64,000 bases of DNA from Motiliproteus sp. GTDB lineage: Bacteria > Pseudomonadota > Gammaproteobacteria > Pseudomonadales > Balneatricaceae. Shown one piece after another: positions 1 through 64,000 of the stretch (its first letter is position 1; each line of letters starts with the position of its first letter). The stretch is taken from contig JAPHRD010000004.1 in the NCBI GenBank assembly GCA_026196225.1, positions 1 through 64,000 of the forward strand, in the 5' to 3' direction. The notes beneath the pieces are model-generated. The model was not told the DNA's origin and did not search any database. It saw nothing but the letters and a program-made list of their open reading frames with translations. The position numbers and the translations under genes were made by a program.

Positions 1-2
1 AA

Positions 3-140
3 TCCAGTGGCGACTTGCGAGCGGTACAGGAACTTCTGGGGCATGCGGATATCGCTACCACCCAGATCTACACCCATTTGGATTTCCAGCATTTAGCCGA
101 TGTCTATGACGGTGCCCATCCACGGGCCAGGAAGAAATAA
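3..140 (+). CDS. xerC: Tyrosine recombinase XerC, C-terminal fragment (truncated by window start)
   Basis: Frame 3 reads [45 protein letters not shown], the LLGHxxxxTTQxYTH integrase signature. Confidence 0.9.
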
Positions 141-144
141 AGCA

Positions 145-852
145 ATGATCCGAGTTATCACTTTTGACCTGGATGACACCCTATGGGCGGTTGACCCGGT
201 TATCAAAAAAGCCAACCAGACCCTCTATCGCTGGCTTAGTGAGCGAGCACCCGCTTTTACCGAACGCTACCAGATCAGCGACTTCGCAACCCTCCAGCGA
301 CAGGTCGTAGAGCGACACCCCCATTGGGCACACAGCGTTACTGCGATTCGCCTTGGTGTACTGCGCGAGGGATTGATCGCCAGTGGATATCATGGCAGAC
401 AATTAGAGCAGCAAGTTGAACAAGCCTTTGATTGCTTCCTCAAAGCCCGCAACCAAGTCGCTTTCTTCAATCATGCTATCCACATGCTGGACCAGCTTCA
501 CGGACGCTATCAACTGGGAGCTCTCAGCAATGGCAATGCCGATATCGAGCTAGTGGGGCTGGGAGATCATTTCGATTTTTGCTTCAACGCTGACCAGGTC
601 GGCAGCGCCAAGCCCGATCCGCTGATGTTTGAAAAGATGCTGGAATTTACCGGCGCCCAGGCCAATGAAGTTGTCCACGTGGGCGACAATCCCAGTCATG
701 ATATTCAGGGGGCCCACAACGCCGGCGTCTACAGCCTCTGGGTTAATCTTGAGCAGATCAAATGGCCTGGCGGCACACCGGCCACCTTGGAAGTGCAGTG
801 CTTAAGTGAAATTCCTGCGGCAATCTATCGGTTAAACGATCAGCTTACATAA
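145..852 (+). CDS. HAD-family hydrolase
   Basis: MIRVITFDLDDTLW motif I, GALSNGNAD, HVGDNPSHDIQGAHNAG motif IV; start trimmed from 100 to the ATG at 145. Confidence 0.9.
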   Translation: MIRVITFDLDDTLWAVDPVIKKANQTLYRWLSERAPAFTERYQISDFATLQRQVVERHPHWAHSVTAIRLGVLREGLIASGYHGRQLEQQVEQAFDCFLKARNQVAFFNHAIHMLDQLHGRYQLGALSNGNADIELVGLGDHFDFCFNADQVGSAKPDPLMFEKMLEFTGAQANEVVHVGDNPSHDIQGAHNAGVYSLWVNLEQIKWPGGTPATLEVQCLSEIPAAIYRLNDQLT

Positions 853-2020
853 AGATTTCCAGCAGGTCATTTAAGAACAACCTACCTCTAGCACTGGGAG
901 CAAGTCTGTTGGGATCAACCGTCAGCAAATCCAGTGCCCTAGCTTTCTCCAACAAAGGGGCGATATCGTCCAACAAAAGCCCCGTTCGTTGTGCAAAAAG
1001 ATCCGCATCGACACCTCGATAGAGCCGCAGTGCGTTCATCATAAATTCCAACGCTAGGGCATCTGTGTCGATCATCTCAGAGCCCGACAAGTAACCATTA
1101 CCGCTAATCAAACGGCCCAGCGCATCCATGTAGGCTTTCGGCTGGCGTCTTTTCCATCGACGTTCAACGGAACCGGTATCCATATGCGTACATTTCCCAT
1201 GGGCACCCGCACCGATCCCCAGGTAGTCGCCAAACTGCCAATAGTTTAAGTTGTGACGACTCTGTTGCACCGGCTGACTGTAGGCAGAGATCTCGTACTG
1301 CTGGTACCCCGCTTCTGCTAACAGAGCCTGCCCCTGCTGCTGGATCTGCCACAGCGCATCGTCCTCCGGCAACGTTGGTGGCCGGTTATGGAATTCAGTA
1401 TTGGGTTCAATGGTCAGCTGGTACCAGGAGAGATGCCCAGGATTCAGATCGATCGCCTGCTGCAGATCTGCCATAGCCTGCTCCGGTGACTGTCCTGGCA
1501 GACCGTGCATCAAATCAAGATTAATTCGCTGAAAGCCCAGATCTTGCGCGCGCTTGATAGCCTCGACAGCCTCTTCGGCACTATGAATCCTGCCAAGCGC
1601 CTTCAGGCAATTATCATCAAAGCTTTGAATGCCAATAGACAGTCGATTGATTCCGGCTTGCTGAAATGCCTTAAATCGAGCCTGCTCAAAGGTACCCGGA
1701 TTGGCTTCCAGGGTAACCTCTATCGATTCTTCAAAGCCTACCTGCGCCTCCACCTCACTCAGCAGCTGCAGATAGAAATCACCACTGAGCAGGCTGGGGG
1801 TACCTCCGCCGATAAAGATCGAATGCAATCGACGCCCCTGCACCAGCGGTAATTCCTGACGTAGATCCGCCAGTAATGCCTGCAAATATTGCTGCTCCGG
1901 AAGGGTCTCCGGCTGATGATGGGAATTAAAGTCACAGTAGGGGCATTTGCGCACACACCAGGGCACATGCACGTAGATACTCAAGGGCGGTAACTGGATC
2001 CGCCCTGCCACAACATTCAT
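845..2020 (-). CDS. hemW: Radical SAM heme chaperone HemW (CPO-III-like)
   Basis: YVHVPWCVRKCPYCDFNSH radical SAM CxxxCxxC; FIGGGTPSLL; adjacent to rdgB. Confidence 0.95.
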   Translation of the reverse strand: MNVVAGRIQLPPLSIYVHVPWCVRKCPYCDFNSHHQPETLPEQQYLQALLADLRQELPLVQGRRLHSIFIGGGTPSLLSGDFYLQLLSEVEAQVGFEESIEVTLEANPGTFEQARFKAFQQAGINRLSIGIQSFDDNCLKALGRIHSAEEAVEAIKRAQDLGFQRINLDLMHGLPGQSPEQAMADLQQAIDLNPGHLSWYQLTIEPNTEFHNRPPTLPEDDALWQIQQQGQALLAEAGYQQYEISAYSQPVQQSRHNLNYWQFGDYLGIGAGAHGKCTHMDTGSVERRWKRRQPKAYMDALGRLISGNGYLSGSEMIDTDALALEFMMNALRLYRGVDADLFAQRTGLLLDDIAPLLEKARALDLLTVDPNRLAPSARGRLFLNDLLEIFM

Positions 2021-2614
2021 TTAGCGCTGCGCCAATCGTTCGACCAACTGTCGTACCGCCTGACCCCGATGGCTGAGGCTGTTTTTCTGATCCGGAGCTA
2101 GCTCGGCAGAACAGCAGTCCAAGTCAGGAATATAAAACAGCGGATCGTAACCAAATCCATTGCTACCGCGAGGTTCCAGAACAATACGCCCCTCCCAGGT
2201 TCCCTGGCAGATCAGGGGCGTCGGATCCTCAGCGTGGCGCATAAACACCAACAGACACTGAAACCGTGCCGTTCGCTGCTCCTCGGGAAAGGAGCTCAGC
2301 ATACTGATCAGCTTGGCGTTGTTTTTATCGTCGGTGGCGTCGTCACCGGAGAAACGGGCCGAGAAGATGCCAGGCGCTCCGTCCAGCAAGTCGACTTCCA
2401 GCCCGGAGTCATCCGCCAGCGCCGGTAATCCGCTGATTCTACTGGCGTGTCGGGCCTTGATAATGGCATTCTCGACAAAACTAAGTCCGGTCTCGTCAGC
2501 ATCTGGCACATCAAAGCTGGACTGAGGAACCACCTGGTAATCCAGCCCTCCCAACACCTGATTAAACTCGTTCAATTTGCCGCGGTTACTGCTGGCTAAG
2601 ACTATTTTCTGCAT
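2021..2614 (-). CDS. rdgB: RdgB/HAM1 non-canonical purine NTP pyrophosphatase
   Basis: IVLASSNRGKLNEF, ALADDSGLEVDLLDGAPGIFSARFSG, GSNGFGYDPLFY. Confidence 0.95.
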   Translation of the reverse strand: MQKIVLASSNRGKLNEFNQVLGGLDYQVVPQSSFDVPDADETGLSFVENAIIKARHASRISGLPALADDSGLEVDLLDGAPGIFSARFSGDDATDDKNNAKLISMLSSFPEEQRTARFQCLLVFMRHAEDPTPLICQGTWEGRIVLEPRGSNGFGYDPLFYIPDLDCCSAELAPDQKNSLSHRGQAVRQLVERLAQR

Positions 2615-2648
2615 AAAATCTGTGTAATGTCCTGGAACGTTTTTCCGA

Positions 2649-3092
2649 TCAGTCAGCGTAAAAATGCTGCTTAAAGGTTAAGGAATAAGGTGGTTTGTTT
2701 GGATCAGGCTGCGCGCTTATTTCGAAGCTCAGCATTTCGTCATCGGTAAAGCGAAAACTGGCTATGTAATAGATCGACTCGCCTTCACGGATCTCAGTAA
2801 AGCTCAGATCCCGGCTCTGTCCGATCAGATTTTTTACCGTGCCTTTAACCATCGCTTTAACCGAAGGCTTTTCCTTACCCTCTTTTTTAAGCACGGCAAT
2901 ATTTACTAACGCTCGATACTTACTTCGCTGCAGATCATAAGCACTGGCAACATCCGGCGTGACAAAACTACTATTGAAGGCAACGTAATGCACTTCATAC
3001 TGATCAAACGGTTTAAACTGCTCTGCCTGGGCTATACCAGAAAACCAACTGGTCAGTGTAAAAACCAGAGCAATCAGGATTGATGGGCGCAT
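2649..3092 (-). CDS. DUF4426 family periplasmic protein
   Basis: Signal peptide, about 147 aa, conserved position between rdgB and metW. Confidence 0.8.
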   Translation of the reverse strand: MRPSILIALVFTLTSWFSGIAQAEQFKPFDQYEVHYVAFNSSFVTPDVASAYDLQRSKYRALVNIAVLKKEGKEKPSVKAMVKGTVKNLIGQSRDLSFTEIREGESIYYIASFRFTDDEMLSFEISAQPDPNKPPYSLTFKQHFYAD

Positions 3093-3129
3093 GACTTTCT
3101 CCTTATGTGTTCCCTATCGGTTTTCCGAC

Positions 3130-3720
3130 CTATTTAGTAACCCGGTAGATGGCGATTTCACCCAGCATATTGGGCCATAGACGAGTCGACCAACGGTCCC
3201 GATGCTGACTGTCCACCACCGTACGTTCCAGGATATGGATATTCTTCTGCCAACAAAGTGCTTCAAAATCTTTAAAGGTACAGAAATGTATGTTCGGCGT
3301 GTTATACCAAGTATAGGGGAGAAATTTTGATACTGGCATTTTGCCTCTAAATGCCAGATAACCCCGCGCCCGCCAGTGCCCAAAATTGGGAAAGGTGATG
3401 ATACTTTCCTTGCCCACCCGCAACATTTCGTCCAGCACCATATCCGGCCGCCGCACCGTTTGCAGGGCTTGGGTCATAAGTACAACATCAAAGCTGTTAT
3501 CGGTGAAATTGGTCAGGCCCTGATTAAGATCCTGCTGAATAACATTGATACCGGCCTTGATACAGGCGGTAATATCATCGGCATTGATCTCCAGCCCATA
3601 GCCTTGGATACCTCGATTCTCAGTCAGATAGCTGAGCAGTTCGCCCCGACCACAACCCAAATCCAACAGACGGCTACCCGGCTTGATCCACTCCTGAATA
3701 ATTTCCAGATCAGCTCGCAT
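3130..3720 (-). CDS. metW: Methionine biosynthesis protein MetW (SAM methyltransferase fold)
   Basis: [18 protein letters not shown]; overlaps metX. Confidence 0.93.
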
Positions 3721-4894
3721 TGGTAACCTCCTCGCTCTTCTCTACGCTACTAGAGACTCTATCCATATAAGCGTTGAAGATCTCCATATAGCGGGGGATG
3801 GGTATCAGAAAAGCGTCATGTCCCTGAGCGGCTTCAATCTCCGCATAATTAACTGACTTACCTGCCGCAATCAAGGCATCAACAATCTCACGGGATCGCT
3901 GCGGAGAGAATCGCCAGTCGGTGGTAAAAGAAACCACCAGAAACTGGCACGTTGCTTGTGATAGCGCTGCCACCAGATCGTCATCGTAATCGGCTGCAGG
4001 ATCGTAGTAATCCAGCGCTTTGGTCATCAGCAGGTAGGTATTGGCATCAAAGGTCTCGGAGAAGGTCTCTCCTTGGTAGCGCAGATAGCTCTCCACTTCA
4101 AAATCCGCATCGAAATCGTAGCTGAATTTACCCTTACGCAGATCCCGACCAAACTTATCAGCCATCGAGTCGTCGGACAGATAAGTGATATGGCCAACCA
4201 TTCTAGCCAGCATCAGGCCGCGCTTGGGGATGGTCTCCTGCTCGCGATAGCGCCCCTGATGAAAACCGGGATCCTTACTGATGGCTTGCCGGGCCACCTC
4301 GTTGAAAGCGATATTCTGGGCTGACAATTTAGGCGCGGCGGCAATCACCAGGCTGTGCTTGAGCCGATCAGGAAAATCGATCGCCCACTGCATCGCCTGC
4401 ATGCCTCCCAGGCTGCCACCAATCACCGCCGCCCAGCACTGAATACCCAATCGATCCGCCAATCGTGCCTGGCTCACCACCCAGTCCTTCGCCGTCACCA
4501 TAGGAAAGTCGGGGCCGTAGAGCTCACCGGTTTCCGGATTAGTGCTATTGGGGCCGGTACTGCCGTGACAGCCACCGAGATTATTGAGGGCAACTACAAA
4601 AAAGCGATCCGTATCGATCGGTTTGCCTGGACCGACAGCGCTATCCCACCAACCGGGCTTACGGTCGTCCATACTATGGTAGCCAGCCACATGGTGATGA
4701 CCGCTCAAGGCGTGACAGATCAGGATGCCATTGCTGGCAGACTCATTGAGTTCACCGTAGGTTTCTATTATCAAATCGTAACTGGGCAGGGTACGGCCAC
4801 AGACCAGCGGTAAAGGCTTGGCAAAATGTAAGGTTTGCGGCTCTACCAAGCCGACGGAATCTTCAGGAATTGTTTTAGGCATGTCGATAACCAA
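3710..4894 (-). CDS. metX: Homoserine O-acyltransferase MetX
   Basis: Alpha/beta hydrolase fold with [27 protein letters not shown]; paired with metW. Confidence 0.94.
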
Positions 4895-5090
4895 AAGAAC
4901 GCAGAATGACTGTATGTTAAGAGCTAACCGAATATGTCAGTCACATCTCATACAGTAACGCAGGGAGCTCAGGGTTCATTATGATCATCTCTATTATGCT
5001 CCGGCCAGCGTCGTTTGGTTACAAAAGCAACGCAAACCAGTTTCTCGATCTGCCTCCGCCACCAGTGCAAAGGCAGTCTTACTGCTAACA

Positions 5091-5633
5091 TCAGTGCAAA
5101 ATTTGGGAGAGCTGCAGCTGTATCACCTGTATCGCCAGAAAGATCAGTATCGGTGACAGATCAAGGCCGCCGATGGGAGGGATCACTTTCCGTGCCAGAC
5201 TGAATACCGGCTCTGTCAGCTGTCCGATCAGTTGAGGCGCCGGATGGTAACTGTTTGGAGCCACCCAACTGACAATCACCGAGGCGATGACGGCGTAGAA
5301 ATAGATATCCAGTACGGTACTCAAGGTACTGACCAAAGCCATCACGATGACAGAAAGCACGTTGGGAAATTGTCCCGCCACCACAAATAGCAACATAAAG
5401 GTGGCAAACTTCACCAAAATAGCCAGTATCAAGGCTGAAAAATCTTTCCCGGCAATCGCTGGGCATACCGCCCGAATAGGCGCGATAGGTACGCTGGTCA
5501 TCTTGGCAACGGCCTGGGAGATGGGATTGTAAAAATCAGCATGGGACATCTGCAGCAGGAATCGTAGTAACACGATAAATGCGTAAAACTCACCCAGTGT
5601 TCTGATGATGAGGCTGAAGGATTCATGTCCCAT
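5091..5633 (-). CDS. yggT: YggT family membrane protein
   Basis: Two YggT-like repeats (LLRFLLQMSHADFYNPISQ); conserved position beside proC. Confidence 0.9.
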   Translation of the reverse strand: MGHESFSLIIRTLGEFYAFIVLLRFLLQMSHADFYNPISQAVAKMTSVPIAPIRAVCPAIAGKDFSALILAILVKFATFMLLFVVAGQFPNVLSVIVMALVSTLSTVLDIYFYAVIASVIVSWVAPNSYHPAPQLIGQLTEPVFSLARKVIPPIGGLDLSPILIFLAIQVIQLQLSQILH

Positions 5634-5828
5634 TGTCGCTGTGTCTCCCCGTTGGGCTACTAACCGTTAATTCTGTCTAAACACCTGATTTCATAAAGCT
5701 ATCTTGTTGGCAAAAATCACCGCCCCGTCCGTTATCGCCAGAATCAGGCCTAAGCGCTGGGGCGCTATTTACAGGTTACCTATAATAGGGCCAGGTCTCT
5801 GTCATTTCCACCGTGCTCAGCAAATCCC

Positions 5829-6668
5829 TTAGTCGCTTCCCAACTCTTCAGCCAGACTTTTGGAACGATCCGCACAGGCGACCATCGCTTGATCAAACAA
5901 TCCGCGAATATCTCCTTGCTCGAACGCTTCTACTGCTTTTTCTGTGGTGCCATTAGGGGAGGTGACCCTGCGTCGCAGTTCTGCCACATCCACATCGCTG
6001 GCTTTCGCCATTTTAGCGGCCCCCAGAGCGGTCTGCAGAGTAAGCTGGGTGCTGACGTCGGTGCTGAGCCCAAGTCGCTCTCCGGCCGAAATCATCGCTT
6101 CCATCACCAGAAAATAGTAGGCTGGGCCACTTCCGGAAACAGCAGTCACGGCGTCCAGCTGCTCCTCTTGATCGACCCACAGGGAAATCCCCACCGCACT
6201 CAAAATCTGCTCCGCCTGCTGTTTCTGTGCATCACTGACCTGGCTATTGGCAAACAGGCCACTGGCCCCCGTCTCCACCAAGGCCGGTGTATTAGGCATA
6301 CAGCGAACAATGGCAGTTTCATCTCCCAGCCAGCGTTGCATACTGTCCACCATAATGCCGGCAGCGATAGAGATCACCAGTGCGGGCTTCTGTTCCAGTG
6401 TTGGCTTCAGAGCCTGAGCTACGGTTCCCAGCACCTGGGGCTTTACCGCCAAGACCAACACTTCTGCTTCACTGGCAACCTGCTGATTGTCTTCACTGAT
6501 GGAGATCCCCCAATCGCTAGCCATCTGAGCCAGTTTCTCGGAGGATGGATCTGAAGCCCAGATATTCTTCGGCGGATAATTCTTGGCCAACAAACCTCCA
6601 ATGATGGCTGACGCCATGTTGCCTGCGCCGATAAAACCAATAACCGGAAAATTGCTCTCTGTATTCAC
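5829..6668 (-). CDS. proC: Pyrroline-5-carboxylate reductase
   Basis: VIGFIGAGNMASAIIGGLL, VSGSGPAYYFLVMEA; GTG start at 6668 fits the family better than the ORF-track start at 6791. Confidence 0.93.
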   Translation of the reverse strand: MNTESNFPVIGFIGAGNMASAIIGGLLAKNYPPKNIWASDPSSEKLAQMASDWGISISEDNQQVASEAEVLVLAVKPQVLGTVAQALKPTLEQKPALVISIAAGIMVDSMQRWLGDETAIVRCMPNTPALVETGASGLFANSQVSDAQKQQAEQILSAVGISLWVDQEEQLDAVTAVSGSGPAYYFLVMEAMISAGERLGLSTDVSTQLTLQTALGAAKMAKASDVDVAELRRRVTSPNGTTEKAVEAFEQGDIRGLFDQAMVACADRSKSLAEELGSD

Positions 6669-6708
6669 CTGTGTACCTGCCTGAAATAAAAAATTCGTGA
6701 AGCTAAAA

Positions 6709-7407
6709 TTAGTCGGGGCTGGAGTATTTGCGTGGCCCAAAAATCGCGGTACCAATCCTGACCATGGTCGAGCCTGCGGCGATCGCGGCATCCATATCCT
6801 GGCTCATTCCCATGGATAGGGTATCCAGCTGTGGGTATTTAACTTTTAAGCTGTTCTGCAAAGACTGCAGGCTAGCGAAAGTCTCTCGCTGGTGCTGCGA
6901 ATCCATTCCCGCTTCCGGAATAGCCATTAAGCCACGGATCCGCAGATTGGACAGTGTCTGTAGCTCGGCAAGTAGCGGCTCAACTTGGTCAACAGCGACA
7001 CCGGATTTACTAAACTCTTCGCTGATATTGACCTGGACGCAGACATTTAAAGGAGGCAATCCCGCCGGACGTTGCTTATCCAGGCGGCGGGCAATCTTAA
7101 TACGATCAACACTGTGCACCCAATCGAACAACTCTGCCACCGGGCGGGTCTTGTTAGATTGCAGCGGGCCGATAAAATGCCAACGAATATCCAGCGCCTC
7201 CAGCGCTTCGATCTTGGCAACCGCATCCTGCAGGTAGTTTTCACCAAAATCCTGGATACCCGCCTGATAGGCTTCCCGAACCTCTTCGGCTGGTCGTGTC
7301 TTGCTAACCGCCATTAGGGCCACTGAACCTTGCAAGCGCCCACAACGGCTCTCCGCTTCAGTGATCCGTGTCAAAGTTTGGGATATATTCTCTGCTATGC
7401 TAGTCAT
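6709..7407 (-). CDS. yggS: PLP homeostasis protein (YggS/PROSC family)
   Basis: LMAVSKTRPAEEVREAYQAGIQDFGENYLQDA; IRGLMAIP; LSMGMSQDMDAAIAAGSTMVRIGTAIFG. Confidence 0.95.
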   Translation of the reverse strand: MTSIAENISQTLTRITEAESRCGRLQGSVALMAVSKTRPAEEVREAYQAGIQDFGENYLQDAVAKIEALEALDIRWHFIGPLQSNKTRPVAELFDWVHSVDRIKIARRLDKQRPAGLPPLNVCVQVNISEEFSKSGVAVDQVEPLLAELQTLSNLRIRGLMAIPEAGMDSQHQRETFASLQSLQNSLKVKYPQLDTLSMGMSQDMDAAIAAGSTMVRIGTAIFGPRKYSSPD

Positions 7408-7474
7408 CAGAATTCAGTAATAATGCTGGGTAACTCACTTTATTTGATTGTCTTTTCAGGGTCCAGAGGGTGCT

Positions 7475-8509
7475 ATGGATATTACCGAACTCTTGACGTT
7501 CAGCGTGCAACAGAACGCGTCTGACCTCCACATTTCTTCCGGTCTACCACCAATGATTCGTGTCGATGGCGATATGCGCCGGATCAAAATGCCATCTCTG
7601 GACCACAAGCAGGTCCATAGCTTGGTGTACGACATCATGAACGACAAGCAACGAAAAGACTACGAAGAGTTCTTTGAAACCGATTTCTCCTTCGAAGTCC
7701 CTGGTTTGGCTCGCTTCCGTGTTAACGCCTTTAACCAGAATCGAGGCGCTGCGGCGGTATTCCGGACCATCCCAACCGACATCCTCAGCATGGAAACCCT
7801 GGGAATGGGCAAAGTGTTCCGAGAGCTGTCCGAGCGGCCCAGAGGCCTGGTGCTGGTTACTGGTCCCACCGGTTCCGGTAAAAGTACCACCCTGGCGGCC
7901 ATGGTGGACTACGTTAACGAAACCCGTAATGACCATATCCTCACCATCGAAGACCCCATCGAATTTGTTCACAACAGTAAAAAATGCTTGGTAAACCAGC
8001 GAGAGGTACACCGCGATACCTTAGGCTTTGCCGAAGCGCTGCGCTCGGCACTCCGAGAAGATCCCGATATTATCCTGGTGGGTGAGATGCGAGATCTGGA
8101 AACAATCCGCCTGGCATTAACTGCGGCCGAAACCGGCCACTTGGTATTCGGCACCTTGCACACTACCTCCGCCGCCAAGACCATCGACCGTGTTATCGAC
8201 GTATTCCCGGCCCAGGAAAAAGATATGGTCCGCTCGATGTTGTCGGAGTCGCTGGAAGGTATTATTTCCCAGACCCTGCTGAAGCGACCCAAAGGTGGCC
8301 GGATAGCGGCCCACGAAATCATGGTAGGCACCCCGGCGATTCGCAACCTGATCCGCGAAGACAAGGTGGCACAAATGTACTCGGCCATTCAGACCGGTGC
8401 TGGCTTCGGTATGCAGACTATGGATCAATGCCTGCAAGATCTACTGAAGAAAGGACTGATTTCTCGAGAAGCTGCGCGAGAAAAGGCCAAAATGCCGCAA
8501 AATTTCTAA
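7475..8509 (+). CDS. pilT: Type IV pilus retraction ATPase PilT
   Basis: MDITELLTFSVQQNASDLHISSGLPPMIRVDG; GPTGSGKSTTLAAMVDY Walker A; ATG at 7475. Confidence 0.97.
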   Translation: MDITELLTFSVQQNASDLHISSGLPPMIRVDGDMRRIKMPSLDHKQVHSLVYDIMNDKQRKDYEEFFETDFSFEVPGLARFRVNAFNQNRGAAAVFRTIPTDILSMETLGMGKVFRELSERPRGLVLVTGPTGSGKSTTLAAMVDYVNETRNDHILTIEDPIEFVHNSKKCLVNQREVHRDTLGFAEALRSALREDPDIILVGEMRDLETIRLALTAAETGHLVFGTLHTTSAAKTIDRVIDVFPAQEKDMVRSMLSESLEGIISQTLLKRPKGGRIAAHEIMVGTPAIRNLIREDKVAQMYSAIQTGAGFGMQTMDQCLQDLLKKGLISREAAREKAKMPQNF

Positions 8510-8567
8510 CCGTCTAAAAGCACAGATGCTACATTAATAAAATACGGATTATGGATGAGGTCGGTCA

Positions 8568-9719
8568 GTGGATTTTACACAACTCCTTAAAGTGATGGTC
8601 GAGCGGGATGCCTCTGACCTATTTATTACCGCAGGCGCACAGCCCAGCATCAAGGTTGACGGGACAGTTAAGCCCCTCACCCGTGATGTACTCTCAGCCC
8701 GCCAAGCCCGCGCGCTGACCTATAGCACCATGAATGACGCTCAGCAGAGCGAGTTTGAGGCCAACCATGAGTGCAATTACGCTATCAGCGCACCGACAAT
8801 CGGCCGTTTCCGGGTAAGTGCTTTTTTCCAGCGTAATTCCCCCGGCATGGTGTTGCGCCGGATTCAAACTCATATTCCAGATATGGAAACCCTGGGACTG
8901 CCCGCCGTGGTAAAAGATCTGGCGATGTCCAAACGGGGGCTGATCCTCTTTGTCGGTGGCACCAGTACCGGTAAGTCTACCTCTCTAGCATCGATGATCG
9001 ATTACCGAAACGATAGCAGTAAGGGCCATATCATCTGTATTGAGGACCCGATCGAATATATCCACGATCATAAAAACTGCATCATCACCCAGCGTGAAGT
9101 GGGCATCGATACCAACAGTTTTGAGATAGCCCTGAAAAACACCCTGCGCCAAGCACCCGATGTTATTTTGATGGGTGAGATCCGAAGCCGCGACACCATG
9201 GGATACGGCCTGCAGTTTGCCGAAACCGGCCACCTGTGTTTGGCAACCTTGCACGCCAACAATGCCAACCAGGCACTCGACCGAATTATCAGTTTCTTTG
9301 ACCCGGAACATCACAATCAAATGTGGATGGACCTGTCGCTAAACCTGAAAGCCATTGTGGCCCAACAACTACTTCCCACCACCGATGGTAAAGGCCGAGT
9401 CGCCGCCGTCGAAGTACTGCTCAACTCCCCTCTAGCATCGGACCTGATCCGTAAGGGCAATGTCCACGAGCTGAAGGAGCTGATGAAGAAGTCCACCAAC
9501 ATAGGTATGCAGACCTTCGATCAGCATCTGTTTAAACTGTTCGAAGATGGCAAAGTTACCTACGAGGATGCCCTGGCCCACGCAGACTCTGCCAACGACC
9601 TGCGCCTGATGATCAAACTTTCTGCCGAAGCCAATCCCAAGCTGGCCGAGCAAATAAAGTCCCAGGAAGACAACGATATGTTTTTTCTTCAGGAAGAGGA
9701 CGACTACCTCAACGTCTAG
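8568..9719 (+). CDS. pilU: PilT-like type IV pilus ATPase PilU
   Basis: Second PilT paralogue, VGGTSTGKSTSLASMIDYR; GTG start; DDDYLNV tail; downstream of pilT. Confidence 0.95.
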   Translation: MDFTQLLKVMVERDASDLFITAGAQPSIKVDGTVKPLTRDVLSARQARALTYSTMNDAQQSEFEANHECNYAISAPTIGRFRVSAFFQRNSPGMVLRRIQTHIPDMETLGLPAVVKDLAMSKRGLILFVGGTSTGKSTSLASMIDYRNDSSKGHIICIEDPIEYIHDHKNCIITQREVGIDTNSFEIALKNTLRQAPDVILMGEIRSRDTMGYGLQFAETGHLCLATLHANNANQALDRIISFFDPEHHNQMWMDLSLNLKAIVAQQLLPTTDGKGRVAAVEVLLNSPLASDLIRKGNVHELKELMKKSTNIGMQTFDQHLFKLFEDGKVTYEDALAHADSANDLRLMIKLSAEANPKLAEQIKSQEDNDMFFLQEEDDYLNV

Positions 9720-9740
9720 ACCCAGGAAACATCGCCCATA

Positions 9741-9773
9741 AAAAGGGCCGCATTTTAGCGGCCTTAATTTTTG
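9741..9773 (+). terminator. Rho-independent terminator after pilU
   Basis: GGCCGC-attt(ta)-GCGGCC hairpin followed by TTAATTTTTG. Confidence 0.8.
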
Positions 9774-9792
9774 TTAACTATTTCAAGAAATA

Positions 9793-11070
9793 TTATTGAA
9801 GTTCATGCACCAACTGCCCTGCAACCAGGGTATAGCGAACCTTTCCGGTGAGGGTCTGGTTATAGAAGGGGCTGTTATGGGACTGTGAAACACTGTTCGC
9901 TTCGTCAAAAACCCATTGAGCTTCGGGATCGAAAATGCAGATATCAGCCTCAGCACCGATCCCTAAATTACCCAGTTCTAGACCCAGTATTTTAGCCGGT
10001 TGAGTCGTGAGCTTTTCAACCATCTTCGGCAACGACAAGCAGCCAGCCTCCACCAGCTTTAATGCCAGTGGTAACAATGTTTGCAATCCAATCATGCCCG
10101 GCTCGGTAGCACCGAAAGGTGCTTCTTTCGCCGCCGCCTCCTGTGGCTGATGATCAGAACAGATTGCCTGCAGTACCGAGCCGCTCAATGCTGCTTGCAA
10201 ACCATCTCGATCAGCCGGAGTCCGCAGCGGCGGAATGAGGTGATAAGCGCTATCAAAGTTCTCCAGATTATCATCGCTAAGCAACAGGTACTGAATGGCC
10301 GTATCAGCGCTCACTTTAACGCCACGTTGTTGAGCCGCGTCGACCATTTGAAAGGCACGAGGGGTGGTCAACTGTGAGAAATGGATGCGAGCACCAGTCT
10401 GCTCGGCCAGTACCAGATAACGGGAAACATCAAGGGTTTCAGCAGCCTCGGGAATACCCGGTAAACCCAGTTTACTGGCCATTTTTCCATCATGGGCACA
10501 GCCACCTTTGCTCAATTCATAGTCTTGAGGCCTCACCATCATCAGCAGATCATAGGTCGCGGCATACTCCATGCAGCGCAACAGGGTCTGATTACTGTGA
10601 ATCGGTTTGCCGGCATTGGTTAAGGCGACGCAGCCCGCTTCCTTAAGAGAAACCATGTTGCTGAGCTGCTCGCCTTGCAGCTGTTTAGTAAGCGCTCCTA
10701 AAGGAAGCACCCGAGCGTTACCCGCCTCTTCAGCACGATCCTGTATCAACTGCGCAACCGCAGGTGTGTCCAGTACCGGAGCCGTGTTTGGTAAGCAGCA
10801 CAGGGTCGTAACACCGCCAGCCACCGCAGCCCTAGTCTCGGAACGGATAGTCCCCTTCTGGGTAAATCCCGGCTCTGACAAACTGACCTGCAGATCAATC
10901 AGACCCGGACAGACCACCAGGCCCGCTGCTTCAATAACACGGTCAGCCTCAAAGCCTTGCGGCGTGTTACCCAAGGCAACCACTTTGCCGTCTTCAACAA
11001 ATAGATCTCTCTGTTCATCCAACTGATTAGCTGGATCAATCAGTCGACCACCACGAATATGAATCTTCAT
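9793..11070 (-). CDS. pyrX: Dihydroorotase-like protein PyrX (PyrC'), probably non-catalytic
   Basis: Amidohydrolase fold downstream of pyrB; the HxH motif is replaced (PGLIDLQVSLSEPG). Confidence 0.9.
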   Translation of the reverse strand: MKIHIRGGRLIDPANQLDEQRDLFVEDGKVVALGNTPQGFEADRVIEAAGLVVCPGLIDLQVSLSEPGFTQKGTIRSETRAAVAGGVTTLCCLPNTAPVLDTPAVAQLIQDRAEEAGNARVLPLGALTKQLQGEQLSNMVSLKEAGCVALTNAGKPIHSNQTLLRCMEYAATYDLLMMVRPQDYELSKGGCAHDGKMASKLGLPGIPEAAETLDVSRYLVLAEQTGARIHFSQLTTPRAFQMVDAAQQRGVKVSADTAIQYLLLSDDNLENFDSAYHLIPPLRTPADRDGLQAALSGSVLQAICSDHQPQEAAAKEAPFGATEPGMIGLQTLLPLALKLVEAGCLSLPKMVEKLTTQPAKILGLELGNLGIGAEADICIFDPEAQWVFDEANSVSQSHNSPFYNQTLTGKVRYTLVAGQLVHELQ

Positions 11071-11101
11071 CGATATCGCTCTTATCTCGTCGTTTATCAG
11101 A

Positions 11102-12094
11102 TTACTGATTTGCTGAATCCTGTGTCGCCTGGCCGCTCATGGCCATCGACATCACCGCCATTCGCGTCGCCAAGCCGTAGTTGACCTGCTTTAGGATCAA
11201 CGATTGGGTCCCATCAGCCACCTCGGATTCGATTTCAACACCACGGTTGATCGGTCCAGGATGCATCACGATGGCATCAGGCTTAGCCACTTTTAAACGC
11301 TCACGTGTCAATCCGTAGAGTTTGTAGAATTCTCCCTGGCTGGGCAGAAAGGCGCTGGCCATGCGTTCCAGCTGCAATCGCAGCATAATCACCACATCGA
11401 CATCTTTGAGCCCCTCGCCAAGATCGTGATAAACCTCAGCACCCAGCTCTTCGATATAACGGGGTAACAGCGTTTTCGGCCCGATGACCCGAACTTCGTC
11501 AGCACCCAGCGTATTGAGCGCATAGATCTGGGAACGCGCCACCCGCGAATGAAGAATATCACCAACGATAGCCACTTTTAGTGGCTCAAAGCCACCTTTA
11601 TGGCGTCGAATTGTCAGCATATCCAGCATCGCCTGGGTGGGATGAGCATGGCGGCCATCGCCGGCATTGATAATCGCCACATTTGGCGTCACGTGCTGGG
11701 CGATAAAGTGAGGGGCACCGCTATCAGGGTGCCGAACCACAAACATATCACTGGCCATCGCTTCCAGATTACGCAAGGTATCTTTCAAGGTTTCCCCTTT
11801 CGAAGTGGCCGAGGTACTGATATCCAGGTTGAGGACATCAGCCGATAACCGCTTGGCCGCCAGCTCAAAGGTACTGCGGGTACGGGTACTGTTTTCAAAA
11901 AACAGGTTAACCACCGTTTTTCCTCGCAGCAACGGCACCTTTTTAACCGCCTGGGCTCCCATATCTGCAAAGGAATCGGCAGTATTTAGAATTTCTGTCA
12001 GCAACTCCCGACTTAATCCTTCAGTGGTGAGGAAATGCCGTAACCGGCCCTCCTCATTAAGTTGCAGTTTGAGCGCATCTGCATGCTGATTCAT
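11102..12094 (-). CDS. pyrB: Aspartate carbamoyltransferase catalytic subunit
   Basis: [31 protein letters not shown]. Confidence 0.97.
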
Positions 12095-12135
12095 CGATCT
12101 GTCATCCGGCTGATAGTATTCAAGTAGTTAAATTT

Positions 12136-12645
12136 TTAGTCCGATTTTTGCTGCAGTTCCAAACTCAACGGATCGGGACCCAGCAATTTGATCTGCTGTC
12201 CTTTTTCCAGACTCAAGGTCTGGCCAATGATATCAGGACGGATTGGCAACTCACGGGCATTTAGATCCAGCAGTGCCATCAACGTCACCGACGCCGGACG
12301 GCCGTAATCAAACAGTTCATTCAGCGCCGCACGAATAGTACGCCCCGTCATCACAACGTCATCCACCAGTATCAGGTGTTGATCCTCGGTCGACAGAGGT
12401 ACAGAAGAGGGTTTCACCTTGGGGTTCAAGCCCACACGGGTAAAATCGTCCCGGTAAAAACTGATATCCAACACGCCCATCGGTTTTTCCAATCCGAGGC
12501 GTTGATGCAGTCGTTCTGCCAACCAAACACCGCCAGTGTGAATTCCCACCATCATCGGCTGTTCAATCCCGTGCTCACTGAGGTATTGGCGAAGGCTTTG
12601 TTCCATATTATCCAACAACTCTTCAACGTTGATGTTCAGCGGCAT
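12136..12645 (-). CDS. pyrR: Bifunctional pyr operon regulator / uracil phosphoribosyltransferase PyrR
   Basis: PRPP motif [18 protein letters not shown]; upstream of pyrB. Confidence 0.95.
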
Positions 12646-12731
12646 TAGTACTCCTCATGTGGGTGCGATTGTGAGTGCATTTCTATATGAATAGTCAATT
12701 GTTGCGACGATATACATGATGGCAAACGCCA

Positions 12732-13166
12732 TCACTCCAGCTTATCCTGACTATTGCGGTGAACCGGTTCACGGAACCAGCTCTCCAGTATCAATTGTGC
12801 TGCCAGCCCATCCATCGAATGGGTTTTAAAATCGGCTTGCCCACCTTTAGACAGATGAATCCCTTTGGCCTCATGACTGGTAAGGCGCTCATCCATCAGA
12901 TAACTGGTACGTTGAAAACGATCGTGCAAGCGATTTGCAAATTTCCGCGCCCGATAAGACATTTCACAGAGACTGCCATCCATGTTCAAAGGCAATCCGA
13001 CAACAAATGCCTCGGGCTGCCATTCATCGATGACCGCAGCCAACTTTTGCCAATCGGGAACCCCATCCTTGGCATTGATAGGAGCCAGAGCGGTGGCGGT
13101 TCCGGTAATGGATTGGCCCACGGCGATGCCGATACGTGAAGTACCAAAGTCAAAGGCTAAGATCAA
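12732..13166 (-). CDS. ruvX: Holliday junction resolvase-like RuvX/YqgF
   Basis: LAFDFGTSRIGIAVG; VVGLPLNMDGS; DERLTSHEA. Confidence 0.95.
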   Translation of the reverse strand: MILAFDFGTSRIGIAVGQSITGTATALAPINAKDGVPDWQKLAAVIDEWQPEAFVVGLPLNMDGSLCEMSYRARKFANRLHDRFQRTSYLMDERLTSHEAKGIHLSKGGQADFKTHSMDGLAAQLILESWFREPVHRNSQDKLE

Positions 13167-13196
13167 AAGCGAGCCTGCTAAAAGTAGAAGTTAGAA

Positions 13197-13760
13197 CTAC
13201 GCATGCCCTGGTTCTGAGGGCAACAAGTCCAGTTTAATTCCGAGCAGTGAAGCAGCAGCGTCGAGACGCTCGGATGCCTCGGTGGCGAATATTATATCCA
13301 AATCCGCCGGGCAACTTAACCAGGCATTGCGAGCAATTTCCTCTTCTAACTGTCCTTCACCCCAGCCGGCGTAGCCCAAAGCGATCAGATAGCGCTGTGG
13401 CCCGTGCCCCAAGGCGATAGATTCAAGAACATCTAAAGAGGTGGAGAGACAGATATCATTATCGACGGGTAACGTGGAAGACCAAGGACGCTGAGTTGGA
13501 CTGTGGAGAACAAATCCACGCTCGCCTTGTACCGGGCCACCACTGTAGACTGGCATCTCCGGATCCAACATATCTTCGGTATCCAGCTCCAGATGACCTA
13601 GAATATCTTTTACCGATAGATCCATCGGACGATTGATAACAATACCCATGGCGCCCTGCTCACTGTGATCACAAATGTAGGTCAAGGTATGATCAAAATT
13701 CTTATCGACCATGCTGGGCATGGAGAGCAGAAATTGGTTGCGCAGGTTGATGTCTGACAT
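13197..13760 (-). CDS. yqgE: YqgE/AlgH family protein
   Basis: NQFLLSMPSMVDKNFDHTLTYICDHSEQGAMGIVINRP; adjacent to ruvX. Confidence 0.95.
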   Translation of the reverse strand: MSDINLRNQFLLSMPSMVDKNFDHTLTYICDHSEQGAMGIVINRPMDLSVKDILGHLELDTEDMLDPEMPVYSGGPVQGERGFVLHSPTQRPWSSTLPVDNDICLSTSLDVLESIALGHGPQRYLIALGYAGWGEGQLEEEIARNAWLSCPADLDIIFATEASERLDAAASLLGIKLDLLPSEPGHA

Positions 13761-13966
13761 TGATTCCTCCATAGCCAGGGAGAACCAAGATTCAGGTAGT
13801 TACCATTCTCCGTTGCTACCTTAAGTATTCAACCGTCCCTGGCTTTACACAAGTCTTAATTGTATTTATCGATCTGAGTCAGTTTTCGTTCACCTACTCC
13901 GTTGTTAAACTGGCCAGCCAAAACATCGTCGGTTATGCTGTAAGTTCCCAGAGGACATCAGAAAAA

Positions 13967-14851
13967 ATGGCAAATCTGAAAATTTTAGTAGTAGACGATG
14001 CGGCCTTTATCAGAGACATGGTCCGCAAGACGTTACGCTCACGCTTTCCGGGGTTTTCCGTCGAAGAAGCAGTCAATGGTCGTAAGGCTCAGCAGCTATT
14101 GAGCAAAGATCAATACGACTTGGTACTCTGTGACTGGGAAATGCCGGAGATGTCCGGAATCGAACTGCTAGCCTGGTTCCGTCAGGAACGCAAAGCCGAA
14201 ACCCCTTTCGTAATGGTCACCAGTCGTGGCGATAAGGAAAATGTGGTCGAAGCGATTCAGGCAGGCGTCACCGACTATATCGGCAAACCCTTTTCACGGG
14301 ACAAACTGCTAGGGAAGGTGATCAAGGTTCTCAGCAAACACCATGATCTGAAATCCATGGAAGCCCCTTCCGCTGGTGTTCAAGGGGTGGCGGCTGGCTC
14401 TCTCGATGCCCTGGCAGCCAAACCAGCGGCAAAACCGGCCGCTAAACCTGCATCGCTACAATCTCCTTTGATTCAACCTAAACCCAAAGCGGCGCCTGCG
14501 GCGGCTCCGATTAAAGGCAAAGGTCCAGCCCATATACGCTTTGGCGACAATATCAATCAGTGCGTGATTAAAGCCCTTAGTCTCAAGCAATTCGTACTGA
14601 TCTGCCGTACTCAAGATGGCATCCCCGCCATTCTCGAAACTGTGGTAGTTGATCTACAGCAGAACAGTAGTGGTGGCGAAGTGGCCCGCATCAACGGCTA
14701 CGTCCATCAACTGCAGGCGGCCGAGCCCAACATGAATAGCAACATGGTGAATGTAACGATTAATATCGTCGATCAGGATCCAGACAAGCTGGCCTATCTT
14801 TCCAAGATGATCGCTAAAGGCACTAGCAGCGCCTATGTACCTGGGGCCTGA
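13967..14851 (+). CDS. CheY-type response regulator with Ala/Lys/Pro linker and an unrecognised (possibly degenerate PilZ-like) C-terminal domain
   Basis: REC motifs VVDDAAFIRD, CDWEMPEMSG, KPF; linker AAKPAAKPAAKPA; about 105-residue beta-rich C-terminus. Confidence 0.85.
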   Translation: MANLKILVVDDAAFIRDMVRKTLRSRFPGFSVEEAVNGRKAQQLLSKDQYDLVLCDWEMPEMSGIELLAWFRQERKAETPFVMVTSRGDKENVVEAIQAGVTDYIGKPFSRDKLLGKVIKVLSKHHDLKSMEAPSAGVQGVAAGSLDALAAKPAAKPAAKPASLQSPLIQPKPKAAPAAAPIKGKGPAHIRFGDNINQCVIKALSLKQFVLICRTQDGIPAILETVVVDLQQNSSGGEVARINGYVHQLQAAEPNMNSNMVNVTINIVDQDPDKLAYLSKMIAKGTSSAYVPGA

Positions 14852-15430
14852 TTAGGCCTCAGCAACAGGATTATCCGGTTCAAGAGATTCACTGACCCGC
14901 TGACGAAATGCCTCTAAACCTTGTTGAACCAGGGTATAAGTGCGATCAATATTTTCCGCAATTTCCCCCTCCAGCACACCAAGCCCGTCAAGAATTTCAC
15001 GGGCTTCGGTAAACCCCTGGTCGATACCACCCCCAATCACCGACAGAAAACGATCAAGCTGCTCTGTGGCAGACAGTTCCGGGCGATGATCCTGATAACG
15101 GTCAAACATCGCGGTGGTCATGGAAACAATGCGCTCAGCCGTAGCTTCCGGTGACACATCCAGTCCTTGCTGCTGGCCACGTTCCAAGGCATTCTCCCCC
15201 ATGGTGGGAGCCAACTCCTCGTTGATAGCATCAATAGCTGCTTGATAGACCAGTGATAGCGGCTGATTACCTGCCGACAAGCTCACTGAACGGTTGGCTT
15301 CGAGAATAGCTAGATTCTGGCTTTGCTTAGAACCAGTAGCGCTGCTCTTGGCTGTATCTTGAGAAGGCACCGACTCTTTGGTCGGTGCCGAAGGCGCGGC
15401 ACTGCTGCCGCCAACAGCGGATACGGGCAT
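14852..15430 (-). CDS. DUF5610-like protein
   Basis: YQAAIDAINEELAPTMGENALERGQQQGLDVSPEATAERIVSMTTAMFDRYQDHRPE resembles my recollection of DUF5610. Confidence 0.65.
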   Translation of the reverse strand: MPVSAVGGSSAAPSAPTKESVPSQDTAKSSATGSKQSQNLAILEANRSVSLSAGNQPLSLVYQAAIDAINEELAPTMGENALERGQQQGLDVSPEATAERIVSMTTAMFDRYQDHRPELSATEQLDRFLSVIGGGIDQGFTEAREILDGLGVLEGEIAENIDRTYTLVQQGLEAFRQRVSESLEPDNPVAEA

Positions 15431-15498
15431 CGATCTATCCCCCGTGATGAATTACAGGTACCTGTAAGTATGATCCAAATTTTGCAGCTATGCCGAAA

Positions 15499-16470
15499 TT
15501 AGCTATTAATTCCGATACGAGAACGCTCAAAGCGCCAGGTTCGGATGATCTCAACCAGATCGGCACGCTTACGAATTTCCGGAGGAAAAGCAGTAAAGGG
15601 AGCAGATAAATGAACAATACGCTTGGCAGCGTCGTCCAGCACGCTATGGCCGGAAGATTTCAGAATCTCAACCCGATTAATGCTGCCATCAGGTTCAATA
15701 ACCACCAGCAACCGCAAATAACCGTATAAACCACGACGATGAGCTTCTTCCGGATAGTTAAGATTGCCCACCCGTTCCACCTTACGGCGCCAGGCATCCA
15801 AGTATGCGGCGTCGTAGGATTCCCGAGTGGAGGCAGAATAGAGAGTCCGCACCCGAGGACGATTGGCCAGCTCCTGCTTCTGCAGATCCAACTTAGCTTC
15901 CAGGCTGGCGATCTCCAGACTCCGCGCTAAAAGCGAGGAAGACATTCCCGATGTGGGCTTGGTTTTGCTGGCTGTCTGTTTTTGCTCGGCTTTCGTCACC
16001 CGTTTTTTGGCTTTTTGGGTTTGGGTCACTAAGACCTTTTTCTGGATCTTGGTGGCAACGGTCTTTTTCGGTAATGGAGTGGGTTTCGGAGTAGGGGTTT
16101 CAACTTCTGGAACCGGTGCAGGTTCAGGCTTACTCACCGGAATAGGCAATGGCTGGCTCTGAGCGGCCAACTGTTTAGATTCATTGGTCTGGAAAAGAGC
16201 ACGCTCGGTGGTTGTAGGTCGTGCCTTCTTATCCGCTTCACCGCTACCAACTTGATTTTTCTGGGCGATAAAATCAGCTTTTTCCGGTGCTTTCTCACTT
16301 TCGAACTGAGCCAGGGTGACTTCCAGGGTATGGGCCAGGGCCGGCGCCTTTTCCTCAGTAAAACCGATCCCCAGTAACAATATCGCATGCACTGCAACGG
16401 CGACAAACAGGGTAAACCCCAGCCGATCGACCGGAGTTACCTTAGCGTCTGTCACCACCGCCGATGTCAT
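15499..16470 (-). CDS. TonB-family energy transducer (positional equivalent of Pseudomonas TonB3)
   Basis: N-terminal TM, Pro/Lys-rich linker, TonB C-terminal domain YPEEAHRRGLYGYLRLLVVIEPDGSI; next to gshB. Confidence 0.87.
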   Translation of the reverse strand: MTSAVVTDAKVTPVDRLGFTLFVAVAVHAILLLGIGFTEEKAPALAHTLEVTLAQFESEKAPEKADFIAQKNQVGSGEADKKARPTTTERALFQTNESKQLAAQSQPLPIPVSKPEPAPVPEVETPTPKPTPLPKKTVATKIQKKVLVTQTQKAKKRVTKAEQKQTASKTKPTSGMSSSLLARSLEIASLEAKLDLQKQELANRPRVRTLYSASTRESYDAAYLDAWRRKVERVGNLNYPEEAHRRGLYGYLRLLVVIEPDGSINRVEILKSSGHSVLDDAAKRIVHLSAPFTAFPPEIRKRADLVEIIRTWRFERSRIGINS

Positions 16471-16499
16471 TCTGTGCGCTTTCCCGATCTAGCCTTAGG

Positions 16500-17447
16500 T
16501 TAACGACAACGTTGTTCAATCACATCCATCAGTTGACCCGCTATATCCAGGTCGAACTGATCGTTTAGCTCGCGAATACAGGTAGGACTGGTGACGTTGA
16601 TCTCGGTGAGGTAATCGCCAATCACATCCAAACCCACAAACAATAAGCCTTTTTCTTTTAGAGTAGGCGCTACTTGCTCACAGATCCAACGATCCCTATC
16701 CGAAAGAGGTCGTCCTTCGCCCCGTCCTCCTGCTGCCAGATTACCACGGGTTTCACCCCCAGTGGGAATTCTTGCCAGACAGTAATCCACCGGTTCGCCA
16801 TCAATCATCAAAATCCGCTTATCGCCGTCCTTAATCTCAGGAATAAAACGCTGGGCCATAATCTGCTGGCCACCGTGATCGGTCAGTGTTTCCAAAATCA
16901 CATTGAGATTAGGATCACCGGCTTTAACCCGAAAAATAGAACTACCACCCATACCGTCCAGGGGCTTAAATATTACATCCTGATGCTCTTGGTGGAACGC
17001 CTTCAGCAGTTCAGGGCTGCGGCTGACCAGTACCGGCGGGCAGCACTGGGGGAACTGGGTGGCAAATAGCTTTTCATTACAATCCCGAAGGCTCTGGGTG
17101 CGGTTAACAATTAACGTTCCCTCGGTCTCAGCCTGCTCCAGCAGGTAGGTAGAATAGATAAACTCATTATCAAAAGGCGGATCCTTACGCATCAGCACCA
17201 CATCCAGCTCCGCTAGCAGGCGGTTATTGTAGTCTCCGCGCTGGAACCAGTTGTTCGGGTCCCGGGCCACCGTCAGCGGCGCCATCCGCCCCATTGCCTT
17301 ACCATCCCTTAAATAAAGATCGGCCTGCTCCATATAAAACAGTTCCCAGCCGCGGTCCTGAGCAGCCCATAACATCGCCAAGGAGCTGTCTTTTTTGTAG
17401 TTGATGGTTTCAATAGGGTCCATGACGACCCCGATTTTGAGACTCAT
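16500..17447 (-). CDS. gshB: Glutathione synthetase
   Basis: LKIGVVMDPIETINYKKDSSLAMLWAAQDRGW; FKPLDGMGGSSIFRV. Confidence 0.97.
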   Translation of the reverse strand: MSLKIGVVMDPIETINYKKDSSLAMLWAAQDRGWELFYMEQADLYLRDGKAMGRMAPLTVARDPNNWFQRGDYNNRLLAELDVVLMRKDPPFDNEFIYSTYLLEQAETEGTLIVNRTQSLRDCNEKLFATQFPQCCPPVLVSRSPELLKAFHQEHQDVIFKPLDGMGGSSIFRVKAGDPNLNVILETLTDHGGQQIMAQRFIPEIKDGDKRILMIDGEPVDYCLARIPTGGETRGNLAAGGRGEGRPLSDRDRWICEQVAPTLKEKGLLFVGLDVIGDYLTEINVTSPTCIRELNDQFDLDIAGQLMDVIEQRCR

Positions 17448-17558
17448 AGGGATAGCATTCCTAATACAATTGGGAAAAATCAGCAGAAACTATACTACCA
17501 GATCGTTGACGATTAACAGCCAATCATCATCTAGGGTCAAGATGGTAGCGAAAATGGG

Positions 17559-18287
17559 TTAACGGTAGTCGCCCCAGAGATATTGCAAAAGTGTCAACGC
17601 AGCCACCGGAGCGGTTTCGGTGCGCAACACTCTCGGACCCAATGCGATGGGCAAAAAACCAGCCTGTTTAGCCAATTCCACCTCGTCATCACTGAGGCCG
17701 CCTTCGGGACCGATCAATAGGCTGACTGAGGCCGGCTGCTGAAAGCTCCCCAAGGCGTGTGGAGCTCTAGGATCGAGCACCAGCTTCAAATCGCTATCGG
17801 CATCATTCAGCCAGGATTGCAGTGCCTTGGGTGTGTGAATATCGGGGACTTGGCATCGCAAGCTCTGTTCGCTGGCGCTAACCGCCACCTGCTGCCAATG
17901 CTGTACCCGCTTGCTCTGTCGTTCAGCATTCAACTTTACTTCACAACGCTCACTGAAAATAGGCGTTAATTGGTTAACACCCAATTCTGTGGCTTTCTGC
18001 ACCGCATAATCCATCCTCTCACCCCGCGACAGGCACTGCCCCAGGTGAATATTGAGCGGAGAATCCACCACGACATCGGAAAAATCAGTAATGCGAGCGC
18101 ACACCTGTTTTTTTGAAACCTGGGTCAGTTCAGCGCTATATTCACCGCCCTGACCGTTAAACAGGATTATTTGGTATCCCGGTTTCATTCGCAGCGCACG
18201 GCCTAAATGTTGGGCAGCAAATTCCCCCAGAGCGATCTCGTCACCCAGTTTTAATGGTTGATCTTCAAACACGCGGGGGATTCGCAT
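17559..18287 (-). CDS. rsmE: 16S rRNA (uracil1498-N3)-methyltransferase RsmE
   Basis: LLIGPEGGLSDDEVELAKQAGFLPIALGPRVLRTETAPVAAL. Confidence 0.95.
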   Translation of the reverse strand: MRIPRVFEDQPLKLGDEIALGEFAAQHLGRALRMKPGYQIILFNGQGGEYSAELTQVSKKQVCARITDFSDVVVDSPLNIHLGQCLSRGERMDYAVQKATELGVNQLTPIFSERCEVKLNAERQSKRVQHWQQVAVSASEQSLRCQVPDIHTPKALQSWLNDADSDLKLVLDPRAPHALGSFQQPASVSLLIGPEGGLSDDEVELAKQAGFLPIALGPRVLRTETAPVAALTLLQYLWGDYR

Positions 18288-18342
18288 AGGACAGAAAAGC
18301 TCAGATTAGGAGCACCGCTACTGCAGCGCTCCGGATAGGCCG

Positions 18343-19503
18343 TTAAAGACCGGCAGCTGTACGCAGCTGTTCAGCCTTATCGGTACGTTCCCAGGTGAAG
18401 TCTGCCTCTTCACGACCAAAATGGCCGTAGGCAGCGGTCGAACGGTAGATCGGACGGCGCAGATCAAGCATCTCGATCAGGCCACCAGGACGGAGATCAA
18501 AATGTTCCCGCACCAGCGCTTCGATCTTGTCATCGCCCACTTTACCGGTGCCAAAACTGTTCACCGTAATTGAGGTTGGCTCAGCGACACCGATAGCGTA
18601 AGAGACCTGAACTTCAACTCGATCCGCCAAACCGGCAGCAACGATATTCTTGGCCACATAACGACCGGCATAAGCTGCAGAACGGTCAACCTTTGAGGGG
18701 TCTTTTCCGGAGAAAGCACCACCACCGTGGCGAGCCATGCCGCCGTAGGTATCTACGATAATCTTACGACCGGTCAATCCACAGTCACCCATGGGGCCAC
18801 CGATAATAAACTGACCAGTGGGGTTGATGTGGTAGTGAGTATCTTCATGCAGCCACTCGGAGGGCAATACATGGTTGATAATCTCTTCCTGTACCGCTTC
18901 ACGAATATCAGCCTGATCAATATCAGGGGAGTGCTGAGTAGACAATACCACTGCATCTACAGCCACTGGCATGCCGTTCTCGTAGCGCAGAGTAACTTGG
19001 GATTTCGCATCTGGACGCAGCCAAGGCAGGATACCTTTTTTACGCAATTGCGCCTGACGCTCTACCAGACGATGGGAATAGTAGATTGGTGCAGGCATCA
19101 GCACATCGGTCTCGTTGGTAGCGTAACCGAACATCAAGCCCTGGTCACCCGCTCCAAGATCCTTGTTTTCCGCCGCATCGACACCAACGGCGATATCGAC
19201 AGACTGTTTACCGATGGCATTGAGTACCGCACAGGATGCGCCATCAAAGCCAACATCGGAGCTGTTATAGCCGATATCCAAAATTACGTTACGAACGATA
19301 TCTTCCAGATCCACATAGGTCGAAGTCCGCACCTCACCGGCGATGATCGCCATACCGGTCTTAACCATGGTCTCTACCGCTACGCGGGAGTGCGGGTCGT
19401 CTTTAAGAATAGCGTCAAGAACGGCATCAGAAATCTGATCGGCCATTTTATCCGGATGCCCTTCGGACACGGATTCAGAGGTAAAAAGAGAATAAGAACT
19501 CAT
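18343..19503 (-). CDS. metK: S-adenosylmethionine synthase
   Basis: [44 protein letters not shown]. Confidence 0.98.
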
Positions 19504-19867
19504 AAGAATACTTGCCTTAATAATTGAATGTTTTAAAAACAGTGACTTAATTACTAAGCAGTTTAGCGATTGTGGGCTCCGGCGCTCCAGATGTCGGCTA
19601 CAACAAACGAACCACCGAATTGAAAAAGCTGTGACTAACTCAGAGCCTCATATGATATCGGCAATTGCTACATCTGACATGCATTTTTTGTCAGGAATTG
19701 ACTGAAATCATCAGCAACTTGCTATGAAATTCATTCAACTTGGCATTTTTTTAACTTTCCCATTTGAAGCCTGGGAAGGAGTACGAGAGAATACGCACCT
19801 AATTTTATCATTGCCGGTTTTGCAACCCTCAGCCACTGGCTGCGATTACGCTCAGGAGTTTTGTTAG

Positions 19868-21862
19868 ATGCCTTCTCGTCGAGAATTAGCCAACGCTATC
19901 CGCGCCCTCAGTATGGATGCCGTACAACGCGCCAAATCAGGCCACCCCGGTGCCCCCATGGGCATGGCGGATATTGCTGAAGTGTTATGGAACGACTACT
20001 TGCAGCACAACCCCAGCAATCCCCAGTGGTTCAACCGCGACCGTTTCGTGCTGTCTAACGGCCACGGTTCCATGTTGCACTACTCGCTACTGCACCTTAG
20101 CGGTTACGAACTCAGTGTCGATGATCTGAAAAGCTTCCGTCAGCTGCACTCCAAGACCGCAGGTCACCCCGAGTACGGTTACGCCCCCGGTATCGAAACT
20201 ACCACCGGCCCTCTGGGTCAGGGCATCGCCAACGCCGTTGGTATGGCTGTAGCCGAAAAAGTTCTGGCTGGCCAGTTTAACCGCGAAGGTCATGAGATCG
20301 TCGATCACTACACTTACACCTTCCTGGGCGATGGTTGCCTGATGGAAGGGATCTCCCACGAAGTCTGCTCCTTGGCAGGTACTCTGGGTCTTGGCAAGCT
20401 GATCGCTTTTTACGACGACAATGGCATCTCCATCGATGGCGAAGTTGAAGGCTGGTTCACCGACGACACCGTCAAACGTTTCGAATCTTACGGATGGCAA
20501 GTTATTCCTGCCGTCGACGGCCACGACGCCGAAGCAATTGCTGCCGCCGTTGAAGCCGCTCGCGACAACAACGATCAGCCTACCCTTATCTGCTGCAAAA
20601 CAGTTATCGGTTTCGGTTCTCCGAACAAGCAAGGTAAAGAGGACTGTCACGGTGCACCGCTGGGTGACGAAGAGATCGCTCTGACCCGTGAAGCATTGGG
20701 TTGGCAGCATGGTCCTTTCGAAGTTCCTGCCGACATCTACGAAGAGTGGGATGCCAAAGACGCCGGCTGCATCGTTGAAAACAACTGGAACGAAGACTTC
20801 GCTGCCTACAACGACGCTTACCCAGACCTGGCCGCTGAATTCCTGCGCCGAATCAGTGGTGACCTGCCTCAGGATTTCGCTGCTAAGTCCGATGCCTATA
20901 TCGAAGACCTGCAGGAGAAAGGCGAGACCATCGCCAGCCGTAAAGCTTCTCAGAACGCCCTCAACGCTTACGGCCCGATGCTGCCTGAACTACTAGGCGG
21001 ATCCGCTGACTTGGCCGGTTCCAACCTGACTTTGTGGAGCGACTGCAAAGGCGTCAGCAAAGAAGAGAGCGACGGCAACTACATCTACTACGGTGTGCGT
21101 GAATTCGGCATGTCTGCGATCATGAACGGTATCGCCCTGCACGGCGGCTTTATCCCTTACGGCGCGACCTTCCTGGTATTTATGGAATACGCCCGTAACG
21201 CCGTTCGCATGGCGGCACTGATGAAGCAGCGCTCCATCTTTGTATACACCCACGATTCCATCGGCCTGGGTGAAGATGGTCCGACGCACCAGCCCATCGA
21301 ACAGATCGCTAACTTGCGCAACACCCCTAATCTGGATCTTTGGCGCCCTTGTGATGCTGTCGAATCCGCGGTCGCTTGGAAAGTGGCACTGGAGAAACTG
21401 GACGGCCCATCAGCCTTGATCTTCTCTCGTCAGGGTCTGCCTCACCAGGCCCGTTGCGCCGAGCGTCTTAGCAATATCCAACGTGGTGGCTACGTACTAC
21501 GCGACACCCAGGGCGCGCCTGATGCAATCCTGATTGCTACCGGTTCTGAAGTCGGTCTGGCGATGGATGCGGCCGAGCAACTGACAGAACAGGGCAAGCA
21601 GATCCGTGTAGTATCCATGCCTTGCGTCGAAGCTTTCGAAGCGCAGTCAAATGACTACCGCGAATCGGTCCTGCCTTCGAACATCACCGCTCGTGTCGCC
21701 GTCGAAGCCGCGCATGCCGATTTCTGGTACAAGTACGTCGGTCTTAATGGTGCGATTGTCGGCATGACCCGTTTCGGTGAGTCAGCCCCTGCTGGCGAAC
21801 TGTTCAAGCTGTTCGGCTTTACCACTGAGAATGTGGTCGCCAAGGTCAATGAGCTGCTGTAA
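19868..21862 (+). CDS. tkt: Transketolase
   Basis: [52 protein letters not shown]. Confidence 0.98.
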
Positions 21863-21952
21863 TCCATTGATCTATTCCAATTGTAATACTGGGGCCGGTT
21901 TTATCTCCGTGCCCCAGCGTTCTATCGGGCATCCTAGCTGCGAGGTGACCGG

Positions 21953-22984
21953 TTGAGTTTCCGTGTCGCTATCAATGGTTACGGCCGTATCGGCCAGAGC
22001 GTGCTGCGCGCGTTCTATTCCGACCCGCAGTTTCGTGAGATGCAGATTGTCGCCATTAACGAACTGGCCGACATTCACACCATCACCTATCTGACCCGCT
22101 ACGATACCTCCCACGGGCGCTTTCCGGTGTCGGTAGATAACGATGGTCAAAACCTGCTGATCAACGGCGACCAGATCCGTATCCTCAACGAGGAAGATCC
22201 CAGCCAGCTGCCCTGGAAGGCTTTAGATATTGATCTGGTATTGGAATGCTCCGGCTCTTTTAGTGATCGGGATACCGCCCAAATCCATCTCGACAGTGGC
22301 GCCAGGCGACTACTGTTTTCACAACCGGCATCTTCTGAAGTGGACGCCACTATCGTCTATGGATTCAACCAGCAGCAACTGCAGGCCAGTCACCAGATCG
22401 TCTCTAATGCTTCCTGCACCACCAACTGTATCGTTCCAGTGCTGGATCTATTGCACCAACAATTTGGTGTCGAAAGTGGTGTCACTACAACAATCCACTC
22501 AGCGATGAACGATCAGCCGGTGATCGATAGCTATCACCATACTAATCTGCGCCTGACCCGCAGTGCCTTGCAATCGATTATTCCTGTAGACACCGGTCTC
22601 AGCAAAGGCATAGACCGCCTGCTGCCTGAACTGGCCGGGCGTTTTCAGTGTCTGCACTTTCGCGTCCCCACTACCAACGTGTCGCTGATGGATCTATCCA
22701 TCCAGCTCAATAAAAGCACCAGTACCGAAGAGCTAAACAAGCTCTTTGCAGACGCGGCACAGACAGGGCCCCTAAAGGGTCTTTTGGGGTATACCGCCGA
22801 ACCCCACGCTTCGATAGACTTCAATACCGATCCACGGTCCGGCATCGTGGATGGTACACAAACAAGAGTCAGCAACGATAAGCTGATCAAAATAGTGTGT
22901 TGGTTTGATAACGAATGGGGATTCGCCAACCGTATGCTGAACGTAGCCGACGCCTGGCTGCGAGGAACGGAACAAATTTCTTAG
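21953..22984 (+). CDS. epd: Erythrose-4-phosphate dehydrogenase (GAPDH family)
   Basis: VAINGYGRIGQSVLRAF, SNASCTTNCIVPVLD; TTG start; between tkt and pgk. Confidence 0.85.
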   Translation: MSFRVAINGYGRIGQSVLRAFYSDPQFREMQIVAINELADIHTITYLTRYDTSHGRFPVSVDNDGQNLLINGDQIRILNEEDPSQLPWKALDIDLVLECSGSFSDRDTAQIHLDSGARRLLFSQPASSEVDATIVYGFNQQQLQASHQIVSNASCTTNCIVPVLDLLHQQFGVESGVTTTIHSAMNDQPVIDSYHHTNLRLTRSALQSIIPVDTGLSKGIDRLLPELAGRFQCLHFRVPTTNVSLMDLSIQLNKSTSTEELNKLFADAAQTGPLKGLLGYTAEPHASIDFNTDPRSGIVDGTQTRVSNDKLIKIVCWFDNEWGFANRMLNVADAWLRGTEQIS

Positions 22985-23008
22985 TCTTGTAAATAATAGG
23001 GTGCTCTC

Positions 23009-24172
23009 ATGAGTGTATTGAAAATGACTGATCTGGATCTGAGCGGAAAGCGCGTACTGATCCGTGAAGATTTAAACGTTCCTGTCAAAGGTGGAAAAGT
23101 AAGCAGCGACGCCCGTATTCGTGCCGCGCTACCCACCATCGAAATGGCCTTAAAAGCCGGCGCCAAAGTCATGGTTATGTCTCACCTCGGTCGTCCATCC
23201 GAGGGTGAGTATGATGAAGCTTTCTCCCTGGCCCCTGTCGCAGCGCACTTGTCTGAGTTGCTAAGTCGCCCAGTGCCTCTGTTGAAAGACTGGCTGGACG
23301 GCGTCAACGTCAATGCCGGTGAAATGGTTCTGCTGGAAAACGTTCGCTTTAATGTCGGCGAAAAGAAAAACAACGATGACCTTTCCAAAAAGATGGCCGC
23401 ACTGTGCGATATCTACGTGATGGACGCCTTCGGAACCGCACATCGCGCCCAGGCTTCTACTCATGGCGTCGCCAAATACGCGCCTGTTGCCTCTGCCGGC
23501 CCGCTGCTGGCCAACGAGCTTGATGCTCTGGCCAAGGCACTGGAAACACCCGCTCAACCCATGACCGCAATTGTTGGCGGCTCCAAAGTTTCCACCAAAC
23601 TGACGGTCTTGGAAGCCCTGTCTGACAAGGTTGACCAACTGATCGTCGGCGGTGGTATCGCCAACACCTTCCTGGCAGCTGCCGGTCATCCTGTGGGCAA
23701 ATCTCTGTACGAAAAGGATCTGCTTGACCAAGCCAAGAAGCTGATGGCCCAGACCAACATCCCACTACCCACCGACGTTGTTGTTGCCACTGAGTTTTCC
23801 GAAGCGGCCGAAGCCATCATCAAGCAGGTCGATGAAGTCAGCGACGACGATATGATTCTGGATATCGGCCCCGATTCAGCAGCCCGTCTGGCGGACATGC
23901 TGAAAACATCTCAGACCATCATCTGGAACGGCCCTGTGGGGGTATTCGAATTTGACCAGTTTGGTCAGGGGACGAAAGCGATTTCCATGGCAATTGCTGA
24001 CAGCGATGGCTTCTCCATTGCCGGTGGTGGTGATACTCTGGCAGCCGTCGACAAGTATGAGATCGCTTCCCAGGTATCCTATATTTCTACCGGAGGCGGT
24101 GCCTTCTTGGAATTTGTGGAAGGCAAAAAACTCCCTGCAGTCGCTATTCTGGAAGAGCGCGCAGAGGCTTAA
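23009..24172 (+). CDS. pgk: Phosphoglycerate kinase
   Basis: [47 protein letters not shown]. Confidence 0.98.
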
Positions 24173-24179
24173 TTGAGAC

Positions 24180-24213
24180 CGGGGTGGCAGCCACCACCCC
24201 GTTACTATTTTTT
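24180..24213 (+). terminator. Rho-independent-like hairpin between pgk and fba
   Basis: GGGGTGG-cagcca-CCACCCC stem followed by GTTACTATTTTTT. Confidence 0.7.
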
Positions 24214-24238
24214 ACTAACACCAATTTGAGAGGCGAAT

Positions 24239-25273
24239 ATGGCTCTGATCAGCATGAGACAACTGCTGGACCACGCCGCAGAGAACGGCTACGGAATCCC
24301 AGCGTACAACGTCAACAATCTGGAACAGATGCGCGCAATCATGGAAGCGGCAAACAAGACCAATAGCCCGGTTATTGTTCAGGCCTCTGCCGGCGCTCGC
24401 AAATACGCCGGTTCCAACTTCCTGAAGCATATGATTCTGGCTGCCATTGAGGAATTTCCTCATATCCCGGTCTGCATGCACCAGGATCACGGCACCTCCC
24501 CCGCAGTCTGCCAACGTTCCATTCAGTTGGGCTTCTCCTCAGTGATGATGGATGGATCTCTGCGTGAAGACGGCAAGACTCCCAGCGACTACGAATACAA
24601 TGTTGATGTCACCAAGCGTACCGTTGATATGGCTCACGCCTGTGGCGTTTCCGTTGAAGGTGAGTTGGGTTGCCTGGGTTCTCTGGAAACTGGCCAAGCA
24701 GGTGAAGAGGACGGAATCGGCGCAGAAGGTATCCTGTCTCACGATCAGATGCTGACCGATCCTGATGAAGCGGCTGACTTCGTTGAAAAGACAGGCGTTG
24801 ATGCCCTGGCCATCGCTTGTGGTACCAGCCACGGTGCCTACAAGTTCACCCGTCCGCCTACCGACGACGTGCTGTCCATCGACACAATCAAGAAGATCCA
24901 CGCTCGCATTCCTAACACCCACCTGGTCATGCACGGATCCTCCTCTGTACCTCAGGACTGGCTGGCTATTATCAACGAACACGGCGGTGGCATCCCTGAA
25001 ACTTACGGTGTACCCGTCGAGCAGATCGTCGAAGGCATCAAGCACGGTGTCCGCAAAGTGAATATCGATACCGATCTTCGTCTGGCTTCCACCGGTGCGA
25101 TCCGTCGCTTCTTGGCAAACAACCCTGCCGAGTTCGATCCTCGTAAGTACCTGAAGGAAACCATGACTGCGATGTCCGATATCTGTATCGCTCGCTACGA
25201 AGCCTTCGGTACCGCCGGCCACGCCGACAAGATCAAAGCGATCTCTTTAGAAGCGATGGCAGAAAACTACTGA
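24239..25273 (+). CDS. fba: Class II fructose-bisphosphate aldolase
   Basis: [41 protein letters not shown]. Confidence 0.97.
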
Positions 25274-25297
25274 TTTAGAAGCCTTTCTGCTAGATTT

Positions 25298-25327
25298 AAA
25301 AAGGTGGCTTCGGTCACCTTTTTTTGT
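25298..25327 (+). terminator. Rho-independent terminator after fba
   Basis: AAAGGTGgcttcggtCACCTTTTTTT, TTCG tetraloop-type hairpin with T-tract. Confidence 0.9.
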
Positions 25328-25350
25328 TGCTGAAGAAACGGACGGAGTCG

Positions 25351-26274
25351 ATGATAGAGTTCGATGCGCGGGTATTGATCGATAATCTGCCAGCCTTTAA
25401 TGGCTCGGCAGAAAGCAACTCAGAGATTCAGCAGTATCGCCGCTACTATGGTATCGATTTCCAGGATCTGGACTGCAACCAGCAGTTGGGATCACTATCA
25501 GCAGCGGGTTTCAATATTGCCGTCCAACGCTTTACTCCCGCAGAAAGCCGGGGTCAGGCTCTGCTAGTCCATGGTTACCACGACCACCATGCGCTCTACG
25601 GCCACCTGATACATTTTCTATTGCAGCAACAGCTCACCGTCACCAGTTTTGACCTTCCGGGCCACGGCCTCTCGTCTGGCGAACGCGGTACTATTGAGGA
25701 TTTCAATCAGTATCAGCAGGTGCTGGCGGAAATCCTGACAGCGCTGCCAGATATCCCTGGTCCGCTGCACTGGATCGGCCAAAGCACCGGTGCAGCTATC
25801 CTCAACCAATACCTGTTAAGCCAGCAACCGGAGGTATCCGGCCAGATCGTTATGCTGGCCCCGCTGATATGCCCTGCTCGCTGGCCATGGGTAAAGCTGG
25901 CCCACAGCGTCCTCAAGCCTTGGGCAACTGCGATTCCTCGGCAGTTTACCGAGAACAGTCACGATACGGATTTTTTGGAATTTCTTAAAAACCGCGATCC
26001 CTTGCAGGGTAGAACCATCACCGTCGAGTGGGTATCTGCGTTGCGGCGCTGGATACCGCAATTTCTGGAACTTCCCGCGAGCCAAGACTACGCACCTTTA
26101 ATGATTCAGGGAAAACAGGACGACACCGTCGATTGGCGCTTTAATCTGCCGACACTAGAGAAGAAGTTCCCCAAGGCAAAAACACTACTGCTACCGGATG
26201 GCCGCCACCACCTGGCCAACGAAAGCACAACAATTCGCCAACACTATCTGGATTGGCTAAAACCGCAGCTCTAA
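25351..26274 (+). CDS. Alpha/beta hydrolase (serine aminopeptidase / monoacylglycerol lipase type)
   Basis: LLVHGYHDHHALYGHL, FDLPGHGLSSGERG, WIGQSTGAAI; start at ATG 25351. Confidence 0.85.
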   Translation: MIEFDARVLIDNLPAFNGSAESNSEIQQYRRYYGIDFQDLDCNQQLGSLSAAGFNIAVQRFTPAESRGQALLVHGYHDHHALYGHLIHFLLQQQLTVTSFDLPGHGLSSGERGTIEDFNQYQQVLAEILTALPDIPGPLHWIGQSTGAAILNQYLLSQQPEVSGQIVMLAPLICPARWPWVKLAHSVLKPWATAIPRQFTENSHDTDFLEFLKNRDPLQGRTITVEWVSALRRWIPQFLELPASQDYAPLMIQGKQDDTVDWRFNLPTLEKKFPKAKTLLLPDGRHHLANESTTIRQHYLDWLKPQL

Positions 26275-27566
26275 GCGGCTCCAGCGGGAGCCACCACCGG
26301 CGTGATAATCTTAAAGCGGATCCCTTCACCAACTTTGCTGGTGAGTTGGATACTTCCCCCCAGGCGATGGCTGATCAAATTGTGAATAATAGCCATGCCC
26401 AAACCGGTCCCGCCCCGTTCACGATTGGTGGTAAAAAAGGGTTCAAATAGTCGCTGTGAAGCCTCTTCGGTAAGGCCGCGGCCATGATCTTGGTATTCGA
26501 TATCCAATTCACTGCCGTTACGCTTGATGGCGATATCAATCTTGCCCCCCGGTTGCTCCCGATATCCATGAACCAACGAATTAACCATCAGATTCATCAG
26601 GATCTGGCTGAAATCGCCAGGGAAGCTATCCATCTCAATATTGTCCGGAACACTGAGATTGACCTGGCATTTACCACGCTTTAAACGGGGAGACATCGCG
26701 GCGATCGTATCTTCTACCAGCGACAGCATATTGAAATCACGCCGCTCCTCGTGGGACTGATCCACTGCGACCTTTTTAAAGCGCCCCACCATATCGGCAC
26801 TGCGTGTCAGATTGGTGTTCAGCAGCTCAAAGCCGGACCGCAGCTGCTCCATGTTGTGAATAAAATTCTGCTTGTTGACCACCCCCGACTCCACCGCATC
26901 CAACACCTCGTCCACCGTATCCTTGAGGTTTGAGGCCGCCAGCACACAGTTCCCCAGAGGCGTATTAATTTCATGGGCCACCCCCGCCACCATGCTACCC
27001 AGAGCTGCCAGTTTTTCGGCCTGGATCAATTGCTCTTGGGCCTGCTTGGTCCTTTCCAGGGATTGCTCGAGGTCTGCTGTTCGCTCTTTTACCCGGCTCT
27101 CAAGTTTCCGGTTTAACGCCACAATCTCTTCCTGAGCAACGGTAAGATCGTTGACCTTAGTCTGCAGGTACTCGTTAACACGGTGATAATCCTTGGCGCT
27201 GGCGGTTAAATCCCGCTCACTACGATTGAACATCCGCTTGAGGACAGTGTTTTCATCGTCAAAATTGATGCCCCGCTGCAGCGCATCCAACAGCGGCCCC
27301 ATCAACTGAGCCAGATCCGATAGGTAGGATTCAGGTAGCTGCAGCAGCCAGAAACTGGGACTTAAGGTTTGTATCTTTAGGGTCTCGCCGATATGGACCA
27401 CGCAACCATGAATGCGCGACAGATAGTGTTTGTAGTCCACTATCATCTGCTGGGGATTATCACAGAGCACCACCACGGGGCCACCCAGCAGGTGCTTTCG
27501 CGACAGTTCCACCGTTTCAAAACCAAGTGGTGGTGGATTGAGGGTAGTGATCAATCTAGATTTCAT
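26271..27566 (-). CDS. Sensor histidine kinase (soluble-looking, coiled-coil plus HisKA/HATPase)
   Basis: LAALGSMVAGVAHEINTPLGN H-box; GTGLGMAIIHNLISHRLGGSI G-box. Confidence 0.9.
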   Translation of the reverse strand: MKSRLITTLNPPPLGFETVELSRKHLLGGPVVVLCDNPQQMIVDYKHYLSRIHGCVVHIGETLKIQTLSPSFWLLQLPESYLSDLAQLMGPLLDALQRGINFDDENTVLKRMFNRSERDLTASAKDYHRVNEYLQTKVNDLTVAQEEIVALNRKLESRVKERTADLEQSLERTKQAQEQLIQAEKLAALGSMVAGVAHEINTPLGNCVLAASNLKDTVDEVLDAVESGVVNKQNFIHNMEQLRSGFELLNTNLTRSADMVGRFKKVAVDQSHEERRDFNMLSLVEDTIAAMSPRLKRGKCQVNLSVPDNIEMDSFPGDFSQILMNLMVNSLVHGYREQPGGKIDIAIKRNGSELDIEYQDHGRGLTEEASQRLFEPFFTTNRERGGTGLGMAIIHNLISHRLGGSIQLTSKVGEGIRFKIITPVVAPAGAA

Positions 27567-28717
27567 TCGCCCAGCAGCAGCAATACATAGGTCATGTTAT
27601 GGAACAGGTTATCACTGTAACCATCATCAATGGGCAAGGGGGCAATCTCTCCAAAGGAGGGAAAACCTGCCAGGGGCAAATCCACCCAGTCTCCGCTGAC
27701 AATCTCGGTTACTTCCTTCTCTACCTTATCGCCGAGCAGCCACTTGCGACCCGCACAGCTAACAATCAGCGCAGCTTGCGGATCAAAATCCTGTTGGCGG
27801 CAATGATCGGCGATAGAACCCACCTCCTGCAGCAATTGCTCCGGCTCAGCCAAGCACACCTGCACCCGTTCGCCCTGCTCGATACCACCGTACAAGCCCA
27901 CCGAGCGCTCGGAGATGGAGAAATCGGGAACGATCGCCCGCAATCGTTTTACCGCATCATCATCTTTGCTGAGAATACTGAGAGAAGTCACCCCGCGATC
28001 CGATTGCAGCACCGGTTTGCCCGTCTCCCTCTCAATAAAATCCATTGCCGACAGACCGTCGATAGAGAGGATATTGGCGCCATCGGACTTCTCGATAACT
28101 CCCGGCTTGCCCACCGCAGAAATAGAGTTACCAACATGAATGGCAAATTTCAGATCACCCCGCGCGGACAACAGTACCAGGGAATCTTTCAGGCAGGTGT
28201 CACCCACATAGATCGCGCAGTCGCTCATCTGATTATCGTCGGCAGCAAAGCCGCCAATCACCGGTATCTTGATCTGGTGACGCAGCACCTTTTCCATCTC
28301 AGAGGCATCGGTGCGGAAATCAGAAAACAGGAACATCAGCTGCGGATCTTGATTGTCGTTGAGCCAGCGAATCTGAGACCAGGCCTGTTGCAGACTGGCT
28401 TCAGGATCAATATGGACACCACCGATCGAAGTCACCTGCCAGTCGACCTTGCCACCGCTATCGAGCCCCATGGCTACGCAGCCGACATCTCCGCACTGAC
28501 GGTGGTGATAGTAGCCGTCACCGGTACTACCCACCAGAATCACATCGGAGCGATCCAAGCCTTCGTGGAGCCCTTCCAACAATTCACTGGATCGACCGTA
28601 ATGGACGGTAGAAAACACAAAAACCACTTCTGGATGCAATTCATGCAATCCCTCACCTAACTCTAACCCTGCTCGAAACGGGTCGGACGACTGGGAGGCA
28701 ATGGACAATGCGCGCAT
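27563..28717 (-). CDS. FIST domain signal transduction protein
   Basis: VFVFSTVHYGRSSELLEGL..VGSTGDGYYHH, C-terminal AALIVSCAGRKWLLGDKVEKEV.. AGFPSFGEIAP. Confidence 0.88.
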   Translation of the reverse strand: MRALSIASQSSDPFRAGLELGEGLHELHPEVVFVFSTVHYGRSSELLEGLHEGLDRSDVILVGSTGDGYYHHRQCGDVGCVAMGLDSGGKVDWQVTSIGGVHIDPEASLQQAWSQIRWLNDNQDPQLMFLFSDFRTDASEMEKVLRHQIKIPVIGGFAADDNQMSDCAIYVGDTCLKDSLVLLSARGDLKFAIHVGNSISAVGKPGVIEKSDGANILSIDGLSAMDFIERETGKPVLQSDRGVTSLSILSKDDDAVKRLRAIVPDFSISERSVGLYGGIEQGERVQVCLAEPEQLLQEVGSIADHCRQQDFDPQAALIVSCAGRKWLLGDKVEKEVTEIVSGDWVDLPLAGFPSFGEIAPLPIDDGYSDNLFHNMTYVLLLLGE

Positions 28718-28873
28718 TGAATCTCCTTACAACAGGTGTCTGTTTTTATAATTCTAGCTCTAATTTACCAGAGCAGACTGGGATGCAAAGGCTTTTCTCA
28801 TGGCGCAGGAGAATTTGGATTACATTAGAATCCAGCTATATTATCCTCACCTGCCTTGGCCTAGAACACGCCC

Positions 28874-29806
28874 TTGGTGTTCGCTCCTGGAGTAACTTTT
28901 TTGACCGTCAACGATGACAATCCTTCGCCCACGCAATTTGTCCGCCTGATGCCGCTGCTGTTTGTATGGCTATGGAGTACCGGATTTATTGGTGCCAAAT
29001 ACGGCCTGCCCTACGCTGAGCCCTTCACCCTGCTGCTCTACCGTATGCTGGCAACATTGCTGTTATTGGCGGGATTGGCGCTATGGCTAAAGCCCCTATG
29101 GCCACGCCAACCATCGGCAATTCTCCATACCGCAGTGACCGGGTTATTAATTCACGGCCTCTATCTAGGCGGAGTTTTCTATGCCATCAACGGGGAGATG
29201 CCCGCTGGTCTGGTTTCACTGATTGTCGGCCTTCAACCTCTGATAACCGCCGTGGCGGCGGTGGCGTTTTTACGAGAAGGAGTCAGTATCCGCCAGTGGC
29301 TGGGGCTCATGTTGGGTCTGGCCGGGGTCGCCTTGGTGCTGTTGGAAAAGCTGGGCGGAATAGCCGAGGTGCCAGCGTTTCCCCTTTGGACCCTGATCTG
29401 GTGTGTGATCTCGTTGCTGGCGATTTCTATCGGCACCGTCTATCAAAAACGTTTTGGTCAAGGTGTCGATCTGATCCCCGGAACCTTTATTCAATACTGT
29501 TCCGCCAGCTTGTTCTTTGCCATCGGTGCTTTTGCTTTTGAAACTCGGGAAGTGAGCTGGCAGATTGAGTTTCTGCTGGCAATGGGCTGGCTAATATTAG
29601 GACTGTCAATCGGTGCCATCTTACTGCTGATGCGACTGATCAAACTGGGCGCAGCCTCCCAGGTAGCCAGCCTGTTCTATCTGGTGCCACCGGTGACGGC
29701 GCTTGAAGCCTACCTTCTGTTTGACGAACGTCTCGGGGCTGTTGCCATGGCCGGAGGGTTGTTAACGGTGCTGGGTGTGGCTCTGGTGGTGATCAAAAAG
29801 AGTTGA
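28874..29806 (+). CDS. DMT superfamily (EamA) transporter
   Basis: Multiple TMs with duplicated EamA pattern (LWSTGFIGAKYGLPYAEPFTLLLYR; LRLIKLGAASQVASLFYLVPPVTALEAYLLFDE); start uncertain. Confidence 0.88.
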   Translation: MVFAPGVTFLTVNDDNPSPTQFVRLMPLLFVWLWSTGFIGAKYGLPYAEPFTLLLYRMLATLLLLAGLALWLKPLWPRQPSAILHTAVTGLLIHGLYLGGVFYAINGEMPAGLVSLIVGLQPLITAVAAVAFLREGVSIRQWLGLMLGLAGVALVLLEKLGGIAEVPAFPLWTLIWCVISLLAISIGTVYQKRFGQGVDLIPGTFIQYCSASLFFAIGAFAFETREVSWQIEFLLAMGWLILGLSIGAILLLMRLIKLGAASQVASLFYLVPPVTALEAYLLFDERLGAVAMAGGLLTVLGVALVVIKKS

Positions 29807-29821
29807 TCGCTGATCTGATTA

Positions 29822-30454
29822 TTAAACCACACGCCATCCATTGGAGATGGCCACATGAACCAGCTCTGCGCTGGTACGAACGCCCAGCTTCTGCTTAATA
29901 GTGGTTGCCCGGTTAGCAACAGTCTTGGCGCTGATGCCCAGGCGACCGGCAATCTGTTGATTATTCAATCCCTGGACCAGTAACTTAAAAATTTCACGTT
30001 CCCGCGGAGCCAACTGATCGATGGCCCCCTCTTCAATTCCACTGCCTGGATCACTATCCAGCATCGCTGCTAATTTGGGTTCCAGATAGCGCTCCCCGGC
30101 CTGAATCGCTTTAACCGCCTCGACCATCACCTCTGGCGCGCTGGTTTTGGAGATGTAGCCCAGGGCTCCCGCTTCGAAGGCACGCTGAACCATAGCGACC
30201 TCCTCGTACATGCTGAACATGAGGATTCGGGCTTGAGGTTGACTGGCTATTATCTGACGCGCCACCTCAATACCATTGATATCAGGCATATTGATATCGA
30301 GAATCATAATGTCAGGTTGTTCGCGATGATACTGCAGCGCCGCCTCGGTACCATTGGCTGCTTCGACAATGATGACGGGAGAGAACATGGCCGAAAGCAA
30401 ACTACCGTAGCCTTGGCGAACCACCCCATGGTCATCGGCCAGTAGTATTTTCAT
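29822..30454 (-). CDS. LuxR/NarL-family response regulator
   Basis: MKILLADDHGVVRQGYG REC domain; HTH LAPREREIFKLLVQGLNNQQIAGRLGISAKTVANRATTIKQKLG. Confidence 0.93.
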   Translation of the reverse strand: MKILLADDHGVVRQGYGSLLSAMFSPVIIVEAANGTEAALQYHREQPDIMILDINMPDINGIEVARQIIASQPQARILMFSMYEEVAMVQRAFEAGALGYISKTSAPEVMVEAVKAIQAGERYLEPKLAAMLDSDPGSGIEEGAIDQLAPREREIFKLLVQGLNNQQIAGRLGISAKTVANRATTIKQKLGVRTSAELVHVAISNGWRVV

Positions 30455-31724
30455 CGTGCTCTCCATCATCTTGGGCTAGCGGCAGTATCAACTCGATGTT
30501 GACGCCGCCTTCTGTCGTAGAGCCAATAGTACATTGGCCTCCTAAAAGACGGCAACGCTCACGGATAGAGCGCAGTCCCATTCCTCTCACTATTTTTTCC
30601 GGCAACCCACACCCGTCATCGCTGATACTCATGCGCCAATGGTCTGCTTCGGTGCCTGCCCAAATGGACACCTGTGTCGCATCGGCATGGCGGGCGGTGT
30701 TATTCAACGCCTCCTGCAACAATCGATAAAGGTGCGAAGCTTGCTCGTTGTCGAATTGAGCAAAGCCACGACAAACTAGCTGGCACTGGATTCCTGTAGT
30801 GCGCTGAAAACGTTGCAATAACTCTTCCACGGCTGCTTCCAGACCTAGTTGTTCCAGTACCACGGGGTAGAGATCCTCCACCAGTTGCCGGCAACTTTGC
30901 TGAACCGCATCACAGCTGGCAATAATCTGCTCGCTGATCGCTTTTAGTTGATCGTCCTGTTGCTGCTTGAAAGGAATTACGTAGGCTTGAGCACGAATAC
31001 CGGTAATGTGCTGGCCAAGATCGTCATGAAGCTCTCTAGCCAGGGCGGCCCGCTCCTTTTCCTGAATCTGCATCAGGGTCTCTGTAAGGTGCTGGTTATC
31101 CGATTCCGCGCTTTCCAACGCCGCTGCCATCTGATTGAAGTGGCTGGATAGGCGGTCCACTTCAGGTACGGAATAGCGTTTAAGTCGGGCCCGGTATTCG
31201 CCTTGCTGGATGCGATCAAGCGCCTGTAGAAAGTGCCCAACCGGACGCATCCCGTAACTGACCCCAATATAAATAGCCAGGTTGGATAGCAGCGCACTGC
31301 CCAGGAACAGCCAGAACAGCTGGGTGGTTGAATCCCAGATCTCATCGATCTCATCGGAACCATCGGGCACAAAGGTGATCATTCGGCCATCGCGGGTAGC
31401 AATCGTCCGCGAGTGCAGATCCGAGTCCTGCTCTTTGCTAAACAGATCCCGAAACCAGTCGGGCGATTCATAGCTCTGCAATTCAGTGTCAGCGTCTGAG
31501 TTGTCGATAATTCGAATATGGCGCAGGTTTTCACTCACTAGCTGGATCAATTGCTGAGGATGGTCAACATAGGACTCAATGAGTGCGTCCATCATATGCA
31601 TCACCCCCTGCTGCTCTCGGAGGATGTCGGTCTCAGCCTGTTTCAAAATGGCATAAAGACTTACAGCCAATGCGATAGCAAAGGCGATACTAACCATCAG
31701 CAAAATTCGTAATACCGCGTTCAA
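30432..31724 (-). CDS. NarX/MoxY-type sensor histidine kinase
   Basis: Two TMs, HAMP, HisKA_3 ALARELHDDLGQHITGIRAQ; periplasmic segment (RHIRIID..PDWFRDLF..DEIDEIWDSTTQLFW) resembles LapD/MoxY N-terminal domains. Confidence 0.88.
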   Translation of the reverse strand: MNAVLRILLMVSIAFAIALAVSLYAILKQAETDILREQQGVMHMMDALIESYVDHPQQLIQLVSENLRHIRIIDNSDADTELQSYESPDWFRDLFSKEQDSDLHSRTIATRDGRMITFVPDGSDEIDEIWDSTTQLFWLFLGSALLSNLAIYIGVSYGMRPVGHFLQALDRIQQGEYRARLKRYSVPEVDRLSSHFNQMAAALESAESDNQHLTETLMQIQEKERAALARELHDDLGQHITGIRAQAYVIPFKQQQDDQLKAISEQIIASCDAVQQSCRQLVEDLYPVVLEQLGLEAAVEELLQRFQRTTGIQCQLVCRGFAQFDNEQASHLYRLLQEALNNTARHADATQVSIWAGTEADHWRMSISDDGCGLPEKIVRGMGLRSIRERCRLLGGQCTIGSTTEGGVNIELILPLAQDDGEHDENTTGR

Positions 31725-31744
31725 TGGATCACCTTCGAGTTAGC

Positions 31745-32797
31745 TCAGCGTAATTTGAAATGGACCGGAACCTCGAGCCAGGCATCACGACCGCTTCCGT
31801 CCACCACCGCTGGTTTGAATTTCCATTTAGCCGCCGCTTCCAGGGCAGATTTATCCAAACGATCAAAGCCGCTGCTGGACTTCACCATCAGATTTTTGAT
31901 CACCCCGGCGCTGTCCAGAAGAATACGCAGCCAGACGGTTCCCTGTTCACCCCGGCGTTTTGACCTCGCCGGATAGCGTGGCTGCGCGGGGGGTTGTAAG
32001 TAGTCTGGCTTACTTAGGATGAGAGGTGCCGTTGAAGCGGAAGGACTGGTGGTTTTTTTAGCGACTTCCAGCCCGGACACATTCTTCGAAAACCGCTTAT
32101 CGGTTACTTTTTTAGCGGTATTGGGAGTGGCGGCCGGCACTGGCTTAGGCACCGTTTTTACCTTAACTACGGGATTCTTTGGACGCGGTTTGACCACCTT
32201 TTTTACAGGCTGCTGTACCCGTTCTTGCGAAACCGGTTTACTGACTTTAGCAGCAACTTTCTTAGCAATTGTTTTCTTGGTAATTGGTTTTTTGTTAACA
32301 AGAACCTTTTTATTCTCTTCTTTTTTAATCGTTTTCTTAACCGTCGTTTGCTTCACCTTTGGAACCGGGACAACCTTGGCTGGCTTTAGCGGTTGTGGCG
32401 CCGGTGGAATAGCAGTGCGGGCCTCTGTGTTGACGGTTTTGACCGCTTTTGAAGGCTTGGGGGGGATTATAGACAACGGTTTAGCTGGCGGAACAACCTT
32501 GGTTGCCGGCTCAGGGATAACAGGGAGTGGTAGAGGAAGCGGCTCCACCACCTTGGATACTTCGGGTGGCGGAGCCGGGGGCACCGGATTAACAGTAGAA
32601 GAAGGAACAGGAGCAGGCGCTTGGTAGGCCTGCAATTGTATCGATATCGTACTTTCGGTAGGTAACGGCTGGCTCCACACCGGGCGAGGCAGTTCGTTAT
32701 CCATCACCCAGAGGAATAAAAGCAAATGCGCCAGCACTGAGAATAACAGTGCCGGACGCAATGGCTGGATCAGTGAGGAGGTCGCAACCGCGCTCAT
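31745..32797 (-). CDS. TonB-family energy transducer
   Basis: N-terminal TM, very long Pro/Lys/Val linker, C-terminal PRYPARSKRRGEQGTVWLRILLDSAGVI..SGFDRLDKSALEAAAKWKFKPA. Confidence 0.92.
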   Translation of the reverse strand: MSAVATSSLIQPLRPALLFSVLAHLLLFLWVMDNELPRPVWSQPLPTESTISIQLQAYQAPAPVPSSTVNPVPPAPPPEVSKVVEPLPLPLPVIPEPATKVVPPAKPLSIIPPKPSKAVKTVNTEARTAIPPAPQPLKPAKVVPVPKVKQTTVKKTIKKEENKKVLVNKKPITKKTIAKKVAAKVSKPVSQERVQQPVKKVVKPRPKNPVVKVKTVPKPVPAATPNTAKKVTDKRFSKNVSGLEVAKKTTSPSASTAPLILSKPDYLQPPAQPRYPARSKRRGEQGTVWLRILLDSAGVIKNLMVKSSSGFDRLDKSALEAAAKWKFKPAVVDGSGRDAWLEVPVHFKLR

Positions 32798-32807
32798 AGG
32801 GTTCCCA

Positions 32808-35132
32808 TCAGAACTTCATACGCACGCCAGCGGAGACGGTACGTGGCGCGCCGGGACCTACGAAGCGATCATCGTCGAAGCCGGGGTAGGCATCGCTTAG
32901 TACTTCATCCGCTTCACCGTAAACACCGAAGGTTTCATAGTCTTTGTCGAACAGGTTACTGACCCGACCGAACACTTCGATATTCTGGGTAGCCTGGTAC
33001 TTGGCACGCAGGTTAACCAGGGTGTAACCATCCAGTTTTTCGTTCTCGTTGGCTTCGTCACCGCGGAAGAACTGGCTGCCTCGGTAATTGACCTCGGTAC
33101 CCACGGACAGCTTATTGGTCGCCTGCCACTGGGCCGCTACCTTAAAGATATGCTCCGGCAGTCCTGGAATGCGATCGCCGTCGCTGACTTGGCGGTTGCC
33201 ACCCAGTGGGTTATTAGGGCTGAAGGAGACGAATGGCGTTTCAAAGGTCGCTTTCATCCAGGTGTAACCGGCTGACAGTCGAACGCTGCTCAGCTGAGCC
33301 TGCAGTTCCAATTCGGCACCGATACGGCGGGTTTTACCCACGTTGGTAAAGTAACCTTCAGAAGGCAAACCACCGGCCTGCTGGAAGATAATGTCGTCAT
33401 GGTTGGTGGTGTGGAACAGACCCGCATGCCAGCGAATATCTGAGCCACCACGCAAACCGGCTTCAAAGCTCTTGGCAACCACCTGCTCCAGCGGGGGATC
33501 GGAAACAAAGCCGTTAGGCAGCTTACAAGGGTCGGCAGGGTCAGCACAGCTCAGTTCTGCTGGCGTTGGCGCCCGTGAAGATTCGCTATAGCTGGCGTAG
33601 AGCGCCAGGTCGGGACGGATGCTGTAGGTCAGGCCCGCCATGGGGTTGATACGGTCATAGGTATGGGAACCGTCCAGAGAACCGGCACCATCTTCGATCA
33701 GGTCATTCATCTTGATACGGGTGCGGTTATAACGGGCGCCGAAGGTCAGATCCAAGGCATCGTTGACCGTCACGGTATCGCTAAAGTAGAGACCAAAATG
33801 CCTAACACTGGTGTCCAGGCGGACGCGGGATTCAGCATCGTACAGACCAACTCCTTCGGTTCCACGATCGTCAGCGGGCGTATCATTGCGCAGCTCTGCA
33901 AACTCAGTGTCAGACTGAAAACTGATATCGGCATAGTCGTAGCTAACGCCGGCGATCAACTGGTTTTCACGGCCAGCCAGGGTGTTAAGGAAGGTCGACT
34001 GCAGGGCAAAACCAGCACTCTCTTGCTTGGTTTCGGAGGTGTTCACGGTACCGTCGATATCATCCGGATCGAGGGTCGGATCGATATCTTCCAGGGTATC
34101 GTCATCGTCAAAGCCAAGGAATTCCACCGGTTCGGAAGGATCTCCATCTTCACAGAGGGTTTCCTCACCGAGAATCGTACACTCCTCGTAGTCACTATCA
34201 TCGCCGTTCAGGGTGGTGATGGTGTTCTTGCGGTAGTAGACGTTACCTGCCAGCTGAACGTTATCATTGACCCAGTGATCACCATCCAGGGCTAAGAAAT
34301 TAAGCTGAGTTTCAGTGCGGTCAGGATAGGTGTAGATCGTTTCTCGACCCTCAATATCCATCAGGTCAAAGGGTACCGCGCCGTTACCCACCAGGGTATT
34401 GTCGTTGGTAGCGGCAGTCAGATTGAGACTGCTGTCGTCACCACGCCAGCTGAACACACCCAGCAGTTGGCGGACGTCACTAGGAGACTGATCGCGCCAG
34501 CCATCTTCTTCCACATAGTTACCGATCACGTAGTAACCGAACTCGCCGTTGTTGTTACCGCTCTGGAACTGGGTTTTAAGAAAACCATCTTCTCCAAAAG
34601 CCAGTTCGATATCGTTTTCCTGATGGGTAAAACCGTTCTTCAGGCGTAGCGACAATGCGCCACCCAGAGTGTTTTGACCAAACAAAGGATTGGATCCGGA
34701 AAACAGGTTGACCGAATCAAGGGAATCTTCGGGCAGCAGGTCCCAGTTGACGGTATCACCGAAAGGCTCGTTAAAACGGACGCCATTCACGTACACCGAC
34801 AGGCCTTGAGGCAGCCCCAGCAATGGTGAAGCGGTAAAACCACGGTACTGAACATCAGGCTGATAGGGATTGTTAACCGCATCGTTGACGGTGACGCTGC
34901 TGAAGTTAAAGCGCAGATGCTCAGCCAGGTTCAACGCCTGACCGTCGGTGATCGCCTCACCACTGACACTCTGGACACGCGCTGGAACCTTGCTGGCTTC
35001 GACACCAACGCCGTGGACGGGAGTTTGCCCCACCACCGTCACGCCATCCAAAACCGTAGCAGCCTGAGCCGGCAAACCCGCCGCCATCATCGAAAGCACT
35101 AAGGTGCGAACTGGGAACTGTAACTTCTTCAT
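32808..35132 (-). CDS. TonB-dependent outer-membrane receptor
   Basis: Signal peptide, plug domain (VQYRGFTASPLLGLPQGLSVYVNGVRFNEPFGDTVNWDLLPE), beta-barrel, C-terminal aromatic MKF; RBS AGGTAGG upstream. Confidence 0.95.
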   Translation of the reverse strand: MKKLQFPVRTLVLSMMAAGLPAQAATVLDGVTVVGQTPVHGVGVEASKVPARVQSVSGEAITDGQALNLAEHLRFNFSSVTVNDAVNNPYQPDVQYRGFTASPLLGLPQGLSVYVNGVRFNEPFGDTVNWDLLPEDSLDSVNLFSGSNPLFGQNTLGGALSLRLKNGFTHQENDIELAFGEDGFLKTQFQSGNNNGEFGYYVIGNYVEEDGWRDQSPSDVRQLLGVFSWRGDDSSLNLTAATNDNTLVGNGAVPFDLMDIEGRETIYTYPDRTETQLNFLALDGDHWVNDNVQLAGNVYYRKNTITTLNGDDSDYEECTILGEETLCEDGDPSEPVEFLGFDDDDTLEDIDPTLDPDDIDGTVNTSETKQESAGFALQSTFLNTLAGRENQLIAGVSYDYADISFQSDTEFAELRNDTPADDRGTEGVGLYDAESRVRLDTSVRHFGLYFSDTVTVNDALDLTFGARYNRTRIKMNDLIEDGAGSLDGSHTYDRINPMAGLTYSIRPDLALYASYSESSRAPTPAELSCADPADPCKLPNGFVSDPPLEQVVAKSFEAGLRGGSDIRWHAGLFHTTNHDDIIFQQAGGLPSEGYFTNVGKTRRIGAELELQAQLSSVRLSAGYTWMKATFETPFVSFSPNNPLGGNRQVSDGDRIPGLPEHIFKVAAQWQATNKLSVGTEVNYRGSQFFRGDEANENEKLDGYTLVNLRAKYQATQNIEVFGRVSNLFDKDYETFGVYGEADEVLSDAYPGFDDDRFVGPGAPRTVSAGVRMKF

Positions 35133-35261
35133 GACCTACCTGTTATCCGATTAAATCTAATCTGGGAAAATCTACTTATGGATATTTTGCAGATTTATGA
35201 CAATCAGGACTGTTCCCAAGGGGTCGCGTGCAGAGACTGCTTTAGCACTAGTCTGGGAGGA

Positions 35262-35278
35262 TAGGGAAAAATTCCCTA
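35262..35278. promoter_or_regulatory. 17-bp interrupted palindrome upstream of the TonB receptor gene
   Basis: TAGGGAA-AAA-TTCCCTA, 7-bp perfect arms, about 130 bp upstream of the receptor ATG. Confidence 0.5.
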
Positions 35279-35320
35279 ATTATTCGGGATGTCAGCCGAA
35301 AGACAAAAGAAATGGGAAAA

Positions 35321-35536
35321 CTAGTTCCGTGAACAGCAGTTTTTCTGGGACTGAACCGGGGGGCAAGGCACCGTACCGTAGGAGCAGAATACACAGCAGT
35401 CACCCGCTAATGGCTTTAGCAGCTGGTGGCACTGCGTACACTGGTAAAACCAGATGCAGGCGTCTTCGGGCATCCTTTTTTGTTTTTGGTGACCGCAACC
35501 GGGGCAGGTCAGTATAGATTCTAAAATCAACGCCAT
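35321..35536 (-). CDS. GDCCVxC-motif Cys-rich small protein
   Basis: MALILESILTCPGCGHQKQKRMPEDACIWFYQCTQCHQLLKPLAGDCCVFCSYGTVPCPP; start trimmed from 35680 to 35536. Confidence 0.85.
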   Translation of the reverse strand: MALILESILTCPGCGHQKQKRMPEDACIWFYQCTQCHQLLKPLAGDCCVFCSYGTVPCPPVQSQKNCCSRN

Positions 35537-35556
35537 ACCGACCTCCCCCATTGTGG

Positions 35557-36009
35557 CTACTTGGATGCAGCCGCTTTGGTAATCCCCGCCAGCGCTTTTG
35601 TCACCTTGGCGAATACCGGCCCGCAGCCTTCGACCTGATGACGCTGCTGTAGATAACCGGGATCGTTGTAACTGATCCAAGCATTACCCTCTGCATCTGC
35701 CCATATCAGCGCTTTTTGCGGCAAATCGATAGCGATACTTTGCTGACACTTCATCAACGGGCTGCCTACCTTTGGATTGCCAAAGATAATCAGTTCGGTA
35801 TCGCGCAAGGTCACTCCTACCTTTGCGGCAGCTTCGGAATGTTTAATCCGGTTAAATACCGTCATGCCTTTGTTTTTCAGAATGCCTTCCAGTCGGTCTG
35901 CGGTTTTAACAACGCTGTGGTTGCTGGCCACATCAATCATACCGTCAGCCGCCATCAGGGGTGAAGAGGACAGCATAGTCATCGCCGCAATTGCTAAGAA
36001 CTTTTTCAT
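35557..36009 (-). CDS. DUF302 domain periplasmic protein
   Basis: Signal peptide then VKTADRLEGILKNKGMTVFNRIKHSEAA..LIIFGNPKVGSPLMKCQQSIAIDLPQKALIW. Confidence 0.9.
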   Translation of the reverse strand: MKKFLAIAAMTMLSSSPLMAADGMIDVASNHSVVKTADRLEGILKNKGMTVFNRIKHSEAAAKVGVTLRDTELIIFGNPKVGSPLMKCQQSIAIDLPQKALIWADAEGNAWISYNDPGYLQQRHQVEGCGPVFAKVTKALAGITKAAASK

Positions 36010-36287
36010 CGGTGGATCCTTTCCTTGACTGATTACTCAGATTTATTTTTCTCGATATTAATTGGAGTTGATTGAATCATTACGCATCCATACCTAGACG
36101 CAGCAATAACGCTGTTGTTTCAGCATAGTGTGGATCTTGAATTTCCACCTCGGAATATCCAGTTTGCTATTAATCATCCGGCCAGATCAGCGCTGCCATG
36201 GATGAAGTGTTCTATCTTTGAAAATAACCCATAAAACTTTAGAGCAACTGCTACGGTCACGCCGTTGCCGTTTTCAGGATAGAAACC

Positions 36288-37412
36288 ATGGCTGATATTT
36301 TTGAATTCACCGACGATCTGGGGCCCTGTAAAACCATCCACATCTATGAACCCTCAGTGGGTCTGAAAGCAATACTGGTGGTGGATAATGTCGCTGCCGG
36401 ACCCGCCATTGGTGGATTGCGGATGGCTGCCGATGTCAGCGCCGCCGAGTGTGCTCGCCTGGCTCGCTCCATGACCCTGAAGAACGCTGCTGCAGGATTA
36501 CCCCATGGGGGCGGCAAGTCAGTGTTATTTGGCGATCCGCGGATGCCATTAGCTCAGAAAGAGCTGTTGATAAGAGCCATGGCTTGCGCCCTGAAAAACA
36601 CCCAAGAATATATCTTCGGCCCCGATATGGGCACCAATGAACAGTGTATGTCCTGGATCCACGATGAGATCAATCGGGCGGTCGGGCTGCCACGCACTCT
36701 GGGTGGTATTCCTCTGGATGAGATCGGTGCCACCGGTCGCGGCTTAGCATTTGCCACCGAAGAGGCGATCAATTTCTGCGATTTTCAGTTAAAAGGGGCG
36801 CGCATGGTTATTCAAGGCTTTGGCGCCGTGGGTATTCATGCCGCCAAAACCCTTACTGAAAAAGGCGCGATACTGGTTGCAGTGGCCGACTCAAAAGGCG
36901 CAATCCACAACCCCAGAGGTCTGGATCTGGAACAGCTGATATCACTAAAACAATCAGGACAGAGCGTAATTGAACACCTTGCAGAATGTCCTCAGGCCAA
37001 ACAGATCAGCAACGAAGAACTGATAACGGTGGAATCAGAGATCTGGATTCCTGCAGCACGACCCGACGTAATTCGTGAAGACAACGTCAACCAGCTGAAC
37101 ACCCGACTGGTTGCCCAAGGTGCCAATATCGCCGTTACCGAAGCGGCCGAAAAGGTGCTGCATCAACGGGGCATTATCAGCCTCCCTGACTTTATCGCTA
37201 ACGCTGGTGGGGTCATCTGCGGCGCCCTGGAATATCAGGGGGTAAGCGAATCTGCAGCGCTACAAAGCATCGAAGAGAAACTCCGCAGCAATACCGTTCA
37301 GGTACTGGAAATAGCCCAAAGCAAACAGATTCCACCCCGGCAAGCAGCCCTTGAGCTGGCAACGGCAAGAGTTAAAGCTGCGATGTCGAGCCGCCGCTGG
37401 TCAGTGTTCTAG
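36288..37412 (+). CDS. Glu/Leu/Phe/Val dehydrogenase family protein
   Basis: GPAIGGLRM, LKNAAAGLPHGGGKSV, GPDMGTNE, VIQGFGAVGIHAAKTL. Confidence 0.92.
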   Translation: MADIFEFTDDLGPCKTIHIYEPSVGLKAILVVDNVAAGPAIGGLRMAADVSAAECARLARSMTLKNAAAGLPHGGGKSVLFGDPRMPLAQKELLIRAMACALKNTQEYIFGPDMGTNEQCMSWIHDEINRAVGLPRTLGGIPLDEIGATGRGLAFATEEAINFCDFQLKGARMVIQGFGAVGIHAAKTLTEKGAILVAVADSKGAIHNPRGLDLEQLISLKQSGQSVIEHLAECPQAKQISNEELITVESEIWIPAARPDVIREDNVNQLNTRLVAQGANIAVTEAAEKVLHQRGIISLPDFIANAGGVICGALEYQGVSESAALQSIEEKLRSNTVQVLEIAQSKQIPPRQAALELATARVKAAMSSRRWSVF

Positions 37413-37801
37413 GCCCGCACTTTCGCCACCGTTTGATAGGGGCCGATCGGGCACTGCTTGATTCGCTGCACACTAAATATTCCCACAGCAAGTAACAACA
37501 CCAAGGTTAGCTGAACTACCGGCTGTTCAATCAACCAGATGGAGTAGCTTACCGAGATCGACATCGATGCGATGGCAACCCACTTGATCCGATTGGAGAT
37601 GCAACGCCGCTGCTGCCACTGGCTAATTATCTTTCCAAACAATCGATTTTCGGTGATCCAGCGATAATAGCGAGGCGATGATCGGGCAAAACACCAGGCC
37701 GACAAAAGTACAAAACAGGTAGTAGGTAGCAGGGGCAGAAAAACTCCCAACGTACCTAAAGCAAGAGATAAAACCCCAACCGTTCTATAGATCAAGATCA
37801 T
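37409..37801 (-). CDS. DUF454 (YbaN-like) inner-membrane protein
   Basis: GTLGVFLPLLPTTCFVLLSAWCFARSSPRYYRWI; start trimmed to 37801. Confidence 0.88.
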   Translation of the reverse strand: MILIYRTVGVLSLALGTLGVFLPLLPTTCFVLLSAWCFARSSPRYYRWITENRLFGKIISQWQQRRCISNRIKWVAIASMSISVSYSIWLIEQPVVQLTLVLLLAVGIFSVQRIKQCPIGPYQTVAKVRA

Positions 37802-37931
37802 GGTGAATCTCCCCAATTAAGCGGCCGGTACTGACAGTCGGGCTGCAACGGCAGCGACTGTCAGCATCCGCGTGATGGCTCTACCAAAACAGCTCGGCCA
37901 TCACAGCTATACCACCACTACTCCATCTCCA

Positions 37932-39371
37932 CTACTCCATCACCACGCCTAGCGCATCGGCCACGCCAGCACCGTAAGCAGGATCAGCCAGTGCACAGTG
38001 GCGGATATGCCGCTGCTGGATTTCCAGTGACGCCCCACCCAGCGAGCGGGCGGTATTTTCGAACAGTACTCGCTGCTGCGCCGGAGACATCAGGCGGAAC
38101 AAGACTCCCGGCTGAGAGAAATAGTCATCATCTTCCCGGTGATCCCAACGTCCTGCCGCTCCCTGCAGGGTCAGCGCTGGTTCGGCGTAGTCCTCTTGCT
38201 GCTGCCATTCCCCTTGGCTGTTGGGCTCATAGCCGATTCGACCACCCTGATTGCCATCAACCCGCATGGCGCCGTCGCGATGATAGCTGTGAACCGGGCA
38301 GCGGGGTGCGTTCACCGGAATCTGATGGTGATTGACACCGAGGCGGTAACGCTGGGCATCCCCATAGGAGAACAGTCGACCTTGCAGCATCTTGTCTGGG
38401 GAGAAACCGATCCCCGGAACTACACTGGCAGGGTTGAAGGCAGATTGCTCGACCTCGGCAAAGAAGTTTTCCGGATTGCGGTTCAGCTCCATCACTCCCA
38501 CTTCGATCAACGGATAATCGGCCTTGGGCCAGATCTTGGTCAGATCAAAGGGATTGAAAGGACTGCTGGCAGCCTGCTCTTCGGTCATCACCTGAATCGC
38601 TAGGGTCCAAGAGGGGTAATCAGCACTCTCGATGGCATCGTAGAGATCTCGATGGTGACTCTCACGATCTTGACCAATCAGGGATTCAGACTCCTGGTCG
38701 GTAAGATTCTTGATGCCCTGATTAGAGGTGAAGTGGAATTTGACCCACACCCGCTCGTTGTCGGCGTTGATCATACTGAAAGTATGACTGCCAAAGCCGT
38801 GCATATGGCGGTAGCTGGCGGGAATACCTCGGTCACTCATTACAATGGTCACCTGGTGCAACGCTTCCGGCAGTGAGGTCCAGAAATCCCAATTGTTCTC
38901 GGCGCTACGCATATTGGTGCGCGGATCGCGCTTAACAGCATGGTTCAGGTCTGGAAATTTCAGCGGATCACGGAGAAAGAATACCGGGGTGTTATTACCC
39001 ACCAGATCCCAGTTTCCCTCTTCGGTATAAAACTTCAGGGCGAAACCACGAATATCCCGCTCAGCATCTGCTGCCCCGCGCTCGCCTGCCACGGTGGTAA
39101 AACGGGCAAACAACTCAGTCTTTTTTCCTACCTCTGAGAAGATCTTGGCGCGGCTAAAACGGCTAATATCCTGGGTAACGGTAAAGGTGCCGTAAGCACC
39201 GGAACCTTTGGCGTGCATACGGCGCTCGGGAATCACTTCGCGATCAAAATGCGCCAGCTTTTCTAAAAACCAAACATCCTGCAGCAGTTGTGGGCCACGG
39301 GGTCCGGCAGTCATTACATTTTGGTTATCGGCAACCGGGCATCCGGCGGCTGTAGTCAGCTTCTTATTCAT
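37932..39371 (-). CDS. katA: Monofunctional heme catalase
   Basis: [69 protein letters not shown]. Confidence 0.96.
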
Positions 39372-39607
39372 CTTGGCATCTCCATCAATTCAGTCAGCCA
39401 TTTCAGAGTAAGAAAAAACCATAGATTAAAGAAATTAATTAAATCTAATCATTGGTTTTATTTTAGCTATGGATGTTATTATTCCTGTCTACAGCCCGCT
39501 TTCGACCTACACTTTCACCATAAGCCGCCGATTTCATAAAAGGTTCTATTTTTCAGCTTATTATTGGCAACCAACGCAACTACAACACTACCCTTGGAAG
39601 TATCCCT

Positions 39608-41044
39608 ATGTATCGTCGTACCAAGATCCTCACCACCCTGGGCCCGGCAACGGACCGCGACAACAACCTGGAAAAGATTCTCCGTGCCGGTGCTAATACC
39701 GTACGCATGAATTTCTCCCACGGTACCGCGGAAGACCATATTCGACGGGCCGATGAAGTGCGGGAGATCGCCCAGCGCCTGGGTACCCATGTGGCGATTT
39801 TGGGTGATCTGCAAGGCCCAAAGATTCGAATCTCCACTTTTAAAGAGAGCAAAATCGAGCTATCCCAGGGAGCCCAATTCACCCTTGATGGTGAGCTCGC
39901 TCCGGGTGAAGGCGACCAGCAGCGGGTCGGACTCGATTACAAAGACCTCCCCAAAGATCTGACCACTGGCGATATCCTGCTGCTGGATGATGGTCGTGTT
40001 CGCCTAGAGGTGACGGCTATTGAAGGTGCTCAGGTACAAACCAAGGTAACCGTCGCAGGCCCTCTTTCTAACAATAAGGGCATCAACAAATTGGGCGGTG
40101 GTCTTTCAGCAGCAGCGCTAACCGATAAGGATAAAGCCGACATCAAAACCGCCGCTCAGATCGGTGTGGACTATCTGGCTATCTCCTTTCCCCGCAGCGG
40201 TGAAGACATGGTTTACGCCCGCAATCTCGCCCAACAGGCCGGGTTAAATGCGATGCTGGTGGCCAAAGTGGAGCGCGCCGAAACTGTCGCCAGCGATGAA
40301 GCGATCGACGATATTATTGAAGCTTCCGATGCGGTGATGGTGGCCCGCGGTGACCTTGGAGTAGAAATCGGTGATGCGGAGTTGATGGGTGTCCAAAAGC
40401 GTCTGATCCGCCGGGCCAGACAGCTCAATCGCTTAGTGATTACAGCTACCCAGATGATGGAATCGATGATTAGCAACCCCATGCCCACCCGTGCCGAGGT
40501 GATGGACGTGGCTAACGCTGTGTTGGATGGCACCGACGCAGTGATGCTTTCTGGCGAAACGGCCGCCGGAAGATTTCCGGTAGAGACTGTGGAAGCGATG
40601 GTCGATGTCTGTATCGGTGCCGAAAAGCACCCCAGCCTCAATGTTTCCCGTCACCGTATGGGCAAAGAGTTTACCGATATCAACGAAGCGGTAGCGATGG
40701 CCACCATGTATGCTGCCAACCATATGAAGGGGATGAAGGCGATCATCTCGTTGACCGAATCCGGCAGCACCCCCATGCTGCTTTCCCGGATCAGCTCCGG
40801 CCTGCCTATCTTTTCACTATCCCGGCACACCAGCACCCTGAATCGAACCGCCCTCTATCGTGGCGTCTATCCCATTCGGTTTGAATTCAGCCACGACGAT
40901 ATCACCCATGTAGCTGAAGAGGCACTGAAAGCACTGAAAGATAGAGGCGATATCAAATGCGGTGACCTGGTGCTATTAACCCACGGTGACGACTACGCCA
41001 CCACCGGTTCCACAAATAGCTGCAAGGTACTAACCGTCAGCTAA
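39608..41044 (+). CDS. pyk: Pyruvate kinase
   Basis: [89 protein letters not shown]. Confidence 0.97.
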
Positions 41045-41060
41045 TGCTGTTGCCAATCAC

Positions 41061-41090
41061 AGAAAGCCGTCGTTGCCGGCGGCTTTCTAT
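41061..41090 (+). terminator. Rho-independent terminator after pyk
   Basis: AGAAAGCCG...CGGCTTTCT hairpin (short T-tract). Confidence 0.6.
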
Positions 41091-41095
41091 TGGCC

Positions 41096-41208
41096 CTATT
41101 CACTATCGAAAGATCCCACATTATTCTCTTTCCTGACGAACTTCCCCGTTCTATTCATGTCTCTGTTTGGCTGGCTCTGAATAGGGCCAGATGATTTACA
41201 CCTATTCA
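41096..41208. repeat. Four copies of CTATTCA/TGAATAG upstream of the HupE cassette
   Basis: CTATTCA at 41096, 41151 and 41202; TGAATAG at 41178. Copies 1 and 3 extend to a perfect 12-bp inverted repeat TGGCCCTATTCA (41091-41102) / TGAATAGGGCCA (41178-41189). Confidence 0.6.
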
Positions 41209-41291
41209 CCTTAATAACGGTACTTTTGTACGCTTGCTGATCAATAAGTCTTGCCATTAGACTCAAATCAAGATTTTCTAGGGGCTATTGT

Positions 41292-41664
41292 TTTGGATCG
41301 AGTATTACTACAACTGCTGCGGTGTTCGCTCTGCTTTATGGTAGCAGTGGTTCTATCGATGCCTGTTGTGGTCAATGCCGGTCACAATCCGTTAGCTCAA
41401 GATCAGCACAAGCAACAGCGCCATCAGTTTCTATCTGGCACTGCGGATACCGACGCCACTCATTTCCATAAAGACGGCAGTCCGGAGGAGCAAAAACCTT
41501 CTCACCAACACGGCCATAATCCAGCAGACCACCTACACGAGTCCGCCCATCCGTTGTCCCAATACCCACTGCTGTCGGAATCAGAAAATTCAATCCTAGC
41601 GGACTACAACCACCGCTATCTATCCCTGTTACAGCCTCCACCGACCCAGCCTCCACAGCGCTAA
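41292..41664 (+). CDS. Small exported His-rich protein, putative metal-binding
   Basis: TTG start with AGGGG RBS; signal peptide-like LLRCSLCFMVAVVLSMPVVVNAG, then 12 His in about 95 residues (HFHKD, HQHGHNPADHLHESAH). Confidence 0.65.
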
Positions 41665-41735
41665 TGTCCTCCGCTAACCACTGCCGATGACACCGCAGAT
41701 GGTTTTCTAATTAGCTTATTTTTAGTTAGGACATA

Positions 41736-42470
41736 TTGATGAAATATTCTTTTTTCAAAGAAGGCTTACTGCCACCTCTCAGGCCCTTAGGTCTGAACAT
41801 AATGCTGCCGTTATTTATACTCCTGATCGGCCTGCCGGGGCTCACATTTGCCCATGGTGTTACTGCCGGTGACCAGGGATATATTCAAGAGATCAGCGGG
41901 GTTAACCTGTTGCCATTTATCTACCTTGGCGCCAAACATATGGTGACCGGATACGATCACCTGCTGTTCCTGTTTGGCGTGATCTTCTTTCTCTATCGGC
42001 TCAGCCATATCGGCATCTATGTCAGCCTATTCGCCCTCGGGCATTCCACCACGCTACTGCTGGGTGTTTATCTGGATATTCCAGCCAACGCCTATCTGAT
42101 CGACGCTATCATCGGTTTGTCGGTGGTGTACAAAGCACTGGATAACCTGGGCGCATTTCAACGCTGGTTTGGGGTTCAACCCAACACCAAAGCAGCCACC
42201 CTGATCTTTGGCTTTTTCCACGGATTCGGCCTGGCCACCAAAATCCAGGAGTTCGAGATTGCTCCAGATGGATTGCTGGCGAATCTGATCGCTTTCAATG
42301 TCGGAGTGGAGATTGGTCAGCTAATAGCCCTGGCATTGATCCTGATCCTCATGGGGTTCTGGCGGCGCTCACCGGGATTCTTCCGCCACGCCTACCACAG
42401 CAATGTCGCCCTCATGAGCGGCGGCTTTATGTTGATGGGCTACCAATTGGTCGGCTACGCCATCTCCTGA
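41736..42470 (+). CDS. HupE/UreJ_2 family membrane protein
   Basis: GAKHMVTGYDHLLFLFGVIFF; ALGHSTTLLLG; FGFFHGFGLATKI. Confidence 0.92.
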   Translation: MMKYSFFKEGLLPPLRPLGLNIMLPLFILLIGLPGLTFAHGVTAGDQGYIQEISGVNLLPFIYLGAKHMVTGYDHLLFLFGVIFFLYRLSHIGIYVSLFALGHSTTLLLGVYLDIPANAYLIDAIIGLSVVYKALDNLGAFQRWFGVQPNTKAATLIFGFFHGFGLATKIQEFEIAPDGLLANLIAFNVGVEIGQLIALALILILMGFWRRSPGFFRHAYHSNVALMSGGFMLMGYQLVGYAIS

Positions 42471-42533
42471 TATTCAAATTATCCTCTGCCCCAAGACATC
42501 GGACGGCAGAGCAAAGCACTTATGAGGTTTTAA

Positions 42534-43172
42534 ATGTATAACTCAAACATTCCATCCCACAGCGATCTACCATCAACCAAGCAGCTTCTAGTCTCGACCC
42601 TGGCTGCTGGGGTTTTCGCTGCAATGGTACTGGTAACGGCCATTCTACCGGCTGAATACGGCATCGATCCCACCGGTATCGGACAAACCCTCGGCCTAAC
42701 CCAGATGGGGGAGATCAAAGCATCATTAGCGGATGAAGCTCGCCACGCCAAAGAGAAGGAAATTGCGTCAAAACCGCTGCCTTCATCTCAACCTAGCCAG
42801 CAGGTTCAAGCCGCTGAGACGACTTCAAAAACTGATGCTGCTAACGCCACACCATTAAAACAGGACCAACGCCAGATCACCTTGGCTCCGGGCGCTGCGG
42901 CAGAGGTAAAAATGGCGATGCGTAAGGGTGCCAAGGTTCGTTTCACCTGGACCACAGAAGGCGGCCCCGTCAACTTCGACACCCATGGCGATAACCACCT
43001 GACCGAATATCACGGCTACAACAAAGGCAGAAGCGTTAGCAGCGATGGCGGTGAACTGGTTGCCGCATTCGATGGCAATCACGGCTGGTACTGGCGTAAC
43101 CGATCCGACCAGACAGTTACCGTCAACCTAACGACCGAAGGAGAATATAAGGTGATCGCCCGCGTTCTGTAG
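42534..43172 (+). CDS. Transmembrane anchor protein, frequent HupE neighbour
   Basis: N-terminal TM STLAAGVFAAMVLVTAILPAEYGIDPTGIGQTLGLT; C-terminal beta domain with FDTHGDNHLTEYHGY. Confidence 0.75.
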   Translation: MYNSNIPSHSDLPSTKQLLVSTLAAGVFAAMVLVTAILPAEYGIDPTGIGQTLGLTQMGEIKASLADEARHAKEKEIASKPLPSSQPSQQVQAAETTSKTDAANATPLKQDQRQITLAPGAAAEVKMAMRKGAKVRFTWTTEGGPVNFDTHGDNHLTEYHGYNKGRSVSSDGGELVAAFDGNHGWYWRNRSDQTVTVNLTTEGEYKVIARVL

Positions 43173-43195
43173 AAATATACTGAACGCTACAAAAC

Positions 43196-43226
43196 AAAAA
43201 ACCGCGCTCTAGGGCGCGGTTTTTCT
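43196..43226. terminator. Bidirectional terminator between anchor-protein gene and serA
   Basis: AAAAACCGCGC-tctagg-GCGCGGTTTTT. Confidence 0.9.
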
Positions 43227-43246
43227 TTAGCGATAGTGTCGCTAGC

Positions 43247-44479
43247 TTAGAACAGAACCCGGCAGCGAATAGTGCCAGGAATCTTCTGCAACTGTTTCAA
43301 TGCCAGGTCACTGTGCTCGGCATCGATATCCATCACAACATAACCAACCTTGTCAGTCGTTTGCAGGTACTGACCGCTGATGTTGATGTTGTTTTCAGAG
43401 AAGATAGTGTTGATGTTGGTCAGCACGCCAGGCACGTTTTCGTGGATATGCAGCAGACGGTGCTTGCCAGGGTGAGAAGGCAACGCCACTTCTGGGAAGT
43501 TAACGGAAGTGATGGTGGAACCGTTATCACTGTAACGAACCAGCTTTTCAGCAACTTCAACACCGATATTTTCCTGCGCTTCCATGGTGCTACCGCCCAC
43601 GTGCGGAGTCAGAATCACGTTGTCGAACTCACGCAGTGGAGAGATAAACTCTTCGTCGTTAGACTTCGGCTCGGTGGGGAATACGTCGATCGCCGCACCC
43701 AGCAATTTACCTTCCGCCAAGCTTCCGGCCAGGGCTTCGATATCCACCACAGTACCGCGAGATGCGTTGATCAGGATGCTGCCGGCTTTCATCTTCGCCA
43801 GTTGCTCAGGACCAATCATATACTTGGTAGCAGGGGTTTCAGGTACGTGCAGGCTGACAATATCGCTGCAGGCTAGCAGCTCATCCAGTGAGCCCTTCTG
43901 GGAGGCATTACCGATAGGCAGCTTGGTCACTACGTCGTAGAAACACACTTCCATGCCCATGGATTCAGCCATAACACTGAGCTGAGAACCGATGCTGCCG
44001 TAGCCGATGATCCCCAGGCGCTTGCCACGGATCTCATAGGAGTTTTTAGCCGACTTGTTCCAAACACCACGGTGAGCCTTGGCGTTCTTCTCGGCAACGC
44101 CACGCAACAGGATGATCGCTTCAGCCAATACCAGTTCAGCAACACTACGAGTGTTGGAGAATGGAGCGTTAAAGACGGTTACACCGCGCTCGGTAGCAGC
44201 GCTGAGATTAACCTGATTGGTACCGATACAGAAGCAACCAACGGCCATCAGCTTGCTGGCAGCATTCAGGACTTTCTCGTTGATCTGACTACGGGAACGG
44301 ATACCCACAAAATGGGCGTCTTTGATGCGCTCGATCAGCTGATCTTCAGCCAGCGCGGTACTCAGATAATCGATGTTGGTGTAACCCTCTGCATTCAGAG
44401 CGTCAACGGCGGACTGGTGTACCCCCTCCAACAGCAGGAACTTGATCTTGCTCTTTTCCAGGGAAGTGATCTTACTCAT
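43247..44479 (-). CDS. serA: D-3-phosphoglycerate dehydrogenase
   Basis: LGIIGYGSIGSQLSVMAESMGM; LHVPETPATKYMI; C-terminal ACT domain HENVPGVLTNINTIFSENNINI. Confidence 0.97.
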   Translation of the reverse strand: MSKITSLEKSKIKFLLLEGVHQSAVDALNAEGYTNIDYLSTALAEDQLIERIKDAHFVGIRSRSQINEKVLNAASKLMAVGCFCIGTNQVNLSAATERGVTVFNAPFSNTRSVAELVLAEAIILLRGVAEKNAKAHRGVWNKSAKNSYEIRGKRLGIIGYGSIGSQLSVMAESMGMEVCFYDVVTKLPIGNASQKGSLDELLACSDIVSLHVPETPATKYMIGPEQLAKMKAGSILINASRGTVVDIEALAGSLAEGKLLGAAIDVFPTEPKSNDEEFISPLREFDNVILTPHVGGSTMEAQENIGVEVAEKLVRYSDNGSTITSVNFPEVALPSHPGKHRLLHIHENVPGVLTNINTIFSENNINISGQYLQTTDKVGYVVMDIDAEHSDLALKQLQKIPGTIRCRVLF

Positions 44480-44783
44480 GACCTTAAGGCAACCTCAATA
44501 ACTATTAACATGGTGGACAGGCAGTTACTTTTAACCATCCATCCGTCGCCCCAACTATTTGAAATAAAATCTATTTCTGGGGCCCTCATCGGCCTTACAG
44601 CCAATGCTAACAATGATCCGTATTGCTCTAACAACCAAGGTGGTTAACTGAGCCGGGTAACGCCGTTTCTAAAACGGGCGCCAATAATAGCATAGACTGT
44701 TTGTTTAACAGCCAGAAATGCCAGTTTCGAGGTTGAAATTATGCCAAGGGTAAATGAATGCAACTCATACAAAAAAACTCAAA

Positions 44784-45665
44784 TCATCTTTTTATTAATG
44801 ATTGATCCAGCAAGAACTGCATAAACTGGCGATCAGCATGGGACAGGTAGCCACCTTTTTTCCAGGCGATACTGAGATCCAGCCACACCGGCTGCTGAAA
44901 GGGCACCGCCTTAAGCTCTGGATCATCGTCCACCACCATCCTCAAAAAGGTGGTAATGCCGAAGCCTTTTTTGACAATGGAACAGATCAGCGGAATCAAG
45001 TTGGTTTCGAAAGCCACCTGAGGCTGATGACCCGCGCGCTCACTGAGCCGATTGATAAACTCCCGATGGAAGTAACCTTCCTTAAACAGCACCAACTGCT
45101 GGGAGAAAAATTGCTCAAAACTGACTGCGTCCTCTTCGCTGAATGGATGATCTGCAGGCACACACACCACCATCTCTTCTCGAAGAAAGATTTCGGACTC
45201 CAGGGTATCGGGGATCTGATCACGAACCACAATGCCCATATCCAGCTCGCCCTGATCGATAAGCTGCTGGATATCTCGGGCTCCCGCTTCGATCACCGAT
45301 AGTTGCAGCTGCGGATACTGCAACTTGAAAGCCATCAGAATCTCCGGGAAGTAGTAACTGCCCAACATGCTGGGGATGCCGATGCGCACCTCACCTTTGC
45401 GCAAGCCCCGTAGCTCGCTCATCTCCAGCTCGGCCTGGCGGACCTGTGAAAGTATGCGCTCACTATGCTGGAGCAGCACCTGACCTTCAGAGGTTAGGCT
45501 GATCTGTTTGTCCTGACGATGAAACAGTAGCAACTCCAACTCAGCTTCCAGCTTTTGGATTGCGATGCTCACCGCCGGTTGCGCCATATGCAAGGCTTCA
45601 GCTGCGCGGGTAAAACTACCCTCGCTAGCCACCTGCTGAAAGATCTGTAGTTTGCGGATATCCAT
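44784..45665 (-). CDS. LysR-family transcriptional regulator
   Basis: MDIRKLQIFQQVASEGSFTRAAEALHMAQPAVSIAIQKLEAELE. Confidence 0.95.
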   Translation of the reverse strand: MDIRKLQIFQQVASEGSFTRAAEALHMAQPAVSIAIQKLEAELELLLFHRQDKQISLTSEGQVLLQHSERILSQVRQAELEMSELRGLRKGEVRIGIPSMLGSYYFPEILMAFKLQYPQLQLSVIEAGARDIQQLIDQGELDMGIVVRDQIPDTLESEIFLREEMVVCVPADHPFSEEDAVSFEQFFSQQLVLFKEGYFHREFINRLSERAGHQPQVAFETNLIPLICSIVKKGFGITTFLRMVVDDDPELKAVPFQQPVWLDLSIAWKKGGYLSHADRQFMQFLLDQSLIKR

Positions 45666-45675
45666 CAATCATATC

Positions 45676-45717
45676 TTTTATATATGCAATTAATTTATTT
45701 TATATATTTTTTATATC
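45676..45717. promoter_or_regulatory. Candidate LysR operator: phased TTTTATAT repeats in the divergent intergenic region
   Basis: TTTTATAT at 45676, 45698 and 45709 (spacings 22 and 11 bp); TATAAT at 45731 reads toward the MFS gene. Confidence 0.45.
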
Positions 45718-45780
45718 TTATCCACTTGGCTATAATGCGTCCACTCCGCTATCCGGAGTCAAAGCAGCAGGAACAGCACC

Positions 45781-46980
45781 ATGATCGAACCCAATAGCCG
45801 AGATTTCTGGCGCGCTACCCTCGCGCTCTGTCTGGGCTCCTTTTTGGTGTTTGCCAATCTCTATATCACCCACCCGCTGATGCCGCTATTCAGCGAGCAG
45901 TTTCAGATCAGCGAACTGCAAGCCTCCTGGTCTTTATCGTTACCTATGCTAACCCTGGGAATCTCGCTGCTGGTTTTTGGACCACTCTCTGACGCCGTTG
46001 GCCGGCGCAAGATCATGATCCTCACCCTTGCGGGTGCAATTATCGCCGGCGGCCTGGTGGGTCAGGCACAGAACTACGAACAGCTACTAATATTGAGAGC
46101 CGTCCAGGGTTTTATGCTGGGAGGACTGCCCGCTATCGCTATCGCCTATATGGGGGATGAATTTAACCGCAAAGCGCTGTTGTTAGCGGTAGGTTTCTAT
46201 ATCAGCGGCAACAGCCTTGGCGGTGTCAGTGGTCGGATACTTGGCGGCCTGATCACCGATCTCAGCAACTGGCAATTCGCTTTTGAGTCGATCGCTATGG
46301 GCAGCTTGATCGGGCTGGCCTTGTTTATCTGGTTGCTACCTAACTCTCAGCACTTTCAGCCAAAGCCACTAGGATTCCGGCAAATGGTTCAGGACCTGGT
46401 CGATCATCTGCATAATCCCTGGCTGCTGGGTGCTTATCTGATCGGTGGATTGAACTTCTTTATCTTCTCCAACCAATTTAGCTTTATCACCTACCTGCTC
46501 AGTGCAGAGCCCTACTTTTTGTCGCCATCACTACTGGGGATGCTGTTTTTAACCTACCTCTCCGGCACCTTTGGTTCGGCAATCTCAGGTCGAATCGCAC
46601 AACGAATTCCCCAAGCACTCTGTATGTTGCTGGGAATCATCATTTTGATAGCGGGAACACTAGTAACGCTGATCGACAATATCAATGCCATCTTGATGGG
46701 CTTGCTGATCAACAGTTTCGGATTTTTCTTATGCCACTCTATGGCCAGTTCCTGGGTGAACCGCCATGCATTAAAGGCACGGGCCAGCGCCTCGTCGCTG
46801 TATCTGGTGTTCTACTATGTGGGAGCTGCCAGCGGCGGATTCTATCTGGCCCCGTTCTGGGAATATCGAGGATGGCCAGGGGTAGTATTGGGATCAGTGC
46901 TGATTCTAACAGTAACCGCTACTGTGGCCGGCTGGCTATACCAGCGGGAACGGCTGGACCTGCAGTGCAGGCAAGCTTAA
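45781..46980 (+). CDS. MFS transporter
   Basis: 12-TM MFS pattern, LVFGPLSDAVGRRKIMI motif A; divergent from LysR gene. Confidence 0.93.
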   Translation: MIEPNSRDFWRATLALCLGSFLVFANLYITHPLMPLFSEQFQISELQASWSLSLPMLTLGISLLVFGPLSDAVGRRKIMILTLAGAIIAGGLVGQAQNYEQLLILRAVQGFMLGGLPAIAIAYMGDEFNRKALLLAVGFYISGNSLGGVSGRILGGLITDLSNWQFAFESIAMGSLIGLALFIWLLPNSQHFQPKPLGFRQMVQDLVDHLHNPWLLGAYLIGGLNFFIFSNQFSFITYLLSAEPYFLSPSLLGMLFLTYLSGTFGSAISGRIAQRIPQALCMLLGIIILIAGTLVTLIDNINAILMGLLINSFGFFLCHSMASSWVNRHALKARASASSLYLVFYYVGAASGGFYLAPFWEYRGWPGVVLGSVLILTVTATVAGWLYQRERLDLQCRQA

Positions 46981-46996
46981 AGGGAATGAGGCTGGA

Positions 46997-47377
46997 TTAT
47001 CCTTTAACCCAGCCCCAAGCGTCTTCTACATCGTGAAGACTGAAGTGGCGGGCCTCACCGTGGGTGAATGCCTTAACCAATCGCGCCACCCACTGCTCCC
47101 ATTTGGAGTCACCTACAATGGCGATCTTTTCTACATTACTGTTGATCTCCATCCCGAAGATCAGATCATCCCAGGCGGCTTGGATATCCCAACCTCGAAA
47201 TCCATCCAACTGAAATAACAGACGAATCTGGCCTTCACTGTCGATGGCTTGTTTAACTTCAGGTATAAGAAAATTTTTATAGTCGTTGTCGGTCAGACGA
47301 CCGCTAGCGATAAAGCCGAGGATATCGGGAGTGCTCTGTTCAAGTTTCATCAGCATAGAGGGCTCTCCAGTCTGCAA
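46997..47377 (-). CDS. STAS/SpoIIAA-like protein
   Basis: IRLLFQLDGFRGWDIQAAWDDLIFGMEINSNVEKIAIVGDSKWEQWV, SpoIIAA-like pattern. Confidence 0.85.
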   Translation of the reverse strand: MQTGEPSMLMKLEQSTPDILGFIASGRLTDNDYKNFLIPEVKQAIDSEGQIRLLFQLDGFRGWDIQAAWDDLIFGMEINSNVEKIAIVGDSKWEQWVARLVKAFTHGEARHFSLHDVEDAWGWVKG

Positions 47378-47466
47378 AATCTATTGTTATTGTTCTAACT
47401 CGATTAGGCTATCTGATATTAATAGCAGCAAATGTAGCGCTTGTTAACTGGATTCAAGGATTACCT

Positions 47467-48132
47467 ATGCATTATCAACACCATTGGGCCGACGGAGAGC
47501 CTATTACCCTTCCTTCTGGCAAGGCTGTTTGCGTCGGCAGAAACTATGCTGACCACGCCAAGGAGCTGAACAACCCGGTGCCCAGCCAACCTTTGTTGTT
47601 TATCAAACCCTTTAGCGCCATGGTTCCCCTATCACAAACGGTTGCTGCCAGATTTAATCAACAGGCCTGCCACTTTGAAACCGAACTAACAGTTCTGATC
47701 GGTGAGTCTCTGATCAACGCCAGCCCTGAACAGGCTAAACAAGCCGTTGCGGGAATTGGTCTGGGGTTGGATCTGACCCTGCGAGAAGTTCAGAATCAGT
47801 TAAAACAGAAGGGGCATCCCTGGGAACTGGCCAAAGCCTTTGATGGCAGTTGCCCCCTATCATCATTCGTTAAACCCGAGAGCGTTACCAATATCGAAGA
47901 CAGTGAATATCGCTTGTGGGTCAATGGCGAACTTCGCCAACACGGTAAAACCAAGCAGATGATCACCCCCATCTACCAGCTGCTATCCTATTGCAGTCAG
48001 CACTTTAGCCTGCTGCCTGGGGATGTGGTACTGACTGGCACTCCAGCCGGAGTAGGGGTATTGAAAGCAGGGGACCAGCTACGAATGCAACTGGCCGATG
48101 TCTTGGAATTGGAAACCGAGGTAAGCGGTTAG
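47467..48132 (+). CDS. Fumarylacetoacetate hydrolase family protein
   Basis: AVCVGRNYADHAKELNNPVPSQPLLFIKP; GDVVLTGTPAGVG. Confidence 0.92.
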   Translation: MHYQHHWADGEPITLPSGKAVCVGRNYADHAKELNNPVPSQPLLFIKPFSAMVPLSQTVAARFNQQACHFETELTVLIGESLINASPEQAKQAVAGIGLGLDLTLREVQNQLKQKGHPWELAKAFDGSCPLSSFVKPESVTNIEDSEYRLWVNGELRQHGKTKQMITPIYQLLSYCSQHFSLLPGDVVLTGTPAGVGVLKAGDQLRMQLADVLELETEVSG

Positions 48133-48728
48133 GATTCGAGCTTTTGGACGCGCGCCTGCAAACGGTCTACCTGCAGGCGTAAATCATCTACCCGCTGGTT
48201 GAACTGTTCCAGCTCTACCTTGCCAGGCAGCACACGCACCTCTTCATGTAGATAGTCTGAGAGATCGTCCAGCAGATTATCACTGCTCTTTTGCAGGTAT
48301 CCCCGTCCGGCACGGAAAATCTCAGCAAACTGATGTGCCGCCAGATCACCAATCTGATCGGCCAGCAAGCCTTCCCAATCGATATCCAACTTCTGCAGAC
48401 AGTTCTTCAGATCGATGGCGACCTGGCTGTCTCCACTGAGCTCAATCCCGGAACCGAAGGTTTTCTGCTCGTCCAACAGCACTTCCAGAAAATCAGCAGC
48501 ACCACCTTCAACGGTACAGTCGATCTGATCCTCCCAAGCGCTGCTGAATTCAATGCCATCGCTCACCGGAAACACAAACAGTTCCAGGGCAGGTGCCTTA
48601 ATCTTTACCTGGAGTACCTTGGCATCCAATCGGGCCAAACGGCGCAGGGTAGCCGGATCCTGTTTAAGAGCAACCTTGATGGCAACTTCGATGGGGGTAA
48701 ACAGGCTATTACCGGGACCCACAGCCAC
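48129..48728 (-). CDS. ubiJ: SCP2-domain ubiquinone biosynthesis accessory factor UbiJ
   Basis: SCP2-like domain with C-terminal coiled coil (FNQRVDDLRLQVDRLQARVQKLE). Confidence 0.8.
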   Translation of the reverse strand: MAVGPGNSLFTPIEVAIKVALKQDPATLRRLARLDAKVLQVKIKAPALELFVFPVSDGIEFSSAWEDQIDCTVEGGAADFLEVLLDEQKTFGSGIELSGDSQVAIDLKNCLQKLDIDWEGLLADQIGDLAAHQFAEIFRAGRGYLQKSSDNLLDDLSDYLHEEVRVLPGKVELEQFNQRVDDLRLQVDRLQARVQKLES

Positions 48729-49131
48729 CTCCTCCCCCGCAACCGCTTTTTACTGGCTGTAATGGTGCGGTGGTGCAGACGTCGCGACTGCCCCCTTGCG
48801 CTTCCAGCTGAGCCAAGTAACGCTGCCAATAGTCTTCACGATTTTCACAGAGATCCCGCAGGTAATCCCAGTCAAACAGACCGGAATCATGGCCGTCATC
48901 AAAAACCAGCTTGAGAGCATAGTTACCGCTAGGTTCAATGCCTGACAGCAAAACATCACGCTTGCCGGTTTGCAGTACCTCGTTGCCGACACCATGACCG
49001 CGAACCTCCGCCGATGGCGAATGAACCCGCAACAATTCAAATTCCAACCGGTAACTGCCATCTTCGTAGATCAGTTCCAGCTCACGGGAACGCATATGCA
49101 TCTCGATCCGAGTGGGACGCTGCTTACTCAT
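48709..49131 (-). CDS. DUF971 / gamma-butyrobetaine hydroxylase-like N-terminal domain protein
   Basis: LELIYEDGSYRLEFELLRVHSPSAEVRGHG..GNYALKLVFDDGHDSGLFDWDYLRDL; next to hslU. Confidence 0.9.
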   Translation of the reverse strand: MSKQRPTRIEMHMRSRELELIYEDGSYRLEFELLRVHSPSAEVRGHGVGNEVLQTGKRDVLLSGIEPSGNYALKLVFDDGHDSGLFDWDYLRDLCENREDYWQRYLAQLEAQGGSRDVCTTAPLQPVKSGCGGGGGCGSR

Positions 49132-49178
49132 AACTCAATAACCTCTGGCATCGCTAACATCGGTGAACAACTTCCAGC

Positions 49179-50510
49179 TTACAGAATATAGCGGCTCAGG
49201 TCTTCATCCTGTGCCAGCTCCTGGAGTGCGTTGTTAACGTAATCAGCATCGATAGTCAGCTTCTGGCCGCCCTTGTCGCTGGCCTCAAAAGACAGCTCTT
49301 CCAGCAGTCGCTCCAACATGGTGTGAAGGCGACGGGCTCCGATATTCTCTGTACGCTCGTTGACCTCGTAGGCCATCTCGGCAATACGCTGGATGCCTTC
49401 TTCAGAAAATTCGATATTCAAACCTTCGGTACCCATCAGCGCCTGATACTGCTCGGTCAGAGAAGCGTTGGGCTCGGTCAGGATACGACGGAAATCTTCC
49501 GGTGTCAGAGCACTCAATTCAACCCGAATCGGCAAACGGCCCTGCAGCTCAGGGATCAGATCAGAAGGCTTAGCCAGGTGAAAAGCACCGGAGGCGATAA
49601 ACAGGATGTGGTCGGTTTTCACCATACCAAACTTGGTGCTGACGGTGCTGCCTTCGATCAGTGGCAGCAGGTCGCGCTGAACCCCTTCACGGGAGACATC
49701 GCCACCAGTGGCTTCAGTGCGCTTGGCCACCTTATCGATCTCATCCAGGAAGACGATACCGTTCTGCTCCACCACATCGATGGCGCGAGCTTTTAGGTCG
49801 TCCTCTTTAACCAGTGCAGCCGCTTCCTCATCACGAAGGATCTTCAAGGCATCCTTCACTTTCAGCTTGCGGGTTTTCTTACGGTCATTGCCCATGCTGG
49901 AGAACATGTTCTGCAGCTGGCTGGTCATCTCTTCCATGCCCGGAGGCGCCATGATCTCTACGCCCATGGGCTGAGCGCTGACTTCAACGTCGATCTCTTT
50001 GTCATCCAGCTGGCCTTCCCGCAATTTCTTACGGAACAGCTGCCGGGTGCTGTTGTTGTCATCGCGCTGAGGCTCTTCGCCAAAACCGCCACGAGCGGGT
50101 GTCAGCAGGGCATCAAGGATACGGTCCTCGGCGGCATCCTCGGCGCGGTTTCCTACCTTGGCCATCTCCTGCTCGCGCAGCATCTTAATCGCCATATCCA
50201 CAAGATCGCGGATGATCGACTCAACATCACGACCTACATAACCCACTTCGGTGAACTTAGTAGCTTCAATCTTGATAAAAGGAGCGTTGGCCAGTTTGGC
50301 CAGACGACGGGCGATCTCGGTCTTACCGACACCGGTAGGCCCGATCATCAGAATATTTTTGGGGGTGATTTCAGCGCGCATCTCGTCGGACAGTTGCATC
50401 CGGCGCCAGCGATTACGCAGAGCAATAGCAACGGCTCGCTTGGCATCTGCCTGACCAACGATATGCTGATCCAATTCATGGACGATTTCACGGGGTGTCA
50501 TATGGGACAT
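49179..50510 (-). CDS. hslU: ATP-dependent protease ATPase subunit HslU
   Basis: [51 protein letters not shown]. Confidence 0.98.
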
Positions 50511-50608
50511 AATAATCTCTCAGTTGGAACCGGTCTGGGCTGCGGATGACGATGGCAGCTAACCGGCAATTACCTATTTAACCTGAAGATGTCTCGACTC
50601 AGGCGTTA

Positions 50609-51148
50609 TTAGCTTTCGGAATCAACCGTATCCAGCTCTTCGACGATCTGGTTGTGGTTAGTGTAGACACAGATATCAGCGGCAATGCTGAGGCTCTTCT
50701 CGACAATATCGCGGGCACCCAACTCGGTGTTTTCCAGCAGCGCCTTACCGGCAGCCTGGGCAAAGTTGCCTCCAGAACCTATAGCTACCAGGCCCTCTTC
50801 GGGCTCTACCACGTCGCCGTTGCCAGTGATGATCAAGGAAGCGTCCTTGTTAGCGACAATCAACATCGCCTCAAGACGACGTAATGCGCGGTCGCTGCGC
50901 CAATCTTTGGCCAGTTCTACCGCAGAGCGAACCAAGTGGCCCTGATGTTTTTCCAGCTGGGCTTCGAAGCGTTCAAACAGGGTAAAGGCATCGGCGGTTC
51001 CACCGGCAAAGCCAGCGATAACCTGATCGCGATATAGGCGTCTCACCTTCCTTGCGTTGCCTTTCATCACGGTATTGCCCAGGGAAACCTGGCCATCACC
51101 ACCCAATGCTACCTTTCCATTACGGCGCACAGAAACGATCGTAGTCAT
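50609..51148 (-). CDS. hslV: ATP-dependent protease subunit HslV
   Basis: [39 protein letters not shown]. Confidence 0.98.
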
Positions 51149-51312
51149 GCTATTTTGGCCTGCAAATAAGTACTCAGAATCAACTAATATGGCGTCGGTG
51201 ATGGCAAATTCAAGGCTAGATCCATGAAAAACTGCGGCGGAAACCGAGCCACCGGCGTGTTAACTACAGATATTGCTGCCTGTAGATGGCAGCGATATTA
51301 CCGCTCACGAAG

Positions 51313-51960
51313 TTACTGAACTTTGACCTGCAGCGGCTGCAAGCGCATACGCACCATCTGATCCTGGGCTTTGTTGAGCTTTGAACGGGAGGGGAAGGGA
51401 CCGACACGAACGCGGTACCAGATGCTGCCACTGCTGGAGGTCACCTTGCTGGTGGTGACATTTGGCATCCCCATCAACAGCAACTTAGCACGCAGGCTGT
51501 CTGCGTCCTTGCCATTACGAAAGGAGCCGGCCTGAAGCAAGTACTGGCTGTGGTTCTTAGCGGATTTCGGGGTGGACTTATAGGCCTCCACTTTGGGAGG
51601 AACCACCTCGCTCTTTGGCAACATTTTGTAGAAATCAAAACCATCTTCTTTCGGTTCAGGTTCTACCTTGGCGGTTTTCGTAGCGGGCTTAGCCGTTTTA
51701 GGAGCCGGTTTCTCGATAGACTGCTTTTTAACCGTCTGCTGATTGGCAACAGGATCAGGCTTTACAAACGCCAGCTTGTACAGGCCATAACCAAAGCCAC
51801 TAACCAGCACTAACGAAAGGATCACCAACCAAAGCAGCCTCCGCCGTCCTGGTTTTTTACCCGCAGGTTTGGACGTTTTGGCCGCAGAACTGCTCCGCGG
51901 CCCCGCTTTGCGAGCAGCTGGTTTATGTTTCTTACCGCGATTGGCGTAATCGTGAGCCAT
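51313..51960 (-). CDS. SPOR-domain cell-division-type protein
   Basis: N-terminal basic region, single TM, C-terminal SPOR YLLQAGSFRNGKDADSLRAKLLLMG; between argS and hslV. Confidence 0.93.
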   Translation of the reverse strand: MAHDYANRGKKHKPAARKAGPRSSSAAKTSKPAGKKPGRRRLLWLVILSLVLVSGFGYGLYKLAFVKPDPVANQQTVKKQSIEKPAPKTAKPATKTAKVEPEPKEDGFDFYKMLPKSEVVPPKVEAYKSTPKSAKNHSQYLLQAGSFRNGKDADSLRAKLLLMGMPNVTTSKVTSSSGSIWYRVRVGPFPSRSKLNKAQDQMVRMRLQPLQVKVQ

Positions 51961-51979
51961 CCAGAAACCTTATTTCGAC

Positions 51980-53740
51980 CTACATCTGTTCAGGGGCAGA
52001 AACACCCAACAAGCCAAGACCATTGGCCAAAACCTGACGAACCGCCTGACTGAGAGTCAAACGAGCGTTACGCAACTCAACCTCTTCGATCAACATCTTG
52101 TTGGAGTTGTAGTAGGTGTGGAAGTCACTGGCCAGATCTTTCAGGTAGTGCGCCAATACATGGGGCTCAAAACCTTGAGCAGCGTTATCCACTAACTCAG
52201 GGTACTTGGCCAGACTGGTCATCAGATCCTTCTCGGACTCGCTTTCCAACAACTGGAGATTAGCCAGACCGACTTCCTGGTCCCACTGCCAGTTCCGCTC
52301 TGCTAGCTTGCGCATCACGCTGCAGACTCGGGCATGAGCGTATTGGATGTAGTAGACAGGATTGTCCTTGCTTTCAGACTTCGCCAACTCCAGGTCGAAA
52401 TCCATATGCTGTTCGGACTTACGGGTCACGTAGAAGAAACGGGCAGCGTCATTGCCCACTTCGGCGCGCAGGTCACGGAGAGTGACAAAAGAGCCACTAC
52501 GGGTCGACATCTGCACCCGCTCACTGCCGCGATAGAGGATAGCAAACTGAACCAGACGAACGATCAGACGGTCGGGATCGATACCCAGTGCCTGCAAAGA
52601 GGCTTTAACCCGAGTGATATAACCGTGGTGATCAGCACCCCAGATATTGACCACACGGTCGAAACCACGCTCGAATTTATTCAGATGGTAAGCGATATCG
52701 GAAGCGAAATAGGTCGTCTGACCGTTGGCACGACGCACCACCCGGTCCTTATCATCACCAAAAGCGGTGGACCGGAACCACAGGTTGCCAGTCTCTTCAA
52801 ACAGATGGCCACGTTCCTGGAGCAGATCGAGAGCGCGATCAACATCGCCCTGCTCGGTCAGAGAGCGCTCGGAAAACCACTCCTGATACTCAACACCAAA
52901 CTCGCCGAGATCCTGACGGATATCTTCACGGATTCCGTCCAGACCGGCGTCAAAAACAACGCGGTAATCATCTTCACCCAGCATCTCCAGGCAGCGGTCA
53001 ATCAGTGCATCGATATGCAGTTCTTTGTCGCCACCGGCGGGCTCATCGGCGGGAATACCTGCAAAAACATCGGCAACAGGGCGGTCAAATTGCTTGGCAT
53101 ATTGCTCGAACAGCTCGTTGGCGATATCCAGCACGTATTCGCCTTTGTAACCGTTGCTGGGGAACACCAACTCTTGGCCACAACGCTGCAGGTAACGCAA
53201 CCAGACACTGGCAGCGAGAATGTTCATCTGCCGACCGGCGTCGTTAACATAGTATTCTCGCTGGACATCGTAGCCAGCTGCTTCCATCAGATCGGCAACA
53301 GAGGCACCGTAGGCAGCACCACGACCATGGCCCACATGCAGGGGGCCAGTGGGATTGGCAGAGACAAACTCCACCTGAATCCGCTCACCTTTCGGCGCTT
53401 TTGCAAGACCGTAGGCATTGCCTGCGGCCAAAACCTCTCCCACCACAGCGCTACTGCTGGCGCTGCTAATGTAAAAGTTGATAAATCCGGGACCGGCAAT
53501 CTCCACCTTAGTCACGCTGTCGGAGCTGGGCAGCGCCTCAATAACTTTCTCAGCTAGTTGTCGGGGAGCACATCGGGCAGGCTTGGCCAGCATCAGAGCA
53601 ATGTTGGTAGCGAAATCGCCATGACTCTTGTCCTTGGCGTTTTCGACCATGATGCGGGGTTCCAGCTCCTGAGGCAGGACCTCAGAGTCTTTCAGGGATT
53701 GAATAGCTGTGCTGATTAGCTCTGCGATATTTTGTTTCAT
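51980..53740 (-). CDS. argS: Arginyl-tRNA synthetase
   Basis: [27 protein letters not shown]-type motif; [14 protein letters not shown]. Confidence 0.98.
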
Positions 53741-53939
53741 TGCCGACCGTATATGTGAACTTGATTACTGACCCGTCACTTCACTAACTCAACCTGCAAC
53801 GAAGCAGTGGCAGATTCGAATTACGATGAATTGGCGCTGAGGGCGCACCGGATAAAAAATAGCCGCCTATTATCGCCGGATTACCCGGCCATGCCAAGTG
53901 AACCCAAGGGGAATTTGATGGTAGTCGTTAAAATTGCCG

Positions 53940-56153
53940 CTAAAACATATCCAGCGGATCGATATCCACCGACCAACGTACTTTCTTGGCCTGCTTGTTG
54001 GCTTCCAGCATCAGCGTCAATTGGCTACAGAGTTGGTGCAGTGAGCGGCGGTCGTGACTCTGTAATAGTAACTGTGCCCGGTAGCGACCAGCCCGTTTCT
54101 CCATAGGCGACGGCATCGGCCCTAACAGCTCGACACCATTAATACCCAAGCCCTCACACATTACCCTCACCATCTGCAAAAAGGCTTCGGCACGGCCCTG
54201 GGCGACCGCCTCTGCACGGATCAAGGCGAGATGAATAAAAGGGGGTAGCTGGGCATTTTTACGATCTTCCAGCTCCTGCTCGGCAAAGGTGTTGTAACCC
54301 TCATCGATCAGGCAGCGTAAGCGGGGGTGATCTGCATGGAGTGTCTGCATCAACACCCGCCCAGGCCGGTCAGCTCGACCGGAGCGCCCTGCTACTTGCA
54401 GAATCAGCTGCGACATCTTCTCCATTCCCCGAAAATCTGCGCTAAACAGCCCGGCATCTGCATCCAGAATCGCCACCAAGGTGACTTTGGGGAAATGATG
54501 CCCCTTGGCCAACATCTGGGTACCCACCAAAATACAGGGACCACCATCATGGACCCTATCCAGCAGCTTTTTCATCGCCTCCTTACGGCGAGTACTGTCA
54601 CGGTCGATACGGATGATGTCGGTTTTCGGGAAGTATCGCTTCAGCGCTTCTTCGGTACGCTCGGTGCCTGCACCGACCGGATTAAGATTCGTGCAACCAC
54701 ACTTGACACAACGCAAGCTAATCGGTGCTTGATAGTCACAATGATGGCAATGCAGATGGGCTGGCTGACGATGCAAGGTCATGTGGGCATCGCACTGTGG
54801 GCAGTCTGCTTGCCAGCCACAATCGTGACACATCAGTGTAGGCGCAAACCCGCGCCGATTTAGGAACACCAGCACCTGATTGCCCTGCTCAAGCTGCTGG
54901 CGAACTTCCATAAGCAACGGCGGAGATAGACCGTCTTCCAAAGGCTGCTGGCGAATATCCAGCAGTTCAAATGCAGGTGGTTTTGCATTACCTGCCCGTT
55001 GCTTAATCTGCAACCAGTGATAACGTTGCAGCTGGGCGTTGTAGTAACTTTCGATGGATGGGGTGGCCGTACCCAGTACCACTGGTACCGATTCAGCGCG
55101 AGCCCTAATCACCGCCATATCCCGGGCCGAATAGCGGAATCCTTCCTGCTGCTTAAAGGAGCCATCATGCTCCTCATCGACAATAATAATGCCGGGGCTC
55201 TGCATCGGCGTTAATAGGGCCGAGCGGGTACCGATCAGTATCGATGCATCGCCGCGTTCGGCCTGCAACCAGGCATCCAAGCGCTCACGATCATTCAGTC
55301 CTGAATGCAGCACGGCGACGGGCACACTGAAACGCTGCCGAAATCGCCCAACCGTTTGTGGTGTCAGACCGATCTCCGGCACCAACACCAGTGCCTGCCT
55401 GCCCCGTTGCAGCACTTTTTCGATCAGCTGCAGGTACACTTCTGTCTTGCCACTACCGGTCACCCCCTGCAGCAGAAAGGTTTGAAACTGCCCCAGCTTA
55501 GACGCAACTGCATCCACAGCACTGGCCTGCTCGTCATTGAGAACAAGTGGACTTTCTAATAGAAGGTTGTCGGTCTGATGGCTGTGGGGCGGTGCAGTTT
55601 CCCGGCTAATCTGATGAACCAGCTGCTTCTCTTTCAAGGCTCGTATCACACCACTGGAAAAACCCAGCGCAGTAATTGCATCATTACTCAACCCCTGTGG
55701 ATGGGCCTTTAACTCGGCAAACAGCTGTTGTTGCTTAGGGGCAGAACGTCCATTTTCCGGCAGCTGATCAACACTGGCGACCCAGAGTTTCTGATGAGCG
55801 AACTCCGCTTTCTCACCTTTTCGCAACAACACCGGTAGAAAAGAGCAGAGCGCATCACCTACCGGATGCTGATAATAACTGGCGGCCCAGAGGCCAATCT
55901 TTAATAGATGAGGGGGGACGGCTGGTTGCAGATCAAGGCATGCTTCTGCATGACGCAGCTTTGCCAGCGGATAATCGCTGTGATCTGAAACCTCTAGCAG
56001 CAACCCAACCAGCGTCCTGGAGCCAAAAGGCACTCTGAAACGTTGACCAGGAAGGTAGGAATCATTCTCTCCGTCCTTGGGCGGCAAGTAGTCAAAGCGA
56101 CGACGCAGAGGCGAGGGCAGGGCCAGATGAAGTATCTGCTGGGTTTCGCTCAT
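53940..56153 (-). CDS. priA: Primosomal protein N' (PriA helicase)
   Basis: LLQGVTGSGKTEVYLQLI; DEEHDGSFKQQEGFRYSARDMAVIRA; Zn motifs CHDCGWQADCPQCDAHMTLH. Confidence 0.98.
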   Translation of the reverse strand: MSETQQILHLALPSPLRRRFDYLPPKDGENDSYLPGQRFRVPFGSRTLVGLLLEVSDHSDYPLAKLRHAEACLDLQPAVPPHLLKIGLWAASYYQHPVGDALCSFLPVLLRKGEKAEFAHQKLWVASVDQLPENGRSAPKQQQLFAELKAHPQGLSNDAITALGFSSGVIRALKEKQLVHQISRETAPPHSHQTDNLLLESPLVLNDEQASAVDAVASKLGQFQTFLLQGVTGSGKTEVYLQLIEKVLQRGRQALVLVPEIGLTPQTVGRFRQRFSVPVAVLHSGLNDRERLDAWLQAERGDASILIGTRSALLTPMQSPGIIIVDEEHDGSFKQQEGFRYSARDMAVIRARAESVPVVLGTATPSIESYYNAQLQRYHWLQIKQRAGNAKPPAFELLDIRQQPLEDGLSPPLLMEVRQQLEQGNQVLVFLNRRGFAPTLMCHDCGWQADCPQCDAHMTLHRQPAHLHCHHCDYQAPISLRCVKCGCTNLNPVGAGTERTEEALKRYFPKTDIIRIDRDSTRRKEAMKKLLDRVHDGGPCILVGTQMLAKGHHFPKVTLVAILDADAGLFSADFRGMEKMSQLILQVAGRSGRADRPGRVLMQTLHADHPRLRCLIDEGYNTFAEQELEDRKNAQLPPFIHLALIRAEAVAQGRAEAFLQMVRVMCEGLGINGVELLGPMPSPMEKRAGRYRAQLLLQSHDRRSLHQLCSQLTLMLEANKQAKKVRWSVDIDPLDMF

Positions 56154-56381
56154 GGTTGCCGGTCACGCTCCTATGGCTCTGGATTAATCCATTGTCGATT
56201 GGATTTTCAAGCAGCCATTGTAGCACCCAAATTGATAACAGCCGCTCTTGCTAATCCCTCGAACTCTGCTAAAATGCGCGGCTTCCCGTATTCCCGACTA
56301 ATATTCAGGGGATGCTTAGTGCGGTGCTTAGTGAAAAACCTGAGTGGCGGCGCAATTAAAATCGACTGAGGTCATAGACTG

Positions 56382-56597
56382 ATGAAAGACGGTATCCACC
56401 CAAATTACACTGAGATTTCTGCTACTTGCAGCTGCGGAAATGTCATCAAAACTAAGTCCACCCTGGGCAAAGACATCCACGTTGATGTTTGCGGCGCTTG
56501 CCACCCTTTCTACACCGGTAAGCAAAAGGTTCTGGACACTGGCGGTCGTATCGATCGTTTCAACAAGCGTTTCGGCAGTCGCAGCCTGAAAAAGTAA
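56382..56597 (+). CDS. rpmE: 50S ribosomal protein L31, zinc-ribbon (C+) form
   Basis: [55 protein letters not shown]. Confidence 0.97.
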
Positions 56598-56615
56598 GCG
56601 CTAAAGAAGTTGATG

Positions 56616-56643
56616 AAAGGCACCTAATCAGGTGCCTTTTTTT
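56616..56643 (+). terminator. Rho-independent terminator after rpmE
   Basis: AAAGGCACC-taatca-GGTGCCTTTTTTT. Confidence 0.92.
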
Positions 56644-56837
56644 ATGCCTAAACAAATACTTAAATTTCGCACCGCAACATAGCTACGATTTTCGACCCCC
56701 TCCATAATGTGTGGAAAACCACCCAAAATCGGCTACAGCGCCCGCCAATACTGGCCTCAAGCGGTATGACCAGTTGTGGTACACAGTACTTTAGTATATG
56801 CTTGCCAGCCCAAATTTTAACCGACCTGGTAAACATC

Positions 56838-58109
56838 ATGACCGAACAAGACCTGAAGAGACGTGCGCTTGACTATCACGAGTTTCCCAAGCCCGGAAAA
56901 ATCAGTGTTGAACTCAGCACCCCTGCAGAAACGGCTGACGATCTTAGCCTGGCCTACAGCCCGGGTGTTGCCGAACCAGTACGCGCGATTGCAGAAAATC
57001 CTGAAGACGCTTACCGCTACACAGCCAAAGGCAACCTGGTTGCAGTCATCTCCAACGGTTCTGCCATTCTTGGCCTTGGCAACCTCGGCCCACTGGCCAG
57101 CAAGCCGGTTATGGAAGGCAAGTCGCTGCTATTCAAGCGCTTCGCCGGATTGGATTCCATCGATATCGAAGTGGACAACGAAAGTCCTCAGGCCTTCATC
57201 GATACCGTAGCTCGTATCGCCTGCACTTTCGGTGGCATCAACTTAGAAGATATCAAGGCACCCGAGTGTTTCGAGATTGAGCGCCAACTGATTGAGCGCT
57301 GCGATATACCAGTTTTTCATGATGATCAGCACGGTACCGCCATCGTTACCGCCGCCGGCATGATCAATGCGATCGAACTGGCTGGCAAGAGCCTGGAAGA
57401 AGCCAAAATTGTTTGTCTGGGTGCTGGTGCAGCAGCGACAGCCTGCCTACGTCTGCTGATCAGCTCCGGTATTCGTCGCCACAACATTACCGTGGTAGAC
57501 CGTCGCGGTGTTATCCATGACTGTCGTGGTGACCTAACGCCGGAAAAAGCGATGTTTGCCGCCATCAACACCGACATGCGCACCCTAGATGATGCCATGG
57601 AAGGTGCCGATGTATTCCTGGGTCTGGCCGGTGCCAACATGCTATCTCCTGAGCAACTGAAAAAAATGGCTCCTAACCCCATCGTATTCGCCTGCGCTAA
57701 TCCGGATCCTGAAATCAAGCCAGAGCTGGCTCACGCCACTCGCGACGATGTAATCATGGCAACCGGTCGTTCCGACTACCCTAACCAGGTCAACAACGTG
57801 CTTTGCTTCCCTTATATCTTCCGTGGAGCCATGGACGTTCGCGCCGTGCATATCACCCACGAAATGAAGATGGCTGCAGTTAAAGCGATTGCCGAGCTGG
57901 CTAAAGAGCCTGTTCCTCAGAGCGTAATCGATTCCTACGAGGGTATCGATGCGATGGAGTTCGGGCCTGAGTACATCATTCCCAAGCCCAACGACCCCCG
58001 CTTGCTGGGTAAAGTCTCTGCGGCAGTGGCTCAAACTGCTGTTGATATCGGCATTGCCAAGCTTCCCTATCCAGCACACTATCCAATCAATAGTGTTGAA
58101 GACCTCTAA
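56838..58109 (+). CDS. maeB: NADP-dependent malic enzyme, short form (no phosphotransacetylase domain)
   Basis: [60 protein letters not shown]; start at ATG 56838. Confidence 0.9.
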
Positions 58110-58124
58110 TCGTCTTCTACCCAT

Positions 58125-58152
58125 AAAAAACCGGCCTCGGCCGGTTTTTTTG
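58125..58152. terminator. Bidirectional terminator between malic enzyme and metY genes
   Basis: AAAAAACCGGCCtcGGCCGGTTTTTTT. Confidence 0.9.
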
Positions 58153-58165
58153 TTTTAGCAGTTAA

Positions 58166-59443
58166 TCAGCCTTTGGAAGCTTCCAGAGCTTGGCTAACAT
58201 CGGCCAGAATATCGTCAACATGCTCGATACCAATGGAGAGACGCACCATATCTTCGCTCACTCCAGCCGCTGCTAACTCATCTCCGGCCAATTGACGGTG
58301 AGTCGTGCTAGCAGGATGACAAGCCAGTGACTTAGCATCACCGATATTCACCAAACGGGTAACCAACTCCAAGGCATCGATAAAGCGTGCGCCTGCTTCA
58401 GCACCGCCTTTAATGCCAAAACTGAGAATACCCGACGGCCGACCGTCGACATAGCGCTTTGCAAGCTCGTAACCGGCATCGCCTTCAAGCCCGGCGTAGT
58501 TGACCCATTCCACCTGCGGGTGCTGGGACAGGAATTGAGCCACTGTGATGGCATTGTCGCAATGCCGCTCCATCCGCAAAGGCAGAGTTTCGATCCCCTG
58601 CAAAATCAGGAAGGCGTTGAACGGTGAAATGGCAGCACCGGTATTGCGCAGCGGAACCACACGGCAACGGCCAATAAACGCTGCTTCTCCCAACGCCTCG
58701 GTGTAGACCACGCCATGGTAGGAAGGATCGGGTTCGTTCATTACTTTGAAGCGTTCTTTATGATCTGCCCAGGGGAATTTCCCGGAATCAACAACTACAC
58801 CGCCAATAGAAGTACCGTGACCGCCCATATATTTTGTCAGCGAGTGGACGACAATATCAGCTCCGTGCTCAAAAGGGCGTAACAGACAGGGGGTAGCAAC
58901 CGTGTTATCGACAATCAACGGCACACCATGACTGTGGGCCACCTCTGCCAAAGCTTCGATATCTACCACGTTGCCCAGCGGATTACCGATCGACTCACAG
59001 AATACCGCTTTGGTGTTATCGTCAATCAGATTACCCAAAGCTTTGAAATCATCGTGGGCCGCCATTCGTACTTCGATCCCCTGCTTAGGGAAGGTGTGGG
59101 CGAACAGGTTATAGGTGCCACCATATAGCTTGTTGATGCTGACAATGTTGTCGCCAGCCTCGGCAATGGTCTGGATCGCATAGGTGATGGCAGACATACC
59201 TGAAGCCAGAGCCAGAGCACCAATACCTCCTTCCATCTCAGCAACTCGTTGCTCCAACACCGCCGTGGTGGGGTTCATAATCCGGGTGTATATATTACCT
59301 TCCACCTTCAGATCAAACAGATCCGCACCATGCTGGGTGTTATCGAAAGCATAGGAGGTTGTCTGATACACCGGGACAGCAACGGCATTGGTAGTTGGAT
59401 CGGGTTCATAGCCACTGTGGATGGCCTGGGTTTCTAATTTCAT
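58166..59443 (-). CDS. metY: O-acetyl/O-succinylhomoserine sulfhydrylase
   Basis: ETQAIHSGYEPDPTTNAVAVPVYQTTSYAFDNTQHGADLF; PLP site HSLTKYMGGHGTSIGG. Confidence 0.92.
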   Translation of the reverse strand: MKLETQAIHSGYEPDPTTNAVAVPVYQTTSYAFDNTQHGADLFDLKVEGNIYTRIMNPTTAVLEQRVAEMEGGIGALALASGMSAITYAIQTIAEAGDNIVSINKLYGGTYNLFAHTFPKQGIEVRMAAHDDFKALGNLIDDNTKAVFCESIGNPLGNVVDIEALAEVAHSHGVPLIVDNTVATPCLLRPFEHGADIVVHSLTKYMGGHGTSIGGVVVDSGKFPWADHKERFKVMNEPDPSYHGVVYTEALGEAAFIGRCRVVPLRNTGAAISPFNAFLILQGIETLPLRMERHCDNAITVAQFLSQHPQVEWVNYAGLEGDAGYELAKRYVDGRPSGILSFGIKGGAEAGARFIDALELVTRLVNIGDAKSLACHPASTTHRQLAGDELAAAGVSEDMVRLSIGIEHVDDILADVSQALEASKG

Positions 59444-59579
59444 AGCACTGCCCTTCTATTTGTTCTGATAGTGACGTTGACAAGAAAGCCATAGACTAGC
59501 CCAAAAGCCATCGTGTTATCATCCCCGCACAGTAACTTTTCCTACTCGACTTGATCTAGGCGTATAGACGGAACCCACC

Positions 59580-60944
59580 ATGGCAAAACAGAAAACGGCA
59601 TATGTCTGCAACGATTGCGGTTCGGATTACAGCAAATGGCAGGGCCAATGCACGGACTGCGGTGCCTGGAACACCCTTACAGAAGTACGCCTGGGATCGA
59701 CGAAAAGCAGCGATCGCCGTTTTCAAGGGTATGACGGAGGTGCCGGCCATACTCAGGTCCAGCGTCTATCAGAGGTGGATCTGGCTGATCTACCCCGCTT
59801 TAGTACCGGTAGCACCGAACTAGACAGAGTACTGGGCGGCGGCATGGTACCCGGATCAGCTATTTTGATTGGCGGCCACCCCGGAGCCGGTAAAAGTACG
59901 CTGCTACTACAGACCCTGTGCAAGTTGGCGGAATCGATGGAAGCGCTCTACATCACCGGCGAAGAGTCGTTGCAACAGGTAGCTCTGCGGGCACAACGGT
60001 TGGAGCTCCCTACCGACAAGCTGAAGATGCTGTCGGAGACCAACGTAGAAACCATCTGCCAGATCGCCCAGCAGCACAAACCCAAAGTAATGGTGGTGGA
60101 TTCGATCCAGGTAATGCATATCGCCGATGTTCAGTCAGCACCGGGCAGCGTATCTCAGGTTCGGGAAAGCGCGGCCTACCTGACCCGCTTTGCCAAGCAG
60201 ACCCATACCGCACTGTTCCTGGTGGGACACGTTACCAAAGATGGTTCCCTGGCCGGTCCTAAGGTGCTGGAACATATGATCGACTGTTCGCTGCTGCTGG
60301 AAGGCAGCAATGACAGCCGCTTCCGCACCCTCCGTGGTCAGAAAAATCGCTTCGGCGCGGTTAACGAACTGGGGGTTTTCGCGATGATGGAGCAGGGGCT
60401 GAAAGAGGTTAAAAACCCCAGCGCTATCTTTCTTAATCGCGCTCAACAGGCCAATCCAGGCAGCCTGGTGATGGTGGTTTGGGAAGGAACCCGACCGATT
60501 TTGGTGGAAGTTCAGGCGCTGGTGGACGAAAGCCATCTCAGCAATCCCCGCCGCATCGCCGTTGGCCTGGACCACAATCGCCTGTCGATGCTGTTAGCGG
60601 TTCTGCACCGTCATGGGGGAATTCACACCGGCGATCAGGATGTGTTCGTCAATGTGGTGGGCGGCGTTAAGGTTCTGGAGACCAGTGCCGATCTGGCGCT
60701 GCTGCTGGCAGTGGTATCCAGCTTGCGAGACCGACCCTTGCCGCAGGATCTTGTAGTCTTTGGCGAAGTAGGATTGTCCGGCGAGATTCGCCCGGTCCCT
60801 AGCGGCCAAGAACGAATCCGCGAGGCGAGCAAGCACGGTTTTCGACGTGCTATCGTACCCAAGAGCAACTGCCCGAGTGAATTGCCGGAGGGGATGGAAG
60901 TGATTGCGGTAGAACATCTATCAGAAGCCCTGGAAGCGATTTAA
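59580..60944 (+). CDS. radA: DNA repair protein RadA
   Basis: CNDCGSDYSKWQGQCTDCGAWNT zinc finger; GGHPGAGKSTLLLQ; KNRFG motif. Confidence 0.98.
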   Translation: MAKQKTAYVCNDCGSDYSKWQGQCTDCGAWNTLTEVRLGSTKSSDRRFQGYDGGAGHTQVQRLSEVDLADLPRFSTGSTELDRVLGGGMVPGSAILIGGHPGAGKSTLLLQTLCKLAESMEALYITGEESLQQVALRAQRLELPTDKLKMLSETNVETICQIAQQHKPKVMVVDSIQVMHIADVQSAPGSVSQVRESAAYLTRFAKQTHTALFLVGHVTKDGSLAGPKVLEHMIDCSLLLEGSNDSRFRTLRGQKNRFGAVNELGVFAMMEQGLKEVKNPSAIFLNRAQQANPGSLVMVVWEGTRPILVEVQALVDESHLSNPRRIAVGLDHNRLSMLLAVLHRHGGIHTGDQDVFVNVVGGVKVLETSADLALLLAVVSSLRDRPLPQDLVVFGEVGLSGEIRPVPSGQERIREASKHGFRRAIVPKSNCPSELPEGMEVIAVEHLSEALEAI

Positions 60945-60973
60945 CAACCGCCCCAGGAGACAAACAAGCGGGC

Positions 60974-61366
60974 TTATTCGGCCTGCTTGGCGTCACTAAG
61001 CAGGTGTTCCAACTCTCGATCCAATAAAGCCGGATCACCCAAGTTTAGTTCCACCAAGCGTCGCAGATGGCTGATACTCTCCAGCTCTACGGCATTGCAT
61101 TCAAGGCCAAGATAAGGAGGAGAGATTCGTACCAAATGGACCGGCAGATGCAGCTCGATCTCATCGCCAGCCAGATGGACGGTCACATTAAACAATTCGC
61201 CCATGTCGGCAACCAGATCTTCTGGCTGCTTCACCAACAGCCCATGCAAAGAGATATCCACCAGCTCCACTGGCCAGACGGTATCACCCTGCTTCAGTTC
61301 CGTTTTGGCGTCAAAGGAGATACGGGTAAAGCGGCGCCGTTCCTGTTGTCCATCTTGTGGTGTCAC
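60974..61366 (-). CDS. PilZ domain protein (predicted c-di-GMP binding)
   Basis: ERRRFTRISFDAKTEL (RxxxR) followed by VDISLHGLLVKQP (D/NxSxxG). Confidence 0.93.
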   Translation of the reverse strand: MTPQDGQQERRRFTRISFDAKTELKQGDTVWPVELVDISLHGLLVKQPEDLVADMGELFNVTVHLAGDEIELHLPVHLVRISPPYLGLECNAVELESISHLRRLVELNLGDPALLDRELEHLLSDAKQAE

Positions 61367-61457
61367 AAATGAGTCCTCATTTGATGAATTTTTATACCTA
61401 CGCTTATGCTTACACTATAGCCAGATTTATCAGTAAAAACACCCCGACCAAACAGCC

Positions 61458-61877
61458 TCAGGGACTTCCATCTCGTATCCGCAGGGTTAATTTACGCACG
61501 GCCAAATCGGCATCAGCGCCACACTGACCGGTGCTTTCAATATTGTAGTAGTTGATGCCATCGATCGGCCCAATCTGAGTACAAGAGGTAGACACCTGAC
61601 AACCCGACAATCCGGCTGCGGGCAGAGCGGGCGTATTGTTACTGCAACTGCCACTGCCGGAAGGGGGCAGCACCTCATGCACTGCTAATTGAGCGCCACT
61701 TTCCGCCGCCAGGAAGGCACGGGTAGAAAGAATTTCATGGCCGTAAGACTGCTGCCCCGTTAACACCAGGTTACTAATGCCCACCGAGACCAGCGCCATC
61801 ACAGTGATCACAAAGATCGCTGCAACAAGCCCCATACCTTGCTGACTCGCTGGACCGTTAAATGGTTTAAGGGACAT
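61458..61877 (-). CDS. mshP: MSHA-type minor pilin/biogenesis protein MshP
   Basis: QQGMGLVAAIFVITVMALVSVGISNLV N-terminus; distal in the pilin cluster. Confidence 0.75.
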   Translation of the reverse strand: MSLKPFNGPASQQGMGLVAAIFVITVMALVSVGISNLVLTGQQSYGHEILSTRAFLAAESGAQLAVHEVLPPSGSGSCSNNTPALPAAGLSGCQVSTSCTQIGPIDGINYYNIESTGQCGADADLAVRKLTLRIRDGSP

Positions 61878-62706
61878 TTCTTAATTGTACCTCGTGACTG
61901 ATGCGCAAGCCTTCCTGGTCCTGCTTGAAAGAGAGATCAAACTGCACCAAGGCGTTGCGCTGTAACGTTGCCGGAACCACGATAAATGGAGCACCGCCTT
62001 CGATACTGGCCCCCGCTGCCATTAGTTGACGACCGGGTACCGAGGTCGGCATTGTCACCGGCCCAGCAGTATCCGGGAAGGGCTGCGAAGTAGCAAAACC
62101 GTAGGAGTCATAACGAAACAATTGATCGCCATCCAGACAATAACTCACCGGATCATCCACCATAAACCAGCGCTTGTTGGGTGACTCGTCTAGAAACTGA
62201 TGATTGGACGACATTGTGACCGAAACCACAGCGGTACTGACCAAGTCGCTGGCGGTGCTGGTAACCATGGGGGAGATCACCGCCGTTGAGACCGACAGAT
62301 CGTAGATATCACCGCTATCAAGAGGATAGACTGCCACCCGTCCCAGTGTCGGCTCATTGAAAAAAGGGATCGAGCTAAAACTGTTGGATGCTGCCAAGAC
62401 AGGAAGATCAATATAATCGGAACCCGCCAGAACGGGGATAAACTCCAGGCAGTGCACGCCTCCCGTAGACACTCCGACCCGCACACTGTTTGGCAAAGCA
62501 TTACGCGCCTCACGGGTCATCTTTTCGATCACTGCCCGCCCTGTTGATCCCATTCGCTCCCAGCGAGCGGCATCGTTGTAGGCGTCACTGGTATTGAGGA
62601 TGAATTGGACGGTACCAAAGGACATGATCCCCATCACCACAATCACCACAATCAGCTCAACAAGGGTGAATCCCCGTGAACGAACCATGACATTACGGCC
62701 ACCCAT
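61867..62706 (-). CDS. mshO: MSHA-type pilin-like protein MshO
   Basis: RGFTLVELIVVIVVMGIMSFGTVQFI prepilin signal; about 280 aa. Confidence 0.75.
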   Translation of the reverse strand: MGGRNVMVRSRGFTLVELIVVIVVMGIMSFGTVQFILNTSDAYNDAARWERMGSTGRAVIEKMTREARNALPNSVRVGVSTGGVHCLEFIPVLAGSDYIDLPVLAASNSFSSIPFFNEPTLGRVAVYPLDSGDIYDLSVSTAVISPMVTSTASDLVSTAVVSVTMSSNHQFLDESPNKRWFMVDDPVSYCLDGDQLFRYDSYGFATSQPFPDTAGPVTMPTSVPGRQLMAAGASIEGGAPFIVVPATLQRNALVQFDLSFKQDQEGLRISHEVQLRNVP

Positions 62707-63218
62707 TAGAAGTTACCCCGATAGACGCTAAACTCCAGGGGTTCCTGGGTGGGTGGCGTTACCGTGATAGTGATCTCCTTTGCATACTGGTCGCTGGCAA
62801 GGCCTAGTGCTGTTCCGGCGTAGCTGACCGCAATCTGCACACGGTAACCTTGATACTCAGAGCGGGTATTACCCTGGGCATCCACCGGCACTTCATCAAT
62901 GCCATGGTAATCATCCACATCATCAAAGGTATTCACGCCACCACCACGGGTTTCGCTGTCAGCACCAAAGGAGACCGCCGCAGTACAAGAAGTACAAGCC
63001 GGCACTCCGCCAACAGGTGTCAGTTCATCGAAGCGCTTAGTCAGGATCTCTTCGCTGTAGGCTTGAACCAGTTCCACCGTCTTGCTTTGGATCAGTGGAT
63101 CGGCGCTGCGGTCAGCGCTGAATTGAAGCGAAAAAGCCACACCCAACAGTGCTATCGACATAATGGCGATAGTGATAACCAGCTCTACCAGGCTAAAGCC
63201 CTTATTCTTAGTATCCAT
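62706..63218 (-). CDS. mshD: MSHA-type pilin-like protein MshD
   Basis: MDTKNKGFSLVELVITIAIMSIALLGVAFSL; start trimmed to 63218. Confidence 0.75.
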   Translation of the reverse strand: MDTKNKGFSLVELVITIAIMSIALLGVAFSLQFSADRSADPLIQSKTVELVQAYSEEILTKRFDELTPVGGVPACTSCTAAVSFGADSETRGGGVNTFDDVDDYHGIDEVPVDAQGNTRSEYQGYRVQIAVSYAGTALGLASDQYAKEITITVTPPTQEPLEFSVYRGNF

Positions 63219-63219
63219 G

Positions 63220-63744
63220 CTAGTCACTGACGCAACTGGATTGGTTGGCAGACTCATAGGCATAACCTGCCAGAGAGACACAGACAGAACGCCCAGACGC
63301 ATCAAAATGTATATTGCTAGAGATAGCGCTGCCGTTCACTTCGGTAATATTACCAAGGTTATCGTAGCCAATAATTAATGGCGTGGAGCTATTAACACCA
63401 ATAGTAGAGGGGGCACTCATGGTGAGAGAAGAGCTGCCCTGCTCCAGCAGTAAACGTTTCACTTCGAGATCGTTAGTGCCGTCATTGTCAGTGTCGGCCT
63501 GTACCGAAAACAACCAGTTACCACCCACCAGACTCATTTCCAGCGTGACTGCTTGATTGTGCCGGATCAGTGAAGATTGCTGGGCAAAGCGAGCCATCAG
63601 AATCAGGTCGTCTTTGAGTATAAGATTGCGATAACTCTGATCGCCACTAAAACGGGGAAGCACCACCACGGCAGTGATGGAAAGAATTAGGATAACGGCA
63701 ATAAGTTCAACCAACGAAAAACCCGCCTCCTCGGAACGTTTCAT
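63220..63744 (-). CDS. mshC: MSHA-type pilin-like protein MshC
   Basis: MKRSEEAGFSLVELIAVILILSITAVVVLPRFSGDQSY; start trimmed to 63744. Confidence 0.75.
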   Translation of the reverse strand: MKRSEEAGFSLVELIAVILILSITAVVVLPRFSGDQSYRNLILKDDLILMARFAQQSSLIRHNQAVTLEMSLVGGNWLFSVQADTDNDGTNDLEVKRLLLEQGSSSLTMSAPSTIGVNSSTPLIIGYDNLGNITEVNGSAISSNIHFDASGRSVCVSLAGYAYESANQSSCVSD

Positions 63745-63789
63745 GTGAAACAAAGGAGACGGGCCTATCATTCTAAACCCTAAGAGAAA

Positions 63790-64000
63790 TTAAGGGGTAG
63801 TAACTGATACTGCACCAGTCGAAGCTGTATAGCTGATTTCTCGTGTCCCAGAACCTTGCTGATATGTGTAGTCACAATCAGGCGTAGCAAAACTAGCCAC
63901 GTAATCTACGGATGAAGACGAACCTGAAGCGGCCACAGTCGGTCCATTCGACTGGAACATGGCACCCCAGATGGCAGCACAATCGGCATCATCATTTGGA
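63790..64000 (-). CDS. MSHA-type major pilin (MshA/MshB-like), C-terminal fragment truncated by window end
   Basis: Reverse-strand translation PNDDADCAAIWGAMFQSNGPTVAASGSSSSVDYVASFATPDCDYTYQQGSGTREISYTASTGAVSVTTP*, a pilin-like C-terminus upstream of mshC; not in the ORF track. Confidence 0.7.
   Translation of the reverse strand, partial: PNDDADCAAIWGAMFQSNGPTVAASGSSSSVDYVASFATPDCDYTYQQGSGTREISYTASTGAVSVTTP

Follow-up and report, generated by a model that had tools for sequence, protein, structure and literature searches.

A LutH-like receptor, a TonB protein and a PedS2/PedR2-like pair form a probable lanthanide acquisition and sensing unit in Motiliproteus sp.

Several described systems resemble parts of the locus analyzed here. 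In Methylorubrum extorquens, lutH adjoins lanM and is required for La uptake (PMC7391723). In Pseudomonas putida, PedS2/PedR2 acts as a rare-earth switch (PMC6115532). This species is without a LutH homologue, and the route by which lanthanides enter through the outer membrane of a non-methylotroph with ped-type alcohol oxidation has been stated to be unresolved for it (PMC12997753). The Escherichia coli receptor PqqU (YncD) carries the ligand signature Y/F/W99, R304 and R365 (PMC12124388). The MoxYX/MxaY systems, whose kinases contain a LapD_MoxY_N domain, are a further point of comparison.

We analyzed a window of 64,000 nucleotides from Motiliproteus sp. and identified four co-directional genes on its minus strand, in the order receptor, TonB, membrane kinase and LuxR-type regulator (Table 1). 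The ORF calls confirmed the gene positions and order given in the original prediction, as well as its close spacing of about 10-20 bp or overlaps. The receptor and TonB genes are 10 bp apart, the TonB and kinase genes are 20 bp apart, and the kinase and regulator genes overlap by 38 bp; only the regulator start differed, the internal ATG at 30454 having been used there versus the ORF start at 30469. The four genes are likely to share one transcript. Promoter and terminator scans over the four-gene region yielded nothing above shuffles, and no Fur-box-like site was found upstream of the receptor, where the best consensus match in 300 bp (10/19) did not surpass shuffles; Fur control of the receptor was rejected on this ground. 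The G+C content of the unit (53.4%) matches that of the window (52.4%), and horizontal acquisition was therefore rejected as far as composition can signal it. We consider it probable that the four genes constitute a single lanthanide acquisition and sensing unit, serving a lanthanide-type PQQ alcohol dehydrogenase (PQQ-ADH) encoded elsewhere in the genome.

Table 1. Coordinates of the four genes and of the stretch preceding the receptor gene.
Feature	Position in window	Strand	Support
LutH-like TonB-dependent receptor, 774 aa	32808..35132	-	Pfam, tree
TonB-family energy transducer, 350 aa	31745..32797	-	TonB_C 2e-22
PedS2-like membrane histidine kinase, 430 aa, TTG start	30432..31724	-	Pfam, ped-slot orthologues
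PedR2-like LuxR/NarL-type response regulator	29822..30469	-	Pfam Response_reg + GerE
Non-coding stretch 5' of receptor, presumed promoter region	35133..35320	-	One weak sigma-70-like site, 35306-35279

The receptor matched the Pfam Plug domain (6.7e-13) and TonB_dep_Rec barrel (2.5e-48), and structure comparison likewise matched its fold to TonB-dependent receptors. In the tree it sits in a 21-member clade (support 100/100) with a Methylobacterium nodulans receptor that is encoded beside a four-EF-hand lanmodulin and mox genes. This lanM-adjacent plasmid receptor, which is 34% identical to the window receptor, was the LutH reference in the tree, standing in for LutH of M. extorquens AM1 (META1p1785). 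Because the clade shared with the lanmodulin/mox-linked receptor is fully supported, we regard the window receptor as LutH-like; against a lanthanide ligand stand the 34% identity and the ease with which receptors of the TonB-dependent type exchange ligands. The clade is separated from FhuA, FhuE, Fiu, FepA and BtuB, a position on which a siderophore or B12 receptor was rejected; the original prediction, which a grouping with such receptors would have contradicted, stands in this respect. In relatives the receptor is, like LutH, linked to PQQ-dependent alcohol oxidation, whereas in the window genome the genes for that oxidation lie on other contigs. Unlike lutH, the receptor gene is not part of a lut locus but is accompanied by a TonB of its own and a two-component system. 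No lanM was seen, and the host's one high-scoring dehydrogenase belongs to the ped (ethanol) type.

The outgroup closest to the receptor clade is PqqU (95/90), its structures (9c4o, 6v81) are the nearest solved ones to the receptor by sequence and by fold, and in Alteromonas and Neptuniibacter receptor homologues directly adjoin pqqBCDE. These observations would fit a receptor that imports PQQ as a PqqU-like scavenger, with the kinase and regulator sensing PQQ or the status of PQQ enzymes, and scavenging is also possible in PQQ makers (PMC12124388). However, the receptor scored 119 bits against the PqqU model NCBIfam NF041535, far under the cut-off of 1200, and at each of the three ligand positions the PqqU residue was found in 0/21 clade members. 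Position 99 is L/Q/I/V, position 304 is never R and position 365 is always F/Y, in an alignment that is firm at 99 and weaker at 304. PqqU membership was rejected on the cut-off and the ligand residues, whose replacement throughout the clade disfavors the PqqU reading. With a lanmodulin-adjacent member in the clade and pqq biosynthesis genes in the host itself, we regard PQQ import as unlikely.

A profile search of the host contigs recovered one PQQ-ADH above cut-off. Its active site, HDGWDYDG, has D at +2 and is thus of the lanthanide type (DYD). The genes pedA1/A2/B (TIGR03863/03866/03864) adjoin it, completing with pedC a pedA1A2BC set, and pqqBCE share another contig with an ALDH gene; the host's own ped cluster contains no kinase/regulator pair. 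The quinoprotein dehydrogenase and pqq genes that the original prediction had expected in the genome are thus present, on contigs other than that of the receptor unit.

Receptor homologues also lie near quinoprotein genes in other lineages. One is encoded directly downstream of pedB-A2-A1-C (L039), much as lutH clusters with the lut ABC genes, and others are found beside PQQ-DH and pqq genes in Burkholderia, beside PQQ-DH in Variovorax, and beside ped genes in Sphingobium and Novosphingobium. Elsewhere the receptor is located away from ped genes (genus g77 of family f45), beside cobalamin/btuB genes (G026), or without related neighbors (G107/G108). Among 392 genomes of the order, PQQ-ADH was present in all receptor carriers (21/21) versus 173/392 genomes overall (Fisher 1.7e-8), and counting by genus gave 9/9 versus 67/143 (p=8e-4). 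Within the family, co-occurrence with pqqC was not significant (6/8 receptor genomes versus 63/109 others, p=0.29). The receptor is not obligatory, since most family genomes with a lanthanide-type ADH, five of the same genus among them, are without it.

Iron chelates are the commonest cargo of TonB-dependent receptors. The receptor could accordingly take a ferric or cupric siderophore-like chelate. The stimulus for the kinase and regulator would then be iron, copper or the state of the envelope, and the connection to quinoproteins would be indirect. The Ideonella homologue lies beside methanobactin-type copper genes (MbnP and methanobactin export), and MluA, a lanthanide metallophore receptor, groups among iron receptors (PMC11996626), both of which lend this reading some weight. 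We nevertheless hold it to be improbable, given the separation from the iron and B12 receptors in the tree, the absence of a Fur-like site upstream, the complete co-occurrence with PQQ-ADH and the lack of any gene for chelate synthesis in the ORFs surrounding the four-gene unit.

The kinase has HAMP, HisKA_3 and HATPase_c domains in Pfam, with the layout TM - short periplasmic domain - TM - HAMP - HisKA_3 - HATPase, and in its predicted structure two membrane-length helices flank the short domain. Foldseek matched the transmitter alone, the sensor part of the model being too uncertain. The periplasmic domain has a conserved DE[ILV]xEVWES motif. The original prediction had likened the periplasmic segment to LapD/MoxY N-terminal domains, and the kinase does share with MoxYX/MxaY a short periplasmic sensor, HAMP, a LuxR-type partner and a P-x-W-F pattern. 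Nevertheless, neither the window kinase nor its two Oceanobacter orthologues matched PF16448 (LapD_MoxY_N) at E<=10, and hhalign with the host genome's own LapD sensor gave a probability of 3%, over the P-x-W-F motif; on these results a LapD_MoxY_N identity is not supported and was set aside. The syntenic counterpart is PedS2/PedR2, which resembles the window pair in kinase architecture and regulator type. Orthologues of both genes occupy the pedS2-pedR2 slot in the ped clusters of relatives, beside pedA1 and PQQ-ADH genes, and the window and ped-slot kinases are reciprocal best matches (313 versus 124 bits). Genomes whose ped genes are arranged identically (L214) stood in for PedS2 of P. putida KT2440.

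The FIST-kinase pair that had been counted with the system lies at 26271-28717, outside the four-gene unit as defined, and its membership was not borne out. The FIST protein reached 33.8 bits against the NosP model NCBIfam NF041558 (cut-off, 450), and NosP identity was rejected. What survives of the original prediction is therefore its core, uptake and sensing tied to PQQ/lanthanide-dependent alcohol oxidation, without the MoxY-like kinase and the FIST pair.

Unlike in the Pseudomonas ped clusters, the kinase/regulator pair sits with the receptor in the window genome and in Oceanobacter, a member of a different family in which the order receptor, kinase, regulator recurs. The culturable Oceanobacter kriegii is one such carrier, and its ADH set includes a Ca-type enzyme. 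The window kinase and the receptor-linked kinases of Oceanobacter form one clade (100/99) apart from the ped-slot kinases, and the window regulator is 49-53% identical to the regulator that follows the receptor in Oceanobacter versus 44-49% to the ped-slot regulators. A kinase and/or LuxR-type regulator also adjoins the receptor in G359, M. nodulans and Ideonella. We thus hold it very unlikely that an independent PedS2/PedR2-like pair lies merely by chance next to a LutH-like receptor and its TonB, although no such kinase accompanies the receptor in Neptuniibacter, Thiodiazotropha, Burkholderia or Sphingobium, and in Oceanobacter no TonB lies between receptor and kinase. In L040, L049, L050 and L051, too, a TonB gene comes immediately after the receptor orthologue.

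For a lanthanide unit, we infer the following course from the gene content. The LutH-type receptor would bind lanthanide at the cell surface, probably as a chelate, and the neighboring TonB would use the proton-motive force to drive the import of this ligand into the periplasm. In that compartment the metal could reach the PQQ dehydrogenase of DYD type, and PedA1A2BC, an ABC transporter, could move it onward into the cytoplasm. The PedS2/PedR2-like pair may sense the metal state via the short periplasmic domain of the kinase and set transcription, with the receptor unit and the quinoprotein genes as the likeliest targets; by analogy with what is reported for lutH, the receptor unit may be repressed at metal sufficiency.

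We offer more tentatively, as a possibility somewhat short of even, that the four genes are a portable and self-contained sense-and-import operon, in which a PedS2/PedR2-type switch left the ped cluster and joined a LutH-like receptor and dedicated TonB, so as to regulate outer-membrane lanthanide entry directly. If true, such an operon is what would let ped-type, ethanol-oxidizing marine gammaproteobacteria move lanthanides through their outer membrane. Both the receptor family and the switch were known before, which makes the earlier description of an undescribed system too strong; it is their combination in one unit that is new. A LutH-like receptor near pqq, ped or PQQ-DH genes in many lineages, here together with a switch pair and TonB, is a concrete candidate that can be tested by deletion. 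Because the single high-scoring PQQ-ADH of the host is of the lanthanide type, a strict and easily scored lanthanide requirement may hold.

The receptor itself contains an acidic region at residues 306-365, in which 38% of residues are D/E, and a Cys529/Cys536 pair that is invariant across the receptor family.

We found four minus-strand open reading frames where the original prediction had placed them; their Pfam domains are given in the table. Gaps of 10 bp and 20 bp separate the first three genes, followed by a 38-bp overlap, and this order suggests that all four form one transcription unit; scanning the region for promoters and terminators gave no scores above those of shuffles.

The four genes of the proposed receptor-TonB-switch unit
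Feature	Position	Strand	Pfam domains
TonB-dependent receptor	32808-35132	minus	Plug, TonB_dep_Rec
TonB	31745-32797	minus	TonB_C
Membrane kinase	30432-31724	minus	HAMP, HisKA_3, HATPase_c
LuxR-type regulator	29822-30469	minus	Response_reg, GerE

Genes for a DUF302 protein and for a small protein rich in Cys (GDCCVFCSYG) lie upstream of the receptor gene, likewise on the minus strand (35321-36009); in none of the loci examined are they conserved with the unit.

NCBIfam models matched the receptor only far under their cut-offs, TonB-siderophor and PqqU most strongly. PqqU/YncD was also nearest among solved structures, both by sequence and by fold (9c4o, TM 0.83 on target, 19% identity). The original prediction had called for a receptor phylogeny. 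In our maximum-likelihood tree the receptor fell within a 21-member clade (support 100/100), grouped with a lanmodulin-linked receptor and not with siderophore or B12 receptors: E. coli PqqU, FhuA, FhuE, Fiu, FepA and BtuB lay outside, as did the other receptors tested from this genome, with PqqU the nearest outgroup (95/90). One extra Novosphingobium receptor, tried as a member, was also placed outside. The lanmodulin-linked member, on a Methylobacterium nodulans plasmid, is followed by a LuxR-type regulator, a lanmodulin-kind protein of 134 residues with four EF-hands (DPDNDGTLD, DPDKDGTLD, DPDKDGTLD, NPDGDGTVD) and mox genes. In M. extorquens lutH (META1p1785) adjoins lanM (1786), and mutants in lutH neither take up La nor form La deposits (PMC7391723). 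The window receptor is probably LutH-like, membership being based on the lanmodulin-linked M. nodulans relative.

Alternatively, the receptor could be PqqU-like, with PQQ as its ligand. Munder et al. give the PqqU signature as Y/F/W99, R304 and R365 (PMC12124388). When the clade was aligned to E. coli PqqU (NP_415968.1), firmly near 99 and more weakly near 304, all 21 members lacked it (L, Q, I or V at 99; never R at 304; F or Y at 365). Because of that weaker alignment, and of a conserved Arg two residues from position 304 in close relatives, we consider a PQQ ligand disfavoured only. Receptor residues 306-365 (34035-34220) are 38% D/E. A DPDDIDGT stretch and a pair of Cys residues go with this acidic region, a candidate cation-binding loop in which Alteromonas homologues have Asp runs.

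By the original prediction, a genome lacking a quinoprotein dehydrogenase or pqq genes would refute the proposed tie to quinoprotein alcohol oxidation; the genome holds both, which supports the tie. Its one PQQ alcohol dehydrogenase (PQQ-ADH) over the family cut-off (contig C16, 788 bits) adjoins pedA1, pedA2 and pedB (TIGR03863, TIGR03866, TIGR03864, each over cut-off) and pedC, assigned by similarity. Its active-site stretch is HDGWDYDGVNE; relatives' Ca-type paralogues have WDFSG at this position. In XoxF/PedH enzymes an Asp two residues past the catalytic one marks the lanthanide type, and by this residue we class the enzyme as lanthanide-type. Contig C30 carries pqqB, pqqC, pqqE and a second pqqE-like gene, together with genes for a peptidase, an aldehyde dehydrogenase and a NosP-like FIST protein accompanied by a kinase. 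The window has a FIST-domain protein paired with a cytoplasmic-type histidine kinase (26271-28717). The FIST protein scored 33.8 against the NosP model, far under the cut-off of 450; its kinase is 34% identical to that of the pqq-region pair (L243:5115-7305) and may be its paralogue.

Across the order, 21 of 392 genomes carry the receptor, and each of these also gave a strong PQQ-ADH match (21/21), versus 173/392 overall (Fisher p = 1.7e-8). Counting by genus, which tempers relatedness, gave 9/9 receptor genera versus 67/143 (p = 8e-4). PQQ-ADH was over cut-off in all 14 receptor-bearing genomes examined individually, the top enzymes reading W-D-[YF]-D-G except in G066 (Ca-type) and Methylophilus (WDFAG, plus a paralogue with the lanthanide-type DYD site). 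The receptor is not obligatory for a lanthanide-type enzyme, since most family members with one, including five of the same genus, lack it.

Receptor homologues adjoin pqqBCDE and a peptidase in Alteromonas and Neptuniibacter, directly follow pedB-pedA2-pedA1-pedC in Neptuniibacter UBA6509 (L039), lie within ped clusters in Sphingobium and Novosphingobium, follow a PQQ dehydrogenase in Variovorax, adjoin one near pqqABCDE in Burkholderia multivorans, and in Thiodiazotropha adjoin an aldehyde dehydrogenase ~10 kb from a PQQ-ADH. One ~30-kb stretch (genome G310, L205/L206) combines the receptor with Ca-type and lanthanide-type ADHs, PedR2, PedS2, pedA1A2BC, regulators, an ABC transporter, pqqECB, an aldehyde dehydrogenase and a porin. 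Exceptions were G026 (cobalamin/btuB region), G107/G108 (receptor and TonB only), genus g77, and Ideonella, where the receptor lies by methanobactin-type copper genes. On that Ideonella plasmid (L142, 6623-19906) it has a kinase/regulator pair and a cytochrome c peroxidase gene on one side and MbnP/methanobactin-export genes on the other, and is possibly a copper-linked clade member. Several loci (L044, L039, L036, L205) have a NitT/TauT-type ABC transporter, made up of binding protein, permease and ATPase, next to the receptor or pqq genes; in Glaciecola it overlaps the receptor gene. It is a candidate for chelate or PQQ transport.

Orthologues of the kinase and regulator adjoin pedA1 and PQQ-ADH genes in relatives' ped clusters (G065, G068, G026, G310 and others). 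In locus L214 the order is nosP-nahK-erbR-pedC-B-A2-A1 / pedS2-pedR2 / pedE / pedH / aldehyde dehydrogenase, which agrees with the P. putida cluster tabulated in PMC12997753. Searching the window's genome with the G065 kinase from the pedS2 position returned the window kinase as the only full-length match (313 bits; next 124 and 111); none was found elsewhere in the genome, nor was a PedS2/PedR2-type pair in its own ped cluster. The window kinase grouped (100/99) with three receptor-adjoining Oceanobacter-family kinases, and not with the ped-cluster kinases from its own family. This grouping is consistent with a common receptor-linked lineage that may have been transferred. Genome G359 has a separate receptor, regulator and kinase set (L203, 9985-14620) whose two-component pair is more divergent (37% and 26% identity), suggesting that the pairing arose more than once.

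The suggested likeness of the kinase sensor to LapD/MoxY could not be established: PF16448 had no match at E<=10 across three orthologues, and an hhalign comparison with the LapD sensor of this genome gave 3% probability, aligned on P-x-W-F. A remote resemblance may have been caught. The PedS2 sensor reportedly differs from that of LapD/MoxY; PedS2 is reported to become inactive in the presence of La, and suppressor mutations lie in its periplasmic and HAMP regions (PMC6115532). Ahead of their second membrane helix, most ped-linked kinases keep the motif D-x-x-D-E-[ILV]-x-E-V-W-[ED]-S, a putative metal ligand.

As for the claim of an undescribed system, the receptor family and the switch are each known, and an earlier study had counted 41 marine receptors that group with the lanthanide receptors of Methylobacteriaceae (PMC11996626). 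What is new is the joined receptor-TonB-switch unit, of which we found no description in the open-licence literature searched. P. putida has no LutH homologue, and its outer-membrane route has been called unresolved (PMC12997753). We propose that the adjacent TonB would power the LutH-like receptor to import a lanthanide, probably as a chelate, into the periplasm for use by the DYD-type dehydrogenase, and that the PedS2/PedR2-like pair would read metal status and adjust the unit and the quinoprotein genes. The lutH promoter of M. extorquens is repressed by La (PMC7391723), which fits negative feedback.
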